64,000 nucleotides of DNA from assembly GCF_022014595.1 (NCBI RefSeq), contig NZ_CP091740.1:2158200-2222199 (forward strand). Reading direction: 5' to 3'. The stretch's first letter is position 1. Every line of letters starts with the position of its first letter. The notes beneath the pieces are model-generated. The model was not told the origin of the DNA and did not search any database. It saw only the letters and a list, made by a program, of their open reading frames with translations. The position numbers were made by a program, and so were the translations under genes. The stretch comes from Solitalea lacus. GTDB lineage: Bacteria > Bacteroidota > Bacteroidia > Sphingobacteriales > Sphingobacteriaceae. Shown here one piece after another: positions 1 to 64,000 of this stretch.

Positions 1-516
1 GGTTTGGCTTTGCAGGGATCACTGGCAAATTTTGCAGGCGGGGTTTTAATATTGGTTTTTAAACCTTTTAAAGTTGGAGATTTAATTGAATCAGGTGGAC
101 AAACAGGGCATGTTCAAGAAATCCAAATTTTCAACACTATTTTACTTACGCCTGAAAATAAAACGGTAATACTTGCTAACGGCGGAGTATCAAATAGTAC
201 AATAATTAATTATAGTCGACATGGGAATTTGCGTGTGGATATTACAATGGCAGTAGCACCAGACAACGATATTGAAAAAGTGCGTAGGGTTGCTTTACAA
301 GCAATTGATGCAAATAGGTTTGTTTTAAAGGAGCCAGCTCCATCAGTAAATGTAATTAAAGTTGGTGATGGAATGATTACACTGGCAATTCGTCCTTATG
401 CAACACCTGTTGACTACTGGGATGCATTTTTTACAGTGCAGGAAGATGTGAAAAATGCCTGGGATAAAAATAATGTTTCAGGGCCAGTCCCTACCAGGGT
501 TATTATAAATAAATAA
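1..516 (+). CDS. MscS-family mechanosensitive channel, C-terminal part (cut by window edge)
   Basis: This is the 3' part of a small-conductance mechanosensitive channel, an inner-membrane pore that releases solutes on hypo-osmotic shock. The frame is open from the first base, so the start lies outside the window. The first residues, GLALQGSLANFAGG, are the conserved Ala/Gly-rich pore-lining TM3 helix of MscS. The beta domain follows (KPFKVGDLIESGGQTGHVQEI, with the usual thread through N-T-I-L-L-T-P) and then the alpha/beta C-terminal vestibule domain. It ends with TAA in a TAAATAAATAA run. The family call is secure; the missing N-terminus hides the length and any extra membrane helices. Confidence 0.93.
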   Translation, partial: GLALQGSLANFAGGVLILVFKPFKVGDLIESGGQTGHVQEIQIFNTILLTPENKTVILANGGVSNSTIINYSRHGNLRVDITMAVAPDNDIEKVRRVALQAIDANRFVLKEPAPSVNVIKVGDGMITLAIRPYATPVDYWDAFFTVQEDVKNAWDKNNVSGPVPTRVIINK

Positions 517-627
517 ATAAATAACCGCTTAACGAAGTCAACAAAATTTATTTCCTTCTATTCTAAATGAAATGAAGAACAAAAGCAGATTCTGATGATT
601 TAACCCCTTCCAAAGTTAGGGGGCCTG

Positions 628-656
628 TACACCATAAATTGGTGGTTATTTTATTC
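628..656 (+). terminator. Possible weak terminator after the MscS gene
   Basis: A short stem (CACCA at 630-634 with TGGTG at 640-644) is followed by the T-rich stretch GTTATTTTATT. It sits between the convergent MscS and CPBP genes. The stem is only 5 bp, so this is a weak call. A second possible stem, CCCCT with AGGGG, lies just upstream at about 604-621. Confidence 0.3.
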
Positions 657-1400
657 CAATACGATTTGCCTAATTGATTGTGATGTGCGATTGCGGTGTA
701 TCATTATCAGGATAACTAATATCGTTCCCCAAACTAATGAAAGCATCCAAGTTGAAGCATTTTTATCGCCAGTACTATTCAGATGCAGACCTTCATTACT
801 TAATTCATATGCAATGTTTGCTCCCCAATGAATTCCTAATGCGAGCCAAAGTGATTTCTTTATTACCACACAGAAACCTAAAACTAATCCCAATAGAAAC
901 AAATAAGACAATACTGATATATCTTCATTAAGCCTCCAAATATGGTTTAATACATAGAGTGCAGAAGATAATAATATCCAAACAATTGGCTTTAAAGATT
1001 TCAAATGCCCATATAAATATCCTCTTGTTAGAATGTCTTCAGCAATGGAAGGGAAAAAAGTCATAAATAAAGTTAGTGGAAGACTTTTTAGAAAAAATCC
1101 AAATGTTTGCAGACTTTCTAAATTTTCATAATTTAATCCAATAGACAGTAGGATTGATAATGTGAATGAGGCAAGTCCTACCAATAGTCCTACAAGTAAT
1201 ATTCGATACCATTTTCCGGTTAATGATAGGCCATAACCTTCCAGTAACTTCCACCCCTGTAATCTGCAGAGAAATATTGCAGCCACTAAAAAACCGATCT
1301 TGAATACGGCAGTTACCCAAAAAGACTGAAAAAATTCCGGAAAATGATAGATAAAAAACAGAAATATAAATCCAGCAATAATTGATATCCAATTTTTCAT
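651..1400 (-). CDS. CPBP-family intramembrane metalloprotease (CAAX protease-like)
   Basis: A 249-residue polytopic membrane protein with several hydrophobic helices. It carries the CPBP/Abi signature: Glu121-Asp122 with Arg126 (EDILTRG), His153 in LNHIW, and His191/Asn195 in GIHWGAN. The first motif is normally Glu-Glu-x-x-x-Arg, so the second Glu is Asp here. Family members are intramembrane glutamic proteases used in prenyl-protein processing, bacteriocin immunity or membrane stress; the substrate cannot be predicted. It stands alone and converges with the MscS gene. The ATG at 1400 begins a typical hydrophobic N-terminus. Confidence 0.82.
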   Translation of the reverse strand: MKNWISIIAGFIFLFFIYHFPEFFQSFWVTAVFKIGFLVAAIFLCRLQGWKLLEGYGLSLTGKWYRILLVGLLVGLASFTLSILLSIGLNYENLESLQTFGFFLKSLPLTLFMTFFPSIAEDILTRGYLYGHLKSLKPIVWILLSSALYVLNHIWRLNEDISVLSYLFLLGLVLGFCVVIKKSLWLALGIHWGANIAYELSNEGLHLNSTGDKNASTWMLSLVWGTILVILIMIHRNRTSQSIRQIVLE

Positions 1401-1625
1401 TTCGTTTTTTTACAAGTATACGGATTGAGAAACTTCCACAAAAAATTAGAGCTTCGATTTGTTTGTAGGACAAGAAATTAAGCCTTAGTTTTTGGGCTAG
1501 GTTTTATAAATTGAACTTTAGTAGTTAACTTAAACTTTATATTTTCAATTTAGCATCAACACCGGATGGACGACAGTGCAAATCTGAAAAAGTGGAAATA
1601 ATAATAAAGTTTAAAGCAAGTAAAA

Positions 1626-2234
1626 ATGGTTTACGAAATTAAACTTTACAATATAAGGCCAGACAATCTTTCCCGTTTTACATTGGGGACTGTTGGAGCA
1701 AAACCTCTTTTCGTTGTTGGTCTTAATCCAAGCACAGCAGACGACAAAATTCCTGACTTGACAATTAAGAAAGTAATGACTTTTGCAGAGCAAGCGGGCT
1801 TTGACAGTTTTGTAATGTTTAATCTATATGCTCAAAGAACACCTTATCCCGATAAAATTCACGACAAGATTGACAGCACGCTACACAGAGAGAATATTGA
1901 CAAAATTGTTTCAACCTTAAAAAAACATAAAAATCCTTCTGTTCTCGCTGGTTGGGGGCAAACAATTAATGTTAAACCGTTTTTCATCGATTGTTTAAAT
2001 GATATTTACAATTCGACTAAAAACCAAAATATTAGTTGGCTAAGAATTGGTAATTTAACCGCAAGTAAACACCCGAGACATCCATCCAGAGCAGCATATA
2101 AACTCGGATTAACAGCCTTTGATATTAAAAATTATTTGGAAGTAATTTTAAAAATGAGCCACTACAAACGGGCGAGGTGCAATATCTTTACGTCTCGGCC
2201 TACTATAACGGCCACTATGCAAAAACAACAATGA
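1626..2234 (+). CDS. DUF1643 domain protein
   Basis: A 202-residue cytosolic protein matching DUF1643: the core FVVGLNPSTAD near residue 30, a conserved T-I-K-K region, FNLYAQRTPYP near residue 75, and WLRIGNLTASKHPRHPSR near residue 140. The biochemical role of DUF1643 is not established. The domain seems to finish at about residue 175 (FDIKNYLEV). The last 25 or so codons run through a sequence containing AACGGGC and a small hairpin, so the original 3' end may have been replaced or extended when the flanking DNA joined. It starts at the ATG after GCAAGTAAAA. The neighbouring genes look accessory, which suggests acquisition by transfer. Confidence 0.8.
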   Translation: MVYEIKLYNIRPDNLSRFTLGTVGAKPLFVVGLNPSTADDKIPDLTIKKVMTFAEQAGFDSFVMFNLYAQRTPYPDKIHDKIDSTLHRENIDKIVSTLKKHKNPSVLAGWGQTINVKPFFIDCLNDIYNSTKNQNISWLRIGNLTASKHPRHPSRAAYKLGLTAFDIKNYLEVILKMSHYKRARCNIFTSRPTITATMQKQQ

Positions 2235-2236
2235 AG
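2160..2236. repeat. AACGGGC-containing imperfect hairpin, cassette-boundary-like (copy a)
   Basis: The DNA from 2160 contains ACAAACGGGCGAG, then CTCGGCC and TATAACGGCCAC. GGGCGAG pairs with CTCGGCC apart from one mismatch. The AACGGGC core recurs at about 6929 and 7789, each time at the edge of an unrelated gene. This resembles recombination-site debris between gene cassettes, but no integrase is in the window. The similarity is by eye only. Confidence 0.35.
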
Positions 2237-2253
2237 GAATAAAATCTACTAAA

Positions 2254-2649
2254 ATGAAAAACATAAAGAATACAGTATTATTTCAGTGGTTCGATGAAGT
2301 ATGGAATCAAGGAAATGAAGAGTCAATAGACAAATTGATGGCAGAAAATTCAAATGCTCATGGAATAATTCAAGAAGGGCAACCCAACGGAGCTTCTGGA
2401 TTTAAAATCTTTTATCGTGAATTTCGCAAAGACTTTAAAGACATTAAAATAGAAGTAGAGGATGTTATTTGCCATGACAACATCGAATGCGCGAGAACAA
2501 ATGTTACGGCTAGACATGAAGGGACAAATAGCATGGTGAATTTTTCCGGAATTTGCTGGGTAATGATTGTCGGCGGCAAAATAGTAGAAGCATGGAATAG
2601 TTATGATTTTTTAGAATTGTACAAACAAATAGGCTTGATTAAGTTATAA
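2254..2649 (+). CDS. SnoaL/NTF2-like polyketide-cyclase family protein
   Basis: A 131-residue protein with the NTF2/SnoaL cone fold pattern: an N-terminal helix with FDEVWNQGNEESIDKLMAEN, a central strand region around HGIIQEGQPNGASGF, and the closing motif GGKIVEAWNSYDFLELYKQIG typical of SnoaL-like ester cyclases. Known members cyclise polyketides or act as small hydrolases and isomerases, but most are uncharacterised. No catalytic assignment is possible here. It starts 19 bases after the DUF1643 stop and is followed by an outer-membrane protein, neither of which suggests a pathway. Confidence 0.75.
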   Translation: MKNIKNTVLFQWFDEVWNQGNEESIDKLMAENSNAHGIIQEGQPNGASGFKIFYREFRKDFKDIKIEVEDVICHDNIECARTNVTARHEGTNSMVNFSGICWVMIVGGKIVEAWNSYDFLELYKQIGLIKL

Positions 2650-2701
2650 GAGAATAAACTGATAATTTTTATTTTTTTGTTGCTTTTTAAAATCTTCAGT
2701 T

Positions 2702-3283
2702 ATGAAGTTTTATATCAAATATTTTCTGTTGGTTCTATTCAGTGTCACTTCATTTAGCGGATATGCACAATGGTCGTTGGAAGGAGGAATAGGCATTGCA
2801 ACCCCCATAACAGGATACAATGAAATGGTTAGTGCAGGCACCGCCCTTCAGTTCAACATAACCAAAAGATTGGCTGAGGAACGTTTGGGAGTTGGCATAG
2901 AGCTGGCATGGGCACGCATGCATAATGATAATAATGATCTAGATATTTTCCAGAATGTACACCTTGACCAGATTCCGATATTCTTATATGCCGATTATGA
3001 ATTAACAAAGGGAAAATGGATTCCTTATGCTGGTCTAGGCCTGGGGGGTAGTCTTTATAATATTGCATACGATACCAGCCCAACAACAGGAGAGGCGATT
3101 TTCAATGTCAGCTTCAGCTTTATTCCCAAAGCGGGTGTGAGAATGAAGTGGAAGGAAAGTTTATTACCTTTCGTTGAACTGAATGCCCCGATCGTTACTG
3201 ACGGACCTCCTCCGGGCGCGGCAAATGCCAGCCAGGCTACCGGTTATTTGGGTGTTGTAGCAGGAATTCAATATCGATTTTAA
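2702..3283 (+). CDS. Outer-membrane beta-barrel protein (OmpA/OprF-N-like, porin family)
   Basis: A 193-residue protein with a signal peptide (hydrophobic core FLLVLFSVTSFSGYAQ, cleavage after Ala-Gln). The body alternates polar and hydrophobic residues, with aromatic girdle residues and Gly-rich turns, and ends VAGIQYRF. A terminal Phe is the classical outer-membrane barrel assembly signal. Length and pattern match the small 8-strand barrels common in Bacteroidetes. The cargo or function is unknown. The ATG at 2702 directly follows an AT-rich stretch, and an AraC regulator gene follows 50 bases downstream. Confidence 0.75.
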   Translation: MKFYIKYFLLVLFSVTSFSGYAQWSLEGGIGIATPITGYNEMVSAGTALQFNITKRLAEERLGVGIELAWARMHNDNNDLDIFQNVHLDQIPIFLYADYELTKGKWIPYAGLGLGGSLYNIAYDTSPTTGEAIFNVSFSFIPKAGVRMKWKESLLPFVELNAPIVTDGPPPGAANASQATGYLGVVAGIQYRF

Positions 3284-3333
3284 TAATTTCATGCTTACGC
3301 CAGACTTAAAATGATAACAGTGACAGATTAAAA

Positions 3334-4185
3334 ATGGAAAAAATTCCTGTACGACAGATTAAAGAACCTGACTTTATTGAGAGTTTCACTATTCGGAACA
3401 TCGAAACCCTGCTTTCAGGAAAAGATATGATGGAGGAACTTCACAGGCACAATTTCTTTTTGGTTTTGGCTTTAAAAAAAGGATTGGGCGAACACATTAT
3501 TGATTTTACATCGTACACTATCAACGACTATTCCGTTTTTTTTATGCGGCCCGGACAAGTACATCAACTTACTTTAAAAGAAGGAAGTTCTGGTTACTTA
3601 ATGCAGTTTAATGCCAATTTCTACTCATTCCGTGAGGAGGAAGCCAATAAGATATTGCGAAAGGTTAGTAACAAAAATTGTTGTCGGCTTAATTCGGATA
3701 GATTTAGAAAAGCATTTTCTGTTTTGGATTATATTTTCCAGGAATACACAGAAAAGCAACAAGAATATAAAGAAGTAATTATCGCAAACTTAAAAATATT
3801 TTTCATTGAGCTTATCAGACAAAGTAAAAATCCTAATGCTCTTTCAAAAGATGAGAATTCATATTCCCAAGAAAGGTTAGAAGATCTTTTAGAACTATTA
3901 CGTACTCACGTTACCACACATAAACAAGTGGCACAATATGCGGACATGCTGCATCTTACATCTTATCAGCTTAACGCAATCACAAAGGAGACATTGGGAA
4001 AAACCTGTTCTCAACTTATTAATGAACAGCTTGTTCTTGAAGCCAAACGACATCTTCTTGCAACATCAAGTCGGGTAATTCAAATTGCTTACAATTTGGG
4101 ATACGAAGACGTTTCCTACTTTATCAGATTTTTCAAAAAGCATACAGGTTATTCGCCAGAAGCATTCAGGCAGAATTTTAGATAA
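3334..4185 (+). CDS. AraC-family transcriptional regulator
   Basis: A 283-residue regulator. Residues 1-150 form a cupin-like sensing domain (HRHNFFLVLALKKG and FFMRPGQVHQLTL are typical metal-free cupin turns). Residues from about 185 hold two helix-turn-helix units, with the second ending VIQIAYNLGYEDVSYFIRFFKKHTGYSPEAFR, the AraC signature. It is a DNA-binding activator or repressor responding to an unknown ligand. It precedes, on the same strand, an envelope protein, an atypical SDR and a flavoprotein, which are candidate targets. Confidence 0.93.
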   Translation: MEKIPVRQIKEPDFIESFTIRNIETLLSGKDMMEELHRHNFFLVLALKKGLGEHIIDFTSYTINDYSVFFMRPGQVHQLTLKEGSSGYLMQFNANFYSFREEEANKILRKVSNKNCCRLNSDRFRKAFSVLDYIFQEYTEKQQEYKEVIIANLKIFFIELIRQSKNPNALSKDENSYSQERLEDLLELLRTHVTTHKQVAQYADMLHLTSYQLNAITKETLGKTCSQLINEQLVLEAKRHLLATSSRVIQIAYNLGYEDVSYFIRFFKKHTGYSPEAFRQNFR

Positions 4186-4281
4186 GTGCTATCCTACTTT
4201 GGGTTTGTCCTACAAAGGACTCTTTTCATGCCGGTACTTTTGCTGAATAATAAATAATTATTCTCCTCTAAAGTTTCGGGT

Positions 4282-4947
4282 ATGAAAAAGTTCTGTTTAT
4301 ATTTTATGGTATTTCTTGTTAGCGCCATAAATAGCAAAATATTTGCACAAGATACTATCAACGTTTACAGCCGTAAATCAATTCCAATTGAAAACGTTAT
4401 TGGTAATAATCGGCAGTATCTTCAAATAATTGTCAATAAACCGTTGTCTGATAACAAGAAAAACGGCATACTAAGCATCTCATCGTTTGCAGCTGATTAT
4501 AGAAAAGAGCTTTCTCAAAATGAGTATTTGACCACTGTCGCTTTTTATCAAAAAGTTTGCAAAGGATTAAGTGCCAATTTGGGATCAACCTTCAATTCAA
4601 AGTCTGGATTAAGAAGTTTTGCGGGCTTGCAATATTATTACGAAGACAAGATTTTATCACTTTTTTACCTCCCCGGTTATTATTTTATCAATTCACAAAT
4701 GCTTTCCAACTTATTAGCTATTGAAGTTAAACCCAAAATCAGCAAACATTGGTCTGTATATTCCAGGTTTCAAGCAACGTATGCTTACGATTTTGAAAAT
4801 AACTGTCATTACAGAAGCTATATGTACACAAGATTGGGGCTGAATTACCAGAAATACAGTTTCGGCGTGGCCAGTAATCTTGATTGGTACGGGAAATATA
4901 AAAGTCACAAAGAAAATTACGGTTTGTTTTTTACTCTGCACCTTTAA
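4282..4947 (+). CDS. Secreted or outer-membrane protein of unknown function
   Basis: A 221-residue protein with a signal peptide (YFMVFLVSAINSKIFAQ, cleavage after Ala-Gln). The mature part contains repeated amphipathic strands rich in Tyr and Phe, with segments such as GLQYYYEDKILSLFYLPGYYF and RLGLNYQKYSFGVASN, and ends FFTLHL. This is consistent with a beta-barrel, possibly a relative of plug-less porin-like proteins. No specific family is recognised. It lies between an AraC regulator and an SDR on the same strand and is the first gene after the regulator. Confidence 0.6.
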   Translation: MKKFCLYFMVFLVSAINSKIFAQDTINVYSRKSIPIENVIGNNRQYLQIIVNKPLSDNKKNGILSISSFAADYRKELSQNEYLTTVAFYQKVCKGLSANLGSTFNSKSGLRSFAGLQYYYEDKILSLFYLPGYYFINSQMLSNLLAIEVKPKISKHWSVYSRFQATYAYDFENNCHYRSYMYTRLGLNYQKYSFGVASNLDWYGKYKSHKENYGLFFTLHL

Positions 4948-5032
4948 GTATTTCCAAATACTCCAGTACAACTTCATAATCTTCCTATCAAAAGAGGTCT
5001 TCCATATTTTTTATAAAATAAAACTTAACAAT

Positions 5033-5629
5033 ATGAAAATTATCATCGTAGGTGCCACGGGCACAATGGGTAAATACTTATCCCATGAGTTTGAAAAAGA
5101 ACACGAAATCATCAGAGTGGCATCAAAAAAATCTGATATTAATACGGACATCACCTCTGTCTCATCAATTGAAAATCTATTCAACCAAATAGGCTCTTTT
5201 GATGCACTTCTGTCTGTAGCCGGCCCTACCTATGTAGGCCCATGGAAAACCCTAACAGACCAAATGTTTAGAAAAGGAATAGAGGGTAAAATGATGGGGC
5301 AGATTAACTTGGTTTTAATTGGGCAGCATTATATTAATCCCAAAGGTTCATTTACATTGATTTCTGGAGCATTAACTTGTGAACCACAGCTAAATTTTGC
5401 CAACGCATCAGCAGCTAATGGTGCAGTTGAGGGCTTTGTAAGAGCTGCTGCCATTGAACTGGACAAAGGTATTCGTATCAATGCTGTAAGCCCTACAGTA
5501 ATTGAAGATTCGCCTCAATACTTCCCTTATTTTCCTGGAGAAATTCCTGTAACGATGAAGCAATTGGAATATGGCTTCAGAAAAAGTCTGTTTGGTGCAA
5601 ATACAGGAGAAATAATTAAACCTTACTAA
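5033..5629 (+). CDS. Atypical short-chain dehydrogenase/reductase
   Basis: A 198-residue Rossmann-fold protein starting at MKIIIVGATGTMG. The N-terminal GATGTMG nucleotide loop is present, but the usual Tyr-x-x-x-Lys active site is replaced by NASAANGAVEGF, a variant seen in a subgroup of short SDR proteins with the continuation RAAAIEL. Catalysis is therefore either different or lost. The frame is open upstream to 4880, but that extension overlaps the previous gene and has no nucleotide-binding sequence, so I use the internal ATG at 5033. A small membrane protein and a flavoprotein follow closely and probably share its transcript. Confidence 0.8.
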   Translation: MKIIIVGATGTMGKYLSHEFEKEHEIIRVASKKSDINTDITSVSSIENLFNQIGSFDALLSVAGPTYVGPWKTLTDQMFRKGIEGKMMGQINLVLIGQHYINPKGSFTLISGALTCEPQLNFANASAANGAVEGFVRAAAIELDKGIRINAVSPTVIEDSPQYFPYFPGEIPVTMKQLEYGFRKSLFGANTGEIIKPY

Positions 5630-5638
5630 CCTCGGTTT

Positions 5639-5869
5639 ATGAAACTTAAAATGAAATTAATAGCAGCTCTAAAAATATGGGTTGTTATTTACCCTTCAAT
5701 TACGCTCTTTCTTTTCCTTTTGGGAGAAGCCTTGTCTGGGTTTCCGTTATATATAAGGACCCTTATTTTGACAATTACATTAGTTCCTTGGATGGTTTTT
5801 ATAGGTATTCCATTCGTTGATTCTATGCTTAAAACAGGTAATGCTAAAAACAAAAGTGATGATAAGTGA
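5639..5869 (+). CDS. Small two-helix membrane protein
   Basis: A 76-residue protein with two predicted membrane helices (IWVVIYPSITLFLFLLGEAL and LYIRTLILTITLVPWMVFIG) and a charged C-terminus KNKSDDK. I do not recognise a named family, though similar short membrane proteins sit beside SDR and AraC genes in other bacteria. It begins 9 bases after the SDR stop, and its end overlaps the next gene by 11 bases if that gene starts at 5859. This supports a compact operon. Confidence 0.6.
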   Translation: MKLKMKLIAALKIWVVIYPSITLFLFLLGEALSGFPLYIRTLILTITLVPWMVFIGIPFVDSMLKTGNAKNKSDDK

Positions 5870-6827
5870 TACTGAAAAAATCACATCATCATCAAGTAAT
5901 TCAAACTCAAATAATCGCATGACAGGTACCACACATTTTGACGTTATAATCGTTGGGGGTAGTTATTCTGGACTTGCAGCCGCAATGTCTTTGGGAAGGG
6001 CCTTAAGAAAAGTACTCATCATTGACAGCGGAAAACCATGCAACGGACAAACCCCACTTTCGCATAATTTTCTAACACAGGACGGAAAAATACCAAAGGA
6101 AATTACAACACTTGCAAAACAACAAGTAGCAATTTATAAAACTGTGGAGTTTTTAAGTGAGTGGGCAACCAGTGGAAAAAAAACAGAAAAAGGTTTTGAA
6201 ATCGAAACGTCATCTGGAGACGTATTTACTTCAACCAAATTGATTTTCGCAACAGGCATTAAAGACGCAATGCCAGACACAAAGGGGTTTGCTGAATGTT
6301 GGGGTATTTCTGTTCTTCATTGCCCTTATTGTCACGGTTATGAAGAAAGGAGCGAAACAACTGGTATTTTGGGTAATGGAGAATACGGATTTGAGTTTGC
6401 AAAACTTATTTCAAATTGGACAAAAGACTTAACGCTGTTTACCAATGGAATAACCGTTTTAACAAATGAACAAACGGCAAGTCTTCAAAAACATCATATT
6501 AAAATAGTAGAAAAGGAAATTGGTCAATTGGAACACACCAACGGTAAACTTGAAAAAATAATTTTTAAAGATGGTTCAGAGAAAACCTTAAAAGCAATTT
6601 ACACACGGCTTCCTTTTGTGCAACATTGCCCAATACCTCAACAATTAGGGTGTGAGCTAACTGACGATGGATATATTAAAATCGATACTTTTCAAAGAAC
6701 GACCATTAAAGGAATTTATGCCTGTGGTGATAATACTACCCGTATGCGAACAGTTGCAAATGCCGTAGCTATGGGAACAACCACAGGAATGATAGTAAAC
6801 AAGGAACTTGTTGAAGAAAAATTTTAG
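5859..6827 (+). CDS. Thioredoxin-reductase-like NAD(P)/FAD oxidoreductase
   Basis: A flavoprotein of about 322 residues. The FAD-binding motif is DVIIVGGSYSGLAAA, the redox-active disulphide is Cys155/Cys158 in HCPYCHGYE, and the C-terminal FAD contact is GIYACGDNTT. These place it with thioredoxin reductase and the AhpF/bacillithiol-disulphide-reductase-like enzymes. The NAD(P) loop GILGNGEYGFE has a shifted GxGxxG pattern. Starts are possible at 5859, overlapping the preceding gene, or at 5919 just before the FAD domain; a Ser/Asn-rich linker separates the two. A partner thioredoxin or substrate is not visible nearby. Confidence 0.85.
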   Translation: MISDTEKITSSSSNSNSNNRMTGTTHFDVIIVGGSYSGLAAAMSLGRALRKVLIIDSGKPCNGQTPLSHNFLTQDGKIPKEITTLAKQQVAIYKTVEFLSEWATSGKKTEKGFEIETSSGDVFTSTKLIFATGIKDAMPDTKGFAECWGISVLHCPYCHGYEERSETTGILGNGEYGFEFAKLISNWTKDLTLFTNGITVLTNEQTASLQKHHIKIVEKEIGQLEHTNGKLEKIIFKDGSEKTLKAIYTRLPFVQHCPIPQQLGCELTDDGYIKIDTFQRTTIKGIYACGDNTTRMRTVANAVAMGTTTGMIVNKELVEEKF

Positions 6828-6828
6828 G

Positions 6829-6935
6829 GAACAGTGCAGGGAAGACAAAACGGCGGCCATGCGTTGAGTTTGTGGGTTGATGCCTCGTTTTGTCTTCATC
6901 TTTTTTGGGGTACTGTTCACTCGTTGCAAACGGGC
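6829..6935. repeat. Long imperfect hairpin plus AACGGGC core (copy b)
   Basis: Two nested inverted repeats are visible. GAACAGT at 6829-6835 pairs with ACTGTTC at 6912-6918, and GAAGACAAAACG at 6841-6852 pairs perfectly with the 12 bases at 6886-6897. Unequal internal loops of 5 and 14 bases and a 33-base apical loop make it asymmetric, like an integron attC site or a folded recombination site. GCAAACGGGC follows at about 6926. It lies between the flavoprotein and the hydrolase pseudogene, so part of it could also act as a bidirectional terminator. Confidence 0.5.
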
Positions 6936-6969
6936 TCAAGGATTGTTAAACGATTAAAAAAAAGGATGA

Positions 6970-7761
6970 TTATACGGATTTTGTGCGTTCGAATTCGTCT
7001 GTAAGTTGGTTAATAAATTCAGTCGATTTCTCTAAAATCAGTTCGGGAACTTCTTTGTGAGGCGTATGTTTAACACCTTGAATAATCAATTTTGGTGATT
7101 GTCCGTTCGTTTGCTTAGTTATTCTATCTACTTGTTCTAACGTTCCAAATTCGTCCTCTTTTCCTTGTATAATAAGCGAATTGCATTGAATTAATGTCAA
7201 AAAGGGTTCAATGTTCCAAGCCCTAAATTCGTCTGTCGTCCAAGTTGCGGCCCAGGCCCAAAACATTTCTTCTGTTTTATAACCGTGATATTTCTCTAAT
7301 TTGGTTTTTAAGTCAGTCGACTGATATAGTTCTATTGCTTCCTTTATGCTTTTAAGTGTAATATCTTCTACAAAAGTGTGTGCCCCCCTCTGTGATGATG
7401 CCTAAGATTTTTTTGGATATTTTGCAGCTGCAATCAAAGCAATTGAACCACCATCACTATGTCCGAAAAGTATTATTTTGTCAATGTTCCAATAGTCTAA
7501 CAGTTCGTTCAAAATGTCGGCTTCCTGTTCCATATAATAGTTGTCGCGTTTTTAGGAAAAGGGACATGACTTTTCATAGCCTTGTCGGTCATAGACAATC
7601 ACATTACATTGAGTCAATTCCCCTAATGTTTGTGGAAAGTCCCGTCACAATTCAATACAGCCTAAGGAATCATGCAGAAAAATAATAGTTGGTCTGTTTG
7701 CATAATTGTCAATTCTTTTAACTGCTAATTTGTTAAGTAAAAGTTTGCTGCCTGTCTGCAT
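6970..7761 (-). pseudogene. Alpha/beta hydrolase, inactivated by several lesions
   Basis: Reading down from the ATG at 7761, the minus strand encodes a recognisable alpha/beta hydrolase in pieces: an N-terminal strand ending RPTIIFLHDSLG, then VIVYDRQGYEKS, the nucleophile elbow GHSDGG, and the C-terminal part with SLIIQGKEDEFG and the final acid/His region GVKHTPHKEVPE. An in-frame TGA stands where Trp is expected (IEL-stop-RDFP). A TAA follows CPFS. Near 7381-7415 a run of 7 A and a run of 6 G, where 8 and 5 would keep the frame, give compensating single-base shifts. The last 98 codons remain open. Two stops plus two indels indicate a decayed gene rather than one sequencing error. Confidence 0.8.
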
Positions 7762-8092
7762 ATTCCGTGTCTGACTAAAATTGGTAACAACGGGCGGTAA
7801 AGGCTGGGGTGATGATATCTATGCCAACTTAGTCCACCGTACGGTAAAGTTATTAATGGTTTTGTGAATTCATAGTTGAACGCCTACCATACTGGCAGAA
7901 TGTGACATCGAATAATGCATTAAGTCAATAGGTTAGTCTATTTATTTTAGTTATTTATAGACTTATTTTTATTTCCTGTAAATAGTGTTCATACGGAAGG
8001 GGGGGCATTTGTATTGAATGGCTCCTTTTTCATTACCAGCAAAGAGATTACATTTATAATTTTCTTTCTATTATGCTTATTTTAACTCTATA
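7762..8092. other. 331-base non-coding stretch with palindromes
   Basis: No supported gene. It contains a third AACGGGC core at 7789-7795. It also holds a nested palindrome: AACTT at 7826-7830 and AAGTT at 7847-7851 enclose the perfect 10-base palindrome ACCGTACGGT (7836-7845). A run of seven G lies near 7987, with AT-rich DNA leading into the glycosidase gene at 8093. The promoter of that gene should lie here, but I see no clean TAnnTTTG box. Confidence 0.5.
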
Positions 8093-9256
8093 ATGAAAAT
8101 TAAATCCATCTTTCCCCTTTTTTCCTTATTAATGCTCATTGTTTTAAAGGCAGGTTACGCTCAAGATAATCTGGATTTTCAGCCTTTATTAAAAGAAGTT
8201 GATTCTTCAAATATTTTCTATTCAAATAACCACTATACCTGGTGCAGTAGTGTTATACAGGGGGAAGATGGGAAATATCATATGTTTTATTCCCGTTGGT
8301 CCCATGGTAAAAGATCACTTGATGACGACTCCATGAACTATATTTTCAATGGCTTTAGAGGCTGGTGTAAATATTCAGAAATAGCACATGCAGTTGCGGA
8401 GCACATAAATGGACCGTATAAATACACCGCAACCCTACTAAAAGGTGACGGAAATTCGACAAAGTGGGATCGTTTTACGATGCATAATCCTCAAATCAGA
8501 AAATTCGGTAAGTATTATTACTTATACTATATAAGTAATTCATTTGATCCAACTTTTAAGGTGAAAAATGATAAAAAAATCGATAAAGACTGGGCGCATT
8601 GGCTTAAATACAATTGTACACAGGCAATAGGAGTAATTAAAGCTAAAAGTATTAAGGATTTGTTGGAAGGTAAGTATGAAAAGCCGGAACAGCCCTTAAT
8701 GCGACCAGATAACATCAATACGTTTGAAGTTGCAACTAACCCTACCGTTACCCAAGGTCCGGATAAACGGTATTACATGATGTATAAGTCGAGGAAACCC
8801 AATGTGGGGAATATGACGTTTTACATGGCGGTAAGTAATAAGCCGGACGGTCCTTATTCCATGTTAGGTGAGGTATTTACATCAGCAGATATGGCCTGTG
8901 AAGATCCGTGTATGTGGTACGATAAAACCAATAAAAGATTTTACGCTGCAGTTAAATATTATTCTCATAGCCAAAAACTGGTACCTCAATTTGGTGCGCT
9001 CGCCCTGGTTACTTCAGAGAACGGATTGAATTGGAAAGCTGCTGCTCATCCATTGATCTCCTTAAGAGAGATGAAAATGAAAGATGGAAAAAAGGTTGAT
9101 TTGGCACACTTGGAGCGTCCATTTGTGGTAACTGATAAAAAAGGTAAGCCGATAGCACTATTTGCCGCCGCTTCAATTGAAGAACCTACTAAGGGAGAAA
9201 TGGAAAATCCGGCATTTGAGAATAATAGCTTTAATGTTTGTTTTCCTATTAAGTAG
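8093..9256 (+). CDS. Secreted five-bladed beta-propeller glycosidase (GH43/GH117-like)
   Basis: A 387-residue secreted protein: signal peptide to about residue 24 (LMLIVLKAGYAQ), then a repeated propeller-blade pattern with W-C-S-S-V-I-Q-G-E-D-G-K-Y-H-M-F-Y-S-R-W, TMHNPQIRKFGKYYYLYYIS, TNPTVTQGPDKRYYMMYKS and CEDPCMWYDKTNKRFYAA. Each blade has the D-G-x-Y-x-M-x-Y-S motif of clan F glycosidases such as GH43 and GH117. The acidic catalytic residues cannot be assigned by eye. It opens the fucose cluster and probably attacks glycan side chains outside the cytoplasm; the sugar specificity is inferred only from the neighbours. Confidence 0.7.
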   Translation: MKIKSIFPLFSLLMLIVLKAGYAQDNLDFQPLLKEVDSSNIFYSNNHYTWCSSVIQGEDGKYHMFYSRWSHGKRSLDDDSMNYIFNGFRGWCKYSEIAHAVAEHINGPYKYTATLLKGDGNSTKWDRFTMHNPQIRKFGKYYYLYYISNSFDPTFKVKNDKKIDKDWAHWLKYNCTQAIGVIKAKSIKDLLEGKYEKPEQPLMRPDNINTFEVATNPTVTQGPDKRYYMMYKSRKPNVGNMTFYMAVSNKPDGPYSMLGEVFTSADMACEDPCMWYDKTNKRFYAAVKYYSHSQKLVPQFGALALVTSENGLNWKAAAHPLISLREMKMKDGKKVDLAHLERPFVVTDKKGKPIALFAAASIEEPTKGEMENPAFENNSFNVCFPIK

Positions 9257-9379
9257 AAATGGGAATATTTTAACTTGTAGTTTGCTTAAATGAGTTGATT
9301 TATAGTTACACATTTTTATTTGTCAAAAGAAGAGAGCTCAAAAGCGTGCAAACTCAACATGTAATTGTAAAATCTATTA

Positions 9380-9396
9380 AAAATATAAAATAGTCT
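9380..9396 (+). promoter_or_regulatory. AT-rich motif shared by two fucose-cluster transcripts
   Basis: AAAATATAAAATAGTCT here matches AAAATATAAAATAGCCT at 15110-15126 with one mismatch. Both sit in the leader of a first gene: 61 bases before the SDR and 22 bases before the first sulfatase. This could be a common promoter element or operator. Because it is AT-rich, chance similarity is possible. Confidence 0.3.
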
Positions 9397-9456
9397 ATTG
9401 AAGGGTTAATGCTTCAAGAATACTTTTACAACGAAGTAAAGCTAAACACAGGTAGA

Positions 9457-10257
9457 ATGAAACAATTATGCAATAAGGTTATTTTTTTAACCGGTGGTTC
9501 AGAAGGTATAGGTTATGAATGTGCTAAAGCCTACGTTAAGGAAGGCGCCAAAGTAATAATTGCCGCGAACAATGAAGCCAAACTAAATAGAGCTATTGAT
9601 CAACTTGGTTCTGATCAGCTTGGAGTTTATTGTGATGTTAGCAATGCTAATGATGTAGAGAATGCTATCAATAAAGGATTAGAGAAGTACGGTCGGATTG
9701 ATGCTATTCATAACAATGCCGGAATTGCCCATCCATCTAAAACGCTTGAGCAGACCACAGATGAGGAATGGAATCTCCTTATGAATGTAAATCTGAAAAG
9801 TATTTTTCATACAGTAAAATATGGTTTTGAGGCATTGAAAGAGTCTGAAGGTTGCATTCTTAACACCAGCAGTATGGTTGGTGAAATAGGGCAGGAATTA
9901 CACGCTGCCTATACGGCAACCAAGGGAGGTGTTAATGCATTAACTAAATCTCTGGCACTTGACTATGCAAAATATAATATCAGGGTAAATGCTGTAAGTC
10001 CGGCTGGTGTTTGGACGCCTATGCTGCACCAATGGAAAGAAGAACAACCCGACAGCGCCAATATAGTCAGGTATCTGAATGCCATCCATCCTTTGGGATA
10101 TTGCCCGAGTGGAGACGTAATAGCTGATGCTTGTGTGTTTCTGCTTTCAGATAAAGCCCGTTTTATTACCGGTTGTATAATGCCTGTTAGCGGAGGTGCC
10201 GAATTGGGATACAGAAGCATTCTTTCTGTTTCGGAATCCAATACAGTTATCAAATAA
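9457..10257 (+). CDS. Short-chain dehydrogenase, probable L-fucose or 2-keto-3-deoxy-L-fuconate dehydrogenase
   Basis: A classical SDR of 266 residues: TGGSEGIG nucleotide loop, N-N-A-G (HNNAGIAH), catalytic Ser in NTSSMVG, and Tyr-x-x-x-Lys in YTATKGG, ending with the FITGCIMPVSGGAELG closing motif. The ATG at 9457 fits the family N-terminus; the open frame to 9409 adds 16 residues without family similarity. SDR enzymes perform two steps of the oxidative fucose pathway, L-fucose to lactone and 2-keto-3-deoxyfuconate oxidation. Co-occurrence with fuconate dehydratase supports one of these, but which one is inference. The gene starts a tight five-gene run. Confidence 0.8.
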   Translation: MKQLCNKVIFLTGGSEGIGYECAKAYVKEGAKVIIAANNEAKLNRAIDQLGSDQLGVYCDVSNANDVENAINKGLEKYGRIDAIHNNAGIAHPSKTLEQTTDEEWNLLMNVNLKSIFHTVKYGFEALKESEGCILNTSSMVGEIGQELHAAYTATKGGVNALTKSLALDYAKYNIRVNAVSPAGVWTPMLHQWKEEQPDSANIVRYLNAIHPLGYCPSGDVIADACVFLLSDKARFITGCIMPVSGGAELGYRSILSVSESNTVIK

Positions 10258-10268
10258 AATTGACGTTT

Positions 10269-11585
10269 ATGCTTAAGAAAATACTTCTACTTTCAACCTT
10301 CTTTTGTTTTTCGTTTGTTGTTATACATGCTCAGCCTAAGAGTGTAGCCAAAACTAGTAAAGAGGTCCTTGATGGGTTCATGGACTTGCGTTTTGGGCTG
10401 TTTATACACTGGGGTCCTGTTACCTTGCGTGGTACTGAAATTGGCTGGTCAAGAAATCATCAGGTAAAGCAAAATGACTATGATAGCTTGTATAAGGAAT
10501 TTAACCCCGTTTTGTTTGATGCCGAAAGCTGGGTGAAAACAGCTAAATCCGCCGGAATGAAATACCTTACCATCACCGCCAAGCATCATGATGGATTTTG
10601 TTTATGGCCTACGGCATTTACCGACTATAACATCACCAATACACCTTACAAAAAAGATATTGTAGGGCTTTTGGCAAAAGCCTGCAAAAAATACGATGTA
10701 AAATTATGTATTTATTATACCGTATTGGATTGGTACTCTAAAGATTATCCATTACATAATGATGGAGCTAAGCAGCCGGATACCAATGCCAATATGCAAC
10801 GCTTTACCCAGTACATGAAAAACCAGTTGAAAGAATTAATAACCAACTATCACCCATATATGCTTTGGTTTGATGGTAACTGGGAAGCTCCATGGACACA
10901 GGAAATGGGGGAGGATGTGTATGCTTTCATAAAACAGCAGGATCCCTTGGTAATTGTAAACAACAGATTAGGGAAAGGTGATCATAAAGTGCTTAGTTCT
11001 TCAACAGTTGGTGATTATGCTACTCCTGAGCAGCAAATAGGTGAAATGAATATGCAAGATCCTTGGGAATCGTGTATTACTATTTGTAAACAGTGGGCAT
11101 GGAAACCTAATGATGAAATGAAATCTTTGAAACAATGCCTGCAAACACTTGCCAGCACTTCTGGGGGAAATGGGAATTTACTGTTTAATGTTGGTCCAAT
11201 GCCTGATGGGAGAATAGAGGAAAGGCAGATTAAACGCTTGCAAGAAATCGGTGCCTGGTTGCATAAAAATGGAGAAGCAATATATGGTACAAAAGGAGGT
11301 CCTTTTGTTACTGATAGTGTTAAAGCGTTTACACGCAAAGGCAATAAAATATATGTGCATTTGTTTGAAAATAAACAGCAATTGCAGTTTAAAAATCTAC
11401 CTGGCTACAAAATTAAAAGTGCATCTTTCTTGAATGGTCATTCTGTTAATTTTCAACAAGATGATGAAAAAATTATTGTGACTTGGGTTGGACAAATGCC
11501 TGATAACAATTGTTCAGTGATTGTATTAGAGATGAATCAAAATGTAGAGAACATTCCTGTTGTTAATAATTCACCAAATAACTAA
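10269..11585 (+). CDS. GH29 alpha-L-fucosidase
   Basis: A 438-residue secreted enzyme with signal peptide LLLSTFFCFSFVVIHAQ. GH29 hallmarks are GLFIHWGP near residue 40, the fucose-binding His pair in TAKHHDGFCLWPT, and the nucleophile Asp202 in MLWFDGNWE. LASTSGGNGNLLFNVGPMPDG follows, with a short C-terminal beta-sandwich. It hydrolyses terminal alpha-L-fucosyl residues, probably in the periplasm. The ATG at 10269 gives a normal signal peptide; the alternative ATG at 10260 adds three residues. Its TAA overlaps the next ATG (TAATG), so translation of the dehydratase is coupled. Confidence 0.93.
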   Translation: MLKKILLLSTFFCFSFVVIHAQPKSVAKTSKEVLDGFMDLRFGLFIHWGPVTLRGTEIGWSRNHQVKQNDYDSLYKEFNPVLFDAESWVKTAKSAGMKYLTITAKHHDGFCLWPTAFTDYNITNTPYKKDIVGLLAKACKKYDVKLCIYYTVLDWYSKDYPLHNDGAKQPDTNANMQRFTQYMKNQLKELITNYHPYMLWFDGNWEAPWTQEMGEDVYAFIKQQDPLVIVNNRLGKGDHKVLSSSTVGDYATPEQQIGEMNMQDPWESCITICKQWAWKPNDEMKSLKQCLQTLASTSGGNGNLLFNVGPMPDGRIEERQIKRLQEIGAWLHKNGEAIYGTKGGPFVTDSVKAFTRKGNKIYVHLFENKQQLQFKNLPGYKIKSASFLNGHSVNFQQDDEKIIVTWVGQMPDNNCSVIVLEMNQNVENIPVVNNSPNN

Positions 11586-12805
11586 TGATACAAGCCTTTA
11601 CTATAAAAGATAAAAGATTTCAATTGAATGGGGGAGCCGGTAGCGATGCTATTCATCGGGATCCTGTTTATTCCTATGCGGTAACTGAACTGGCGGATCA
11701 TACAGGTATTACAGGTACTGGGTTTGCATTTACGCTAGGAGAAGGAAATGATTTAGTATGTAAAGCAGCAGCTTTTTATGCCGAACAGTTAAAAGGTAAA
11801 GATATTGAAGAGCTAATGGCTACCTTCGGTCAGGTATTTAATCAGTTTTCAAATGAGCAGCAGTTCAGGTGGTTGGGTCCGCATAAGGGAATTGTGCATT
11901 TGGCTCTTGCATCGGTCACAAATGCCTGCTATGATTTGTGGGCTAAAATAAGAGGTGTGCCGCTTTGGAAGTTATTAATCGATCTTTCTCCTGAACAAAT
12001 TATTAATACTCTTGATTTGTCCTATCTGGAAGATGTGTTAACAAGAGAACAGGCGCTGCTAATTATGAAAGGTGGTTTGGTTGGTAAGCAGGAACGTTCT
12101 GTTATATTGGAAAATGGGTATCCTGGTTACGATACATCAGTGGGATGGTTTAATTATGATGATGAACAGGTAAGAGCTAATTGCAAAAAAGCAATTGCTG
12201 CCGGTTTTACAGCCATGAAATTAAAAGTAGGATCAAGCGATCCGCAAAGAGATATTAGAAGGGCACATATTGTGCGTGAAGTAGCTGGTAATAATTGTAA
12301 AGTAATGCTGGATGCAAATCAGCAATGGACTTTACCGCAGGCAATGACTATTTGCAGAGAGCTGCTGTCAATGCAACCCTACTGGATTGAAGAACCAACC
12401 CATCCGGACGATGTGCTGGCTCACAAAACATTGGCTGATGCAATTGCTCCCACTAAACTGGCTTTGGGTGAACACGTGCCCAACCGTATCATATTCAAAA
12501 ATTACTTGCAAACAGGTTGTTCAGGTTTTATGCAGGCTGATGCAGTTCGCTTAGGTGGAGTAAGTGAGTTTATTACAGTAAGCCTTTTGTGTAAAAAGTT
12601 TGGTGTTCCAGTTGTCCCCCATGTGGGCGATATGGGTCAATTACATCAGCACTTAGTATTATTCAACCATATTGCGATGGGCCATGAAGCTTTATTTTTA
12701 GAGCATATTCCGCATTTGCAACAACACTTTATTCATCCGGCAAAAATTGTAAACGGTACATATCAGACCCCACAAGAACCTGGAAGTAGTTGTGACTTAA
12801 AATAG
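11585..12805 (+). CDS. L-fuconate dehydratase (enolase superfamily)
   Basis: A 406-residue cytosolic enolase-superfamily enzyme that removes water from L-fuconate to give 2-keto-3-deoxy-L-fuconate. Matching family features are GYPGYDTSVGWFNYDDE near residue 180, the KxK-type base in TAMKLKVGS near residue 213, metal ligands in VMLDANQQW, WIEEPTHPDD and KLALGEHV, and the terminal His region VPVVPHVGDMGQLHQH. The FMQADAVRLGGVSEF stretch is typical of fuconate dehydratases rather than mandelate racemases. It overlaps the fucosidase stop by one base and is followed closely by the transporter. Confidence 0.92.
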   Translation: MIQAFTIKDKRFQLNGGAGSDAIHRDPVYSYAVTELADHTGITGTGFAFTLGEGNDLVCKAAAFYAEQLKGKDIEELMATFGQVFNQFSNEQQFRWLGPHKGIVHLALASVTNACYDLWAKIRGVPLWKLLIDLSPEQIINTLDLSYLEDVLTREQALLIMKGGLVGKQERSVILENGYPGYDTSVGWFNYDDEQVRANCKKAIAAGFTAMKLKVGSSDPQRDIRRAHIVREVAGNNCKVMLDANQQWTLPQAMTICRELLSMQPYWIEEPTHPDDVLAHKTLADAIAPTKLALGEHVPNRIIFKNYLQTGCSGFMQADAVRLGGVSEFITVSLLCKKFGVPVVPHVGDMGQLHQHLVLFNHIAMGHEALFLEHIPHLQQHFIHPAKIVNGTYQTPQEPGSSCDLK

Positions 12806-12815
12806 TAATAAGGTT

Positions 12816-14471
12816 ATGATTGGAAATATCGATATTATTATAAGTGTATTGTACATTGTTGGTATTGTTACCATCGGATTGTGGGCTGGATTTAAAAAAG
12901 AACCGCACCTGTCTGCCAATGGGGCCTCCAATGAGTATTTCCTTGCAGGAAAAACACTTAAATGGCCAATGATTGGTTTGGCCTTATTTGCCACCAATAT
13001 TTCTTGTCTTCACTTGGTAAGTCTTGCTCAATCAGGTTTTGATTCGGGCTTGCTCAATGGAAACTTTGAATGGATGGCTGCTTTTACGCTTATCGTACTG
13101 GCACTGTTCTTTGTGCCCTTTTACCTTCGCTCAAACGTAGCAACCCTGCCTGATTTCTTAGAAAAACGGTACAACCGTGCTTGTCGTGACTGGTTGGCTA
13201 TCGTGTCAGTTATTTCAGCCGTTATCATTCATATTGCTTTTTCCTTCTTAGCGGGCGGTATTGTGCTTAAAACCTTATTTGGGGTAAACATGTACCTAAG
13301 CGTTATGATTATTGCTATGCTTACCGGAGTTTACACTATTATTGGTGGTTTGCGGGCAGTGGTGGTAACTGAATCAATTCAAACTGTTGTATTGCTTGCA
13401 GGAGCTGTTATTATAACTGTTTTATGCTACAATAAAGTGGGTGGTTGGGTTGAATTAACAGAGACCTTAAGGCATTCAGGAAATGCCGATAAGTTATCCA
13501 TGCTTCGCCCTGCAGACGATGCCAGCGGTATGCCATGGTATGCCATATTTTTAGGTTATCCTGTTTTGGGTATTTGGTATTGGTGTGCCGATCAAACTAT
13601 TGTCCAGCGAGTTTTAGGAGCCAAGGATGAAAATCATGCCAGAGTTGGTGCATTATTCTGTGGATTTATAAAGGTGCTTCCGGTTTTTATTTTTGTTTTA
13701 CCAGGATTAATGGCTTTTGTATTGGCTCAAAAAGGAGTTTTTAATATCAGTAGTGTTCAAATGATTGATGCTACTGGTAAAGTTGTTACTGACTCCAAGG
13801 GGATCTACACCTTAATGATTACCCAATTAGTGCCTACCGGTTTAGTTGGTGTTTTGGTAGCAGCTTTGCTATCCGGACTAATGAGCCAAATATCGGGCGC
13901 TCTTAATTCTATCGCTACTTTAGTTAGCTATGATTTGTATAAGCGTTTCAAGCAGGAAGCTACCGATAAGCAATTGGTGAAAACAGGACGGGTTTCAGCT
14001 GCAATAGCATTGCTAGTTTCCTTTGCCTTACTTCCTTTGCTAAATCGCTATGAGAGTTTGTTTAACGGTATTAATGATGTAATTGCCCACATTGCCCCGC
14101 CAATTACTACCGTATTCTTATTGGGTGTTTTTTGGAAAAAGGCTTCGGCCAAATCTGCTCAATATACATTATGGATTGGGTCTGCAATAGGAGCTGCAGT
14201 GTTTTTCATTAATAAAATAGAACCTAATACGGCATTAGCTAAGGTTCCATTTATGATGATGGCCTTTTACCTGTTTTGTATTTGTACCCTTTTACAAATA
14301 GGCTTATCTTACGTTTATCCGGTTCAGCATACTGCAGAAAGCAGTAAGCTTTATTGGAAATCACCTCTGGAACCACTAAAAGGAATGGGTTGGAAGGGTA
14401 TTGGAAACTATAAACTTCAGTCGTGTTTGCTTTTGGCTGTTATGGTTGTATTATACTGGGTGTTTCGTTAA
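12816..14471 (+). CDS. Sodium:solute symporter (SSS family), probable fucose importer
   Basis: A 551-residue polytopic inner-membrane protein with about 13-14 hydrophobic helices. SSS features include the N-terminal LYIVGIVTIGLWAGF helix, EYFLAGKTLKWPMIGLALFATNIS (the sodium-site helix), and GGLRAVVVTESIQ, with GGLMSQISGALNS-like sequence (SGLMSQISGALNSIATLV) marking the second sodium-binding helix. Members use the sodium gradient to import sugars and other small solutes. Its place between the fuconate dehydratase and mutarotase suggests L-fucose or a close uronic or deoxy sugar. It starts 10 bases after the dehydratase stop. Confidence 0.9.
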   Translation: MIGNIDIIISVLYIVGIVTIGLWAGFKKEPHLSANGASNEYFLAGKTLKWPMIGLALFATNISCLHLVSLAQSGFDSGLLNGNFEWMAAFTLIVLALFFVPFYLRSNVATLPDFLEKRYNRACRDWLAIVSVISAVIIHIAFSFLAGGIVLKTLFGVNMYLSVMIIAMLTGVYTIIGGLRAVVVTESIQTVVLLAGAVIITVLCYNKVGGWVELTETLRHSGNADKLSMLRPADDASGMPWYAIFLGYPVLGIWYWCADQTIVQRVLGAKDENHARVGALFCGFIKVLPVFIFVLPGLMAFVLAQKGVFNISSVQMIDATGKVVTDSKGIYTLMITQLVPTGLVGVLVAALLSGLMSQISGALNSIATLVSYDLYKRFKQEATDKQLVKTGRVSAAIALLVSFALLPLLNRYESLFNGINDVIAHIAPPITTVFLLGVFWKKASAKSAQYTLWIGSAIGAAVFFINKIEPNTALAKVPFMMMAFYLFCICTLLQIGLSYVYPVQHTAESSKLYWKSPLEPLKGMGWKGIGNYKLQSCLLLAVMVVLYWVFR

Positions 14472-14495
14472 ATATAAAATATAAGGCTGTTCATC

Positions 14496-14918
14496 ATGCG
14501 TCGCTTAGTTTATTTTGTTTCAATTGTTTTGGTATTCGTTGTCTGGAAATTTAATTCAGCATGGATGCCAATCCCTAAAACTGTCAGATACGGGATGGTA
14601 ACAGGGGTTAAGCCCGAAAAGTTGGCTCAGTATAAAGAGTTGCACGCGCATCCATGGCCAAAGGTTATTGAGAAAATTAAAGAATGCAATATTGAAAACT
14701 ATTCGATCTATCTACAAAAAATAGAAAACAAATATTACCTGTTCTCTTATTTTGAATATACGGGTGATGATTTTGATGCAGATATGAAGAAAATGGCAGC
14801 CGATACCACTACACAACGTTGGTGGCGAGAAACGGATCCTTGTCAGCAGCCATTGCCTGAAGCTATGGCTAACAAACAGATATGGCATAGGGTGGAAGAA
14901 GTATTTCACTCAAATTAG
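14496..14918 (+). CDS. L-rhamnose/L-fucose mutarotase family protein with membrane anchor
   Basis: A 140-residue protein. Residues 1-23 (RRLVYFVSIVLVFVVWKF) form a signal anchor, which most cytosolic mutarotases lack. The rest follows the rhamnose mutarotase ferredoxin-like fold: YGMVTGVKPEKLAQYKELHAHPWPKV, then NIENYSIYLQ, YYLFSYFEY and a C-terminal PCQQPLPEA with W-H. The family interconverts alpha and beta anomers of 6-deoxy sugars, here likely L-fucose, supplying the anomer used by transporter or dehydrogenase. The anchor suggests it acts on the periplasmic side. It is the last gene of the operon and is followed by a terminator. Confidence 0.85.
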   Translation: MRRLVYFVSIVLVFVVWKFNSAWMPIPKTVRYGMVTGVKPEKLAQYKELHAHPWPKVIEKIKECNIENYSIYLQKIENKYYLFSYFEYTGDDFDADMKKMAADTTTQRWWRETDPCQQPLPEAMANKQIWHRVEEVFHSN

Positions 14919-14934
14919 TGCATGAAGAAAGAAA

Positions 14935-14960
14935 GCTGTCAAATTTGGCAGCATTTTTCT
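14935..14960 (+). terminator. Rho-independent terminator of the fucose operon
   Basis: GCTGTC (14935-14940) pairs with GGCAGC (14947-14952) including one G-U pair. A 6-base loop separates them and ATTTTTCTTG follows. It stands 17 bases after the mutarotase stop and closes the SDR-to-mutarotase run. Confidence 0.75.
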
Positions 14961-15109
14961 TGTTTAATCCTTTGGTAGCTAGACAATCGAGTTAAATTGA
15001 TTTTAAATTCATTGAATAAACCATTATTTAAATGAAATTGTCTATCATTAGGAAAATTAAACTGGTTTATTTTTATCGAATTGATTGTTTTGTTGTGTTT
15101 TTATTGTAA

Positions 15110-15126
15110 AAAATATAAAATAGCCT
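15110..15126 (+). promoter_or_regulatory. Second copy of the shared AT-rich leader motif
   Basis: AAAATATAAAATAGCCT, one mismatch from the copy at 9380-9396, ends 22 bases before the sulfatase start. It could be a shared promoter or regulator site for the two transcripts. Confidence 0.3.
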
Positions 15127-15147
15127 CAAGAATCAAAACTGAATCAC

Positions 15148-16623
15148 ATGAAAAAGATCATTAAATGGGTGGGGCCTTTGTTCACCATATTGGGGGTTAT
15201 ATTTTTAACTTCTTTTACAAATCTGAGAAAGCCGAAATCAGAAACTCCTAATGTGATTCTGATTTTAATGGATGATTTAGGTTATGGTGACCTGGAGTGT
15301 TATGGAGGTTTTCCATATCACACTCCGAATCTAAATAAACTGGCCGCAGGCGGAATGCGCTTTACTAATTTTTATGTAGCGCAAGCAACTTGCAGTGCCT
15401 CTCGTTCTGCTTTTTTAACCGGCTGTTATCCTAACCGCATTGGTATTAGCGGAGCGTTGAGCCCCAACTCTGAAACAGCCTTAAATCCGGAAGAGGAGAC
15501 CATTGCAAAACTGTTAAGAGACAAGGGCTACAAAACCGGCATGTTCGGGAAATGGCATTTAGGTCAAAAGGCCCCATATCTACCAGTGCATTATGGGTTT
15601 GACGAGTTTACAGGCTTGCCGTATTCGCATGATTACTGGCCGGTTAATTATGATGGTAAACCCTTAGATGCTTCAACCGATAGGGGAAAATGGCCTGTCC
15701 TTCGTTTGTTGGAAGGTGATAATCCTGTGAAGGAAATTCGAACATTAGATGATGCTGCCGAATTGACTACCTTTTACACAAATAAGGCTGTAGATTTTAT
15801 AAAACGAAATAAGAAAAATCCATTTTTTCTTTATCTGGCTCATCCAATGCCGCATGTGCCCTTGGCTGTTTCTGTTAAATTTAAAGGAAAAAGCAATGCA
15901 GGCTTGTTTGGAGATGTGATGGAAGAAATTGATTGGTCGGTAGGGGAGATCATGAAGACATTGGAAGCTAATGGACTAACCAAAAATACAATGGTAATTT
16001 TTACCAGTGATAATGGTCCTTGGCTGACTTACGGTAACCACGCAGGTAATACTGGTGGTTTTCGTGAAGGAAAAGGCACAGCCTGGGAAGGAGGAGTGAG
16101 GGTGCCGTTTATTGTCCACTGGCCCAATCAGATTGCTTCAGGAACCATTTGTAATAATATGGCGGCTAGCATGGATATTTTACCAACGTTGATGCGTGTT
16201 TGTGGTGCAACTCTGCCTAGGAAAAAAATCGACGGAGTTGATGTTTTTTCCTTATTTAAACAAGTTTCCAATGCAAATCCACGTGACGAATTTGCTTACT
16301 ACTATGACCGTTGCAGTTTAAAGGGAATTCGTAAGGGGCAATGGGTATTGACCTTTCCATGTGTGTCTCAAACCTATAAAAAAGCAACTGCCATTGGAAA
16401 TGATGGCTGGCCGGGAAAGTATGCTTCTGATTCAGTAAAACTTGCATTGTATGATTTACGCACCGATCCGGGAGAAACTATGGATGTTAAAGAAAAATAC
16501 CCGGAGATAGTAAAGCAGCTTTCAGAAATTGCTGAAAAGTATAGAAAAGAGATTGGGGATGATCTTACCAAACAGAAGGGATTAGAGGTAAGACCTGCTG
16601 CCAAAGTAAATTTAAATAGATAA
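15148..16623 (+). CDS. Secreted sulfatase (type I, formylglycine-dependent)
   Basis: A 491-residue sulfatase of the alkaline-phosphatase superfamily. An N-terminal signal/anchor (GPLFTILGVIFLTSF) leads to NVILILMDDLGYGD with metal ligands Asp42/Asp43. Cys82 in the CSASRSAFLTG signature should mature to formylglycine. GMFGKWHLG and the later FTSDNGPW metal site are also present, with a C-terminal subdomain from about residue 380. It removes sulfate esters, here probably from sulfated fucose-containing glycans. The S1 subfamily cannot be told by eye, and no sulfatase-maturating enzyme is encoded in the window. A fucosidase gene follows by 9 bases. Confidence 0.93.
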   Translation: MKKIIKWVGPLFTILGVIFLTSFTNLRKPKSETPNVILILMDDLGYGDLECYGGFPYHTPNLNKLAAGGMRFTNFYVAQATCSASRSAFLTGCYPNRIGISGALSPNSETALNPEEETIAKLLRDKGYKTGMFGKWHLGQKAPYLPVHYGFDEFTGLPYSHDYWPVNYDGKPLDASTDRGKWPVLRLLEGDNPVKEIRTLDDAAELTTFYTNKAVDFIKRNKKNPFFLYLAHPMPHVPLAVSVKFKGKSNAGLFGDVMEEIDWSVGEIMKTLEANGLTKNTMVIFTSDNGPWLTYGNHAGNTGGFREGKGTAWEGGVRVPFIVHWPNQIASGTICNNMAASMDILPTLMRVCGATLPRKKIDGVDVFSLFKQVSNANPRDEFAYYYDRCSLKGIRKGQWVLTFPCVSQTYKKATAIGNDGWPGKYASDSVKLALYDLRTDPGETMDVKEKYPEIVKQLSEIAEKYRKEIGDDLTKQKGLEVRPAAKVNLNR

Positions 16624-16632
16624 CTATTTCAG

Positions 16633-18000
16633 ATGAGGTTTGATAGATTTTTAATTTCACTCGTTGCTTCAGTATTAACAATCCAAGCCTATTGCCAAGT
16701 AGCTATTCCCAAACCAACACATTTACAGGTGAATTGGCAAAAAAGGGAAACAACAGCTTTTATTCATTTTACCGTAAATACCTTTACTGATAGTGAATGG
16801 GGAAATGGTTCTGAAAGTCCGCAAATCTTCAATCCTGAAAAATTGGATGCAAGGCAATGGGTTAAGGCTTTGAAAGATGCCGGATTTAGAATGGTCATTC
16901 TAACGGCCAAGCACCATGATGGTTTTTGTTTATGGCCTTCAAAATATACGGAACATTCAGTAAAGAATAGTCCCTGGAAAAATGGTCAAGGGGATGTGGT
17001 AAGAGAGGTGACAGATGCATGCAGGGAATTTAAGGTGGATTTTGGCTTCTACCTTTCTCCATGGGATAGACATGAGAGGACATATGGTACTCCTGTGTAC
17101 AATGAATTTTATAAAAATCAGCTTAAAGAATTATTGACTAATTATGGGGAGATAGCCGAGGTATGGTTTGATGGGGCAAAGGGTAAAAACGAAAAGGACA
17201 TGCAATATGATTTTGACGGTTATTGGAAAATGGTCAAAGAACTGCAGCCTAAAGCCGTTATTTTTTCCGATGCAGGGCCTGATGTAAGATGGGTTGGTAA
17301 TGAAAAAGGCAATGCCGGAGAAATATGTTGGTCATCTATTTCAACTGATGGCATGATGCCTGGTGTAGCAGACTCTAAATACCTAAATACAGGCGATGAG
17401 AATGGCAAAAAATGGATTCCTGCAGAAACAGATGTTAGCATTAGACCGGGATGGTTTTGGCATGCCAAGGAAAATGATAAAGTTCGAAGTGCTAAGAATC
17501 TTGTGAATCTTTATTATCAATCAGTAGGGCGCAATAGTTTACTGTTGCTTAATATTCCACCCAATAACCAAGGTTTATTTGAAGAGTCGGATATTAAAGC
17601 TATCTCTGATTTTCGAACGATTTTAAATGAAACCTTTGCTGCAAACTACTTAAAAGGCTCTGTTTCAGCGAAACTTACTGACAATAAGTTAACCTCTTAT
17701 GCAATTTTTAAGAAAAATGTGCCTGTGGAGTTTAGTTTGAAAAAGCAAATGACTTTTGATCGCATTATGCTCCAGGAGAACATTCATAACGGACAGAGTA
17801 TAAAATCTGGATTTTTTGAATACTGGGATGGAAAGGAATGGCAATTAATCAGCTCTTTCAGTACAATAGGGTATAAACGTTTGCTTCGCTTTCCTCAGGT
17901 TACTGCAAGTAAAATTAGGCTAACAATAACTGATGCTAAAGTTGAAAATCAGCTTGAATTGGCGGAAGTTGGACTTTATAAGGCATCCTCAGGAGAATAG
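16633..18000 (+). CDS. Second GH29 alpha-L-fucosidase with C-terminal F5/8-like domain
   Basis: A 455-residue secreted enzyme with signal peptide ASVLTIQAYCQ. GH29 features are FIHFTVNTFTDSEWG, TAKHHDGFCLWPS and nucleophile Asp180 in AEVWFDGAKG. Residues from about 340 form a beta-sandwich resembling an F5/8 type C (CBM32-like) module (FDRIMLQENIHNGQ, FFEYWDGKEWQLIS, KIRLTITDA). It lacks the GNLLFNVGP wording of the other fucosidase (here NSLLLLNIPPN), so the two belong to different GH29 subgroups and probably cut different linkages. It lies between two sulfatase genes, pointing to stepwise desulfation and fucose release. Confidence 0.9.
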   Translation: MRFDRFLISLVASVLTIQAYCQVAIPKPTHLQVNWQKRETTAFIHFTVNTFTDSEWGNGSESPQIFNPEKLDARQWVKALKDAGFRMVILTAKHHDGFCLWPSKYTEHSVKNSPWKNGQGDVVREVTDACREFKVDFGFYLSPWDRHERTYGTPVYNEFYKNQLKELLTNYGEIAEVWFDGAKGKNEKDMQYDFDGYWKMVKELQPKAVIFSDAGPDVRWVGNEKGNAGEICWSSISTDGMMPGVADSKYLNTGDENGKKWIPAETDVSIRPGWFWHAKENDKVRSAKNLVNLYYQSVGRNSLLLLNIPPNNQGLFEESDIKAISDFRTILNETFAANYLKGSVSAKLTDNKLTSYAIFKKNVPVEFSLKKQMTFDRIMLQENIHNGQSIKSGFFEYWDGKEWQLISSFSTIGYKRLLRFPQVTASKIRLTITDAKVENQLELAEVGLYKASSGE

Positions 18001-18056
18001 ATGCTTAAGAAAATTCAATGCAAAGTATATTGATATCTAAATGCAATTAAACTAAA

Positions 18057-19613
18057 ATGATTTTAAAATATTTTCGATCATTGATATTACTGGTCATCAT
18101 TACATTACCGGTAATGGCACAAAAGCAAAAAAGCTCACGACCTAACATCATTTATATGATGAGTGATGATCATGGATATCAAGCCATCAGTGCTTACGGT
18201 CATGGTTTAAATCAAACTCCCAATATTGATAAGCTGGGTGAGCAGGGTATGTTATTTAACCGGGCTTATGTTACAAACTCAATTTGTGGTCCAAGTCGCG
18301 CGGTTATGTTAACGGGTAAGCATAGCCATGTTAATGGATTTATGGATAACCATAGCACATTTGATGGTAATCAGCAAACAGTTGCTAAGCTAATGCATGA
18401 TGCAGGCTATCAGACAGCAGTGGTTGGTAAATGGCACTTGATTTCTGATCCACAAGGCTTTGATTACTGGAATATCGTGCCTGCCCAGGGAGATTATTAT
18501 AATCCTGACTTTATTGAAAATGGTGTTCACAAGCGGATACCGGGCTATGTAACCAATGTTACTACAGATATAGCTATTAACTGGCTCGAGAAGAGAGATA
18601 AGAATAAGCCTTTTTTCCTGATCTATCAGCAAAAAGCTCCTCATCGCAATTGGATGCCAGAGGAAAAGTACTACCATTTGTTTGATAGCGTTCAGTTCAA
18701 AATACCTGATAATTACTTTGACAATTATGCAACTCGAACAAAGGCGGCAAGGGAGCAAGAAATGGAAATTGCAACAGATATGCATTATGCGTACGATCTG
18801 AAGCTTGCCTTTGATTTACCAAAAGAAAAACAGACGGGCTTGGGTGCTAATTGGCAAGGCATTTATAACAGGCTTACTGTCGAAGAAAAGAAAAAATGGG
18901 AAGCTGCTTACGGTCCGTCAATTGAGGCTTTCAATAAAGCAAATCTTACAGGCAAAGAACTAGCTATTTGGAAATATCAGCGGTATATGAGGGATTATTT
19001 GCGTTGTGTGCAAAGTGTAGATGACAATGTAGGTAGGTTGATGGATTATCTGAATGCTAATGGTTTAGATGAGAATACGATTGTTATTTATACGTCGGAT
19101 CAAGGTTTTTACCTTGGTGAGCATGGTTGGTTTGACAAACGTTTTATGTATGAAGAGTCCTTTAGGACGCCCCTGATAGTTAAATGGCCAGGTGTTACCA
19201 ATAAAAAGCTGGCCACAAACACCATGGTGCAGAATCTTGACTTTGCAGAAACTATTTTAGACATGGCGGGACTTCCAATCCCATCAGATATGCAAGGAAA
19301 AAGCTTTGTGCCTTTGCTTAAGGGAACTCAAAAAGGAAATTTGCACGACGCTTTATACTATCATTTCTATGAAAATAAAGAGCACAAGGTTGCTAAGCAT
19401 ATAGGGGCACGAACTGATCGTTTTAAATTGATTTACTTTTATGAAAACAATGAATGGGAGTTGTATGATTTGAAGAACGATAAGAGTGAGATGAATAATG
19501 TATATAACGATCCTTCCTATAAAAAGGTTCAATTGATGATGAAAAACACGTTGGTTGATTTAATGAAGCAGTACAATGATCAAGTACCAGCTTTAACTAC
19601 TGATAAGAAATAA
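18057..19613 (+). CDS. Second secreted sulfatase (type I)
   Basis: A 518-residue sulfatase with signal peptide LILLVIITLPVMAQ. Metal ligands lie in NIIYMMSDDHGYQA, and Cys77 in the signature ICGPSRAVMLTG becomes formylglycine. VVGKWHL follows, and the second metal site is YTSDQGFYLGEHG. The GEHGWFDKRFMYEESFRTPL region and the long insertion around residues 210-300 resemble N-sulfoglucosamine-sulfohydrolase or fucoidan-type S1 groups. The substrate is inferred from the adjacent fucosidases. It ends the cluster; the IS110 element begins within about 100 bases downstream, so any further cluster genes may have been displaced. Confidence 0.92.
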   Translation: MILKYFRSLILLVIITLPVMAQKQKSSRPNIIYMMSDDHGYQAISAYGHGLNQTPNIDKLGEQGMLFNRAYVTNSICGPSRAVMLTGKHSHVNGFMDNHSTFDGNQQTVAKLMHDAGYQTAVVGKWHLISDPQGFDYWNIVPAQGDYYNPDFIENGVHKRIPGYVTNVTTDIAINWLEKRDKNKPFFLIYQQKAPHRNWMPEEKYYHLFDSVQFKIPDNYFDNYATRTKAAREQEMEIATDMHYAYDLKLAFDLPKEKQTGLGANWQGIYNRLTVEEKKKWEAAYGPSIEAFNKANLTGKELAIWKYQRYMRDYLRCVQSVDDNVGRLMDYLNANGLDENTIVIYTSDQGFYLGEHGWFDKRFMYEESFRTPLIVKWPGVTNKKLATNTMVQNLDFAETILDMAGLPIPSDMQGKSFVPLLKGTQKGNLHDALYYHFYENKEHKVAKHIGARTDRFKLIYFYENNEWELYDLKNDKSEMNNVYNDPSYKKVQLMMKNTLVDLMKQYNDQVPALTTDKK

Positions 19614-19654
19614 TATTCCATGAAGCTCTGAAGGCCGTATGTTTGTAAAGGAAT

Positions 19655-19716
19655 AAGTTCCAGGAAGTTATGTAAATTTAAGAAAGAACCCCTAAAATTT
19701 TATAACACTGGAACTT
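19655..19716. repeat. 9-bp inverted repeat abutting the transposase start
   Basis: AAGTTCCAG at 19655-19663 and its exact complement CTGGAACTT at 19708-19716 enclose 44 bases. The right arm ends directly at the transposase ATG, so the RNA hairpin would hide the start codon region. Roles could be subterminal transposase recognition or limiting transposase translation. Confidence 0.55.
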
Positions 19717-20796
19717 ATGCAACCACAAGTTAATCAATTAGATTTTAGCGGTCAAAACATTTATGTTGGTTTTGACGTGCACTTAAAAAGCTGGCAGGTT
19801 ACCGTTATGACTGAACTGCTCACCCATAAAACCTTTTCGCAGCCACCTAAACCCGAAGTATTACACCAGTATCTCCGGCAGAATTTCCCCGGCGGCACCT
19901 ATCATTCCGCCTACGAAGCAGGCTTCTGCGGCTACTGGATCCATAACCGCTTGGAGGCTCTGGGCATTCACTCCATCGTGGTCAATCCTGCCGATATTCC
20001 CACCACCGATAAAGAAAAAGTGCAAAAAGAGGATTCCAGGGATAGCCGTAAAATCGCACACTCATTAAGAAGTGGCGCCTTAATCCCGATTTATGTTCCT
20101 TCCAGTAAAACCCTAGAGGACCGTTGTTTAGTTCGCACCCGGTCCATACTGACCAAGGACCTTGCCCGGTATAAAAACCGGGTAAAATCGTTCCTGTACT
20201 TTCATGGCATTGAACTACCTGCGCCCTTCACCAAAAAACAGTCCCACTGGTCGAAACCTTTTGTTGATTGGCTGGAAAGCATCGCTATGGCTGAGCAGAG
20301 TAGTAAAACGGCCCTGCAGGCCATGATTTTAGAAGCGAAACATTTGAGAGCCTCTGTATTGCAACTCACCCGGCATTTACTAGAGCTATCAAAAACAGGT
20401 ACTTACCAGGAAGCCATCGCTTTACTGCGAAGTATCCCTGGCATCGGATTATTAACGGCCATGACCTTATTAACCGAGCTGGAGACGATTAACCGGTTTA
20501 AAAACACGGATCAACTCTGCAGTTTTATAGGACTCATCCCCTCGACGCATTCAAGTGGGGAAAAAGAACTAGCCGGTACTATCACCCGACGGGGGCATAG
20601 CGTGCTGCGCAGCGCCCTGATTGAAAGTGCATGGGTAGCCGCACGCCTGGATCCGGCACTGACTAAAAGTTTTCATGAGTATTGCCGGCGAATGGAACCG
20701 AATAAGGCCATCGTAAGAATAGCCCGGAAATTACTCAACAGAATCAGGTATGTATTAATAAACAAACAAGAATATGAGTGTGCAGTGGTTAAATAA
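19717..20796 (+). CDS. IS110-family transposase (RuvC-like DEDD plus Tnp-20 domain)
   Basis: A 359-residue recombinase. The N-terminal RuvC-like domain starts with YVGFDVHLKSWQV (Asp20) and continues with YEAGFCGYW and a Lys/Asp-rich KEKVQKEDSRDSRKIAH segment. The C-terminal Transposase_20 domain has LLRSIPGIGLLTAMTLLTEL and GLIPSTHSSGEKE, with the catalytic Ser at 279/280, then GHSVLRSALIESAW. IS110 enzymes are directed by a structured bridge RNA from the element's non-coding end. The gene appears intact. Long 3' and short 5' non-coding flanks fit the IS1111-like arrangement. Confidence 0.95.
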   Translation: MQPQVNQLDFSGQNIYVGFDVHLKSWQVTVMTELLTHKTFSQPPKPEVLHQYLRQNFPGGTYHSAYEAGFCGYWIHNRLEALGIHSIVVNPADIPTTDKEKVQKEDSRDSRKIAHSLRSGALIPIYVPSSKTLEDRCLVRTRSILTKDLARYKNRVKSFLYFHGIELPAPFTKKQSHWSKPFVDWLESIAMAEQSSKTALQAMILEAKHLRASVLQLTRHLLELSKTGTYQEAIALLRSIPGIGLLTAMTLLTELETINRFKNTDQLCSFIGLIPSTHSSGEKELAGTITRRGHSVLRSALIESAWVAARLDPALTKSFHEYCRRMEPNKAIVRIARKLLNRIRYVLINKQEYECAVVK

Positions 20797-20809
20797 AACT
20801 AAAACGCCA

Positions 20810-20969
20810 TATAAAAACATCCTTTTAATCTGAGACTGATAACACGCTTCCTGCAGTGCTGGTCATTCTGTATCTGCTATCTGAAGGCTACAGCTCACTA
20901 TCTATAAAAAATTAAACACGGCATTGCAGCCCGATTTACCGGTTCTGCTAATAGAAGGATGTTTTTATA
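20810..20969 (+). ncRNA. Candidate bridge RNA or structured 3' end of the IS110 element
   Basis: TATAAAAACATCCTT (20810-20824) and its exact reverse complement (20955-20969) enclose 130 bases. With CC/GG just outside, the pairing extends to 17 bp with a one-base bulge. The enclosed sequence has several small inverted segments and unpaired loops. The location, 14 bases after the transposase stop, and the length of about 160 are those expected for an IS1111-type bridge RNA. An alternative is a small MITE inserted behind the transposase. Structure and expression are untested. Confidence 0.45.
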
Positions 20970-21053
20970 GGCTTTTAGTTCATTGAAAAGACAGGTGTGT
21001 CTGAAGATTCAGGGCAAGAGAGTTTTCTTTAGCCATTTAGGACAATGAATACA

Positions 21054-21083
21054 GCAAAAAAGCCCCTGTCATTGTGGGGCTTC
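21054..21083 (-). terminator. Terminator-like hairpin, minus orientation
   Basis: AAGCCCC (21060-21066) pairs with GGGGCTT (21076-21082). On the minus strand the stem is followed by TTTTTT. It could stop transcription leaving the AraC side toward the IS element. Confidence 0.6.
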
Positions 21084-21243
21084 AAAGCTATATTCACCGT
21101 CATAAATCCTATTGCTGGTGAGTTGCTCTCCAGCAGCGCCCACTTCCTCTTCGGATTTATATCACAAAGGTAATCATTAAAAAAACTTCCAGATCTCTTG
21201 CTTTACAACATAGAAGGAGTGGTGATTATTATGGTTGATGGTA

Positions 21244-21272
21244 AAGATAAAGGGGCTTACGCCCCTTTTCTT
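21244..21272 (-). terminator. Terminator of the AraC regulator gene
   Basis: AAGGGGC (21250-21256) and GCCCCTT (21261-21267) form a 7-bp stem with a 4-base loop, 40 bases after the AraC stop on the minus strand. On the plus strand it is followed by TTCTTTT, so it can work both ways. Confidence 0.7.
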
Positions 21273-21310
21273 TTGCTAACGCAACGACACAAACAATTAT
21301 TAAGATTAAA

Positions 21311-22258
21311 TTAAATTGCAGTAGCTAGTTCTTCAGTTCTGCCTGAAAAGGCCAAACTGTTTTTTAGATTAATTATCTTGTATTCCTGCGGAGATTTACC
21401 GGTTACCTTTTTGAAGATTCTTGAAAAGTAATAAGGATCGTCATATCCAATCTTCTCAGCCACCTCTTTTACAATTAGATTACCATTTGATAGCAATTGA
21501 CAAGCATATCTGATTTTAATCCTGATAAAGTAATCTATAGGAGACAATCCCTCTTTCTGCTTAAACAAGGTTGCATAATGTGAAGGAGAGTAATTGAATT
21601 CTTTAGCTAACTCATCCACCGTAAGACGTTTATGAATATTAGCTTTCATAAATGAAATGGATTTCTCCAATTGATCCTCTCTCTTATGCTCTACTTGCAA
21701 CTTAGATACTCTGCTAGGGAATAAGAAAAATGAAACGAAGCGATATAAACAAAGGTTGGCATATACTAAGTTCTCTTCGGTATACCCCTCCGATAAACTG
21801 GAATACATTTCATTCCACAATTCCAAAATTTGATTGTTGTATGGTAAAGCTGTTGGAGATTCAAATTGTTCCAACTTGAAGTTTCCATTCATTTCATTAA
21901 GCATACTACCGTTTAGATGTACCCAACAGATTGTCCAAGGGTTTTCTAAATCGGCCCAGTAGGAATGAAATTGATCTGGAGGTAACAGTATAAATTGGTT
22001 GTATTCTAATGTAAAACTGCCTTTAGGGGTTTCATAGTGACCTCTACCATCCAAACAATAGATTAAAATATAGTCTTCACAACCCTGTTCCCTTTTACGA
22101 TAATGGAAATTTGCATTAGGGAAGTATCCTATATGCGTAATGTAAAGGGCATTTTTAAAAGGAACATTAACTATATGAGTATTTAATGCACCTGTAGGTA
22201 TGTTGATTTGCTTTTCGCCAACAAAACCATCTTTCCTTCTATTTTCTTCCATATACAT
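21311..22258 (-). CDS. AraC-family transcriptional regulator
   Basis: A regulator of about 315 residues. The N-terminal cupin (FLLPPDQFHSYWAD pattern; Y-I-L-I-Y-C-L-D-G-R-G-H-Y) would bind a sugar-like ligand. The C-terminal double helix-turn-helix includes LTVDELAKEFNYSPSHYATLFKQKEG and VAEKIGYDDPYYFSRIFKKVTGKSPQEYK. The cupin type, with SYWAD and WVHLNG, is common in AraC proteins that control sugar catabolism. I start at the ATG at 22258 (MYMEEN), because the longer open frame to 22354 runs through the operator-like promoter region. It faces away from the fucose cluster across the IS110 element and is a candidate regulator of it. Confidence 0.9.
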   Translation of the reverse strand: MYMEENRRKDGFVGEKQINIPTGALNTHIVNVPFKNALYITHIGYFPNANFHYRKREQGCEDYILIYCLDGRGHYETPKGSFTLEYNQFILLPPDQFHSYWADLENPWTICWVHLNGSMLNEMNGNFKLEQFESPTALPYNNQILELWNEMYSSLSEGYTEENLVYANLCLYRFVSFFLFPSRVSKLQVEHKREDQLEKSISFMKANIHKRLTVDELAKEFNYSPSHYATLFKQKEGLSPIDYFIRIKIRYACQLLSNGNLIVKEVAEKIGYDDPYYFSRIFKKVTGKSPQEYKIINLKNSLAFSGRTEELATAI

Positions 22259-22350
22259 AATCAATTTCAATTGAGCTTTTGAGCTAAAAAAATGATTGGA
22301 TCTCGAAGAGCTAAATACGTGGTTTATAATGGGTTTTAGGCAAAAAAGTA

Positions 22351-22422
22351 CCACTACAAAACCACTACAAGGGGAATAATGTACCCTAAATAAACTACTA
22401 CATTTTGTGTTTTAGTGGTTTT
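22351..22422. promoter_or_regulatory. Operator-like repeats upstream of the AraC gene
   Basis: CCACTACAA occurs twice in direct orientation at 22351-22359 and 22362-22370, spaced by 11 bases, one helical turn. AAAACCACT overlapping the second copy has an exact inverted partner AGTGGTTTT at 22414-22422. Direct half-sites one turn apart are the usual binding pattern of AraC proteins, so autoregulation is likely. Confidence 0.6.
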
Positions 22423-22671
22423 AACACATTGATTTTAAGTTTATTATTTGATTTTGGGCTTGGTTTTTTAATGAATTGTATACTTTCGTTGATTAGGTGT
22501 TTGGTCAATTTTGTATTAATGGATCTTTTATTGATCAGGATGGACTTTATGACTAATTGGAACACAAAAGAAGTCCTTCAACTCATAGCATGAGTGATTA
22601 AAAAGTTTAAGAATGGGACTTTTTCAGTGCTGGAGATGCTGCGGGTTTCTTCTTCCTCAAAAGGATCTTTT
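22423..22671. other. Non-coding stretch between the AraC operator and the TPR regulator genes
   Basis: No supported gene. An AT/Leu-rich 62-codon frame at 22405-22593 lacks any family features. AAAAAGT (from 22599) and ACTTTTT (to about 22625) form a 7-bp stem with an 11-base loop that may be a terminator for the TPR gene ending at 22672. Confidence 0.4.
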
Positions 22672-24306
22672 TTAGTTCAACTTTGCTAAAAAATTAACAA
22701 GATTTTGGTCGGTGCCTGTTAAATTTAATTTTTTGCGCAAACGTGTTCGGGCAATTTCAATTGTTTTAGTGCTTTGATGAGTTATCGCTGATATTTCCTT
22801 AGTTGTCATATTTAGCTTTAAAAAAGCACATAGTCTGCGTTCGCTTGGACTAAGGTTAGGGAACTTCTCATTGAGACTGATATAGAATTCTTCATGTACT
22901 TGCTGAAATCTATATTCAAACTCTTGTAAGAGCTCAGGTTGTAGATTGGACTGTAGATCCGTTACTATCCTTTGAACTGCCAATTGAGATTCACTGCCAA
23001 CGTTTTGTTTAATCTCGAGTAATTTCTCAGAGATATTATCAATGAGTTCATTCTTTTGCATTAAGTGCAAAATGTTAGTAGCTAGCTCTTTATCTTTTAT
23101 TTCGATATCTTTTTCTAAACTTTTCTTCTCAAGTACTAAATGCGCTTGTTCGAGTTTTGACCTGCGGGCCTTATTTCTTTGCAAAAAGTAGAGAAGGGCA
23201 ATAATTATAAACGAAAGCACAAGGGTAACTGCCCCAAGCCAGTAGTAAAGGTCTTTTACACGTTGCTTGGCTTGAATTTCATTTTGTTTACGATCAAACT
23301 CAAATTGCATCTCCAGTTGCGCAATTTTACGTGTACGTTTTTCATTATACACACTATCTGTTGCAGTTTTGTACGATTCAAGTGCCTCAAAGGCTTCTTT
23401 AAATCTCCCTTGATCTTTATATAATTCATAAAGGTAGTTTGAAGCATTGCCAACAATTTGCATTGAGCCTATGTTCTTTGCCAAGCTAATGGCTTCTTTG
23501 AAATAACTTTCAGCAGCTTTTGGATCATTTATTTCATAATAAAATACTCCGAGCCTGAAGTTAGATGTAATAATACCAATTTTATTGTTGGTCTTTTTTC
23601 TAAGCTCCATTGCGTCAAGAAAATTATTGAGAGCTAACTCATTTTTACCTTGATGCTGGTAGATTTGACCCTGGTTATTTAAGATATTGGCAATATTTTC
23701 CTGATCATTTATCTGCTTACTTAGTCTTAGTGCTTCTTTCAGGTAAAAAATTGCCTTATCATACTCCTTCATTTCTTTATAAGTGCCACCAATGTTATTT
23801 AGCACACCTGCTTTTCGTTCAATGAATCGTTCTGTTTTAGGACTTAAATATTCAAGAGCTTTATTAAAATTTAAAATGGCAACTTTTAAATCACCTTGTA
23901 TTAAATAGATATTTCCTAAAATGTTGTAGGCAGTAAAAAGAGTGCTTTCATCAGGAGTTTTTTGTGAGTTCTGAATAACACTATAGCATAATTGTAAAGT
24001 CCGTGGGTAATTTTCTAATTGAAAATAGACTGTAGCCAAACCCAGATTAGCTTTATTCAGTAAGGAATCTGATTTAATACGGGTCGCTAATCGAACGGAT
24101 TCTTCTGAGTACTCTAGAGATAGGAGAGGATCGGTTCTTAGAGTTGCTTTTGAAAGCTGATAGGTGATTTTAAAGCGTTCTTCAGTATCATTAGTTTGAT
24201 TTAATAACGCTTTTAAACTATCGATGTTTATTGATTGCCCATAGGAATTAAAATTCATTAATAGCATACATGCTATTGCAATGAATCTTAATCCTTTCGT
24301 TTCCAT
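22672..24306 (-). CDS. TPR-membrane-LuxR-type regulator (copy 1)
   Basis: A membrane regulator of about 544 residues. After a signal peptide (FIAIACMLLMNFNSYGQ) come six or so tetratricopeptide repeats (for example YNILGNIYLIQGDLKVAILNFNKAL). A single helix (LGAVTLVLSFIIIALLYFLQ) and a charged coiled coil follow. The C-terminal LuxR/GerE-like helix-turn-helix has LSPSERRLCAFLKLNMTTKE and IEIARTRLRKKLNL. There is no kinase or receiver domain. The TPR part should lie in the periplasm and the DNA-binding part in the cytoplasm. The start at 24306 gives a cleaner signal peptide; 24345 is possible. It is a close paralogue of the upstream gene. Confidence 0.85.
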   Translation of the reverse strand: METKGLRFIAIACMLLMNFNSYGQSINIDSLKALLNQTNDTEERFKITYQLSKATLRTDPLLSLEYSEESVRLATRIKSDSLLNKANLGLATVYFQLENYPRTLQLCYSVIQNSQKTPDESTLFTAYNILGNIYLIQGDLKVAILNFNKALEYLSPKTERFIERKAGVLNNIGGTYKEMKEYDKAIFYLKEALRLSKQINDQENIANILNNQGQIYQHQGKNELALNNFLDAMELRKKTNNKIGIITSNFRLGVFYYEINDPKAAESYFKEAISLAKNIGSMQIVGNASNYLYELYKDQGRFKEAFEALESYKTATDSVYNEKRTRKIAQLEMQFEFDRKQNEIQAKQRVKDLYYWLGAVTLVLSFIIIALLYFLQRNKARRSKLEQAHLVLEKKSLEKDIEIKDKELATNILHLMQKNELIDNISEKLLEIKQNVGSESQLAVQRIVTDLQSNLQPELLQEFEYRFQQVHEEFYISLNEKFPNLSPSERRLCAFLKLNMTTKEISAITHQSTKTIEIARTRLRKKLNLTGTDQNLVNFLAKLN

Positions 24307-24420
24307 TGTGGAAAGTAAGGTTTTAAGTATTATAGTAAAATTCACAATATTGGGTTAGGGGCTGTAAACATACGAATCTTCATTCTTTTTACGTAGAGAG
24401 CATCTGGTGTCTAAGATTTG

Positions 24421-26121
24421 TTACACATCTAATTGCGTTAAGAAATCTACTAGATTTTGGTCAGAGCCGGTAAGATTCAATTTCTTGCGTAAACGAGTTC
24501 TGGCAATTTCAATTGACTTAGTACTTTGATGAGTAATGGTTGAAATCTCTTTTGTGGACATATTCAATTTTAGAAATGCACATAGTTTACGCTCACTTGG
24601 AGTTAAATCAGGGAATTTCTTATTTAACGTATTGAAAAATTCATCATGAACCTGGTGGAATCTCAATTCGAATTCTTGCAATAAGTCAGGTTGAAGATTG
24701 GCTTGAAGATCAGAAATGATTTTTTGCACCGAGGATTGTGCTTCTATCTCTATTTTCTGCTTAATGCCAATAAGTTTGGTAGAGATATCATCAATAAATT
24801 CTTTATTTTGAGTTATGTGCAATAGTTTGTTGGCGAGCTCTTTCTCCTTTAACTCAACATCTTTCTCAAGTTTTGATTTTTCCTGCGTTAAATTTTCTTG
24901 TTCAAGCCTTAATTTTCGCGTTCTGTTTTTCTGTAAATAAAATAACAATGTTACTATAACCAGGGAGAGACTAAGTGCAATTGACGCCAACCAATAATAG
25001 ATGTTTCTTTCTTTTTGTTTGGTTAAAAAATCAGCTTGTTTGCGATCAAATTCAAACTGCATTTCCAATTGGGTTATTTTACGTATTCGTTCCTGGTTAA
25101 ACAGTGTATCATTCACCTTTTTATTTAACTCAAGAGCAGTTAATGCATTTTTATAATCACCTTTTAGTTTATATAAATTAAAGAGTTTTGATGAAGCTAC
25201 ATCTACATTTTGCCAATACTTGGCTTCCTTTCCTAGTTCAATGGCTTCCTTTATGTAGGATTCAGCTTTATCGTAATTCTTGTTGGTCAAATAAAATTGG
25301 CCAATACTTAGGTAAGATTTACTAAGGCCCCATTTGTTATTGTTTTTCCTCCTTATGGCCAAGGCTTCCTCATATTGTTTGAGAGCTAATTCTGATTTCC
25401 CTTGGTTATTGTACAAATCAGCTTGATTGGTGAGAACGTTGGCAATAATTTCATGATCATTCATTTGTTTGGCCAAAGCAAGCGCTTTATTAAAGTATTG
25501 GGCTGATTTTTTATATTGCTTGGTTTCGTCATAAACAATTCCAATGTTGTTAAGCACATAAATCTTACGTTCAATTTGAAAATTGCTCATAGGTTTTTTA
25601 CGGGCGTATTGATCAAGTGCTGCAAATAAATATTTCAGGGCATTATCCATGTCCTTTTGGTAATAATAGAGAATGGCGAGGTTATCATACGCTGCAAATA
25701 AAGTGTGAGAATCACCATTTTTTTGAGCTCCGTGAATGGCTTTAAAAAAAAGATTGAGAGCACTTGGATGGTTGCCTAAATGCAAATAAGCAGTACCCTG
25801 GTTAATATAAGCCTTATTTAGTAATGAATCTGAATGTAGCTTCTTTGCCAGGCGCTCAGATTCAAAAGCATACTTAAGGGCTAAAGTGGAATTACTTTTA
25901 TAAAGCTCTTCAGAAAGTTGTAGTGTTATGGGGAGCTTCTCCTTAGTTGATTTTGTTCTGTTTAGGAGTTGAATTAGGCTGTCGGTGGTGGGATTTGATT
26001 GTGCATTAGCAAGCTGTGGTAATAAGAACGCAACTAAAAACAAATAAGTTTTTAGCCTATAATTAGATCTGTAGCCGTTAAAAGAAAAACTGTAAGCAAT
26101 TAATCGAAAAATCACTGACAA
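24421..26121 (-). CDS. TPR-membrane-LuxR-type regulator (copy 2)
   Basis: A 566-residue protein of the same architecture as the next gene downstream: signal peptide or anchor (YLFLVAFLLPQLANAQ), about six TPR units (AYDNLAILYYYQKDMDNALKY, VLTNQADLYNNQGKSELAL), one membrane helix (WLASIALSLSLVIVTLLFYL), a coiled coil, and a LuxR-like HTH (LTPSERKLCAFLKLNMSTKE, IEIARTRLRKKLNL). The two HTH regions are nearly identical while the TPR regions differ, suggesting the same DNA target class but different sensed partners. The 75-base gap has no clear terminator, so both may be co-transcribed. Confidence 0.85.
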   Translation of the reverse strand: MSVIFRLIAYSFSFNGYRSNYRLKTYLFLVAFLLPQLANAQSNPTTDSLIQLLNRTKSTKEKLPITLQLSEELYKSNSTLALKYAFESERLAKKLHSDSLLNKAYINQGTAYLHLGNHPSALNLFFKAIHGAQKNGDSHTLFAAYDNLAILYYYQKDMDNALKYLFAALDQYARKKPMSNFQIERKIYVLNNIGIVYDETKQYKKSAQYFNKALALAKQMNDHEIIANVLTNQADLYNNQGKSELALKQYEEALAIRRKNNNKWGLSKSYLSIGQFYLTNKNYDKAESYIKEAIELGKEAKYWQNVDVASSKLFNLYKLKGDYKNALTALELNKKVNDTLFNQERIRKITQLEMQFEFDRKQADFLTKQKERNIYYWLASIALSLSLVIVTLLFYLQKNRTRKLRLEQENLTQEKSKLEKDVELKEKELANKLLHITQNKEFIDDISTKLIGIKQKIEIEAQSSVQKIISDLQANLQPDLLQEFELRFHQVHDEFFNTLNKKFPDLTPSERKLCAFLKLNMSTKEISTITHQSTKSIEIARTRLRKKLNLTGSDQNLVDFLTQLDV

Positions 26122-26214
26122 ACGTTATTTACTACATATAAACATACAAACCTTCTGCTGAATTTAGGTGGGTTTGACTGCTTTTTTTTGTCAAAAACAT
26201 ACAGCCTAAGAATG

Positions 26215-27081
26215 TCAATCCAAAGGATTTAATCGTTGAGGGGTTTGCATCATTATATTTTGAAATGAATCAAGCAGTAATTGCATTTCTTCTTGTAGTC
26301 GTTTTAAGCGCCAACTTTTAAAGGCATCTTTAGTTTGCTTTACTTTTTCCTTTTCCTGATCAATGTCGGTTATGGTTTCCTCACTGACTACTTTACCGTT
26401 TTGGCTTAAAGTTGATTTGATTTTGAAATCATAAAAACGATACTGGTAAGCCCGGTCTTTAACTTTAACCTCGGTTTTATAATCCATAGTGATTTGGCTT
26501 ACACGGTTTTGGCTTAATTCATCTTTAAATTGATTGCGACCGTGCCCTCTGAAATATCCCTTCGTTGGATTAATACTATCCGGCTCAGATGATTTAAAGC
26601 TTGGATAACGATCACTCAGAAGTGTAAACCAGTTGCTAAACCATTCTTCTGCGTTTTTCTTTAACAAAGATTCTTTCATATCAGTAGAATCTACTCCTGA
26701 AATTTCAAACCAACCTTTTACTTGTTTGCTTTCTTTCCCCTGTCCTTTTTTTATTGAATCGACTTTTGATGGTTTTACCGTTGATTTTTTTGCTAAAGAA
26801 TCAGCCGGTTTAATAGTTCCCTTAATAGCTTTTTTCTTCTTTAATGAGTCGGCTGGTTTTGCTGTCTTTTTGGATACAGCTTTTTTTATAGAATCAGTAG
26901 CAAACGGTTGTTTACCAGTGGAATCGACTAATACAACTTTAGCCACACTGCTTTTTTTTGCCGTATCGATCTTTTTAACAGTTTGTTTAACAGGAGATTT
27001 AGGTGTTGTTTTTACCGGAGCTTTTTGGGCGATTAAAGCTAAAGGGAAGATAAGTATGATAATAAAAAACAGATTTCTCAT
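26215..27081 (-). CDS. Secreted Lys/Pro/Ser-rich protein with DUF4468-like C-terminal domain
   Basis: A 288-residue protein. A signal peptide (FFIIILIFPLALIAQK) is followed by a low-complexity region, residues 20-120, made of irregular repeats such as KPADSLKKKK and KPADSLAKKS. The C-terminal half (GWFEISGVDSTDMKESLLKKNAEEWF ... GYFRGHGRNQF ... YQYRFYDFKIKS) resembles the TBP-like DUF4468 domain, by pattern only. The basic repeat region may bind cell wall or polyanions. Function unknown. It is the first gene of a minus-strand run that continues with the TPR regulators after a 93-base gap. Confidence 0.6.
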   Translation of the reverse strand: MRNLFFIIILIFPLALIAQKAPVKTTPKSPVKQTVKKIDTAKKSSVAKVVLVDSTGKQPFATDSIKKAVSKKTAKPADSLKKKKAIKGTIKPADSLAKKSTVKPSKVDSIKKGQGKESKQVKGWFEISGVDSTDMKESLLKKNAEEWFSNWFTLLSDRYPSFKSSEPDSINPTKGYFRGHGRNQFKDELSQNRVSQITMDYKTEVKVKDRAYQYRFYDFKIKSTLSQNGKVVSEETITDIDQEKEKVKQTKDAFKSWRLKRLQEEMQLLLDSFQNIMMQTPQRLNPLD

Positions 27082-27206
27082 TCCTGATGCAGATTCAAAA
27101 TAATCTGCAAATTAAAATAAATTCTTTGATTCTGCATTTTGTTTACCCAATAAGGTATAGAGATAACCCTAAAAACAATATTTTTGTTGCTGATTAAAAC
27201 TTGTAC

Positions 27207-27866
27207 ATGACTTTATTTTCACAAGTTCAAACATTGCTGCTGAAAGAATTAGTGCTGGAGTGGCGCTCGAAGTATGCAATTAACGGAATATTTCTTTATA
27301 TAGCCGCCACTGTTTTTATCTGTTACCAATCATTTAAAAAAGTTGATCCGATAACCTGGAATGCCTTGTTTTGGATAATTATGCTATTTGCCGCCATTAA
27401 TGCAGTTGCAAAAAGCTTTATGAACGAAAGCAAGGGGCGGCAATTGTACTATTACACTTTGGTTAGCCCACAGGCAATTATAATCTCAAAGATTATTTAC
27501 AACTTTTTGTTAATGATCGTTTTATCATCCATAGCACTGTTTTTTTACAATGTAGTGTTTGATAATCCGGTAGGAGATTTTCCATTGTACTTGTTGAGTG
27601 TACTTATTGGCAGTTTAAGTTTTGCTACTTCATTCACTATGATTTCTGCAATTGCCTCCAAGGCTGGTAATAATGCAACGTTAATGGCAGTATTGAGCTT
27701 TCCAGTGGTGATCCCTGTGTTAATGGCTATTATAAAATTGTCAAAAAATGCAATGGACGGCCTTGATCGTTCCGTAAGTGTTGATGAAATTATTCTACTA
27801 ATGGGTATCAATGTTATCATTACGGTTACTTCTTTACTGCTCTTTCCTTATCTTTGGCGAGAATAA
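27207..27866 (+). CDS. ccmB: Heme exporter subunit CcmB
   Basis: A 219-residue membrane protein with six helices. It matches the CcmB permease of cytochrome c maturation system I: N-terminal LLLKELVLEWRSKYAINGIFLY, the conserved helix end with MNESKGRQLYYYTLVSPQAIIISKIIYN, and C-terminal LLFPYLWRE. With CcmA and CcmC it releases holo-CcmE. The ATPase CcmA is not adjacent. The ATG at 27207 is preferred over the TTG at 27201. ccmC follows on the same strand after 111 bases. Confidence 0.88.
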   Translation: MTLFSQVQTLLLKELVLEWRSKYAINGIFLYIAATVFICYQSFKKVDPITWNALFWIIMLFAAINAVAKSFMNESKGRQLYYYTLVSPQAIIISKIIYNFLLMIVLSSIALFFYNVVFDNPVGDFPLYLLSVLIGSLSFATSFTMISAIASKAGNNATLMAVLSFPVVIPVLMAIIKLSKNAMDGLDRSVSVDEIILLMGINVIITVTSLLLFPYLWRE

Positions 27867-27977
27867 TAAGTTCAAGTAGATAGCTGATAGCTCATAGGCT
27901 TTACTTTTCTCCAATAAAGATTTATGTGCCATTTGTATAAAAGCTAATCGATTTTTAAATCATTCTAATCATATATT

Positions 27978-28637
27978 ATGAAGAATTGGTGGAAACTACT
28001 TGCAGTAGTGTTAATTTTTTACTCATTAATTAGCGGTTTACTTATTAAAGTCCCGCAATTGGCCATTTTGCACGAAAGCATAAGGAATCTATATTTTCAC
28101 GTGCCGATGTGGTTTACAATGATCATGTTGTTTTTGGCCTCGGTTGTTTACAGCATAAAATATTTACAGAGTGGTAAGGAGCATGACGATCTGAAAGCAG
28201 TTGAGTTTGTGAATACCGGAGTGCTTTTTGGTGTATTGGGTTTACTTACCGGATCGTTATGGGCAAAGTTTACTTGGGGTACGTGGTGGACTCCCGATCC
28301 TAAACTCAATTCGGCTTTAATTGCCATTTTAATTTATTTTGCTTACTTGGTACTCAGAGGTTCATTGGACGAGGAACAAAAGCGTGCCCGTATCGGAGCA
28401 GTTTATAATATCTTTGCTTTTCCGGTAATGATTGTACTTATCTTCGTATTGCCTCGTATGACCGATTCTTTGCATCCGGGCAATGGAGGCAATCCAGGGT
28501 TTAATAGATATGACCTGGACTCAAATATGCGCATTGTGTTTTATCCGGCTTGTTTAGGTTGGATTTTAGCAGGCTTTTGGATTGCGCAATTGCGTTTTAG
28601 AATCAGAACATTGCAAAATCATTTTTTATCAAAATAA
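27978..28637 (+). CDS. ccmC: Heme-handling protein CcmC
   Basis: A 219-residue six-helix membrane protein of the heme handling protein family. The WWD motif appears at residues 100-112 (WGTWWTPDPKLNS), and a conserved His lies before it in YFHVPMW. CcmC loads heme on CcmE at the outer face of the inner membrane. It is followed by a CcmD-like protein. The short length excludes the CcmF and CcsA types. Confidence 0.92.
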   Translation: MKNWWKLLAVVLIFYSLISGLLIKVPQLAILHESIRNLYFHVPMWFTMIMLFLASVVYSIKYLQSGKEHDDLKAVEFVNTGVLFGVLGLLTGSLWAKFTWGTWWTPDPKLNSALIAILIYFAYLVLRGSLDEEQKRARIGAVYNIFAFPVMIVLIFVLPRMTDSLHPGNGGNPGFNRYDLDSNMRIVFYPACLGWILAGFWIAQLRFRIRTLQNHFLSK

Positions 28638-28681
28638 ACATTATTGCTACGCTCTTTTAACAGTTAAATAGTCGAAGGAAA

Positions 28682-28906
28682 ATGAAAAAATACGTATTGA
28701 GCTTGGTTTTAATGTTGATTTCGTTCATCACTTTTGCTCAGGGTAATACCGGCATTGAAATGGCTGACGAATTACGCAGGTCAGGGAAGATTTATATCGT
28801 TGTTGGGGTTTTAGCAATCATCTTTATTGGTATTGTTGTTTACCTGTATACAATGGATAAAAAAATTACCAAGCTTGAAGAAGAGCAACGCCGCCTAAGT
28901 AAATAA
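28682..28906 (+). CDS. CcmD-like small membrane protein
   Basis: A 74-residue protein: signal-like N-terminus (VLSLVLMLISFITFAQ), then one helix (IYIVVGVLAIIFIGIVVYLY) and a charged coil MDKKITKLEEEQRRLSK. CcmD proteins are short single-helix partners that hold CcmE in the CcmABC complex. The position right after ccmC supports this role. Sequence identity within CcmD is low, so the call rests mainly on context and topology. A strong terminator follows. Confidence 0.7.
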   Translation: MKKYVLSLVLMLISFITFAQGNTGIEMADELRRSGKIYIVVGVLAIIFIGIVVYLYTMDKKITKLEEEQRRLSK

Positions 28907-28935
28907 AGTTTTTTTAGCAAATTATTAATAAAAAT

Positions 28936-28982
28936 AGCCAAATGCTTCAGTTTCAGTTGCTGAAGTGTTTGGCTTTCTTTAT
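28936..28982 (+). terminator. Strong terminator after ccmC/ccmD
   Basis: AGCCAAATGCTTCAG (28936-28950) pairs over 15 positions, two of them G-U wobbles, with the sequence ending TTTGGCT at 28974. A 9-base loop separates the arms and TTCTTTATTTTT follows. Confidence 0.85.
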
Positions 28983-29008
28983 TTTTAAGATTACCAATCA
29001 TGTAATCT

Positions 29009-30445
29009 ATGGCTAAGAAATCTATGAAATCGCCTTCCCATGAAATTAGTTTCTGGGATGATGTAGTTGCCTATTTCAATCACGCCGCTTCTTTCACCAA
29101 CCATCCTAAGGATATTTTGGAAATGATAAGAAAATGCAGCAGTATTTATTCCTTTCAATTTCCAATCAGAAAAGGTGATGGCTTTGAACTGATTTCTGCG
29201 TGGCGGGTTGAACACTCCCACCATAAACTACCTACCAAAGGCGGTATTCGTTACAGCGATATGGTAAACGAAGATGAAGTAAAAGCCCTGGCCGCACTTA
29301 TGACCTACAAATGTGCGATTGTAAATGTGCCGTTTGGGGGGGCAAAAGGCGGGGTGAAAATTAACCCTCGTAATTATACCGAAAGAGAACTGGAAAATAT
29401 CACCCGTCGATATACAGCTGAGTTAATTAAAAAGAATTTTATTGGCCCGGGAACTGACGTTCCGGCTCCTGATTATGGCACAGGAGAACGAGAAATGTCA
29501 TGGATAGTTGATACCTATCAAGCCTATCATCCAGGTCAGATTGATTCAAATGCTTGTGTTACGGGAAAACCTCTGGCGCAACATGGAATTGCCGGAAGGA
29601 GAGAAGCTACTGGGAAAGGAGTGTTTTTTGCGACTCGTGAATGCGTAAATGTTACCGAAGATATGAAAAAACTCAAGCTGCCAATTGGGCTTGCCGGTAA
29701 AAGGGTAATTGTACAGGGTCTAGGTAATGTAGGGTATTATACAGCAAAATTTATTCAGGAAGGTGGAGGGATTATAGTAGGATTGTGTGAATACGAAGGA
29801 GCTATTTATGACGCCAAAGGTTTAGACGTTGACGAAGTGGTTCGTCACCGAAAAGAAACCGGATCTATTTTGAATTATAAGAAGGCGAAAAACTTTAAGC
29901 ACAGTGCCGAAGGATTGGAACAGGATTGTGATATTTTAATTCCGGCAGCCCTAGAAAATCAGATTAATGATGATAATATTAAAAATATAAAGGCTAAAAT
30001 TATTGTTGAAGGTGCCAACGGCCCCTCAACACCAGATGCTGCTGCTGCTTTTATCAAAGGCGGAGGATTAATAGTTCCAGATATGTATGCAAACGCAGGC
30101 GGTGTGACCGTTTCCTATTTCGAATGGTTAAAAAACCTGTCACATGTGGCATTTGGGAGAATGAATAAACGATTTGAAGAAAATGCTGCCCGTAACATGG
30201 TTGATATGATTGAACGCATGACAGGCCAATCTATTACTGCTGATCAACGTAAGGTGATTGTTAAAGGAGCTTCGGAATTAGAGCTTGTGAATTCGGGTTT
30301 GGAGGAAACAATGGTACGTGCTTATCATGAAATAAGGGAAATAAAACAAAGCGATAAGAAAATAAATGATTTACGGGTAGCGGCCTTTGTTTGTGCAATC
30401 GATAAAGTAGCAATTTCATATAAAAATCTGGGTATTTTCCCATAA
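29009..30445 (+). CDS. Glu/Leu/Phe/Val dehydrogenase (glutamate dehydrogenase type)
   Basis: A 478-residue cytosolic enzyme that interconverts an amino acid and its 2-oxo acid with NAD(P). Family features are [29 protein letters not shown], the glycine-rich substrate loop [28 protein letters not shown], and the Rossmann motif [10 protein letters not shown] near residue 240. The length suits a glutamate dehydrogenase, but leucine or phenylalanine specificity is not excluded. It has its own start region after a terminator and is not part of cytochrome c maturation, although it splits the ccm genes. Confidence 0.92.
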
Positions 30446-30498
30446 TGCTATTTGCTTGTTAATCAACCTAATATCTAACCAATTTAAATTTTATACTT

Positions 30499-30699
30499 AT
30501 GGGAATTGTTAAAGTTATAGAGGTAATTGCCTCTTCTGAAACCAGTATTGAAGATGCAATCAAAAATGCAGTGACCGAAGCATCTAAAACCATTAGAAAT
30601 ATTGATTCAGTTTATGTAAAAGATGTTAAAGCGCATGTTAAAGACGGACGAGTAACCACCTTCGGTGTCATTTGTCAGCTTGCGTTTAGGCTTGAATAA
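30499..30699 (+). CDS. Dodecin family flavin-binding protein
   Basis: A 66-residue protein matching dodecin over its whole length: VKVIEVIASSETSIEDAIKNAV, then TEASKTIRNIDSVYV and the strand pair VTTFGVICQLAFRLE. Dodecins assemble into hollow dodecamers that store or buffer flavins. In bacterial dodecins a central Trp stacks on the flavin; here the equivalent region reads RNIDSVYVKDV without Trp, so binding may be altered. A strong terminator follows. Confidence 0.9.
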   Translation: MGIVKVIEVIASSETSIEDAIKNAVTEASKTIRNIDSVYVKDVKAHVKDGRVTTFGVICQLAFRLE

Positions 30700-30723
30700 C
30701 TCTTGTTTTAACTGAATGATTTT

Positions 30724-30754
30724 AAACCGGAGGAATGTGCTCTCCGGTTTTTTA
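30724..30754 (+). terminator. Terminator after dodecin
   Basis: AAACCGGAG (30724-30732) pairs with CTCCGGTTT, which runs to 30750, followed by TTT. The stem is 9 bp and contains five G-C pairs. Confidence 0.85.
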
Positions 30755-30819
30755 TTGACTTTAAGTGTAACAAATCAAACAATATCCCTAAAACATCACC
30801 TTAAAAAGGTAAAAAAACG

Positions 30820-30827
30820 TATCTTTG
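30820..30827 (+). promoter_or_regulatory. TAnnTTTG -7 box for ccmE
   Basis: TATCTTTG matches the Bacteroidetes sigma-ABfr -7 consensus exactly and lies 28 bases before the ccmE ATG. No clear -33 TTTG is seen. Confidence 0.5.
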
Positions 30828-30854
30828 CAGAACTTTTTAACCCATTGATTATTA

Positions 30855-31271
30855 ATGAAAAAGACGCACATTGTAGGTATTGTTATCATTGCCGTTGCCA
30901 TAGCAATCATTGTATCAACTTATGGTAATTCGAGTACATACGCCACTTTTGCTGAAGCAAAAGAATCGGCAAAAGAAATGCATGTTGTTAGTCATTTAGT
31001 AAAAAGTAAGCCGCAACACTATGATCCGATTAAGGATGCAAACTATTTTTCATTTTATGCTACTGACAACAAAGGTGGCGAATGTAAAATAGTGTTCTTC
31101 GGTACCAAACCTCAGGATTTTGAAAAATCAGAGCAAATTGTTCTTACCGGTGAAATGGTGGGCAATGAGTTTCATGCTTCAAAAATATTAATGAAATGTC
31201 CTTCAAAATATACTGAACAAGGTGGTGACATGAAGGAATTTTCTTCTGTTAAAAAGGCTACCGCTTTATAG
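30855..31271 (+). CDS. ccmE: Heme chaperone CcmE, CxxxY variant
   Basis: A 138-residue membrane-anchored heme chaperone. The anchor is IVGIVIIAVAIAIIVSTYG, followed by the OB-fold domain with TYATFAEAK, CKIVFFGTKPQDF, IVLTGEMVGNEFHASKILMK. The heme-attachment site is KCPSKYTEQ, with Cys115 and Tyr119, so it is the CxxxY form instead of the usual HxxxY. Known CxxxY proteins (archaea, Desulfovibrio) attach heme through the cysteine. It takes heme from CcmABCD and delivers it to CcmF, encoded next. Confidence 0.88.
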   Translation: MKKTHIVGIVIIAVAIAIIVSTYGNSSTYATFAEAKESAKEMHVVSHLVKSKPQHYDPIKDANYFSFYATDNKGGECKIVFFGTKPQDFEKSEQIVLTGEMVGNEFHASKILMKCPSKYTEQGGDMKEFSSVKKATAL

Positions 31272-31370
31272 TGGTAAATACAATCGGCGGTTGAAGGTAA
31301 CTGCAATAATTAACTAATGATGTTGTAGCCTTTTTAAGCTAGAAAAGTAGGCTTAAAACGAGCTATTCGT

Positions 31371-31378
31371 TATTTTTG
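31371..31378 (+). promoter_or_regulatory. TAnnTTTG -7 box for ccmF
   Basis: TATTTTTG lies 23 bases before the ccmF ATG, suggesting a separate promoter for ccmF in addition to read-through from ccmE. Confidence 0.4.
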
Positions 31379-31401
31379 CTATAGAGTTCTTAATTTTTTA
31401 G

Positions 31402-33933
31402 ATGGACATTCAATACGTAGGTGAGCACCTGCTTCCCGGTAAAATAGGCCAGTTTTTTATAGTTCTGGCTTTCGGCACTTCTCTTTTATCTACAATAGCA
31501 TACTATTTTCAAACGGTAAAGGATAAAAATGATACTTCATGGCGTCAAATTGCCCGTTGGTCTTTTCGAGTACAATCAGTTGCCGTAGTCGGGATTATTG
31601 CATCGTTATTTTACATCATCTACAATCATTATTTTGAGTACAATTACGCCTGGGCACACTCCTCTAAGACCCTTCCGGTTGAGTACATGATTTCTTGTTT
31701 CTGGGAAGGACAAGAAGGTAGCTTTTTGCTTTGGGCATTCTGGCAATTGGTTATAGGAAACATTATAATGCGTACAGCCAAAACCTGGGAAGATAGCGTG
31801 ATGACAATTATCGGGCTTTCGCAGGTTTTCATTCTTTCCATGTTGCTAGGAGTAGAAGTTTTGGGCCACCGTATTGGTAGTTCTCCGTTTATTTTGTTGC
31901 GCGAAGCTATGCAAGCGCCAATATTTAAAGATCCGGAATATTTAATCAAGTACATTGCAGATGGTAAAGGCTTAAATCCGTTATTGCAAAACTATTGGAT
32001 GGTTATACACCCTCCAACCTTATTCTTTGGATTTGCCTCAATGGTGGCGCCGTTTGCATTTGCAATTGCTGGCTTATGGACTAAACGAATTACAGAATGG
32101 ATTAAACCAGCTATCCCTTGGGCTTTAGTAGCGGTAATGGTACTTGGTACTGGAATTATTATGGGATCGTTTTGGGCCTACGAAGCACTTAACTTTGGTG
32201 GTTTTTGGGCTTGGGATCCGGTAGAAAATGCATCGTTGATTCCATGGTTAACTATGATTTCGGCTGTACACGTGCTAGTTGTTTATAAAAATACCGGGCA
32301 CTCCTATTTTACCGCCTTATTCCTTACCCTTATCAGTTATATTTTAGTTCTGTATGCTTCATTTTTAACCCGAAGTGGTATTTTAGGAGAAACTTCAGTA
32401 CACTCTTTCACTGATTTAGGTATGTCGGGCCAATTGGTGATTTATGTATTGGCATTTTTAGCACTAAGTATTGTTCTAATTGTTTTCAATTGGAAGAAAA
32501 TGCCATTTACTGAAAAAGAGGAAAGTATTTACTCTCGTGAATTCTGGATGTTTATCGGGGCTTTAGTAATGACTTTGTCGTGCTTGCAAATCATTGGATT
32601 TACCTCCGTTCCGGTTATCAATAAACTTTTTGGTACTGATATCGCTCCTCCTTTAGAACCTGTGGCCTTCTACAACCAGTGGCAAATGCCATTTGCAGTG
32701 GTTGTTGCCATTTTACTTGGGTTCTCTCAATTTATGAAATACAAAAAGTCTGAACCTGTTAAGTTCTGGATTAGTACCGGTGTTTCATTTGTAATGAGTA
32801 TGCTAATTACTGCTATTGTGGCTTATTTCACTTTGTTTAATGGATTAACAACTATTTACGGTGAAGGCTTCAAAAATACCAACGATTTCAACTGGATGTT
32901 CTTGGTTTTGGTTTTTGCTGCTGTGTTTGGTGTCTTAGCCAACTTTACTGTTTTATCGGATGCTATAAAAGGTAAGTTTAAGCTTACCGGTTCAGCAATA
33001 GCTCACATAGGCTTTGGTTTAATGTTGGTAGGAGCTTTGATAGCTGCATCTCAAAACAAAGTAATTTCTATTAATACAGCTGGTTTGGATTACGGCTCTC
33101 AGTTTGATGCCAAAAACAAGCGGGAAAATATTTTGCTTTGGAAAAATGAGCCTATGAAAATTGATAAGTATACTGTTACTTATCTTGGCGATTCCACAGT
33201 AGGGGTTAATACCTATTATAGAGTAAATTATAAGGCTTTTGATGCCAATAATCAAGTGTCGGAGAATTTTGATTTATATCCTCTTGGTCAACAAAATCCT
33301 TCTATGGGATTGGTGGCTTCACCAGATACTCGTCATTATTTAACCCACGATATTTATACGCATGTAAGTTCTGTTCCTAAAAAAGAAACAGAAGAAGAAG
33401 AGCATAAGCCACACGAAGGGCATAATGATGACGAAGAGTATGAGAAACCTGTAACTTATAAAGTGGGCGTTGGTGACACGATCTTCTTTGATGAAGGCAA
33501 GGTTGTGGTAAAAGGCATTAATAAAAATGCACAATTAAAAGACATTCCTTTGACGAGTAACGATTTGGCTGTAGGCTTGATGCTTGATGTTATTGCAAAT
33601 GATAATAATGAGATTACCCCTGTAGAGCCTATTTATCTTATTAAGAACAATGCTGTTTTCAGCTTTGCCAAAAAAATGGATGAATTTGGTTTGAAGTTCA
33701 AGTTTGTAAACATTCTTCCTAAAGAAAACAAGTTTGAGCTTGTTATGCTTAAAAAACCAGGTAAGCAGAAAGATTATGTTATTATGAAGGCAATTGTTTT
33801 TCCTTATATTAATTTGTTATGGAGTGGAACAATCATAATGGTAATCGGATTTTTGTTTGCAATTGCGCGTCGTGTTAAAGAGTTCAGAGCATCTGAAAAA
33901 ACTACAGGAAAAAAAGCTAAACAAACAGCTTAA
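31402..33933 (+). CDS. ccmF: Cytochrome c heme lyase CcmF
   Basis: An 843-residue membrane protein of the CcmF/NrfE/CcsA family. About 14 helices are visible. The WWD heme-handling motif is GGFWAWDPVENASLIPWL near residues 265-275; SCFWEGQEGSFLLWAFW and LTRSGILGETSVHSF are also characteristic. Residues of about 560-790 form a large soluble loop, with an acidic, His-rich stretch KKETEEEEHKPHEGHNDDEE around residue 655. This size and loop are larger than most proteobacterial CcmF. It attaches heme to apocytochrome c. CcmG and CcmH are not adjacent. Confidence 0.93.
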   Translation: MDIQYVGEHLLPGKIGQFFIVLAFGTSLLSTIAYYFQTVKDKNDTSWRQIARWSFRVQSVAVVGIIASLFYIIYNHYFEYNYAWAHSSKTLPVEYMISCFWEGQEGSFLLWAFWQLVIGNIIMRTAKTWEDSVMTIIGLSQVFILSMLLGVEVLGHRIGSSPFILLREAMQAPIFKDPEYLIKYIADGKGLNPLLQNYWMVIHPPTLFFGFASMVAPFAFAIAGLWTKRITEWIKPAIPWALVAVMVLGTGIIMGSFWAYEALNFGGFWAWDPVENASLIPWLTMISAVHVLVVYKNTGHSYFTALFLTLISYILVLYASFLTRSGILGETSVHSFTDLGMSGQLVIYVLAFLALSIVLIVFNWKKMPFTEKEESIYSREFWMFIGALVMTLSCLQIIGFTSVPVINKLFGTDIAPPLEPVAFYNQWQMPFAVVVAILLGFSQFMKYKKSEPVKFWISTGVSFVMSMLITAIVAYFTLFNGLTTIYGEGFKNTNDFNWMFLVLVFAAVFGVLANFTVLSDAIKGKFKLTGSAIAHIGFGLMLVGALIAASQNKVISINTAGLDYGSQFDAKNKRENILLWKNEPMKIDKYTVTYLGDSTVGVNTYYRVNYKAFDANNQVSENFDLYPLGQQNPSMGLVASPDTRHYLTHDIYTHVSSVPKKETEEEEHKPHEGHNDDEEYEKPVTYKVGVGDTIFFDEGKVVVKGINKNAQLKDIPLTSNDLAVGLMLDVIANDNNEITPVEPIYLIKNNAVFSFAKKMDEFGLKFKFVNILPKENKFELVMLKKPGKQKDYVIMKAIVFPYINLLWSGTIIMVIGFLFAIARRVKEFRASEKTTGKKAKQTA

Positions 33934-33949
33934 ATAATATTCAATAAGC

Positions 33950-34004
33950 AGAGTAAGGATAAAAGAAATAGTCACTTTTATCTTTTACTCTGTTTCTATT
34001 TTAA
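33950..34004 (+). terminator. Terminator after ccmF
   Basis: AGAGTAAGGATAAAAG (from 33950) pairs imperfectly with CTTTTATCTTTTACTCT (to 33991) with a two-base bulge, and TTTCTATTTT follows. Confidence 0.6.
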
Positions 34005-34047
34005 AAGAGGTTATCGCCATCATCCTAAATTATTTATTTGAATTGCA

Positions 34048-34812
34048 ATGAAGATTGTTTTCTTAGGTTCTGGAAATGTTGCAACCCACCTTGCTTGCAC
34101 TGTTCAAGAGGCAGGTCACAAAGTTCTTCAGATATTTAATCATCGGTTAAATGGAGCAGTGGAACTGGCTGGTAAACTTAATTGCGCTTTTACTGATAAA
34201 ATAAATGAAATAACTGACCAGGCGGATGTTTACATCATTTCAGTAAAAGATGACGCTATCGGCATTATAGCTCAACAATTAAATTTAAAAGATAAGGTAG
34301 TAGTACATACTGCAGGTAGCGTTGATATGAACGTATTACTGCCTGCAACTCCAAATGTTGGAGTTTTGTATCCCTTGCAAACTTTTTCTAAAGATCGTGC
34401 GCTTGACTTCCAATCAGTGCCCTTATTTATTGAAGGGGCAAATGATATTACATCCGAAACAATTAAAAGGCTGGCGCAAAGTATTGCTCATTTTGTAACT
34501 GTTTCTAATTCCGAGCAACGAAGGATATTGCATCTTTCAGCGGTATTTGCCTGTAATTTTGTAAATCATCTGTATGACTTGTCTAATGGATTGCTGAAAG
34601 AACATAATCTGAGCTTTGATGCACTTAAACCATTGATATTGGAAACTGCACAAAAGGTTCAACAATTACATCCGCATAATGCCCAAACCGGTCCGGCGCG
34701 TAGAAATGACCAGCAGGTTATGACAAAGCATTTACAATTATTGTCAAACAATCAGCCTTTACAATTTATTTATCAGTTATTATCAGATAGTATTGTTAAA
34801 TCTTTTCAATAA
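34048..34812 (+). CDS. Rossmann-like DUF2520 protein
   Basis: A 254-residue protein. The N-terminal Rossmann motif is VFLGSGNVATHLA; VYIISVKDDAI and VVHTAGSVDMN follow. The C-terminal DUF2520 helical domain includes LFIEGAND, AVFACNFVNHLYDLS and GPARRNDQQVMTKHLQLL. It resembles prephenate dehydrogenase and P5C reductase-like folds and probably binds NAD(P), but the substrate is unknown. It begins a plus-strand run with ferredoxin, IscX, KdsC-like and Maf genes. Confidence 0.88.
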   Translation: MKIVFLGSGNVATHLACTVQEAGHKVLQIFNHRLNGAVELAGKLNCAFTDKINEITDQADVYIISVKDDAIGIIAQQLNLKDKVVVHTAGSVDMNVLLPATPNVGVLYPLQTFSKDRALDFQSVPLFIEGANDITSETIKRLAQSIAHFVTVSNSEQRRILHLSAVFACNFVNHLYDLSNGLLKEHNLSFDALKPLILETAQKVQQLHPHNAQTGPARRNDQQVMTKHLQLLSNNQPLQFIYQLLSDSIVKSFQ

Positions 34813-34838
34813 TAACAGTGCTATGGTTTCATTTTTTT

Positions 34839-34846
34839 TAATTTTG
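34839..34846 (+). promoter_or_regulatory. TAnnTTTG box immediately before ferredoxin start
   Basis: TAATTTTG ends only 4 bases before the ferredoxin ATG. If it is used as -7 box, the transcript would be leaderless or nearly so. It may equally be chance in AT-rich DNA. Confidence 0.3.
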
Positions 34847-34850
34847 GCGT

Positions 34851-35183
34851 ATGAACGTTTATAAAGTAAAATTTAATTTTGAGGAGGCAGGTAAAGAATC
34901 AATTGAACTTCCCATTGCGGAGGGTGAATCGGTTTTAGACGTTGCTCTTGATAACGATATTGAATTGCAGCATAATTGTGGTGGAGTTTGTGGTTGTAGT
35001 ACTTGTCATATTTATGTTGTAAATGGGATGGACAACATTCAGGAAATTTCTGATAAAGAAGAAGATTTTATTGATAGAGCCGTTGATCCACGAATTAATT
35101 CTCGTTTGGGTTGTCAATGTGTGATAATTGATGGCAATATTGAAATATTGGTTCCTGATCAATCAGGATTTATGGGTCATTAA
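34851..35183 (+). CDS. 2Fe-2S ferredoxin (adrenodoxin type)
   Basis: A 110-residue electron carrier. The cluster ligands are Cys43, Cys49 and Cys52 (C-x5-C-x2-C in NCGGVCGCSTCH) and Cys88 in SRLGCQC. The acidic helix EISDKEEDFIDRA is the usual partner-docking surface. Such Isc-type ferredoxins supply electrons for iron-sulfur cluster assembly. An IscX gene 90 bases downstream supports this role, although no other isc genes are in the window. Confidence 0.92.
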   Translation: MNVYKVKFNFEEAGKESIELPIAEGESVLDVALDNDIELQHNCGGVCGCSTCHIYVVNGMDNIQEISDKEEDFIDRAVDPRINSRLGCQCVIIDGNIEILVPDQSGFMGH

Positions 35184-35273
35184 GATCTATTAGTGTAAAG
35201 TAAATACTTAAAATTTAAATACTCTTTAAGATAGCTAAAATCCGGATTCACTGTCAAAATCGCTGAGTAGGAA

Positions 35274-35537
35274 ATGGCTTTAATTGAAATTAATATGAAA
35301 GATCAAAAATATGCATTGCCTATAAAATGGAATGATTATGAAGATATTGCAATGGGTTTGTATGAAAAGTTCGGTGATGACTTCGATGAATCAAAAATTT
35401 ACCGTATTAGATTTACTGAATTAATTGAGTGGGTGCTTTCTATCCCTAATTTTAACGGTAAGCGTGAGGAGTGTAATGAAGGCCATTTGGAGCAAATTCA
35501 AAGTGCTTGGGTTTACGAGTGGAGAGACAATCAATAG
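35274..35537 (+). CDS. iscX: IscX-like iron-sulfur assembly adaptor
   Basis: An 87-residue protein matching IscX: WNDYEDIAMGLYEKFGDDFDESKIYRIRFTELIEWVLSIPNF with the terminal IQSAWVYEW. IscX modulates IscS activity and may carry iron. The N-terminal 15 residues are longer than in E. coli IscX. It lies just after the ferredoxin gene, the normal pairing at the end of isc operons, but the core isc genes are absent here. Confidence 0.88.
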   Translation: MALIEINMKDQKYALPIKWNDYEDIAMGLYEKFGDDFDESKIYRIRFTELIEWVLSIPNFNGKREECNEGHLEQIQSAWVYEWRDNQ

Positions 35538-35551
35538 ATTTGAAATTATTG

Positions 35552-35591
35552 ATTATGAATTATGGATGGAAGATCATTCATAATTCATAAT
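35552..35591. repeat. 13-bp inverted repeat between iscX and the KdsC-like gene
   Basis: ATTATGAATTATG at 35552-35564 and its exact complement CATAATTCATAAT (35579-35591) enclose a 14-base loop. Each arm repeats the tetramer pattern ATTATG/AATTATG. It could be a small REP-like palindromic repeat or a transcript-processing hairpin. No T-tract follows, so it is not a standard terminator. Confidence 0.6.
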
Positions 35592-35612
35592 TCGTCATAT
35601 ACAATTTATATA

Positions 35613-36134
35613 ATGGGTTTTCTACCTAAACTACAAGAAATTACCACTTTCATTTTTGACGTTGACGGGGTTTTGACTGATGGGTCGGTGTTGGTTACCG
35701 AAGATGGGCATCATTTGCGCAGCTTTAATATCAAAGATGGTTATGCCTTACAATTAGCAGTAAAGAAAGGTTACAATGTGGCTATAATTTCAGGTGGAAC
35801 ATCTGAGGGTATTCGTAAACGTCTTGAAAATCTCGGGATAAAAGATGTTTTTTTAGGTACGGGTAAAAAAATCGATGTTTTTGAAAGCTTGCTTGCAAAA
35901 AAAAATATATCGAAAGAGCAGGTTTTGTATGTTGGCGACGATATTCCAGACTATTTGGTGATGAAAATGGTTGGAATAGCGGCATGCCCCAACGATGCAG
36001 TTATGGAAATTCAACAAATCGCACAATACATCTCTCCATATGATGGTGGAAAAGGATGTGCACGGGATGTGATTGAAAAAGTGATGAAAGTTCAAGGAAA
36101 ATGGGCCGATGATCAACAGGGCTTTGTGTGGTAG
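35613..36134 (+). CDS. KdsC-like HAD phosphatase (3-deoxy-manno-octulosonate-8-phosphate phosphatase family)
   Basis: A 173-residue HAD hydrolase with motif I FIFDVDGVLTDG, motif II IISGG, the KdsC-type central GTSEGIRKRLENLGI, and motif IV VGDDIPDYLVMKMVG. KdsC proteins are cap-less tetramers that dephosphorylate KDO-8-P for lipopolysaccharide. The length agrees. The ATG at 35613 is chosen because the upstream extension to 35562 runs through the inverted repeat. Maf follows after 46 bases. Confidence 0.88.
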   Translation: MGFLPKLQEITTFIFDVDGVLTDGSVLVTEDGHHLRSFNIKDGYALQLAVKKGYNVAIISGGTSEGIRKRLENLGIKDVFLGTGKKIDVFESLLAKKNISKEQVLYVGDDIPDYLVMKMVGIAACPNDAVMEIQQIAQYISPYDGGKGCARDVIEKVMKVQGKWADDQQGFVW

Positions 36135-36180
36135 TTGATTAAATAGTCTACTTTAATGTTTTCGTCTTAACTTCAGAATA

Positions 36181-36750
36181 ATGAAATCTCCTTTAAATAT
36201 AATACTAGCTTCAAAATCTCCTCGTCGCCAAGAATTGCTAAAACTTATGGGGTTTGATTTTAAAGTAGTATTGAAAGATGTTGATGAGTCATTCCCAGTA
36301 ACTTTGACACCTGAAGAAGTTGCAATTTTTATTTCAGAAAAAAAAGCCAGGGCCTTTGATGACAGCATAACAGATGAAGTGGTAATTACTTCGGATACTA
36401 TTGTTTGCATTAATGACCAAATTTTAGGTAAGCCAGTGGATAGGGAAGAGGCGCTGAATATGATAGCGATGCTATCCGGCGCAACACACAAAGTGATTAC
36501 AGGAGTTTCAATTTTACGGAATCATAACATAATTTCTTTTCACGATACTACCACTGTTAGTTTGGAAGCTTTAACTGACGAGGAAGCAGCTTATTATATC
36601 GATACCTTCAAGCCCTATGATAAAGCTGGAGCTTATGGTATTCAAGAATGGATTGGAATGAATAAAATCTCAAGGATTGAAGGTTCCTATACCAATGTAA
36701 TGGGCTTGCCAACTGAAAAATTATATAAGCATCTCATTGCCCTTAGTTAA
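36181..36750 (+). CDS. Maf-like nucleoside triphosphate pyrophosphatase
   Basis: A 189-residue house-cleaning enzyme of the Maf/Ham1 fold. Motifs: ILASKSPRRQELLKLMGF with the P-loop-like SPRRQELL, VVITSDTIV, and the C-terminal YKHLIAL. YGIQEWIGMNKISRIEGSYTNVMGLP matches the dTTP/UTP-specific YhdE group. It hydrolyses non-canonical NTPs to monophosphates. Its 3' end overlaps the convergent Ppx/GppA gene by 8 bases. Confidence 0.92.
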   Translation: MKSPLNIILASKSPRRQELLKLMGFDFKVVLKDVDESFPVTLTPEEVAIFISEKKARAFDDSITDEVVITSDTIVCINDQILGKPVDREEALNMIAMLSGATHKVITGVSILRNHNIISFHDTTTVSLEALTDEEAAYYIDTFKPYDKAGAYGIQEWIGMNKISRIEGSYTNVMGLPTEKLYKHLIALS

Positions 36751-37684
36751 CCAGGTTATTAATTTCTCGAGCCATTTCGGATAGTACGCCTTCCTTCAAT
36801 GCATATGTTGATAAATGCATACGGTCCAATCCTAACTTTTTACGAATAAAATTGGTTAATACTGCGGCAACAACAATCATGTCAACACGCATGGTAATAA
36901 TACCGGGAGTGCGCAAGCGTTCTTTATGCGTTGAATGGATCAATTGCTCATATATAGCATCAAATTCACTTTTCTTAAACTCATAGGTGGTCAGCTCATC
37001 AATAAGTTCCGGAGTATAAAAACGGTGTCCAATCATATCCGCAAAAGTTTCAAAGGAACCCGCTGAACCTACAATTTGGTCGACAGATATTTCCTTAGCA
37101 GCAGTAAATAATTGTTCCAGTGTTTGGTCAAAGTACGCTTCCAGTTCATTTATCTCATCGGAAGTAATTGGGTCACTTAGCTTAAACTTTTGGATTAAAC
37201 GTGAAGCTCCTATTTCAAAGCTTTGTTTCCAAAACATTTGATTTTCATCACAAATTATAAACTCAACACTACCGCCACCAATATCCATAATCAATGATTT
37301 GTGGTGGTACAGGTTGATGGCCTCCTTTACCCCCAAATAAATGAATTCAGCTTCTTTATCTCCATCAATTATTTCGACGTCATAATTGGTTATTTCTTTT
37401 ACTTTGGCAGCAAATTCAGCTCCGTTATGAGCATTGCGTAAGGCAGAGGTTCCTATTATTTTAAGGGCTTCAATATTATTCTCCAACACCTTTTCCTCGA
37501 AGTGCTTTACCGCGTTAATTCCACGTTCAAAAGCTGCTTCAGTAATTAACCTTCTATTAATGCCGCCCTCGCCTAACTTAACAGGGATATTTTCTTTATA
37601 TACCTCACTCATAAAGCCGTTTTTAAGTTCGGCAATTAATAAATGAAATGTATTAGTACCCATGTCAATTACGGCAAGCTTCAT
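36743..37684 (-). CDS. Ppx/GppA-family exopolyphosphatase
   Basis: A 313-residue ASKHA-fold phosphatase. Features are LAVIDMGTNTFHLLIAE near the N-terminus, the phosphate-binding loop GTSALRNAHNG, and LIMDIGGGSVEFI. The length is that of the single-domain family, without the C-terminal HD-like domain of E. coli Ppx. It degrades inorganic polyphosphate or pppGpp. Convergent overlap with the Maf gene is 8 bases. No ppk gene is adjacent. Confidence 0.9.
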   Translation of the reverse strand: MKLAVIDMGTNTFHLLIAELKNGFMSEVYKENIPVKLGEGGINRRLITEAAFERGINAVKHFEEKVLENNIEALKIIGTSALRNAHNGAEFAAKVKEITNYDVEIIDGDKEAEFIYLGVKEAINLYHHKSLIMDIGGGSVEFIICDENQMFWKQSFEIGASRLIQKFKLSDPITSDEINELEAYFDQTLEQLFTAAKEISVDQIVGSAGSFETFADMIGHRFYTPELIDELTTYEFKKSEFDAIYEQLIHSTHKERLRTPGIITMRVDMIVVAAVLTNFIRKKLGLDRMHLSTYALKEGVLSEMAREINNLVN

Positions 37685-37806
37685 TGTGTTATTAAGTTAT
37701 AGTTGGTAGTTACTGGCTCCTGATCGGTACTTACAAAGATAAGTAACAATAATTGTTACAAAGTGTTCTAATATTATTTTTCCTGGGAATTAATATACTG
37801 TTAGCA

Positions 37807-38415
37807 TTACAATAAATTCCTCTTAATATTTTTCGAATAATAGATTGTGAAGCCCATCAAGCCTTCGAAACAGCAAAGCACAAACCACCCCATCATATTA
37901 TTGTAAATAAGACGAAATGCAACGGTTGTAATGAATAAAATAATTCCTAGAAACATCCAAATGTTATTCTTTTCAACTGGGTGAGTGAAAGTTTCAACTC
38001 TGTTTTGGTTATTCAGCAGTGGCTTAAACTTATGAAGGTCCCATATGATTAATAAGGTGTTGGCCAAGAGCATTAGACATGTAATAAAAGGGGTACCCTT
38101 AAAGTTATAAGAGATTGTAATGAGGAAAATGTTTAAAATAATCGGATAGAAGAGGAGAGCTCCCAATGTTGCAAAGCGCTGGGTCATTAAAATCATACCC
38201 GCAATAAGTTGTGACCAGCCCAAAAATTGCCAGTAAATGCCAGACTGGTAAAGGGTTTCAAAGAAATGAGGCATTGAGTTAACCGGGTTATGCGTTCCAT
38301 CACTTCCGTAGAAACGTTCTCCTTTTATCTTCACAAATGAGGCAAACACAAAAGCACCTCCAATTAAATATCTACTGTAAATAATGAAGATATTTAGCCA
38401 GTGCTTTGTGCGCAT
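37807..38415 (-). CDS. DoxX-like membrane protein
   Basis: A 202-residue membrane protein beginning MRTKHWLN; the alternative start at 38436 adds seven residues. The first helix IYSRYLIGGAFVFASFVKIKGE and the later SQLIAGMILMTQRFATLGALL follow the DoxX/SURF4-like pattern of four to five helices. Family members include redox-linked membrane proteins of uncertain role. It is downstream of the ABC exporter genes on the same strand and may be co-transcribed with them. Confidence 0.65.
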   Translation of the reverse strand: MRTKHWLNIFIIYSRYLIGGAFVFASFVKIKGERFYGSDGTHNPVNSMPHFFETLYQSGIYWQFLGWSQLIAGMILMTQRFATLGALLFYPIILNIFLITISYNFKGTPFITCLMLLANTLLIIWDLHKFKPLLNNQNRVETFTHPVEKNNIWMFLGIILFITTVAFRLIYNNMMGWFVLCCFEGLMGFTIYYSKNIKRNLL

Positions 38416-38466
38416 ATGTGAAACTAGTTGCTCCATTGAGGGCCGGTTACAGGTGCAGGCGATTTC

Positions 38467-39786
38467 TTATTTATAAGATAGCCATTTGCTAAGCTCCTTC
38501 CAGCTTACCTTTTTGCCATACATTAAAATTCCAGTACGGTAAATCTTTGCCGCCAACCAAACAGTACCCAAAAAACCTAAGATTAATAGACTCATAGAAA
38601 GGGCTAGTTCCCATGCAGCAACACCATAAGGGATACGAACCATCATTACAACAGGGGAAAAGAAGGGGATCATTGACATCCAAAAAGAAATAGGACTGTC
38701 GGGGTTATTCACCACAAAGTTGATTGAAAAAATAAAAGCAAATATTAATGGTAAAGTAACCGGTAGCATAAATTGCTGAGTTTCTGTTTCATTATCTACA
38801 GCAGATCCTATGGCTGCAAAAATGGCACTATACAACAAGTAGCCTCCTAAGAAATAGAAAAGAAAGCTGCCCAATATTAAACCTAATGGAATTGTATTAA
38901 TAGCTTCAAATATTTTTTCAGCAGGATTATCAGCATTGGAAGAGTCATTTGATAAAGAGCTATTTTGTTGTTGCAGTTGCTCAATTTTGCTTTTTGCATT
39001 CTCAGGTAGCATCATTTTCATAGCTACCGATCCAATGGTAGTTGTTAATACTACCCAAAGTAAAAATTGAGTTAACCCAACTAATGCAACACCAATTATT
39101 TTGCCCATCATCAATTGAAATGGTTTTACGGATGAAATGATTACCTCTACAATGCGATTGGACTTTTCTTCTATCACCCCACGCATCACTTGCACTCCGT
39201 AAAGGAAAATGAACATATATATTAGTATAGAAGCGATCATTCCAACCCCAAAAGCAGCTCCAGAGCTTCCGGCTTCCTCCCCTTTCTCTGTCAGTTTTTT
39301 TGTGTCAATGGAGATATTGGTTTTAAGATCATCTAATACCTTTTGATTAATTCCTGCTTCTAATAATTTTTTATCGCGGATTACATTTTCCAATTGCTTC
39401 TCCAAATCGGAACTAAAACCCAAGCTCGCTTGCTTTTTAGCTATTAATTCAATGTTTTTAGGTTGATAGCCTGAAAACTTAGGAATGTAAAGCAAATAAC
39501 TGTTTTCGCTAGCTTTTACAATGTTCTTTGCTTCCTTTAAATTGATATCGAGGTAGGTGAATTTTAATGTTTTATCGTCTTTTAATTTCTGCTTAAAAAA
39601 GCCGCTTTCATCTACTACAATTACACTTTGAGGGCCACTAAGTTCACTGCCTTTCATTACAAGGGTTATAATTCCTGCATACATCAGCATTATAAACAAT
39701 GGAACTACGATGGTTAGTATGATGAATGATTTTTTGCGCACACGTGTTAGGTACTCTCGACTAACTATTAAAAATATCTTATTCAT
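38467..39786 (-). CDS. ABC-2 type transporter permease (NatB-like)
   Basis: A 439-residue permease. An N-terminal helix (SFIILTIVVPLFIMLMYAGII) is followed by a long extracytoplasmic loop of about residues 45-185, then five helices with VMRGVIEEKSNRIVEVIISSVKPFQLMMGKIIGV, the hallmark of NatB-type exporters. Together with the upstream ATPase, 23 bases away, it forms an export pump, possibly for sodium, drugs or lipids; the substrate is unknown. Confidence 0.9.
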   Translation of the reverse strand: MNKIFLIVSREYLTRVRKKSFIILTIVVPLFIMLMYAGIITLVMKGSELSGPQSVIVVDESGFFKQKLKDDKTLKFTYLDINLKEAKNIVKASENSYLLYIPKFSGYQPKNIELIAKKQASLGFSSDLEKQLENVIRDKKLLEAGINQKVLDDLKTNISIDTKKLTEKGEEAGSSGAAFGVGMIASILIYMFIFLYGVQVMRGVIEEKSNRIVEVIISSVKPFQLMMGKIIGVALVGLTQFLLWVVLTTTIGSVAMKMMLPENAKSKIEQLQQQNSSLSNDSSNADNPAEKIFEAINTIPLGLILGSFLFYFLGGYLLYSAIFAAIGSAVDNETETQQFMLPVTLPLIFAFIFSINFVVNNPDSPISFWMSMIPFFSPVVMMVRIPYGVAAWELALSMSLLILGFLGTVWLAAKIYRTGILMYGKKVSWKELSKWLSYK

Positions 39787-39809
39787 GATGTTTTTTGGTT
39801 GGGTAACTA

Positions 39810-40745
39810 TTATTGAAGTTCTTCTGGTAAAATTCCACCTGTTTCTTTCACTTTGGCAATAAAAATATCATGCATGCTAGGGATGATTTCTTCCAAACCT
39901 TCAACTAATACATGGGGCATTAAAAAACGAAGCAGGTCATTAGAAGTGTGTTCTCCTTTTAATTTAACTGTAAGATGCTGATGCATATCGTCAAAGGAAT
40001 GAGTCAATATATCATAAATTTGATTAGCACTACCATTTAAATAGGGTAAATTTCCGTTGTACGTTATTTTAAAAGAATGACTACGATATTGGTAGCGTAT
40101 TTCTTTCACTTTTCCCTCTAAAATTTTCTGCGACTTATTAAGCAAAGCAATTGAATCACAAAGAGCTTCAACTGATTCCATTCTGTGAGTGGAAAAAATA
40201 ATAGTGGTGCCTAGCTTGTTAAGCTCTAAGATTTCCCGGGTAATGATGTCAACATTGATAGGGTCGAAGCCTGAAAAAGGTTCATCTAAAATCAATAGTT
40301 CAGGTTGGTGCATGACAGTGGTAACAAACTGTACTTTTTGCTGCATACCCTTAGAAAGCTCTTCTACTTTTTTGTGCCACCAGCTTTGAATTTCCAACTT
40401 CTCAAACCAATATCGGGCTCTTTTAAGAGCGTCAGCTCTACTTAAATCTTTTAATTGGGCCAGATATAAAACCTGCTCTCCAATTTCCATTTTCTTATAT
40501 AATCCGCGTTCTTCAGGTAAATAACCAATTTGGGCTATATGTTTTTGCGAAAGTTTTTCGCCTTTAAAAAAAATTTCGCCACTATCGGGTGCTGTGATTT
40601 GATTGATTATACGAATTAATGAGGTTTTGCCGGCTCCATTTGGGCCTAGTAACCCAAATACAGAACCTTGTTCAATTTCAAGGCTTACGCCACTTAATGC
40701 AGTATGGTTGGCGTATTGCTTTACGATGTTGCGGATGCTTAGCAT
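39810..40745 (-). CDS. ABC transporter ATP-binding protein (NatA-like)
   Basis: A 311-residue ATPase with Walker A GPNGAGKTS, signature LSKGMQQKVQF, Walker B LLILDEPFSGFDP and the switch His in FSTHRMESVE. The domain DUF4162-like C-terminus from about residue 215 is typical of NatA/YhaQ-type exporter ATPases. It is translated just before its permease and powers it from the cytoplasm. Confidence 0.93.
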   Translation of the reverse strand: MLSIRNIVKQYANHTALSGVSLEIEQGSVFGLLGPNGAGKTSLIRIINQITAPDSGEIFFKGEKLSQKHIAQIGYLPEERGLYKKMEIGEQVLYLAQLKDLSRADALKRARYWFEKLEIQSWWHKKVEELSKGMQQKVQFVTTVMHQPELLILDEPFSGFDPINVDIITREILELNKLGTTIIFSTHRMESVEALCDSIALLNKSQKILEGKVKEIRYQYRSHSFKITYNGNLPYLNGSANQIYDILTHSFDDMHQHLTVKLKGEHTSNDLLRFLMPHVLVEGLEEIIPSMHDIFIAKVKETGGILPEELQ

Positions 40746-40844
40746 GTGAAAGAAATAAAAACTGAATTTAGGAAAATATGTGTTGAAATAGTGGTGTAAA
40801 TAAAAGTTTTACAAGGAAACTAATTATTATAAATGCTGAATAAA

Positions 40845-40882
40845 AAAACAGGTTGCCTCATGTTTGAAGCAACCTGTTAAAA
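40845..40882 (-). terminator. Terminator of the DUF6624 gene
   Basis: AACAGGTTGC (40847-40856) pairs exactly with GCAACCTGTT (40869-40878), and on the minus strand TTTTT follows the stem. Confidence 0.85.
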
Positions 40883-40898
40883 TTGATCCTATAAGTTT

Positions 40899-41816
40899 TT
40901 AATCGATGCCGTAATCTTTTAAGTATTCTTCTAAAGGGATAAGCCCAATTTCTGCTCTAAGTTGATTTGTTTTAGTTTGACTTTCAATTGGTTGTAAGTA
41001 ATAATTTCCTTTGTTGTCATATGCCAGTTGCGTGCCGTAAATTTGCTTCTTCCCTTGTTTTAGGGCCATAATATCTTCAATTATAGCCATTTGCTCAAGT
41101 GTTGCAAAGTCATCTTTCACAGCTTTTTTGAATAAAGGGTAATATTTTTTTTGAGTATAAAGACTGGCAAATTTTAAAACATAGAATTGAGCGTCCCGAG
41201 CTTTTTTGCCAACCACATTAGGTCCAATCCAGCCAATTGCCTTCCATAAATCAGTAACTATTTCCTTATAAAGAGAGTCTTTATAGCTAACTGTTTTTGT
41301 GATTTCAGCAATTTTGATTGAATCTTTAGGATGTTTACGTTTAACACTGTCAAGTTTAGCATGCCAATGTAATAAATTGTCATGTATAGTATCCAGTTGA
41401 GCTTTTAGCGTTTGGTCTAGGTTGGCTTCGGCTCTCTGGTGGTTCTGTTTAACTGCATTGGTAAACTTTACCCAACGTGGATCATTTTGAATAGGTTTAA
41501 ATGCTTCATCGGCAATTACACGGTCATAGTCAATAAAATTACCTTGTTCTGCAATTTTAAGTAAATGGAAATAAGCTGAATCGGGTACTCCATACTGAGA
41601 CCATGCACGTCCGGCTTTATAACGGTCATTAAGAGTAGAACGATAGTTATTCACCCTAAAAGCCCAGGTATAAGCATAAGTTGACTTTTTGTACTCCTTA
41701 AAGTAAAATAGCGAATCAGCAGTTTTGATCAGATGTAAATAAACTTCAGATTGTGCTTTAGAAAAGGAAATCCCAAAGAGTACGTAAATTAGGATGAAAA
41801 CATAAAATTTCCTCAT
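40899..41816 (-). CDS. Secreted DUF6624-type protein with helical repeats
   Basis: A 305-residue protein with a signal peptide (FILIYVLFGISFSKAQ). The first third resembles TPR-like helices (AYTWAFRVNNY, AGRAWSQYGVPDSAYFHLLKIAEQG), and the C-terminal half carries the DUF6624 pattern LEQMAIIEDIMALKQGKKQIYGTQL with PIESQTKTNQLRAEIGLIPLEEYL. The function is unknown. It stands alone between two well-defined terminators or divergent regions. Confidence 0.7.
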   Translation of the reverse strand: MRKFYVFILIYVLFGISFSKAQSEVYLHLIKTADSLFYFKEYKKSTYAYTWAFRVNNYRSTLNDRYKAGRAWSQYGVPDSAYFHLLKIAEQGNFIDYDRVIADEAFKPIQNDPRWVKFTNAVKQNHQRAEANLDQTLKAQLDTIHDNLLHWHAKLDSVKRKHPKDSIKIAEITKTVSYKDSLYKEIVTDLWKAIGWIGPNVVGKKARDAQFYVLKFASLYTQKKYYPLFKKAVKDDFATLEQMAIIEDIMALKQGKKQIYGTQLAYDNKGNYYLQPIESQTKTNQLRAEIGLIPLEEYLKDYGID

Positions 41817-41993
41817 GTGACAGTGATGTTGTAATTATATTGACTTTATTCAATAAATAGCCAAACATAATTTTGAGTATAGTCAAATATAGTATAATAT
41901 TCAGAATATCAACTATCAAATTAAAAACTTAACATTGAAGAAAAATACCGTCGTTTGAGTGAAAAAGATAATTTCATTACTAACTTGCTGCCT

Positions 41994-43064
41994 ATGGCGA
42001 AACAACGAATTTTTAGTTTAGATGCAGTAAGAGGTGTTTCAGCACTACTTATAGTTTTATATCACGTTTCTATATGGCAAAATAGAAGTTTATATGATGG
42101 TGGCACTTTTATCACACAAAAGTTCGGCATTTATATGGTGGAGCTGTTTTATTTGCTTAGCGGCATAAGTATGGGCTATATTTATCTTGAAAAGTTTGCA
42201 ACCCTTAGGATTGATGATCTTAAAAACTTTTTTATAAAACGATATTTTCGGATTGCTCCATTATATTTTCTTCTTTGTATTTTTTCTATTTGGGCTTACC
42301 ATCGTCCTGTTAATATTGATCTTATAATAAGGTTACTAAGTAATTTTAGTTTGTTGTTTGGTGTTGTTAATCCTGGCTATTCAATGTTAACCGGGGGATG
42401 GTCTATTGGTGCGGAGTTTTTCTTTTATTTGTTTTTCCCTTTTATGTTGTTTTTGGCACAAAAAAACCGTTTTTGGGATGCTGTAATTTTATTGACGCTA
42501 TTAAGTAGTGTTGTTGTTGTAGCTATTGTGGTGAGTCGGTATTCTAAACTCTCAGATTGCTGGAGCATCTATTCTTATCCGTTAAACCATTTTCTGTTTT
42601 TTTGGTTGGGAGTTCTTATCTCAAGGTTTAGAGGAGTTAATAATCATTGGGGTTACCTGGTGGCAGGTCTTTTGCTTTTTGTGTTTTCAGGTTTTTTGAA
42701 TGTTCAGACAAACGATTATTCAGTTGGGTTAGTAACCGGTTTGAACAGACTGCTTTTATCCGTCAGCGTTACATTAATTGTACTTTATTTCTATTTAAAG
42801 GTGAAATTTAAGGCTGAATGGTTAAATCATTGGAGTGATTGGTTGGCATCTATAAGTTTTTCAGTGTATCTGCTGCATCCATTTGTGTATATATTGACAA
42901 GGAAATTGTTGACGATGGCCAATGTTAATCCAACCTTTTGGCAACTCTATGCCCTCGTTTTAATTATTACAATTGTACTGTCGCGTGTTACATATCATTA
43001 CGAGAAATACTTTGTTGACTTAGGTAACCGGCTTATAAATAAAAGAAATATGGTCACTAACTAA
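41994..43064 (+). CDS. Acyltransferase family 3 membrane protein (OafA/YrhL-like)
   Basis: A 356-residue integral membrane acyltransferase. The signature IFSLDAVRGVSALLIVLYHVS near the start includes the catalytic His in LYH. About ten helices follow, with KRYFRIAPLYFLLCIFSIWAYHR and WSIGAEFFFYLFFPF. Members O-acetylate or succinylate surface polysaccharides. The TTG at 41955 would add 13 non-conserved residues, so I use the ATG at 41994. It converges with dnaJ at a bidirectional terminator. Confidence 0.9.
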   Translation: MAKQRIFSLDAVRGVSALLIVLYHVSIWQNRSLYDGGTFITQKFGIYMVELFYLLSGISMGYIYLEKFATLRIDDLKNFFIKRYFRIAPLYFLLCIFSIWAYHRPVNIDLIIRLLSNFSLLFGVVNPGYSMLTGGWSIGAEFFFYLFFPFMLFLAQKNRFWDAVILLTLLSSVVVVAIVVSRYSKLSDCWSIYSYPLNHFLFFWLGVLISRFRGVNNHWGYLVAGLLLFVFSGFLNVQTNDYSVGLVTGLNRLLLSVSVTLIVLYFYLKVKFKAEWLNHWSDWLASISFSVYLLHPFVYILTRKLLTMANVNPTFWQLYALVLIITIVLSRVTYHYEKYFVDLGNRLINKRNMVTN

Positions 43065-43077
43065 TGCAATAAAAAAA

Positions 43078-43120
43078 TAATCCCCCATTTTGAAAATAAA
43101 TGGGGGATTGTTTTTATTGC
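43078..43120. terminator. Bidirectional terminator between acyltransferase and dnaJ
   Basis: AATCCCCCATTT pairs with AAATGGGGGATT across a 7-base loop, giving a perfect 12-bp stem. T-rich DNA lies to the right and A-rich DNA to the left, so it can end both convergent transcripts. Confidence 0.85.
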
Positions 43121-43134
43121 GTAAAGTATTGCGG

Positions 43135-44295
43135 CTATTCAAAAAACTCTTTCATTTTCTCGAAGAAGCTTTTCTCGTTTTTGCCCGGATTAGGCTTAAA
43201 GTTTGGTGATTCTTTCAGTTTTTCAAGCATTGCTTTTTCCTCAGCTGAAAGATTCTTTGGTGTCCAAATATTTACATGCACTAATTGATCACCACGGGTA
43301 TAGCTGTTTACTTCCTTAATACCTTTTCCTTTTAGGCGTAATATTTTGCCTGCTTGTGTTCCCGGATCAATTTTGATGCGAGCACGGCCATCTATGGTAG
43401 GTATTTCAGTAGAAGTACCTAAAGCAGCATCAATAAAGCTTAAGTATAAATCGTAAACAATATTGTTTCCATCACGTTTCAGGGTTTCATGTTCAACTTC
43501 CTCAATCAGAATGATCAAATCACCAGGAACTCCGCCACGTGGAGCTGCATTTCCTTTTCCACTTAAAGAAAGTTGCATGCCATCACTTACTCCAGCCGGA
43601 ATATTGATTTTTAGCGTTTCTTCACCACGAACAACCCCTTCGCCGTGACAAGAAGTACAACGGTCGGTAATAATTTGTCCTTCACCATGACAAGTAGGAC
43701 AGGTGCTGGTGGTTGCCATTTGGCCCAAAATGGTATTGGTTACCTTTCTGACACTTCCGCTGCCACCACAGGTAGAACATGATTTGAAAGAAGAACCTCC
43801 TTTGGCACCGCTGCCATTACAAGTGCTGCAGTTTATCTGCTTTTGCACCTTAATGGTTTTCTCAACCCCGTTGGCAATTTCTTCTAAAGTAAGTTTAACT
43901 TTTATCCGAAGATTAGAGCCCCTTGGTACACGACGGCCACCAGAGCGACCACCGCCACCGCCGAAAAAGCTTTCAAAAGGATGCGCACCACCGAATATAT
44001 CTCCAAACTGGCTGAAGATATCCTCCATATTCATGCTGCCACCACCATATCCACCTTGTCCTCCGGCAGCACTTGCACGGTGTCCAAATTGATCATAACG
44101 TTGGCGTTTTTCCTGATTGCTTAATATTTCGTAAGCTTCGGCCGCTTCTTTAAAATGTTCTTCAGCTTCTTTATCTCCCGGGTTTTTGTCTGGGTGATAT
44201 TTGATTGCCAGCTTGCGATAAGCTTTTTTTATCTCATCAGCGCTAGCAGTTCTGGAAACTCCTAATATATCGTAATAATCTCTTTTGGTTGACAT
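43135..44295 (-). CDS. dnaJ: Chaperone DnaJ
   Basis: A 386-residue full-length type A Hsp40. The J domain (residues 1-70) has the HPD motif in [10 protein letters not shown]. The Gly/Phe-rich linker with [10 protein letters not shown] follows. Four zinc repeats of CxxCxGxG type lie in the centre ([32 protein letters not shown]). The C-terminal substrate-binding domains follow ([41 protein letters not shown]). It cooperates with DnaK and the GrpE encoded three bases upstream; dnaK is not in the window. Confidence 0.97.
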
Positions 44296-44298
44296 GCT

Positions 44299-44895
44299 TT
44301 AAGCTCCTACAACTACTTTTGCGTAACGAACTACCTTGTCGTTCAAATAATATCCTTTTTCAACCACATCCATTACCTTTCCCTTCATTTCTTCATTAGG
44401 AGCAGGAATATTGGTGATTGCTTCATGCAATTCAGCATCAAATGGCTGGCCTATAGCCTCCATTTCCTTCAAGCCTTGTTGCGTTAACGTATTTCTAAAT
44501 TTGTTGGCAATAAGCTTAATGCCTTCTAATGCGGCATCATCTTCACGGCCGTCAAAAGATTTTATTGCGCGGTCAAAATCATCAAGAACAGGCAATAATG
44601 ATTTGATAACGTCTTTTCCTGCCGTTTGAATTAATTCTACACGTTCTTTTGAAGTACGACGACGGAAATTGTCAAATTCAGCATATAAACGAAGATATTT
44701 TTCATTTGCCAGATCCAACTCTTCTTTTAATACTTTTTCAGGAGATGCCACTTCTTCAGCAACTGCCATACTTTCCTGAATTTCTGCTGCATCTGCAGTA
44801 TTGTCAATAAACTCTTCGTGCGCCTGATTTTCTCTATTTTCCATATCTTTTTTCTTATTCTTCAACATAGCTTTAAGTTGATTGATAAGTTGCAT
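44299..44895 (-). CDS. grpE: Nucleotide exchange factor GrpE
   Basis: A 198-residue GrpE. An acidic N-terminus is followed by a long coiled coil (LDLANEKYLRLYAEFDNFRRRTSKERVEL), and the four-helix/beta-wing region ends MDVVEKGYYLNDKVVRYAKVVV, the family signature. It releases ADP from DnaK. The first methionine is followed by MLKNKKKDM at residue 9, an alternative start. Four intergenic bases separate it from dnaJ, so the two are translationally linked. Confidence 0.95.
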   Translation of the reverse strand: MQLINQLKAMLKNKKKDMENRENQAHEEFIDNTADAAEIQESMAVAEEVASPEKVLKEELDLANEKYLRLYAEFDNFRRRTSKERVELIQTAGKDVIKSLLPVLDDFDRAIKSFDGREDDAALEGIKLIANKFRNTLTQQGLKEMEAIGQPFDAELHEAITNIPAPNEEMKGKVMDVVEKGYYLNDKVVRYAKVVVGA

Positions 44896-44994
44896 TAAAC
44901 TAATTGCTGATTTGTCAAAAATATTGCCAACACAATAAAGACCGACAGGCTGTCAGTTTTTATTGTGCACCGCTAAACCACTCAAATAAGGCAC

Positions 44995-45678
44995 TTACAG
45001 AGTAAGTACAGCATTATCAATTACTTTTCCGCTTTCGCATTTGATAATACGTTGTGGGAATTTGTGAATTGTATAATGATCATGCGTTGCCATAAGAACA
45101 GCAGTACCTGCTTCGCTAATTTTTTTTAGTAGTAATAAAATTTCGGCTGAAATATCCGGATCGAGGTTACCCGTAGGCTCATCTGCCAAAATGACTTCAG
45201 GGTGATTTAGTAAGGCGCGGGCAATTACAATACGTTGTTGCTCACCACCAGAAAGCTCATGAGGATATTTTTTTAATTTAGAGCGCATGCCTACATTATC
45301 TAGGGACTCTAATATGCGATCTTGCATCGATTTGTCATTATTCCAGCCAGTGGCTTTTAAGACAAACCGAAGGTTTTGTTCAACGGTTCTGTCGGTTAAA
45401 AGCTGAAAATCTTGGAAAACAATACCCAGTTTACGACGTAAAAAAGGAACTTCATTATCCTTTAATGTTTTTAAATTGAATCCGGCAACCATACCTTGTC
45501 CCTGATGCATATTTAAATCAGCATATAATACCTTAAGTAAGCTACTTTTTCCACTTCCGGTTGAACCAATTAGGTACACAAATTCGCCTTTATCAATGTT
45601 TAAAGTAACATTTGAAAGTACCAGATGTTTCTGCTGGTATATATCTACATTTTCAAGCTTTATTACGTTTTGAATCAT
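44995..45678 (-). CDS. ftsE: FtsE-like ABC ATPase
   Basis: A 227-residue ABC ATPase with Walker A GSTGSGKSS, signature LSGGEQQR, Walker B VILADEPTGNLDP, and the FtsE-like LRRKLGIVFQDFQLLTDRTVEQNLRF. FtsEX couples divisome activity to peptidoglycan hydrolases. FtsX is not adjacent, as is frequent in Bacteroidetes, so a LolD/MacB-type role is a weaker alternative. It overlaps the preceding small gene by one base and lies upstream of grpE. Confidence 0.85.
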   Translation of the reverse strand: MIQNVIKLENVDIYQQKHLVLSNVTLNIDKGEFVYLIGSTGSGKSSLLKVLYADLNMHQGQGMVAGFNLKTLKDNEVPFLRRKLGIVFQDFQLLTDRTVEQNLRFVLKATGWNNDKSMQDRILESLDNVGMRSKLKKYPHELSGGEQQRIVIARALLNHPEVILADEPTGNLDPDISAEILLLLKKISEAGTAVLMATHDHYTIHKFPQRIIKCESGKVIDNAVLTL

Positions 45679-45881
45679 CAGATTTCCAGTTTTATTATTT
45701 TTCCGAAGGGTAAGTCTTTAACTAAATCTAAAATATAATCCTGTTTATTGCCCAAGCCGATTTTTTCAAGTGATTTTTCCGGTCTGTCAACTCTAAAATA
45801 AGCTAATAGTGTAAACTTATCATCTCTGAGTTGGATATAGTCAGGGATTTTGGCAACGCCTTTAACTTTTAAAATATACAA
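45678..45881 (-). CDS. Small conserved protein coupled to ftsE
   Basis: A 67-residue protein (YILKVKGVAKIPDYIQLRDDKF with a basic/acidic C-terminus KDLPFGKIIKLEI). It has no signal or membrane segment, and I do not recognise a domain. The stop overlaps the ftsE ATG by one base, so the genes are co-translated. Its predicted mixed alpha/beta content suggests a compact folded protein. The role is unknown, perhaps assisting FtsE. Confidence 0.6.
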   Translation of the reverse strand: MYILKVKGVAKIPDYIQLRDDKFTLLAYFRVDRPEKSLEKIGLGNKQDYILDLVKDLPFGKIIKLEI

Positions 45882-45956
45882 AGTATTATTTGTTTAAAGG
45901 TTTTGGTTCAAAAATAACAATAATTACTAATTACAATTAACTTAAACTGCCCGGTG

Positions 45957-46979
45957 TTATAAATTCAATAAAAAATTCATTGTGTCTATCCCATCGGCAT
46001 AATCCCAAAGTTCCGGTTGCTGCGCATTGCCGAATGGGAGGCTGTATTTAAATTCGCCATCCTTGCTCACAATGCATTGAATTTGCTCCGCATCATTGTT
46101 TAAACGTTCTGAAAGTGAGTTTTCATCTTCATAAACTTCATAATGTAAAGCCGAAATAGGGGATGCGTACGCAGTGTTTTCACTTAGCATAACAAAGTGA
46201 TTTTCAAAGTAAGGTATCCGGTTCATCATCAGAAGTGTTAAATTGTAATCAAAGTTATTTGCATACTTGTTATGATTGATGATCGGCTTGTAGGATTCTA
46301 TTCCATTGAAAAAAGCTTCAAAATTATAGTCTTTCGGTACAAAAAGTTTGGAAACATTGCGGCAGCCTAAGCCAAAATAGGTAAAAATGTCTTTTCCAAG
46401 TAAATGAAAATCCTCCTGAGTTTCTTTTCCGGTTATTACAGCAACTGAGTTTCTGTTTTTACGAATAATGTTGGGGTATTTACCAAAATAATACTCAAAA
46501 TAACGAGAGCTGTTATTGCTGCCTGTGGCTATGACAGCATCGAATGAACTAAGTTTATCTACAAATTCAAAGCTTTGTACAAAAGCAGGTTCTATCTCAA
46601 TAAGCTTGTTCAGAATGTGAGGAATTAGCTTGTTGTCTTGTGATGACAATTTAATTTGTGCTTTATGGCCAGAAATGATGACACACAGTATGTCATGAAA
46701 ACCAACCAATGGAATATTGCCCGCCAAAATTAATCCCACTGTTTTTGCTGGTTTAATATCCCACAATGCTGTATAGTTATTAAGCCAGGTCTCTAACTTT
46801 TTAGTTGTAAGTGATTGACCAATAGAAGTAATTGCTTCACGTGTAAATTCAGGAGTAAACCAATTGTTATAAACCTTTGCTTTGTTTATAAGAAGCTCCA
46901 GTTCATCATTGGGATTACTTAAATAAGAACCCAATTGTGAAAAAATGTTTATAGTTTTATTAATAGTAAGTTGAGGCAT
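45957..46979 (-). CDS. Acyl-CoA reductase (LuxC family)
   Basis: A 340-residue aldehyde dehydrogenase-like enzyme. LuxC features are VGLILAGNIPLVGFHDILCVIISGHKAQIKLS, an Asn/Gly cofactor region FDAVIATGSNNSSRYFEYYF, and the catalytic Cys206 in YFGLGCRNVSKLF. It reduces fatty acyl thioesters to aldehydes. Because LuxD and LuxE are absent, it is probably used in lipid metabolism. It diverges from the ferredoxin gene, with promoter sites in the 85-base gap. Confidence 0.9.
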   Translation of the reverse strand: MPQLTINKTINIFSQLGSYLSNPNDELELLINKAKVYNNWFTPEFTREAITSIGQSLTTKKLETWLNNYTALWDIKPAKTVGLILAGNIPLVGFHDILCVIISGHKAQIKLSSQDNKLIPHILNKLIEIEPAFVQSFEFVDKLSSFDAVIATGSNNSSRYFEYYFGKYPNIIRKNRNSVAVITGKETQEDFHLLGKDIFTYFGLGCRNVSKLFVPKDYNFEAFFNGIESYKPIINHNKYANNFDYNLTLLMMNRIPYFENHFVMLSENTAYASPISALHYEVYEDENSLSERLNNDAEQIQCIVSKDGEFKYSLPFGNAQQPELWDYADGIDTMNFLLNL

Positions 46980-47020
46980 ATTAATTGATATTTTTCGAAA
47001 CTAAATCGCTGTTGAATTGT

Positions 47021-47028
47021 TATATTTG
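47021..47028 (+). promoter_or_regulatory. TAnnTTTG -7 box of the 4Fe-4S ferredoxin gene
   Basis: TATATTTG is an exact consensus match and lies 36 bases before the ferredoxin ATG. A TTTTTCG about 25 bases upstream could be the -33 element. The gap also serves the divergent acyl-CoA reductase. Confidence 0.55.
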
Positions 47029-47064
47029 CAGCAAAATTAAGAAAACCCGTCTAAGTTTAACGAT

Positions 47065-47415
47065 ATGGCAATTAAGATTACTGAAGAATGTATTAATTGT
47101 GGTGCCTGCGAGCCGGAATGCCCAAACAATGCTATTTATGACGCCGGTGCTTCATGGAAATTTTCTGAGGGTACCGAATTAAAAGGATTAATTGATTTCG
47201 GTGACGGTACTACATTGGATGCGGATGCTTTGCAAGCACCTATTTCAGATGAAGTTTACTACATCGTTCCTGATAAATGTACTGAGTGTGTAGGTTTTCA
47301 CGATGAACCTCAGTGTGCTGCAGTGTGTCCTGTTGATTGTTGTGTTGATGATGAGGATGTTCGTGAAACAAAAGAGGAACTTACAGCTAAAAAGGAATGG
47401 CTACACGCCGAATAA
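47065..47415 (+). CDS. 4Fe-4S dicluster ferredoxin
   Basis: A 116-residue ferredoxin. The first cluster motif is CINCGACEPECPNN; the second group is CTECVGFHDEPQCAAVCPVDC, with an 8-residue insertion between the second and third Cys. This is the Allochromatium-type arrangement (2[4Fe-4S]) with a long loop. It probably carries electrons for oxidoreductases such as pyruvate:ferredoxin oxidoreductase or the neighbouring acyl-CoA reductase. The separate shorter frame at 46985 is not a gene. Confidence 0.93.
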   Translation: MAIKITEECINCGACEPECPNNAIYDAGASWKFSEGTELKGLIDFGDGTTLDADALQAPISDEVYYIVPDKCTECVGFHDEPQCAAVCPVDCCVDDEDVRETKEELTAKKEWLHAE

Positions 47416-47452
47416 CTTTTAGCGAAATAAATTCGTTTTAGTAAAAATATTG

Positions 47453-47492
47453 AAAAGGGAAATGACAATGTTGTTTCCCTTTTCTTATTTTT
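47453..47492 (+). terminator. Terminator after the ferredoxin gene
   Basis: AAAAGGGAAA (47453-47462) pairs exactly with TTTCCCTTTT (47474-47483), followed by CTTATTTTT. Confidence 0.85.
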
Positions 47493-47513
47493 ATGTTTTA
47501 AGTCAAAGAAACT

Positions 47514-48344
47514 ATGACTAACGCAACAAACTTACAAGGCGATTTGTTGCAAATGCGCCCTGAATTAAGCACACCTTTTGGGATTTGTAATTTAAGTGTA
47601 ATTCCTGTTAGAGCTGAACCAAGTGATAGGAGTGAGATGGTAACACAGCTATTGTTTGGAGAAACCTTTGAAGTTTTGGAACAAAAGGAAAACTGGACAA
47701 AAGTGAAGGTGCTTTATGATGATTACATAGGTTGGATTGGGAATAAACAATACTTAGGCTTGGAGAAAAATGAATTGGACGAACTTAATCAGCATGAGGA
47801 GTTTGTTTGTTCTGCACCTTTTAACTTTCTTACAAATGCCTTAGGACATTCACATTATTTATCGCCAGGCTCCTCACTGCCGTTATTCCGAGGAGATACC
47901 ATTTTCCTGGGTGATGAAAAGTATTACTTCAAAGGGAAAGCATACGTCCCTCAATTATATCCGTACAAAAACATGGAGAGTTTGTTCAAAATGTTTTTAA
48001 ATGCTCCTTATTTATGGGGTGGGCGGTCAATATTGGGGATTGACTGTTCAGGTTTGACACAGGTTTGCTTTAAAATAATGGGTGTAAAACTTAAAAGAGA
48101 CGCTTATCAGCAAGCCGAACAAGGTGAGTTGGTAAGTTTTATTGAAGAAGGTAAACTGGGAGATTTGGCTTTTTTTGATAATGCTGAAGGACGAATTACA
48201 CACGTAGGTGTTTTACTCAATAATCATCAAATTATTCATGCTTCAGGTAAAGTAAGAATTGATTCAATTGATCATCAGGGGATTTTTAATAATGAAACCC
48301 AGCAATATTCTCATAAATTAAGGATTATAAAGAGATTACTTTAA
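47514..48344 (+). CDS. NlpC/P60 (C40) peptidase with SH3 domains
   Basis: A 276-residue cell-wall endopeptidase. Residues 15-85 form an SH3b domain (VIPVRAEPSDRSEMVTQLLFGE, WTKVKVLYDDYIGWIG), and a second SH3-like part spans about 95-150. The catalytic NlpC/P60 domain contains Cys178 in GIDCSGLTQ, His230 in RITHVGVLL, and His242 in IIHASG. It cuts D-Glu-diamino acid peptide links. No signal peptide is evident, so it may act in the cytoplasm on recycled muropeptides, like YkfC. It converges with the amidotransferase gene. Confidence 0.9.
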   Translation: MTNATNLQGDLLQMRPELSTPFGICNLSVIPVRAEPSDRSEMVTQLLFGETFEVLEQKENWTKVKVLYDDYIGWIGNKQYLGLEKNELDELNQHEEFVCSAPFNFLTNALGHSHYLSPGSSLPLFRGDTIFLGDEKYYFKGKAYVPQLYPYKNMESLFKMFLNAPYLWGGRSILGIDCSGLTQVCFKIMGVKLKRDAYQQAEQGELVSFIEEGKLGDLAFFDNAEGRITHVGVLLNNHQIIHASGKVRIDSIDHQGIFNNETQQYSHKLRIIKRLL

Positions 48345-48352
48345 TTTATTAG

Positions 48353-49114
48353 TTACCTGGTTATAGTAATATGCTTCCGAAACTGATCGATACGATCAGG
48401 AGTAGGTTTTAGATGTATAAAAGAAAAGTTTGGTAGTTTCTCCCAATTTCCATTATCCAAAGGCTCAGAGGCAATTACCACTGAGCCTTTGTTGTTTTTC
48501 AGCCATAGTGTATAATAATCTTCAAATCGCTGAGCCCTTTCTTTGTTCTTTGTATTGTAAATTCTCCAGGCAAACAGCTCTTGATTGTTCATTAGAAAAC
48601 CTGTTAAAGAACTGTAGTCAGTTGTATTGGCAATATTATTAAGCGAATTAAATATGCCTTGAGATGATTTGTTTTCGGCCTTATCTAATAATTCTTTAAA
48701 AAAGATTTCTGTATCGGTAATGCCATGATCCAAAGCTTCATCCATAAACGAATAAACACCTCCATTATGACAAAATGCAAATGTTTGATAAAGGAAGGGG
48801 TGAGAGCGTTTTTCATTAATAGTGAGATCTTTATATGCTTTACGATTATGGGCAATGAACAAATTAGACTTTGCGTTCTCTACAATCAGTCTAAAGGTAT
48901 AATCCCATGAATGGTCTTTGTCTCGTCGGTGAATTTCCAGTTGATTGTTCTTTACAAAAGCAATTCCGCATCCATCATTATGCTCCCCGTGAGTTTCAGG
49001 GTCCTCAGGCAAACGTCCATGTTTGGAAAGATATTGCATGGAGTAGGGTGATAGAAGCATTTCCTCCTGAATAGAAGTTGGGAAAATACTCACTTTGGCA
49101 AGCATACGGCACAT
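48353..49114 (-). CDS. Class II glutamine amidotransferase
   Basis: A 253-residue Ntn hydrolase with N-terminal nucleophile Cys2 (MCRMLAK), as in YafJ-like amidotransferases. Further features are the HNDGCGIAF region, AHNRKAYKD, and HPFLYQTFAFCHNGGVY. The substrate and synthase partner are not identifiable, and no fused synthase domain is present. It lies downstream of a WD40 gene on the same strand and converges with the peptidase gene. Confidence 0.88.
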   Translation of the reverse strand: MCRMLAKVSIFPTSIQEEMLLSPYSMQYLSKHGRLPEDPETHGEHNDGCGIAFVKNNQLEIHRRDKDHSWDYTFRLIVENAKSNLFIAHNRKAYKDLTINEKRSHPFLYQTFAFCHNGGVYSFMDEALDHGITDTEIFFKELLDKAENKSSQGIFNSLNNIANTTDYSSLTGFLMNNQELFAWRIYNTKNKERAQRFEDYYTLWLKNNKGSVVIASEPLDNGNWEKLPNFSFIHLKPTPDRIDQFRKHITITR

Positions 49115-49180
49115 AAAACTGCGGTTGAATTATCTAAATTTAAGAAATTCAACCACAATTTGTAAACATTTCCGGTCAGT

Positions 49181-50092
49181 TTAAAAACTAACTTCCCATA
49201 CCATAGCCATTTTATCATCACTTACTGATATCAGATAATCATGGTAGGTATTCCAGGAAAGTTTGTTTACTGATTTACTGTGGCTTATGTTTTTGGTCAG
49301 GTCAATTTTTTTGTAAAGCTTAAAATCATCAGCGCCCCAAATTTTTATGCTTTTATCCATGCTGGCTGTAGCAAAATAAGGTTGTGAAGGATGAAATGCA
49401 ATATGATTGATTGCATACATATGTGCAGGAATATTTAGTTTAAGCTCATAATCGGCAACATTCCAAATTTTCAACTGTGCATCTCTTGCTCCCGAAATAA
49501 GGCTGGTTCCATCAGGTGAATATTGCAAGGCAAAAACTGGCATGGTATGGCTATTAAGTTCCTTGATCAGGTTAAAACCATCCATGTTGTAAATACGTAT
49601 GATATTATCTTTTCCTGCAAGGGCCATGTGTTTTTCATCCGGACTGATAGCTATTGCTCTAATTGTTTGTTCAGATACTTTAACAGCGTAAATTTTTTCA
49701 AAGTTTTCTGCTGACCAAATTCCCAATATTCCTTCCTCAGAAACTGTATAAATCTGATTTAAGCGTTTTGACGACTTTATATCGAACACAGGTTTCCGAT
49801 GCAGAGCAAGAATAGAACAGACTCTTTGGGACTCAAAATCAAAAACGGAAACTTTACCACTACGCTCTCCAACCAATAAACTATTACGGCCGAATAATGG
49901 CGCATGAAGTGCATATATGGAACTCTGAACCGGCATCAATACCTTTACAAACTCCATTTTTTTTAAACTCCATTCAACAACCCCTAAATCGTTTCCGCCT
50001 GTAAAAAATATATGCTCTTTTTGAGAGTTTTCAACAGTAAAAATTGGGTTTCTATGACCAGCAAGAGCAGTTTTTAGTTTTATGTCAAGCAT
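49181..50092 (-). CDS. WD40 repeat protein
   Basis: A 303-residue cytosolic beta-propeller with about seven WD40 repeats. Clear GH...WD-type ends are GILGIWSAENFEKI, NIIRIYNMDGF, AQLKIWNVADYELKL and KSIKIWGADDFKLY. It likely acts as a protein-binding scaffold; the partner is unknown. It starts only 19 bases after hisIE on the same strand, so it may be read through from the his operon. Confidence 0.9.
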   Translation of the reverse strand: MLDIKLKTALAGHRNPIFTVENSQKEHIFFTGGNDLGVVEWSLKKMEFVKVLMPVQSSIYALHAPLFGRNSLLVGERSGKVSVFDFESQRVCSILALHRKPVFDIKSSKRLNQIYTVSEEGILGIWSAENFEKIYAVKVSEQTIRAIAISPDEKHMALAGKDNIIRIYNMDGFNLIKELNSHTMPVFALQYSPDGTSLISGARDAQLKIWNVADYELKLNIPAHMYAINHIAFHPSQPYFATASMDKSIKIWGADDFKLYKKIDLTKNISHSKSVNKLSWNTYHDYLISVSDDKMAMVWEVSF

Positions 50093-50111
50093 GAATTAGT
50101 AGTACTATAGC

Positions 50112-50699
50112 CTATTTATGTCTTTTTTCCAGATTTTGGGCAATGTCTTTCAACGAGAAGCCTTTTTCGCGTAATAAAACTATTAAATGAAACACAAGGT
50201 CAGAAGCTTCGTTGATAAAATCTTCAGGGGTTTCGTTTAATGCCGCTATTACGGTTTCAACGCCTTCTTCACCAACTTTTTGGGCAATCTTATTAAGCCC
50301 TTTCTGACGAAGTTTATTGACATATGAACCTTCTATTGGATTTTCAAAACGATCATTTACTATATTTTCTAACTCAAAAATGAAGTTTTGATTGTATTCA
50401 GTGAAAAAGCAGCTGCGAGAACCGGTATGACAGGTAGGTCCAACAGGGTTGGCTTTAATTAAAATGGTGTCGTTGTCACAATCCTCAAAAATGCTTACTA
50501 CGTTTAGAAAGTTTCCGCTCTCTTCACCTTTAGTCCAAAGCCGGTTTTTTGAACGGGAGAAAAAAGTTACTTTGTTTTCGGCCTTAGTTTTTTCATAAGC
50601 TTCGGCGTTCATGTAGCCAAGCATTAACACTTCCAATGTTTGGTTATCCTGAATAACTGCCGGAACCAATCCGTTTATATCTTTTGAAAAGTCGATCAT
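50112..50699 (-). CDS. hisIE: HisIE: phosphoribosyl-AMP cyclohydrolase / phosphoribosyl-ATP pyrophosphatase
   Basis: A 195-residue bifunctional enzyme for steps 2 and 3 of histidine synthesis. The HisI part (residues 1-110) has MLGYMNAEAYEKT, FFSRSKNRLWTKGE and the zinc motif GPTCHTGSRSCFF. The HisE part includes KVGEEGVETVIAALNE and FINEASDLVFHLIVLL. The order I-E is normal for the fusion. The start MIDFSKDI at 50699 is chosen, since four extra residues to 50711 precede without similarity. It ends the his operon. Confidence 0.95.
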   Translation of the reverse strand: MIDFSKDINGLVPAVIQDNQTLEVLMLGYMNAEAYEKTKAENKVTFFSRSKNRLWTKGEESGNFLNVVSIFEDCDNDTILIKANPVGPTCHTGSRSCFFTEYNQNFIFELENIVNDRFENPIEGSYVNKLRQKGLNKIAQKVGEEGVETVIAALNETPEDFINEASDLVFHLIVLLREKGFSLKDIAQNLEKRHK

Positions 50700-50784
50700 A
50701 TATCCCTCCAACTCCCTTAAGGGAGTTTACATACTAAATTTAATTCGTTTGTTTCTTTCTTCTATTGGATGATACCAGAGAGCA

Positions 50785-51597
50785 CTATCTAACTGTTATG
50801 CCCTGTTTTCTTAATTCTGCTTTTAAATCAGGAATTAAGATTTCACCGTAATGAAAAACGGAAGCGGCCAAGGCAGCATCAACATTGGTTTTTAAAAATA
50901 CTTCAGCAAAATGAGCCATATTTCCGGCTCCGCCAGAAGCTATTAAAGGGATTTTCAACCATTGGTTAATTTCACCAAGCAGCTCACAGTCAAAGCCGTT
51001 CTTGGTGCCATCATGATCCATGCTGGTGAGTAAAATTTCACCGGCTCCGCGGTCTTGTGCTTCTTTTATCCAATTGTTGGTAATAAGCTCTGTGGGAAGC
51101 CTTCCGCCGTTCAAATGAACAATATGTCCTTCTGGCAATCGCTTAGTATCAACAGCTACTACTATAAACTGGCTGCCGAAATTATCTGCAAATGCATTTA
51201 TTAAATCAGGGTTACGAACTGCTGCAGAATTAATCGAAACCTTATCTGCTCCTGCATTTAACAAAACGTCCGCATCATTTATTTCATTAATGCCTCCGCC
51301 AATAGTGAAAGGAATATTGATGTTTTGGGCGATATTTTTTACCAGCTCCACCAATGTTTTACGTTTTTCATGTGTGGCGGTAATGTCTAAGAAAACCAAT
51401 TCGTCAGCTCCTTGCTCAGCATATTGAATGGCCAGCTCCACAGGATCTCCGGCATCTTTTAGCTCTACAAAATTTACCCCTTTAACAGTACGTCCATCTT
51501 TAACATCAAGACAAGGGATAATGCGTTTGGCAAGTCCGCCTTGTTGTTTGTTAATGGAACTGTTTTGCGAATTAGTAAGGATTGTATCTGTATTCAA
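50785..51597 (-). CDS. hisF: Imidazole glycerol-phosphate synthase cyclase HisF
   Basis: A 270-residue TIM barrel. The family start [22 protein letters not shown] begins at residue 23, so 22 extra residues (a polar Asn/Ser/Gln-rich tail) precede it. Catalytic Asp residues lie in PCLDVKDG and in [23 protein letters not shown] is the C-terminal phosphate-binding part. With HisH it forms IGP and AICAR from PRFAR. No ATG, GTG or TTG occurs immediately at the family start, so the extension seems real. hisIE follows. Confidence 0.95.
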
Positions 51598-51625
51598 GTT
51601 TAGTACTTTTTAAAATTTTTAGTGT

Positions 51626-52375
51626 TTACAGGGCTACTAATGATTGCAAATTCCATTGCTTGATTTCATCCACGCTTATTTTGCCTTCATAAATAGCTTT
51701 GCCAACCACAGCCGATTCACATTTAATTTCTTTTAGTGCATTTAAATCAGCAATTGAACTTACACCCCCGGAAGCGATCAGTTTGATAAATGGTTTATGA
51801 TCAAGAAGTTTTTTGTAAAGATCAACCCCACTGCCAGTCAGTTTTCCATCTTTGGCAATATCAGTGCAAAGGAAGCGGAAGAAACCAAGATTCGTACATC
51901 TGTCAATGTAGTCCATCAGCTTAACAGGTGAGGATTCCATCCACCCCGAATATTTTATTACTTCATCCAACACGTCAATCGCTACAACCACCTGATCTGA
52001 GCATTGATACTGATCGCAAACTTCTTTACTTAAGTTTTCTAAAAAAGTTGGATCTGTAATAGCCTGTGTTCCTACAATTACACGGTGAAAACCAATGGTA
52101 AGTAACTCTTTTACTTTATCAATACTTCTTACACCACCACCATATTGCACTTTAATGTTATATTTTTTGATAGCGTTTAGTACATATTGCTGATTTGTAA
52201 AGTCTCCTTTTGCTCCATTTAAATCAATAATATGGACGAATTGAGTGCCGGCAGAAATATATTTATCAAGCATTTCTTCTAGGCTTACATCATAAACAGT
52301 CTTTTCGTTGTATTTACCCTCACGTAAACGAACAACTTTTTTGTCCAAAATATCAATAGCAGGAATTACGTACAT
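51626..52375 (-). CDS. hisA: ProFAR isomerase HisA
   Basis: A 249-residue TIM barrel, IDILDKKVVRLREGKYN at the N-terminus with the catalytic Asp, VQYGGGVRSI, VVAIDVLDE, TDIAKDGKLTGSGVDLYKKL with the second catalytic Asp, and IASGGVSSIADLNAL. It converts ProFAR to PRFAR, step 4 of the pathway, and matches HisA length. It lies between hisH and hisF in the minus-strand operon. Confidence 0.95.
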   Translation of the reverse strand: MYVIPAIDILDKKVVRLREGKYNEKTVYDVSLEEMLDKYISAGTQFVHIIDLNGAKGDFTNQQYVLNAIKKYNIKVQYGGGVRSIDKVKELLTIGFHRVIVGTQAITDPTFLENLSKEVCDQYQCSDQVVVAIDVLDEVIKYSGWMESSPVKLMDYIDRCTNLGFFRFLCTDIAKDGKLTGSGVDLYKKLLDHKPFIKLIASGGVSSIADLNALKEIKCESAVVGKAIYEGKISVDEIKQWNLQSLVAL

Positions 52376-52412
52376 TTTAAAAGTTTTAGTGTGTTGAGTA
52401 TCTCTGGGTTTA

Positions 52413-53000
52413 TTATAATTCTGAGAAATTCTTTAATAATTGCTCTCCCGTCTTCCCCGATTTTTCAGGGTGAAACTGAACCCCAAAATAATTATTTTTT
52501 TGAATGGAAGAAGCGTAAGTTAAACCGTAATTGGTTGTAGCTAAGCTATATTGTTCTGTATGCTCCAAATAATAAGAATGAACAAAATAGAAATAACTAT
52601 CAGGTTCAATTCCTTTAAACAGGGTGTTGTTATTTAATGCATGGACTTTATTCCATCCCATGTGTGGGATTTTTAAATCTTCAGCAGTAAATCGCAAGGT
52701 TTTAATTGGAATAAGGTCAAGCAAATCGGTGTTACCTTCTTCTGAAAACGATGAAAGTAATTGCATTCCCAAACAAATTCCCAAAACAGGTTTTGAAGTT
52801 TGTTTAATTAATGGAACCAAACCGGTGGCCGTTAACTGTTTCATGGCTGGAGTTGCATGTCCTACACCTGGTATTATATAACGCTCGCAGCCATCAAAAT
52901 CTGATACTTTATTTATTATTTTGTGCTTGATATTCAATCGGTTTAGAGCACTTTTTAGCGAAAAGATATTTCCGGCACCGTAGTTTATTACACCTATCAT
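52413..53000 (-). CDS. hisH: Imidazole glycerol-phosphate synthase amidotransferase HisH
   Basis: A 195-residue class I amidotransferase with catalytic triad Cys76 in LGICLGMQ, and His and Glu in GVQFHPEKS. It supplies ammonia from glutamine to HisF. The start is fixed by IGVINYGAGN, the family N-terminus. The ATG overlaps the hisB stop by one base (TAATG). Confidence 0.95.
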   Translation of the reverse strand: MIGVINYGAGNIFSLKSALNRLNIKHKIINKVSDFDGCERYIIPGVGHATPAMKQLTATGLVPLIKQTSKPVLGICLGMQLLSSFSEEGNTDLLDLIPIKTLRFTAEDLKIPHMGWNKVHALNNNTLFKGIEPDSYFYFVHSYYLEHTEQYSLATTNYGLTYASSIQKNNYFGVQFHPEKSGKTGEQLLKNFSEL

Positions 53001-54136
53001 TATAATACTCCTTTTGTACTTGGAAGAACCAGTTTTTCAACATCACGCTTAACGGCCATTTTTATTGCTTTGGCAAAGGCTTTGAATATAGCTTCAATTT
53101 TATGATGTTCGTTTAAGCCTTCCGCTCTGATGTTTAAATTGCTGTGTGAAGCATCAGAAAACGATTTAAAGAAATGGAAGAACATTTCTGTAGGCATTTC
53201 ACCAACTTTTTCGCGTTTAAAATCTGCCTCCCAAACAATCCAATTACGCCCGCCAAAATCAATGGCCACCTGAGCCAAACAATCGTCCATCGGTAAACAA
53301 AAACCATAGCGTTCCAAGCCGCGTTTGTCAGTTAACACTTTTGCAAATGCTTCACCTAAGGCTATTCCAGTATCTTCAATAGTATGATGCTCATCAATAT
53401 GCAAATCGCCAATGGTTTTAATTTTTAAGTCAATAGCACCATGACGAGCGATTTGTTCCAGCATGTGATCAAAAAAATGCAATCCGGTAGAAATGTCTGC
53501 TTTGCCGGTTCCGTCAATATTGAGTTCAATTTCAATATCTGTTTCTTTGGTTTTTCGTTCATGCTTAACAGTTCGTTGACCTAGTTTTAAAAAAGAATAG
53601 ATTTTGGCCCAATCTGTAGTTTCTAATGCAATGAACTCTTTCAGTTCCTCGGCTTTTTCATAAATTTCTCCATGCCCAAGACCTCTGTCTTCATTTAACC
53701 AAATAGCCTTTGCGCCTAAGTTTTTTGCAAGCAGAACATCAGTAATTCTATCGCCTAACACAAATGAATTAGCTAAATCATATTTTTCCTGATCAAAAAA
53801 CTCTGTTAGCAAGCCAGTATTTGGTTTCCTGGTTAGCGCATTGTCTTTGGGGAATGTTCTGTCAATATAAACTCCGTTAAACTTTACACCCTCATTTTCA
53901 AACGCTTTGATAATGAAATTTTGAATAGGCCAGAATATTTCTTCCGGAAGCGAGGCTGTGCCAAGTCCGTCCTGATTAGTAACAATTACTAATTCAAAAT
54001 CAAGCTCACGGGCAATTTTTCCCATATATTCAAATACTTTCGGGTAAAATTCGAGCTTTTCAAAGCTATCAACTTGTTCGTCCTCAGGTTCTAAAACTAA
54101 AGTTCCGTCTCTATCTATGAATAATACTTTTTTCAT
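53000..54136 (-). CDS. hisB: HisB bifunctional: histidinol-phosphatase / imidazole glycerol-phosphate dehydratase
   Basis: A 378-residue fusion. Residues 1-165 are a HAD phosphatase (FIDRDGTLV with Asp8/Asp10, [18 protein letters not shown]). Residues 185-378 are the IGPD domain with metal-binding His clusters [32 protein letters not shown] and [17 protein letters not shown]. It carries out dehydration to imidazole acetol-phosphate and the phosphatase step. Fused HisB is the rule in Bacteroidetes and enterobacteria. Confidence 0.95.
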
Positions 54137-54168
54137 TTATTGTTTAAGGCTGAATAGGTTTAAACTTG

Positions 54169-55224
54169 CTATATCACAAATTCTTTAATCGTTTTTATTA
54201 ATGTTTCGTTTTCTGAAGGAGTTCCAATGGTTATTCGCAAACTGTCTTCACATAAAACAACTTTAGAACGATTTCTTACAATAATTCCCTTGTCAACTAA
54301 AAAATCGTATAGATAATCAGCATATTTTATTTTAGCTAAAAGGAAATTAGCATCTGATGGATATACTTTTTCTACAATGGAAATTTCGGCCAACTGATTA
54401 GCAAGTTTGGTACGTTCCTGAACAGTTTCTTTTATCCAAACATTAACCTGTTCAATATTATTTAAGGCCTCCATTGCTAATTCTTGTGTTGCCTGGCTAA
54501 TGTTGTAAGGAGGCTTTACTTTGTTATATACATCGATAATATCTTCGCAAGCGAATGCCATTCCTATTCTCAAGGCTGCTAATCCCCATGCTTTAGATAA
54601 GGTTTGTAGTACTACAAGATTAGAGTATTCGGTTAATTCCTGAATAAATGTTTTTTGACGGGAGAAATTAATATACGCTTCGTCAATTACCACAATTCCT
54701 TGAAAGTTACTTAGCACAGTTTCAATATCCTGACGGTCTATTGAATTTCCGGTTGGATTGTTGGGTGAGCATATGAAAATCATTTTAGTATTTTGATCAA
54801 TTGCTTCTGCAATTCCTTCCAAATCCAACTGAAAGTTTTCACACAGTTTCACTTTTCTTATCTCGACATCGTTGATGTTTGCCGAAACTTCGTACATACC
54901 ATAAGTTGGCGGTACAATAATTACATTATCAACGCCAGGGTTACAAAATGCCCTGAAGAGAATATCAATAGCCTCATCAGAACCATTCCCAATAAAAATG
55001 TTTTGGGGGGGGACGCCTTTAATAGTGCTGATTTTCTCTTTCAATTTCCATTGCAGAGGATCAGGATAGCGGTTATATGCAGTTGGTAGCGGAGATCCAA
55101 AGCTGTTTTCGTTCGCATCAAGATAAATACTTGCTTCGCCACTAAACTCATCGCGTGCTGAAGAGTAGGGAGTAAGCTTTTTTATGTTTTCTCGTAATAG
55201 CGAGTTGATATCGATTGTTGTCAT
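54169..55224 (-). CDS. hisC: Histidinol-phosphate aminotransferase HisC
   Basis: A 351-residue PLP enzyme. YLDANENSFGSPLP and RYPDP form the N-terminal signature, GNGSDEAIDIL binds the cofactor phosphate, CSPNNPTGN contacts PLP, and Lys211 in LSKAWGLAALRIG forms the aldimine. It converts imidazole acetol-phosphate to histidinol-phosphate. It is placed between hisD and hisB, with a 32-base gap to hisB. Confidence 0.95.
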   Translation of the reverse strand: MTTIDINSLLRENIKKLTPYSSARDEFSGEASIYLDANENSFGSPLPTAYNRYPDPLQWKLKEKISTIKGVPPQNIFIGNGSDEAIDILFRAFCNPGVDNVIIVPPTYGMYEVSANINDVEIRKVKLCENFQLDLEGIAEAIDQNTKMIFICSPNNPTGNSIDRQDIETVLSNFQGIVVIDEAYINFSRQKTFIQELTEYSNLVVLQTLSKAWGLAALRIGMAFACEDIIDVYNKVKPPYNISQATQELAMEALNNIEQVNVWIKETVQERTKLANQLAEISIVEKVYPSDANFLLAKIKYADYLYDFLVDKGIIVRNRSKVVLCEDSLRITIGTPSENETLIKTIKEFVI

Positions 55225-55258
55225 CTTTTTTAAGTGAGCCTTAAGAGCGTTAATATGT

Positions 55259-56551
55259 TTATACTTCCTTCATTCTAACAGTTACTGCATTGGCATGAGC
55301 TTGAAGACCTTCCAATTCTGCTAAAACTTCTACTGTCGGGCCAAGGTTTTTAATTCCGGCCTTTGAAATATGTTGAAACGTTATTTTCTTGACAAAGCTA
55401 TCAACCGAAACTCCTGAGTAACTTCGAGCATAACCTGAAGTAGGTAAAGTATGATTGGTTCCCGAAGCGTAATCTCCTGCAGATTCCGGGGTTAAATGCC
55501 CAAGAAATACTGAACCAGCATTAATAATTTCAGGAATCAACTGTTCGTAATTATCAACTTCTAAAATTAAGTGTTCAGGTGCATAAGCATTGCTAAATAG
55601 CATGGCTTGTTGCAAGTCGGTTGTTAAAACTGCGTAAGAATTTTCAATAGCTTTTATGGCTATTTCCTTACGTGGTAAGATATTAAGTTGTTTTTGAAGT
55701 TCTTTGTTTACCTTTTCAAGTAAAGTTTCCGAATTGCAAACCAAAACTGCTTGACTGTCAGTACCATGTTCAGCCTGCGCTAACAGATCGGCTGCAACAT
55801 AGGCTGGAATAGCGCTGTCGTCGGCAATAACCAATACCTCTGAAGGCCCCGCCGGCATGTCAATAGCCGTATTAGTGTTACTTTGGATTATGGTTTTTGC
55901 CTTGGTAACATATTGGTTCCCAGGTCCGAAAATTTTGTCAACTTTCGGAATACTTTCCGTTCCATAAGCCATGGCCGCAATAGCCTGAGCTCCTCCGGTT
56001 AAGTAAATTCGCTTAACACCTAATAATAGAGCACAATAAGCAATATACCCATTAACGGAACCATTTTTTTGAGGTGGAGAACAAACTATGATTTCTTTGC
56101 AACCTGCAATTTTAGCCGGCACACCAAGCATTAAGAAGGTACTTGGTAATACTGCCGAGCCCCCCGGAACATAAAGACCCACTCGTTCAATTGCTCGCAG
56201 TTCACGCCAACAGGTTACGCCTGTAGTTGTTTCAACTTTGTTTTCCGTTTTTAATTGTTCAAGGTGAAACTTGTGAATATTATAGAAGGCCTTTTCAAGT
56301 GCTTTTTGTTCGATTTCGTCAATTTGCCCGGCAAGCTCTTCTATTTCATCAAACTCTATAAACAGTTTACTGAGTTTTACTTTATCAAACTGCTCTGAAA
56401 ACTGAAACAAAGCTTTATCTCCATCAACTTTAACCTGGTTGATAATGGCTTCCACTGAATTGCCAATTTCATTTGTGGTATCAGCATTACGAGTAATAAG
56501 TTGCTGAAGTTGCTGATTGCTTAATTCGTTATAATTATACTTTTTTAGCAT
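55259..56551 (-). CDS. hisD: Histidinol dehydrogenase HisD
   Basis: A 430-residue zinc enzyme for the final two oxidations to histidine. Signatures: YVPGGSAVLPSTFLM, IFGPGNQYVTKAK, DMPAGPSEVLVIAD, LLAQAEHGTDSQAVLV with catalytic residues, ANAPEHL-type sequence (NAYAPEHLIL), and the C-terminal YASGTNHTLPTSGYAR. It is full length with no lesions. It starts 53 bases after hisG. Confidence 0.96.
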   Translation of the reverse strand: MLKKYNYNELSNQQLQQLITRNADTTNEIGNSVEAIINQVKVDGDKALFQFSEQFDKVKLSKLFIEFDEIEELAGQIDEIEQKALEKAFYNIHKFHLEQLKTENKVETTTGVTCWRELRAIERVGLYVPGGSAVLPSTFLMLGVPAKIAGCKEIIVCSPPQKNGSVNGYIAYCALLLGVKRIYLTGGAQAIAAMAYGTESIPKVDKIFGPGNQYVTKAKTIIQSNTNTAIDMPAGPSEVLVIADDSAIPAYVAADLLAQAEHGTDSQAVLVCNSETLLEKVNKELQKQLNILPRKEIAIKAIENSYAVLTTDLQQAMLFSNAYAPEHLILEVDNYEQLIPEIINAGSVFLGHLTPESAGDYASGTNHTLPTSGYARSYSGVSVDSFVKKITFQHISKAGIKNLGPTVEVLAELEGLQAHANAVTVRMKEV

Positions 56552-56604
56552 GGTAATAGATTGAAAACGTAAGGTAGTCTTACGTTTTAGATCCTACATC
56601 TGAT

Positions 56605-57456
56605 TTACAAGATTATTTTCTCTATTGGTAAAACCACAATGCCTTCAGCTCCTGTAGATTTTAAGCGGTTAATTTTATCCCAAAAATCTTTTTCCGGAAT
56701 TACAGTATGAACAGCAACCCAGTTTTCAGTGGCTAACGGCATAACTGTAGGGCTTTTAATACCTGGTAAAAGCTCTAAAACTCCAGGGAGGTTTTCTTTA
56801 GACACGTTCATTACCACATATTTGGTTTGCTCTGCACGTAGTACACTTTGTATGCGTTGCAATAACTCATTAACAATTGGATTTTTGGCAATTCCATTTT
56901 TACCAATCAAAACGGCTTCCGAGCGCATTACTTCAGCAAATGGCTTTAACCCATTGCTTTTCAATGTACCACCTGTTGAAACAATATCAAAAATAGCATC
57001 ACTTAAGCCTAAATTTGTTGAAATTTCAACAGAGCCACTGATTTCTCTAATTTCTGCCGAAATGTTGTTTTCTTGAAGGAATTTATCCAGAATGACCGGG
57101 TAGGAGGTGGCAATAGATTTGCCATTAAGGTCACTCAGATTCTGAATGTCACTGTTGTTAGCGATGGCCAGTTTTAGGCTGCATTTACCGAAACCTAATT
57201 TTTGAAGATAAGTTACATCAACTTGTTTTTCAGCAATAACATTTTCTCCTACTATTCCTAAGTCAGCTATACCGTCTTGTACATATTCCGGGATATCATC
57301 ATCCCTCAGGAACAAAATTTCAAGTGGAAAATTGTTAACAGGCGATATCAATGAGCTCTTATAATTCTCAAAGCTTAAGCCGCTTTTCTTGAGTAAATCA
57401 ACGGACTTTTCGTTTAGTCGGCCTGATTTCTGAATTGCTATTTTTATAGTTTTCAT
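56605..57456 (-). CDS. hisG: ATP phosphoribosyltransferase HisG (long form)
   Basis: A 283-residue enzyme for the first, feedback-regulated step. TIKIAIQKSGRLNEKSVDLLKKSG starts the family sequence, and the PRPP loop region ISGSVEISTNLGLSDAIFDIVSTGGTLKSNGL is clear. The C-terminal regulatory domain (from about residue 208; PGVLELLPGIKSPTVMPL, WVAVHTVIPEKDFWDKINRLKSTGAEGIVVLP) makes it HisG-L, independent of HisZ. I use the ATG at 57456, as the frame upstream to 57507 lies in the attenuator region. Confidence 0.95.
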   Translation of the reverse strand: MKTIKIAIQKSGRLNEKSVDLLKKSGLSFENYKSSLISPVNNFPLEILFLRDDDIPEYVQDGIADLGIVGENVIAEKQVDVTYLQKLGFGKCSLKLAIANNSDIQNLSDLNGKSIATSYPVILDKFLQENNISAEIREISGSVEISTNLGLSDAIFDIVSTGGTLKSNGLKPFAEVMRSEAVLIGKNGIAKNPIVNELLQRIQSVLRAEQTKYVVMNVSKENLPGVLELLPGIKSPTVMPLATENWVAVHTVIPEKDFWDKINRLKSTGAEGIVVLPIEKIIL

Positions 57457-57573
57457 AATTTTCGTAGTGGGTAGCATACAAAAAAGCCTTAATAATGCCT
57501 TTTGCAAGCTAACCGCAGTTTTATAAAGAAAGTGTGATTTAAAATTTTGGATTGATACTAAAACTCGCTGCGA
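57457..57573 (-). promoter_or_regulatory. Attenuator region between leader peptide and hisG
   Basis: On the minus strand the leader stop is followed by a segment (57558-57572) containing AGTTTTA. It can pair with TAAAACT in the segment 57513-57523, and CGC with GCG extends the stem across a 4-base bulge. Further down, CAAAAG with CTTTT and a run of six T (57480-57485) form a weak terminator-like end before hisG. This is the layout of ribosome-controlled attenuation, though the terminator hairpin is imperfect by eye. Confidence 0.55.
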
Positions 57574-57645
57574 TTAGGCACAATGATGATGATGCCCATG
57601 ATGATGGGTACGATGATGCAGCGCGATATGTTTTTTAGTTATCAT
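57574..57645 (-). CDS. hisL: His operon leader peptide (histidine-rich)
   Basis: A 23-codon frame on the minus strand, too short for normal gene calling: Met-Ile-Thr-Lys-Lys-His, then Ile-Ala-Leu-His-His-Arg-Thr, His-His-His-Gly, four His, Cys-Ala and stop. Ten of 23 residues are His, seven of them within the last nine sense codons before Cys-Ala. The ATG at 57645 lies 190 bases before the hisG ATG. Ribosome stalling at the His codons during histidyl-tRNA shortage would shift folding of the following RNA and let transcription enter hisG. This matches enterobacterial HisL in concept and composition. Confidence 0.88.
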   Translation of the reverse strand: MITKKHIALHHRTHHHGHHHHCA

Positions 57646-57862
57646 TAACACTTTTGGAAGTGGATGCACAAAGAAAAGATATACCCTACAAAAAAGCAAG
57701 ACTAATTTTAAAAAAAAATAAAAATACAAAACCAGTTAAATTGGGAATTGTTAAGGAAAATTGAAGACAGACGGGAAATATAACGTAATCATGTTGATGA
57801 ATATTAAATAGTTATATTTGAAACGTTTCGTACGTCTGTCTTTCTGTTTAATTGTTTATTAT
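57646..57862. other. Divergent promoter region between the his operon and the L,D-transpeptidase
   Basis: Promoters for the his leader (minus) and L,D-transpeptidase (plus) must both lie here. It is A/T-rich and contains the plus-strand box TATATTTG at 57813-57820. On the minus strand a TATATCTTTTC stretch is a weaker candidate -7 region for the his operon. Confidence 0.45.
57813..57820 (+). promoter_or_regulatory. TAnnTTTG -7 box of the L,D-transpeptidase gene
   Basis: TATATTTG is an exact consensus match, with TTG at 57794-57796 as a possible -33 core. It overlaps the first TTG (57818) of the open frame, which argues that translation begins further downstream. Confidence 0.5.
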
Positions 57863-59446
57863 TTGAAAATTTTAGTTAAATACTTTAACTATTCGTTTAG
57901 GATAGTTATCGTGCTTCTTTTTGTAAATGGAATTACAGGCTGCGGTCCTAAGCCTTCAGCAACGGGAATCTATTTGTCGGAGTTATTTAAGGATAAGAAA
58001 TTTAAAAAGTTTGATACAGCAGCTTTCAATGATACATTGCGCAAAGAACTACGATATCAAAGGAAGAATCTTGTAAATTATAAGTTGCTCTCAACCTTTT
58101 TTAACGAACAGGCAAAAAGTGATACAGCGTGGTTTATTGCATTGATTAATAATAATCAGCTTGATACGCTCCTTCATTTTGTTAATAAAGCAAATGAACA
58201 TGGCTTGTCTTCACAACTATTTTATCCTTCAAAAATTGATTCGTTAAAAAAACGTTTCTATCAAGGAAAGTTTGATTCATTACCTCAATTGTATACTTTG
58301 GTTGCTAAGCTTCAGATTTATACAGCTAATGCATTGGTTTCCTACTCCTCAAAGGTGAAATACGGTTGTGTAAACCCATCTAAAATTTACACCCGTTATT
58401 ACATTCCAGTAAAGCGTCCCACTGACTCAATATTGCTAAGTTTATTAAGAAGCCATGATTGGGGTAAAATATTAACAGATATTCAGCCTAAAAGAATTGA
58501 ATACCTTATTTTACAAAAGGCTTTGGATTCATGTACAAATTTGTATCTAAGAAAAAAGATACTTGTAAACATGGAACGATACAGATGGCAGATTCCATCG
58601 GACTCCAACCAGTATATTCAAGTTAATATTCCTGCATTTTCTTTAAAGATGGTTGATAGTGGGAAAACTGTTTTAACAATGGATGTTTGTGTGGGAGAAA
58701 AGCGTGTTGATGATTATGCAGCTAAAAAGGAGATTTATCTGAAATCGGGATTAATTGAAGATAAACCGAAGAATCATGAAACTCCTATCATGTATGGTTT
58801 AATAAATAATATTCAGTTAAACCCTAAATGGAATATTCCGAATTCAATAGCCCAAACGGAGTTGTTGGCCAAAATCCGTGCTAACCCATACTATTTGGTT
58901 AGAAGTGGTATCAGGGTTTATAACAAACAAGGACAAGCTGTTGATCCAACAGAAATTGATTGGGATAATGTTAATCCTAACAATATTCCTTATCGGTTTA
59001 AACAAGACCCTGGAGAAGGAAATGCTTTAGGAAAGTTTAAGTTTAACTTTTCTAATAAATCAAGTATCTATCTGCATGATACTCCTAATAAATCAGCATT
59101 TATGAAGCAAAACCGTGCAGTAAGTCATGGATGTATTCGTGTTGCCGATCCACTAAATCTGGCCCAGCACTTAGTGAAAAATGCACGCATGTTTGACGAT
59201 ATAAGAATGGAAACAGGTTATCCTCCGATTGATACCTTAAGAATGAAGCGGTTTCTTGAAAAACAGGAAATGCAATCTGCAAACGGCCGGCAAACCCGCT
59301 GGATGATATTAAATAATAAATGGCCTCTTTATATTGATTATTATACTTGCGTACCGCTTGATAATGGCGCTTTGAAACTATATGAAGATGTTTACGAGTA
59401 TGATGAAATTCTACTCGACTCGCTTAAAAGGTTTCTGAAAAAGTAA
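57863..59446 (+). CDS. Lipoprotein L,D-transpeptidase (YkuD/YcbB type)
   Basis: A protein of about 527 residues. The basic N-terminus, a hydrophobic segment and the lipobox ITGC (FVNGITGCGP) mark it as a lipoprotein. A long alpha-helical part precedes the YkuD catalytic domain in the C-terminal half: IQVNIPAFSLKMVDSGKTVL begins it, and the active-site motif AVSHGCIRVADP carries catalytic Cys and His. It forms 3-3 peptidoglycan cross-links or attaches lipoproteins. Size and layout resemble LdtD. The frame opens at the TTG at 57818, but the promoter box overlaps it, so the TTG at 57863 is preferred; no ATG suits. Confidence 0.88.
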   Translation: MKILVKYFNYSFRIVIVLLFVNGITGCGPKPSATGIYLSELFKDKKFKKFDTAAFNDTLRKELRYQRKNLVNYKLLSTFFNEQAKSDTAWFIALINNNQLDTLLHFVNKANEHGLSSQLFYPSKIDSLKKRFYQGKFDSLPQLYTLVAKLQIYTANALVSYSSKVKYGCVNPSKIYTRYYIPVKRPTDSILLSLLRSHDWGKILTDIQPKRIEYLILQKALDSCTNLYLRKKILVNMERYRWQIPSDSNQYIQVNIPAFSLKMVDSGKTVLTMDVCVGEKRVDDYAAKKEIYLKSGLIEDKPKNHETPIMYGLINNIQLNPKWNIPNSIAQTELLAKIRANPYYLVRSGIRVYNKQGQAVDPTEIDWDNVNPNNIPYRFKQDPGEGNALGKFKFNFSNKSSIYLHDTPNKSAFMKQNRAVSHGCIRVADPLNLAQHLVKNARMFDDIRMETGYPPIDTLRMKRFLEKQEMQSANGRQTRWMILNNKWPLYIDYYTCVPLDNGALKLYEDVYEYDEILLDSLKRFLKK

Positions 59447-59507
59447 AATAATTGTAACGGCTTTTTGTTAGTTGAGAATTAAAGTAATTTGTTATTTTTG
59501 ATTTTTG

Positions 59508-61556
59508 ATGAACTTTCTTTATCCGTCATTCCTATTTGCACTATCGGCTATAGCCATTCCAATTGTTATTCATTTGTTTAATTTCCGCAAGTTTAAACGT
59601 GTTCCGTTTACGAATGTGCGTTTTTTGAAGGAAATTAAGCAGCAAACAGATTCACGCTCGCGATTAAAGCACCTGCTGATTCTGACTTGCCGAATATTGG
59701 GCATTATATTTTTAGTCCTAGCTTTTGCTCAACCTATTTTACCTACAAGGAATACAATAAATGCAGGTAAACAACATGTATACAGCGTTTATATTGATAA
59801 TTCAAACAGTATGGACGCCCGTAATACCGAAGGCAATTTGCTTGACGAAGCCAAACGAAAAGCAAGGAGTATTGCTGCTTCTGCCGGTTTAAATGACCGT
59901 TTTCAATTGTTAACCAATGATTTTGAAGGCCGTCATCAACGGTTAATTGATAAAGAAGCGTTTTTACGATTTATTGATGAGGTTAAAATCAGTCCTAATA
60001 AGAGGAGGGTGGATGAGGTTATTGCCCGTCAAAAGGATTTATTATCTGCTTCTGGGGGAGGAATTAAACATTCATACCTGATTTCCGATTTTCAACGAAA
60101 CAGTATAGACGAATCCAAACTGCTGTTAGATACAACACTTAACATTACAGCAATACCGGTTGAGGAAGCTAAAACCGTAAATATATCTGTTGATAGTGTT
60201 TGGTTTATTTCACCGCTGCATAAAGTCGGTGAAACTGAACAATTGATAGTGAAATTGCGAAATTTTACAGACGAAGACGCATCAAGTGTACCATTGAAAC
60301 TGTTTATCAATGGAGTTCAAAAAGCTATAGGAAGTGTGGCGGTAAAGGCCAAATCTTCTGCAACAGATACCTTAAATTTTAAACCTGAAGGTACCGGTTG
60401 GCAAAAAGGAGAAGTTCAGATTACCGATTTTCCGGTTACATTTGATGATAAATTGTTTTTCTCTTATCAAATTGATCAGAAAGTTAATGTTCTTGAAATA
60501 AACGGTAACATAACCAAAAATTATGTTCAAACAGTTTATCAAACTGATGATTACTTCCAAATTACTTCTAATAGTGAAAGTCAGATTGATTACCAGGTAA
60601 TTCCGCAACAGCGTTTGGTGGTACTTGATCAATTAAGTTCTGTCTCAGGAGGATTGGCACAGCAACTGAACAAGTTTGTGCAATCAGGCGGATCAGTTTT
60701 GCTCTTTCCTTCATTTTCAGGAGATGTAAACTCGTACAACTCATTTTTAACTTCTTTAAACGTAGAGAAATTTACAACGGTCGAGGTTGTTGCCAATAAA
60801 ACCGAAAAAATTAATCTGCAATCAGCAGTCTTTACCGGACTGTTCGAAACCATTCCCCAAAATATTGACCTGCCTTTTGCCAATAGGTATTTCAACACCC
60901 AGACTTCAAGTAACACCAGGAGGGAGGTGCTGTTAGGTATGCAAGGGGGAAAACCATTGTTGAGTGTAACTCAGGTAGGTTTGGGTAAAGTATATTTGGC
61001 AACCATTCCCTTAAACGATAGTATTACTAATTTGCCAAGACACGCAATTTTTGTACCCATGATGTATAAAATTGCCATGCTTGGTAGTCAGCGTTATCCA
61101 CTTTATTATACCATTGGCAAAAGTACCTTGCTTGAAACAGCCAAGCTTCCTGCTATTGAACGAAACGAATACAAGCTTAAAAGCAAGGATCTGGAGTTTA
61201 TACCTGACATTAGAAATGATGAATCAAAATCAAATCTCTATGTAGATGATCAGGTGAAAAAAGATGGAATTTATAATTTTGTAAACGGAAATGAGCAATT
61301 GGCTTGCTTTGCATTTAACTACGATCGTTCAGAATCGGACCTTAGTTATTACACAGGCAGCGAGTTGGAGAAAGTACTTGAAGCTAAAAATATAGCTGTA
61401 TTAAATGCCCCTGCAGATGTTGTTGGAAAAGCCCTTCAAGTTGAAAATTCAGGCAGAAAACTTTGGAAATACTGTATTTTGCTAACACTTCTTTTTTTAG
61501 GATCGGAAGTATTGCTGATCAGGTATTTCGAGAAGTTACAGGTTAATGTGGCATAA
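59508..61556 (+). CDS. BatA-type membrane protein with VWA-like domain
   Basis: A 682-residue protein. The N-terminal BatA domain is MNFLYPSFLFALSAIAIPIVIHLFNFRKFKRVPFTNVRFLKE, the aerotolerance signature, with a second helix LLILTCRILGIIFLVLAFAQP. The large region after it includes YSVYIDNSNSMDARNTEGN, a VWA-like D-x-S-x-S (MIDAS) site, a CARDB-like middle, and the C-terminal helix YCILLTLLFLGSEVLLI. Members are linked with MoxR-type chaperones and envelope stress. The ATG at 59508 follows TTG. Dihydroorotase-like gene follows. Confidence 0.85.
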   Translation: MNFLYPSFLFALSAIAIPIVIHLFNFRKFKRVPFTNVRFLKEIKQQTDSRSRLKHLLILTCRILGIIFLVLAFAQPILPTRNTINAGKQHVYSVYIDNSNSMDARNTEGNLLDEAKRKARSIAASAGLNDRFQLLTNDFEGRHQRLIDKEAFLRFIDEVKISPNKRRVDEVIARQKDLLSASGGGIKHSYLISDFQRNSIDESKLLLDTTLNITAIPVEEAKTVNISVDSVWFISPLHKVGETEQLIVKLRNFTDEDASSVPLKLFINGVQKAIGSVAVKAKSSATDTLNFKPEGTGWQKGEVQITDFPVTFDDKLFFSYQIDQKVNVLEINGNITKNYVQTVYQTDDYFQITSNSESQIDYQVIPQQRLVVLDQLSSVSGGLAQQLNKFVQSGGSVLLFPSFSGDVNSYNSFLTSLNVEKFTTVEVVANKTEKINLQSAVFTGLFETIPQNIDLPFANRYFNTQTSSNTRREVLLGMQGGKPLLSVTQVGLGKVYLATIPLNDSITNLPRHAIFVPMMYKIAMLGSQRYPLYYTIGKSTLLETAKLPAIERNEYKLKSKDLEFIPDIRNDESKSNLYVDDQVKKDGIYNFVNGNEQLACFAFNYDRSESDLSYYTGSELEKVLEAKNIAVLNAPADVVGKALQVENSGRKLWKYCILLTLLFLGSEVLLIRYFEKLQVNVA

Positions 61557-61584
61557 TAAAGCAAATAAAAAAATAACAACTTAA

Positions 61585-62850
61585 ATGAAGTTTCTTATAA
61601 AATCAGCCACTATTGTTGATCCAAATTCAAGTTTTAACGGACAAGTAAAGGATATTTTGATCAATGATGGGCAAATTGTTCAAATTGAATCGAATATTAA
61701 TGCTCCTGGTGCAGAAGTTTATGATGCTACAGGTCAGTTTGTCTCTCCAGGATGGATGGATATGCATGTGAATTTTGGTGATCCAGGTCTTGAGACCAAA
61801 GAAGATATTTATAGTGGTTGTAAGGCCGCCGCTGCTGGAGGTTTTACGGCTGTTGCCCTGATGCCAAACACCCAACCGCCATTACATTCAAAAGCTGAAA
61901 TTGAATATGTAAAAAATAGAGCTAAAGGACAGGTGGTTGATGTATATCCAATAGGAAGTTTAAGCGTTAAACGTGAAGGCGTTGATATTGCTGAATTGTT
62001 TGATATGACACAGTCTGGGGCGGTTGCCTTTTCTGACGGAAACAAACCTGTACAGAATGCTGGCTTAATGATGCGTTCTTTGCAATATGCTTCGGCATTT
62101 AATGGTTTGGTAATCTCTTATGCCGAAGACGCTTCTATTGCCGAAAAAGCCAAGGTGAATGAAGGAATTACGGCTACGTATTTAGGAATGAAAGGTATTC
62201 CAAATTTAGCTGAGGAGTTAATGGTGGCAAGAGATATTTTTCTGACAGAATATACAGGAGGTAAGGTCCATTTTACCACTGTTTCAACTGCCGGGAGTGT
62301 TGAACTTATTCGTGCAGCCCGTAAAAAAGGATTAAAGGTAACGGCAGATGTTGCTGCACATCATTTGGTATTGGATGAAACTGTTTTAACGGATTTCGAT
62401 AGTAATTATAAGGTAAAACCTCCTTTGCGCACTCAAAATGATATTAAGGCCCTTAAAGCTGGTTTGAAAGATGGAACAATTGATGCTGTAGTTTCACAAC
62501 ATACACCACATGAAATAGAGTACAAGGCTCAGGAGTTTGAGACAGCTGCTTATGGCATTTGTGGGTTGGAAACTGCTTATGCTTTGTTTAACATGGGATG
62601 TGAGAAAATACTTTCTATTGAAGAGATGGTTGATGCACTGGCAATTAGCCCTCGGGAAATTTTAGGATTAGAAGTTCCTGCAATTGAACTCAATAAAAAA
62701 GCTAGTATTACTGTATTTGATCCTGATCATCAATGGGTTTTACAGGAATCATCTATTCTCTCTAAGTCAAAAAACACCCCTTTAATTGGAAAACAATTGA
62801 AAGGAAAAGCAATGGCAGTTGTCAATAATGGCCAAATTGTGAAATTATAA
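61585..62850 (+). CDS. Dihydroorotase-like protein lacking key catalytic residues
   Basis: A 421-residue amidohydrolase-fold protein close to dihydroorotase along its length (KSATIVDPNSSFNG, AAAAGGFTAVALMPNTQPPLHSKAEIEYV, KVTADVAAHHLVLDETV). The metal site D-x-H-x-H-x-R reads Asp59-Met-His61-Val-Asn63-Phe-Gly65, so the second His and the substrate Arg are replaced. The catalytic Asp in the usual DHAPH motif is Gln305 (VVSQHTPHE). It is therefore probably inactive as dihydroorotase, perhaps a structural partner of aspartate transcarbamoylase as known for pseudo-dihydroorotases. A genuine pyrC should exist elsewhere. Confidence 0.85.
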   Translation: MKFLIKSATIVDPNSSFNGQVKDILINDGQIVQIESNINAPGAEVYDATGQFVSPGWMDMHVNFGDPGLETKEDIYSGCKAAAAGGFTAVALMPNTQPPLHSKAEIEYVKNRAKGQVVDVYPIGSLSVKREGVDIAELFDMTQSGAVAFSDGNKPVQNAGLMMRSLQYASAFNGLVISYAEDASIAEKAKVNEGITATYLGMKGIPNLAEELMVARDIFLTEYTGGKVHFTTVSTAGSVELIRAARKKGLKVTADVAAHHLVLDETVLTDFDSNYKVKPPLRTQNDIKALKAGLKDGTIDAVVSQHTPHEIEYKAQEFETAAYGICGLETAYALFNMGCEKILSIEEMVDALAISPREILGLEVPAIELNKKASITVFDPDHQWVLQESSILSKSKNTPLIGKQLKGKAMAVVNNGQIVKL

Positions 62851-62917
62851 TTTATAGATTTTTAAATGATGGAGGCCTTTTGGTATTCATCAATTGTAAT
62901 TCAATATTCTAAATAAA

Positions 62918-63646
62918 ATGGATAAAAAAGTACAAGAGGCTCTTGGAGCGGCTTTGGCTGGATATAAAATCGGTCAGTCTGGTTCATTGCCAGCAAATTT
63001 TGAATTAAATGGTTCTGTCAAAGGTTTTTATGAGGCTTTGGTAAAAATCTTCTCAAGTGAAGAGAACTTTAAATCGAAAATGAAAGCAATGGATGATGCA
63101 TTTGATGAGAATCCAGAGTTTGCGCCCTTGCAAGAGTTTTTCTTCGATCTATTGTTAATCAACTTCTTCCAATCGGATGCAACTCGTTTGGGAGAGGATT
63201 ACTTGGAGTCGCCTGAATGGGTAAAAATTGAGGATGAAACCATTGACCGAGGAACTGAGCTGCTTAATCTTTTCCTCTACTTACACGAATGTGAAACTGA
63301 AAACATTGAACCTGAACTTTCTGATTATCTTAAAGAATTTTTATTGATTGAGGAAGAAGAGTTTCAGGAGGAATTGGAAATCTATGAAGAGGTAGTGGCC
63401 AATCAAATGCTGGTAGAAAGCACTTATGGAGAAATTGCCAAAACAGCAAACAAATTAGATGAAACAGCACCGTTGAAAGATTTGTTTTATGTTTTGATGA
63501 GTTTCTTCAATGAAACTTATCCTGATGCTGCTGATTTGAAAGAATACTTAAAGCAGGCTGAAAATAAGCCATTTGATACTGCAGCACTTTTTGCTATACT
63601 TGTTTATAATAATAACTTATCGGAATTACCCGTAAAAATTAATTAA
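62918..63646 (+). CDS. Acidic protein of unknown function
   Basis: A 242-residue strongly acidic protein with no signal peptide or membrane helix. It is mostly helical by pattern, with a very acidic centre, FLLIEEEEFQEELEIYEE. No domain is recognised. It lies between the dihydroorotase-like gene and a DUF4199 gene on the same strand, in 60- and 20-base gaps, and probably is transcribed with them. The order (dihydroorotase-like, acidic protein, DUF4199) may be a conserved cluster in related genomes, which would hint at a role. Confidence 0.65.
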   Translation: MDKKVQEALGAALAGYKIGQSGSLPANFELNGSVKGFYEALVKIFSSEENFKSKMKAMDDAFDENPEFAPLQEFFFDLLLINFFQSDATRLGEDYLESPEWVKIEDETIDRGTELLNLFLYLHECETENIEPELSDYLKEFLLIEEEEFQEELEIYEEVVANQMLVESTYGEIAKTANKLDETAPLKDLFYVLMSFFNETYPDAADLKEYLKQAENKPFDTAALFAILVYNNNLSELPVKIN

Positions 63647-63668
63647 TAAACAAAATTTAAAAAAAACT

Positions 63669-64000
63669 ATGGAGCAAGAAATTCAATTAATTCAAAATTC
63701 AAAAATCAGAAGTGAATCCTTACGTTACGGTCTTTATTTAGGCCTAATCGCCATTCTTATCACTTTGGGCGTTTACCTTATAGATGCAACACTGTTGGCT
63801 TCATTCAAAGTGGGTGGTCTTTCATTAGTTGTTTTTATAGTGTTTCTGGTTATTGCCATGAGAAACATAAGAAATTCGGTAGGAGGCTACTGGGATTTTC
63901 GTCAGGCGTTTGTCTCTTGCTTTATTATTTTGGCTGTATCTGCCGTTATCGGTCAAATATTTGTGTATATACTCCACAATTTCATTGATCCAACTCTATC
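63669..64000 (+). CDS. DUF4199 membrane protein, N-terminal part (cut by window edge)
   Basis: The first 110 codons are visible; the gene continues past the window. It starts MEQEIQLIQNSKIRSESLRYG and has three hydrophobic helices (LYLGLIAILITLGVYLI, FKVGGLSLVVFIVFLVIAM, FVSCFIILAVSAVIGQIFVYIL) with the R-x-x-x-x-G-G-Y-W-D-F-R-Q-A-F motif between helices 2 and 3. These are typical of DUF4199. Function unknown. Confidence 0.85.
   Translation, partial: MEQEIQLIQNSKIRSESLRYGLYLGLIAILITLGVYLIDATLLASFKVGGLSLVVFIVFLVIAMRNIRNSVGGYWDFRQAFVSCFIILAVSAVIGQIFVYILHNFIDPTL

Follow-up and report, generated by a model that had tools for sequence, protein, structure and literature searches.

How might a short, histidine-rich reading frame directly upstream of a histidine biosynthetic operon control that operon when the RNA between the two carries no recognizable terminator? 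The question is raised by a locus of Solitalea lacus (Bacteroidota; Sphingobacteriaceae), analysed here within a window of 64,000 nucleotides (contig NZ_CP091740.1, positions 2,158,200 to 2,222,199 of the forward strand; coordinates below are those of the window). The his operon is complete in the window and reads hisG-hisD-hisC-hisB-hisH-hisA-hisF-hisIE on the minus strand, the genes being named by NCBIfam matches. The first gene, hisG (56605–57456; TIGR00070, 193.9 bits against a cut-off of 75.75), has an ATG start and is followed across 50112–56551 by hisD (55259–56551), hisC (54169–55224), hisB (53000–54136), hisH (52413–53000), hisA (51626–52375, where the best HisA model falls 3 bits below its cut-off), hisF (50785–51597) and hisIE (50112–50711). 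An L,D-transpeptidase-like gene, scoring below the model's cut-off, lies divergent from the operon at 57818–59446 on the plus strand.

The leader ORF runs on the minus strand from an ATG at 57645 to a TAA ending at 57574, and its 23 codons encode MITKKHIALHHRTHHHGHHHHCA, a peptide with ten His and one Cys. An earlier note made from the letters of this DNA had described a 23-codon frame with ten His codons before hisG, and its coordinates, length and His count are all reproduced. Nine of the His codons fall within 12 codons, and other stop-free 12-codon stretches, in all frames on both strands of the 64-kb window, contain at most five. The hisG ATG at 57456 lies 189 nt past the leader ATG, with a gap of 117 nt between leader end and hisG. 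No Rfam family, the His-leader and T-box families included, matched anywhere in the window at its gathering score. We designate the frame a hisL-like histidine leader on the basis of its translation and its conservation.

For the latter, 151 Sphingobacteriaceae genomes were searched, 133 of them with hisG, and a leader was defined as a short ORF with at least four His in 12 codons located no more than 450 nt upstream of hisG. A first scan detected leaders in 126 of the 133 genomes and a corrected finder in 127. Among 2660 dinucleotide shuffles of the 133 hisG upstream regions, 1.35% reach four His and none attains six, while the reverse strands of these regions yield one leader in 133. The 80 named loci, which overlap the family set, all carry a leader. 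Six family genomes lack a scoring leader: L140, L146 and L151 have degenerate versions with two or three His, and L156, L199 and L203 have no credible leader. In the genus Solitalea the leader is present in all four genomes, with synonymous CAT/CAC swaps at some His codons, and HisG identity is 93% between the window genome and two of its three relatives. At one conserved His position, CAC is used 56 times and CAT 47 times; the use of both codons at conserved positions is expected if the amino acid is what is selected. Four predictions were fixed before 60 unseen family genomes (genera g13, g14 and g16) were examined, and in this held-out set the leader is present in 60 of 60.

Beyond the family, 99 genomes had a hisG match, of which we used 56 ordinary ones and 7 with divergent HisG, setting aside 36 further genomes with divergent HisG (~30% identity). 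A His-rich ORF stands before hisG in 46 of these 63 genomes, compared with 1.0% of shuffles, and all seven divergent-HisG genomes are without a His leader. The earlier note had named, as one observation that would speak against it, the disappearance of the His run from close relatives; the leader is conserved far past the genus, and such loss is not what the relatives display. We consider it very likely that the locus carries a leader peptide that senses charged His-tRNA.

What the RNA downstream of the leader might do was examined through predicted folds. In the minimum-energy fold without a ribosome, region 1, comprising the leader start and early codons (57616–57644, minus strand), is predicted to pair with region 2, the 24 nt after the leader stop (57550–57573, minus strand), through 11 bp joining 57644–57633 to 57563–57553 and 8 bp joining 57623–57616 to 57574–57566. 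Region 2 may alternatively pair with region 3 (ATAAAACTGCGG, 57513–57524, minus strand): when the second His codon is masked as if occupied by a ribosome, 57568–57559 is predicted to pair with 57523–57515 in 9 bp with one bulged G. This stem lies inside the longer one (57558–57572 with 57513–57523) proposed by the earlier note, of which region 3 forms the 3' arm, and to that extent the proposal survives. The T6 run with which the note had the RNA end before hisG does exist, at 57485–57480. It lies ~30 nt beyond the stem, within the 3' arm of a second, pre-hisG hairpin (57470–57514, minus strand; 16 bp predicted), and is therefore not the tail of that stem. No U-tract follows the pre-hisG hairpin itself, and 13 nt separate it from the hisG ATG (14 nt in L002 and L004).

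Comparison of the four Solitalea genomes reveals no difference in the leader stop codon or in the 24 nt that follow it. The outer stem of the pre-hisG hairpin occurs in three sequence types, GGUUAGC/GCUACC, GGUUGG/CCAACC and CGGUCGGC/GUCGCCG, the first and third with a bulged U, so that its predicted pairing is kept despite sequence change. L002 has a shorter version of the T6 run and L003 an interrupted one, and L004 has no such run in that place. A Solitalea switch based on competition between the 9-bp stem and the pre-hisG hairpin was considered and dropped, since no base is shared between them and both are present in the fold. Relative to mixtures of sequences from different genera, the Solitalea leader start pairs weakly with the RNA 10–60 nt past the leader stop (Z −0.2 to −1.2); with the pre-hisG segment, the window sequence gives Z −3.5 and the other three −0.1 to −0.9.

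Outside Solitalea, a long-range interaction emerges. Duplex energies between leader segments were compared for cognate sequences and different-genus mixtures, in sets of 111 and 112 leaders from 17 genera, all non-Solitalea with leader stops at 40–95 nt. An unbiased scan of all segments (111 leaders) ranked two combinations highest, leader start with the pre-hisG segment and early codons with post-stop RNA. Each of the top six bin pairs connects these regions, and the remaining bin pairs range from −0.40 to +0.32. With wider windows, pairing of leader start and pre-hisG segment reached p ≤ 0.05 in 45 of 112 leaders (5.6 expected; mean Z −1.59), and mean Z was negative in 17 of 17 genera, below −1 in 12 and between −1 and 0 in the other five. 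Early codons with post-stop RNA gave 17 of 112 (mean Z −1.12). Controls were null: leader start with hisG coding sequence, 1/112; far upstream sequence with the pre-hisG segment, 2/112; leader 3' end with the pre-hisG segment, 1/112; families with terminators, 1/30; and trp leaders, 0/28. In 101 of 111 leaders the 5' arm of the helix includes the start codon of the leader, and the 3' arm has a median extent of −46 to −12 of hisG, ending short of the start codon. Among the held-out genomes, long-range pairing was found in 30 of 59, and in 3 of 59 with hisG coding sequence as control, with genus g13 weak (Z −0.52).

The arms vary in sequence. In genus g21 the helix occurs as GGCCAAA/UUUGGUC, GGCCAGU/ACUGGUC and GACCAGA/UCUGGUC, and one g14 member has the arms AAAAUGAAC/GUUCAUUUU. 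Two long-range pairs in g21 have changed on both sides, and one of the nine is broken in 8 of 12 rows. When the helix and two hairpins of g21 are taken jointly, the covariation score is matched by 1 of 500 shuffles, the number of pairs changed on both sides by 40 of 500, and the number of further pair types by 471 of 500. These formal counts are mixed and, on the whole, appear favourable to conserved pairing.

Several further features of these leaders were noted. After the leader stop, many non-Solitalea members (L016 and L024, for example) have a hairpin GTTTC-TACGT-GAAAC, whose GTTTC and GAAAC arms are invariant across the 13-sequence g21 alignment, a hint that they have a role besides pairing. 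In genus g18 (L140, L146 and L151), where the leader is reduced to two or three His codons, the long-range arms still match (GGUAAAAGAC/GUCUUUUACC in L140; GGUAAAAAAC/GUUUUUUACC in L151). The motif TANNTTTG, which we take to be the Bacteroidota −7 element, lies, by raw count, no more than 120 nt 5' of the leader in every one of the 111 non-Solitalea family leaders examined and in none of the four from Solitalea.

Bacteroidota mostly do without Shine-Dalgarno pairing. In this family the hisG start codon goes with the distance to the leader. When the leader stop lies within 95 nt of hisG, the gene starts with TTG in 86 cases, GTG in 25 and ATG in one (n = 112); when it lies farther away, the start is ATG in 15 of 15 (Solitalea, g15 and part of g4), counts that are not phylogenetically independent. 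An in-frame ATG is available in 1 of the 112 near leaders, compared with 30/30 for trpE and 30/30 for ilvD. The held-out set repeats the pattern, with TTG or GTG in 59 of 59 near leaders (two with some in-frame ATG) and ATG behind the single distant one. Both states, near with TTG/GTG and distant with ATG, occur within genus g4. Its distant leaders (L028, L029, L030, L123, L144 and L162) have a far-off hisG with an ATG start, and in four of these six the long-range helix has stayed beside the leader while hisG has moved off. In Solitalea, hisG is ~50 nt farther from the leader than in near leaders and starts with AUG.

Rho-dependent termination between leader and hisG, set by stalling or release of the leader ribosome, is the main rival to a translational output, although we regard it as unlikely. 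It would make an intrinsic terminator unnecessary, and the gap behind near leaders is richer in C than in G (0.160 and 0.109); yet that gap is short (median 68 nt), and Rho would leave both the covarying helix and the UUG/GUG starts unexplained.

A classical hisL-type attenuator would have an intrinsic terminator before hisG that consists of, or is governed by, the stem and the T6 run. The earlier note had favoured this reading, and the locus does offer a His leader, a T6 run and alternative pairings. Candidate terminators were given a score, d, by a d'Aubenton-Carafa-type formula that combines hairpin and T-tail and could overlook unusual terminators. The scored stretch began 45 nt upstream of the leader stop and ran to position +10 of hisG, in leaders with at least four His in 12 codons by the corrected finder (127 of 133 in the family, 48 of 63 in the phylum sample). 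E. coli hisL, like other enterobacterial hisL a short His-rich ORF right before hisG followed by alternative RNA pairings, served as positive control and has a strong intrinsic terminator (d 53.7). Such terminators also follow 30 of the 48 other Bacteroidota his leaders, and 6 of 32 convergent gene ends, from the window and the named loci, score as terminators. No shuffle scored above zero (0/254 for the family, 0/96 for other Bacteroidota).

In contrast to E. coli hisL, no leader among the 127 of the family scored above zero (best −9.2): neither the four from Solitalea (−45.3 in the window genome; −30.7, −54.8 and −58.2) nor the other 123. In the held-out genomes a terminator follows the leader in 0 of 60, and a terminator scan of the window lists none between leader and hisG. 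A terminator at the T6 run was rejected on the score of −45.3, on the position of the run inside a hairpin arm and on its not being kept in L002, L003 and L004.

The decisive control comes from within the family. The trp leaders of Sphingobacteriaceae share with the his leaders a peptide rich in the operon's amino acid placed before the first gene, in the same genomes. They differ in having a GC hairpin and T-run, scoring above zero before trpE in 29 of 30 cases (all four Solitalea included), in showing no pairing between leader start and pre-gene segment (0/28) and in having an in-frame ATG (30/30). In the 28 genomes in which both trp and his leaders were scored, his terminators number zero. 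In the window genome a textbook trp attenuator lies upstream of trpE (L311, G000:C1:4275593), with leader MNKINSNKFAWWRCNN and a GC hairpin GCUUGUCGCACUGCGGCAAGC followed by T7. A further in-family control, ilvD, was uninformative, having no clear leader and terminators in 3 of 30. With these controls positive, the terminator-type attenuator of the earlier note is not supported at this locus, and a hisL-type mechanism is improbable.

Terminators in the phylum sample (leaders with at least four His) are distributed by family as follows: f2 2/2, f3 2/2, f4 8/8, f5 2/2, f8 1/3, f9 0/1, f14 11/11, f19 2/3, f22 1/1, f27 1/1 and f21 0/14. Family f4, which has His leaders, is presumably Flavobacteriaceae-like. 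The f21 leaders (L240–L242, L244, L245, L248, L250, L257, L260, L262, L264, L265, L268 and L231), often with ~10 His, lack the long-range helix as well, indicating that terminator loss does not require the helix. At several f21 loci a GTG start lies just behind a TAtcTTTG-like motif, and the leader ORF may be leaderless. An order-level draw aimed at dating terminator loss returned 201 genomes, all within Sphingobacteriaceae.

The output of the leader in Sphingobacteriaceae is thus likely to be something other than intrinsic termination, and the switch is seemingly thrown another way, perhaps at the start of hisG translation. The long-range helix could also act on RNA polymerase, through pausing or folding without a canonical terminator, its geometry permitting formation only once the pre-hisG segment has been transcribed. 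A strong U-tail follows the 3' arm in 0 of 111 leaders, and the UUG/GUG starts point toward translation, making this reading slightly less probable still than the hisL-type one. That the peptide itself is functional, for example as a metal-binding His/Cys peptide, is very improbable despite the ten His and one Cys of the window peptide, given that the non-His residues are highly variable, that the Cys is missing in many relatives and that a Trp-rich trp leader in the same family fits amino-acid sensing.

The reading we prefer, with a probability of about 0.5, is a His-tRNA-sensing leader that most likely acts on hisG translation. Ribosomes would translate the His-rich leader ORF and, when charged His-tRNA is scarce, stall at the His codons, so that the leader start and early codons stay unavailable to downstream RNA. 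With ample histidine, or with the leader unread, that RNA would fold back onto the leader. In most of the family, where the leader stop lies within 95 nt of hisG, the arms of the resulting helix would be the leader start region and the segment before the weak UUG or GUG start of hisG. Because the helix joins the leader start to the segment before this weak start, the likeliest consequence of fold-back would be reduced hisG translation, with the operon affected through coupling. We infer that ribosomes stall, which way the switch works and that translation is what it controls; this last step, for which the lack of a terminator argues together with the helix and the UUG/GUG starts, has about even odds.

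The same logic probably applies in Solitalea, with an AUG start and a private hairpin 13–14 nt upstream of hisG. The model is weakest for this genus, in which an AUG-initiated hisG lies behind a hairpin that is variable yet predicted to stay paired. When a ribosome was masked at the first His codon in folds of 111 leaders, positions −35 to −8 of hisG were freed by 0.06 on average, becoming more than 0.1 freer in 30 leaders and changing as much in the opposite direction in none; positions −20 to +13 were not freed, and the four Solitalea leaders hardly changed. The effect is in the right direction but small, and we do not take these folds to prove that translation is occluded.

A comparative study of attenuators from 2004 reportedly mentions Bacteroidetes. 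The Bacteroid-trp element (Rfam RF01692) is listed for Bacteroidetes in a portion of PMC2864571. Passages of PMC9723704 give clues to leader-peptide attenuation upstream of amino-acid operons in Flavobacterium psychrophilum and describe an element 5' of hisG that is conserved within Flavobacteriaceae, so that the earlier note's remark that such leaders are rarely annotated in Bacteroidetes needs that qualifier. As those passages present it, the F. psychrophilum element shares phylum, operon and the leader-peptide idea with the system described here; the two differ in that f4 leaders with at least four His have terminators in all eight cases and those of Sphingobacteriaceae in none. Attenuators acting on translation, with structure at the ribosome-binding site replacing the terminator, are a stated variant in part of PMC9413887, and the proposed system would share with them structure near the first gene's start in place of a terminator.

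The nearest design is the actinobacterial LEU element, in which, according to passages of PMC1262725, the partner of the Shine-Dalgarno box is a run of Leu codons, a pseudoknot has been suggested, and altering the Leu codons is said to leave regulation unaffected. Those passages describe, as here, a leader ORF with a run of codons for the operon's amino acid and a base stem that extends to the next gene's ribosome-binding region, and they do not mention a terminator. The LEU element of these passages pairs through its Leu codons, whereas the Sphingobacteriaceae his leader would pair through its start region with the segment upstream of hisG. Further related work is found in parts of PMC8305728, PMC4833913, PMC2965389 and PMC10272879. 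A literature search, mostly without subscription journals, found neither a translational his leader attenuator in Bacteroidota nor any description of a terminator-less his leader in Sphingobacteriaceae.

We put at a little under even the chance that the family as a whole has converted an ancestral his attenuator, losing the terminator, keeping the His leader and acquiring a new helix and near-obligatory UUG/GUG starts tuned to the switch, while its trp attenuator is still terminator-based. Annotation is affected as well, with short His-rich ORFs before hisG in the majority (46/63) of the sampled non-family genomes. If the preferred reading is true, a single sensor, the His leader peptide, would have been rewired between outputs within one phylum, trp leaders from the same family would provide the internal control, and the system would offer a handle on the control of initiation by RNA structure and weak start codons in Bacteroidota.
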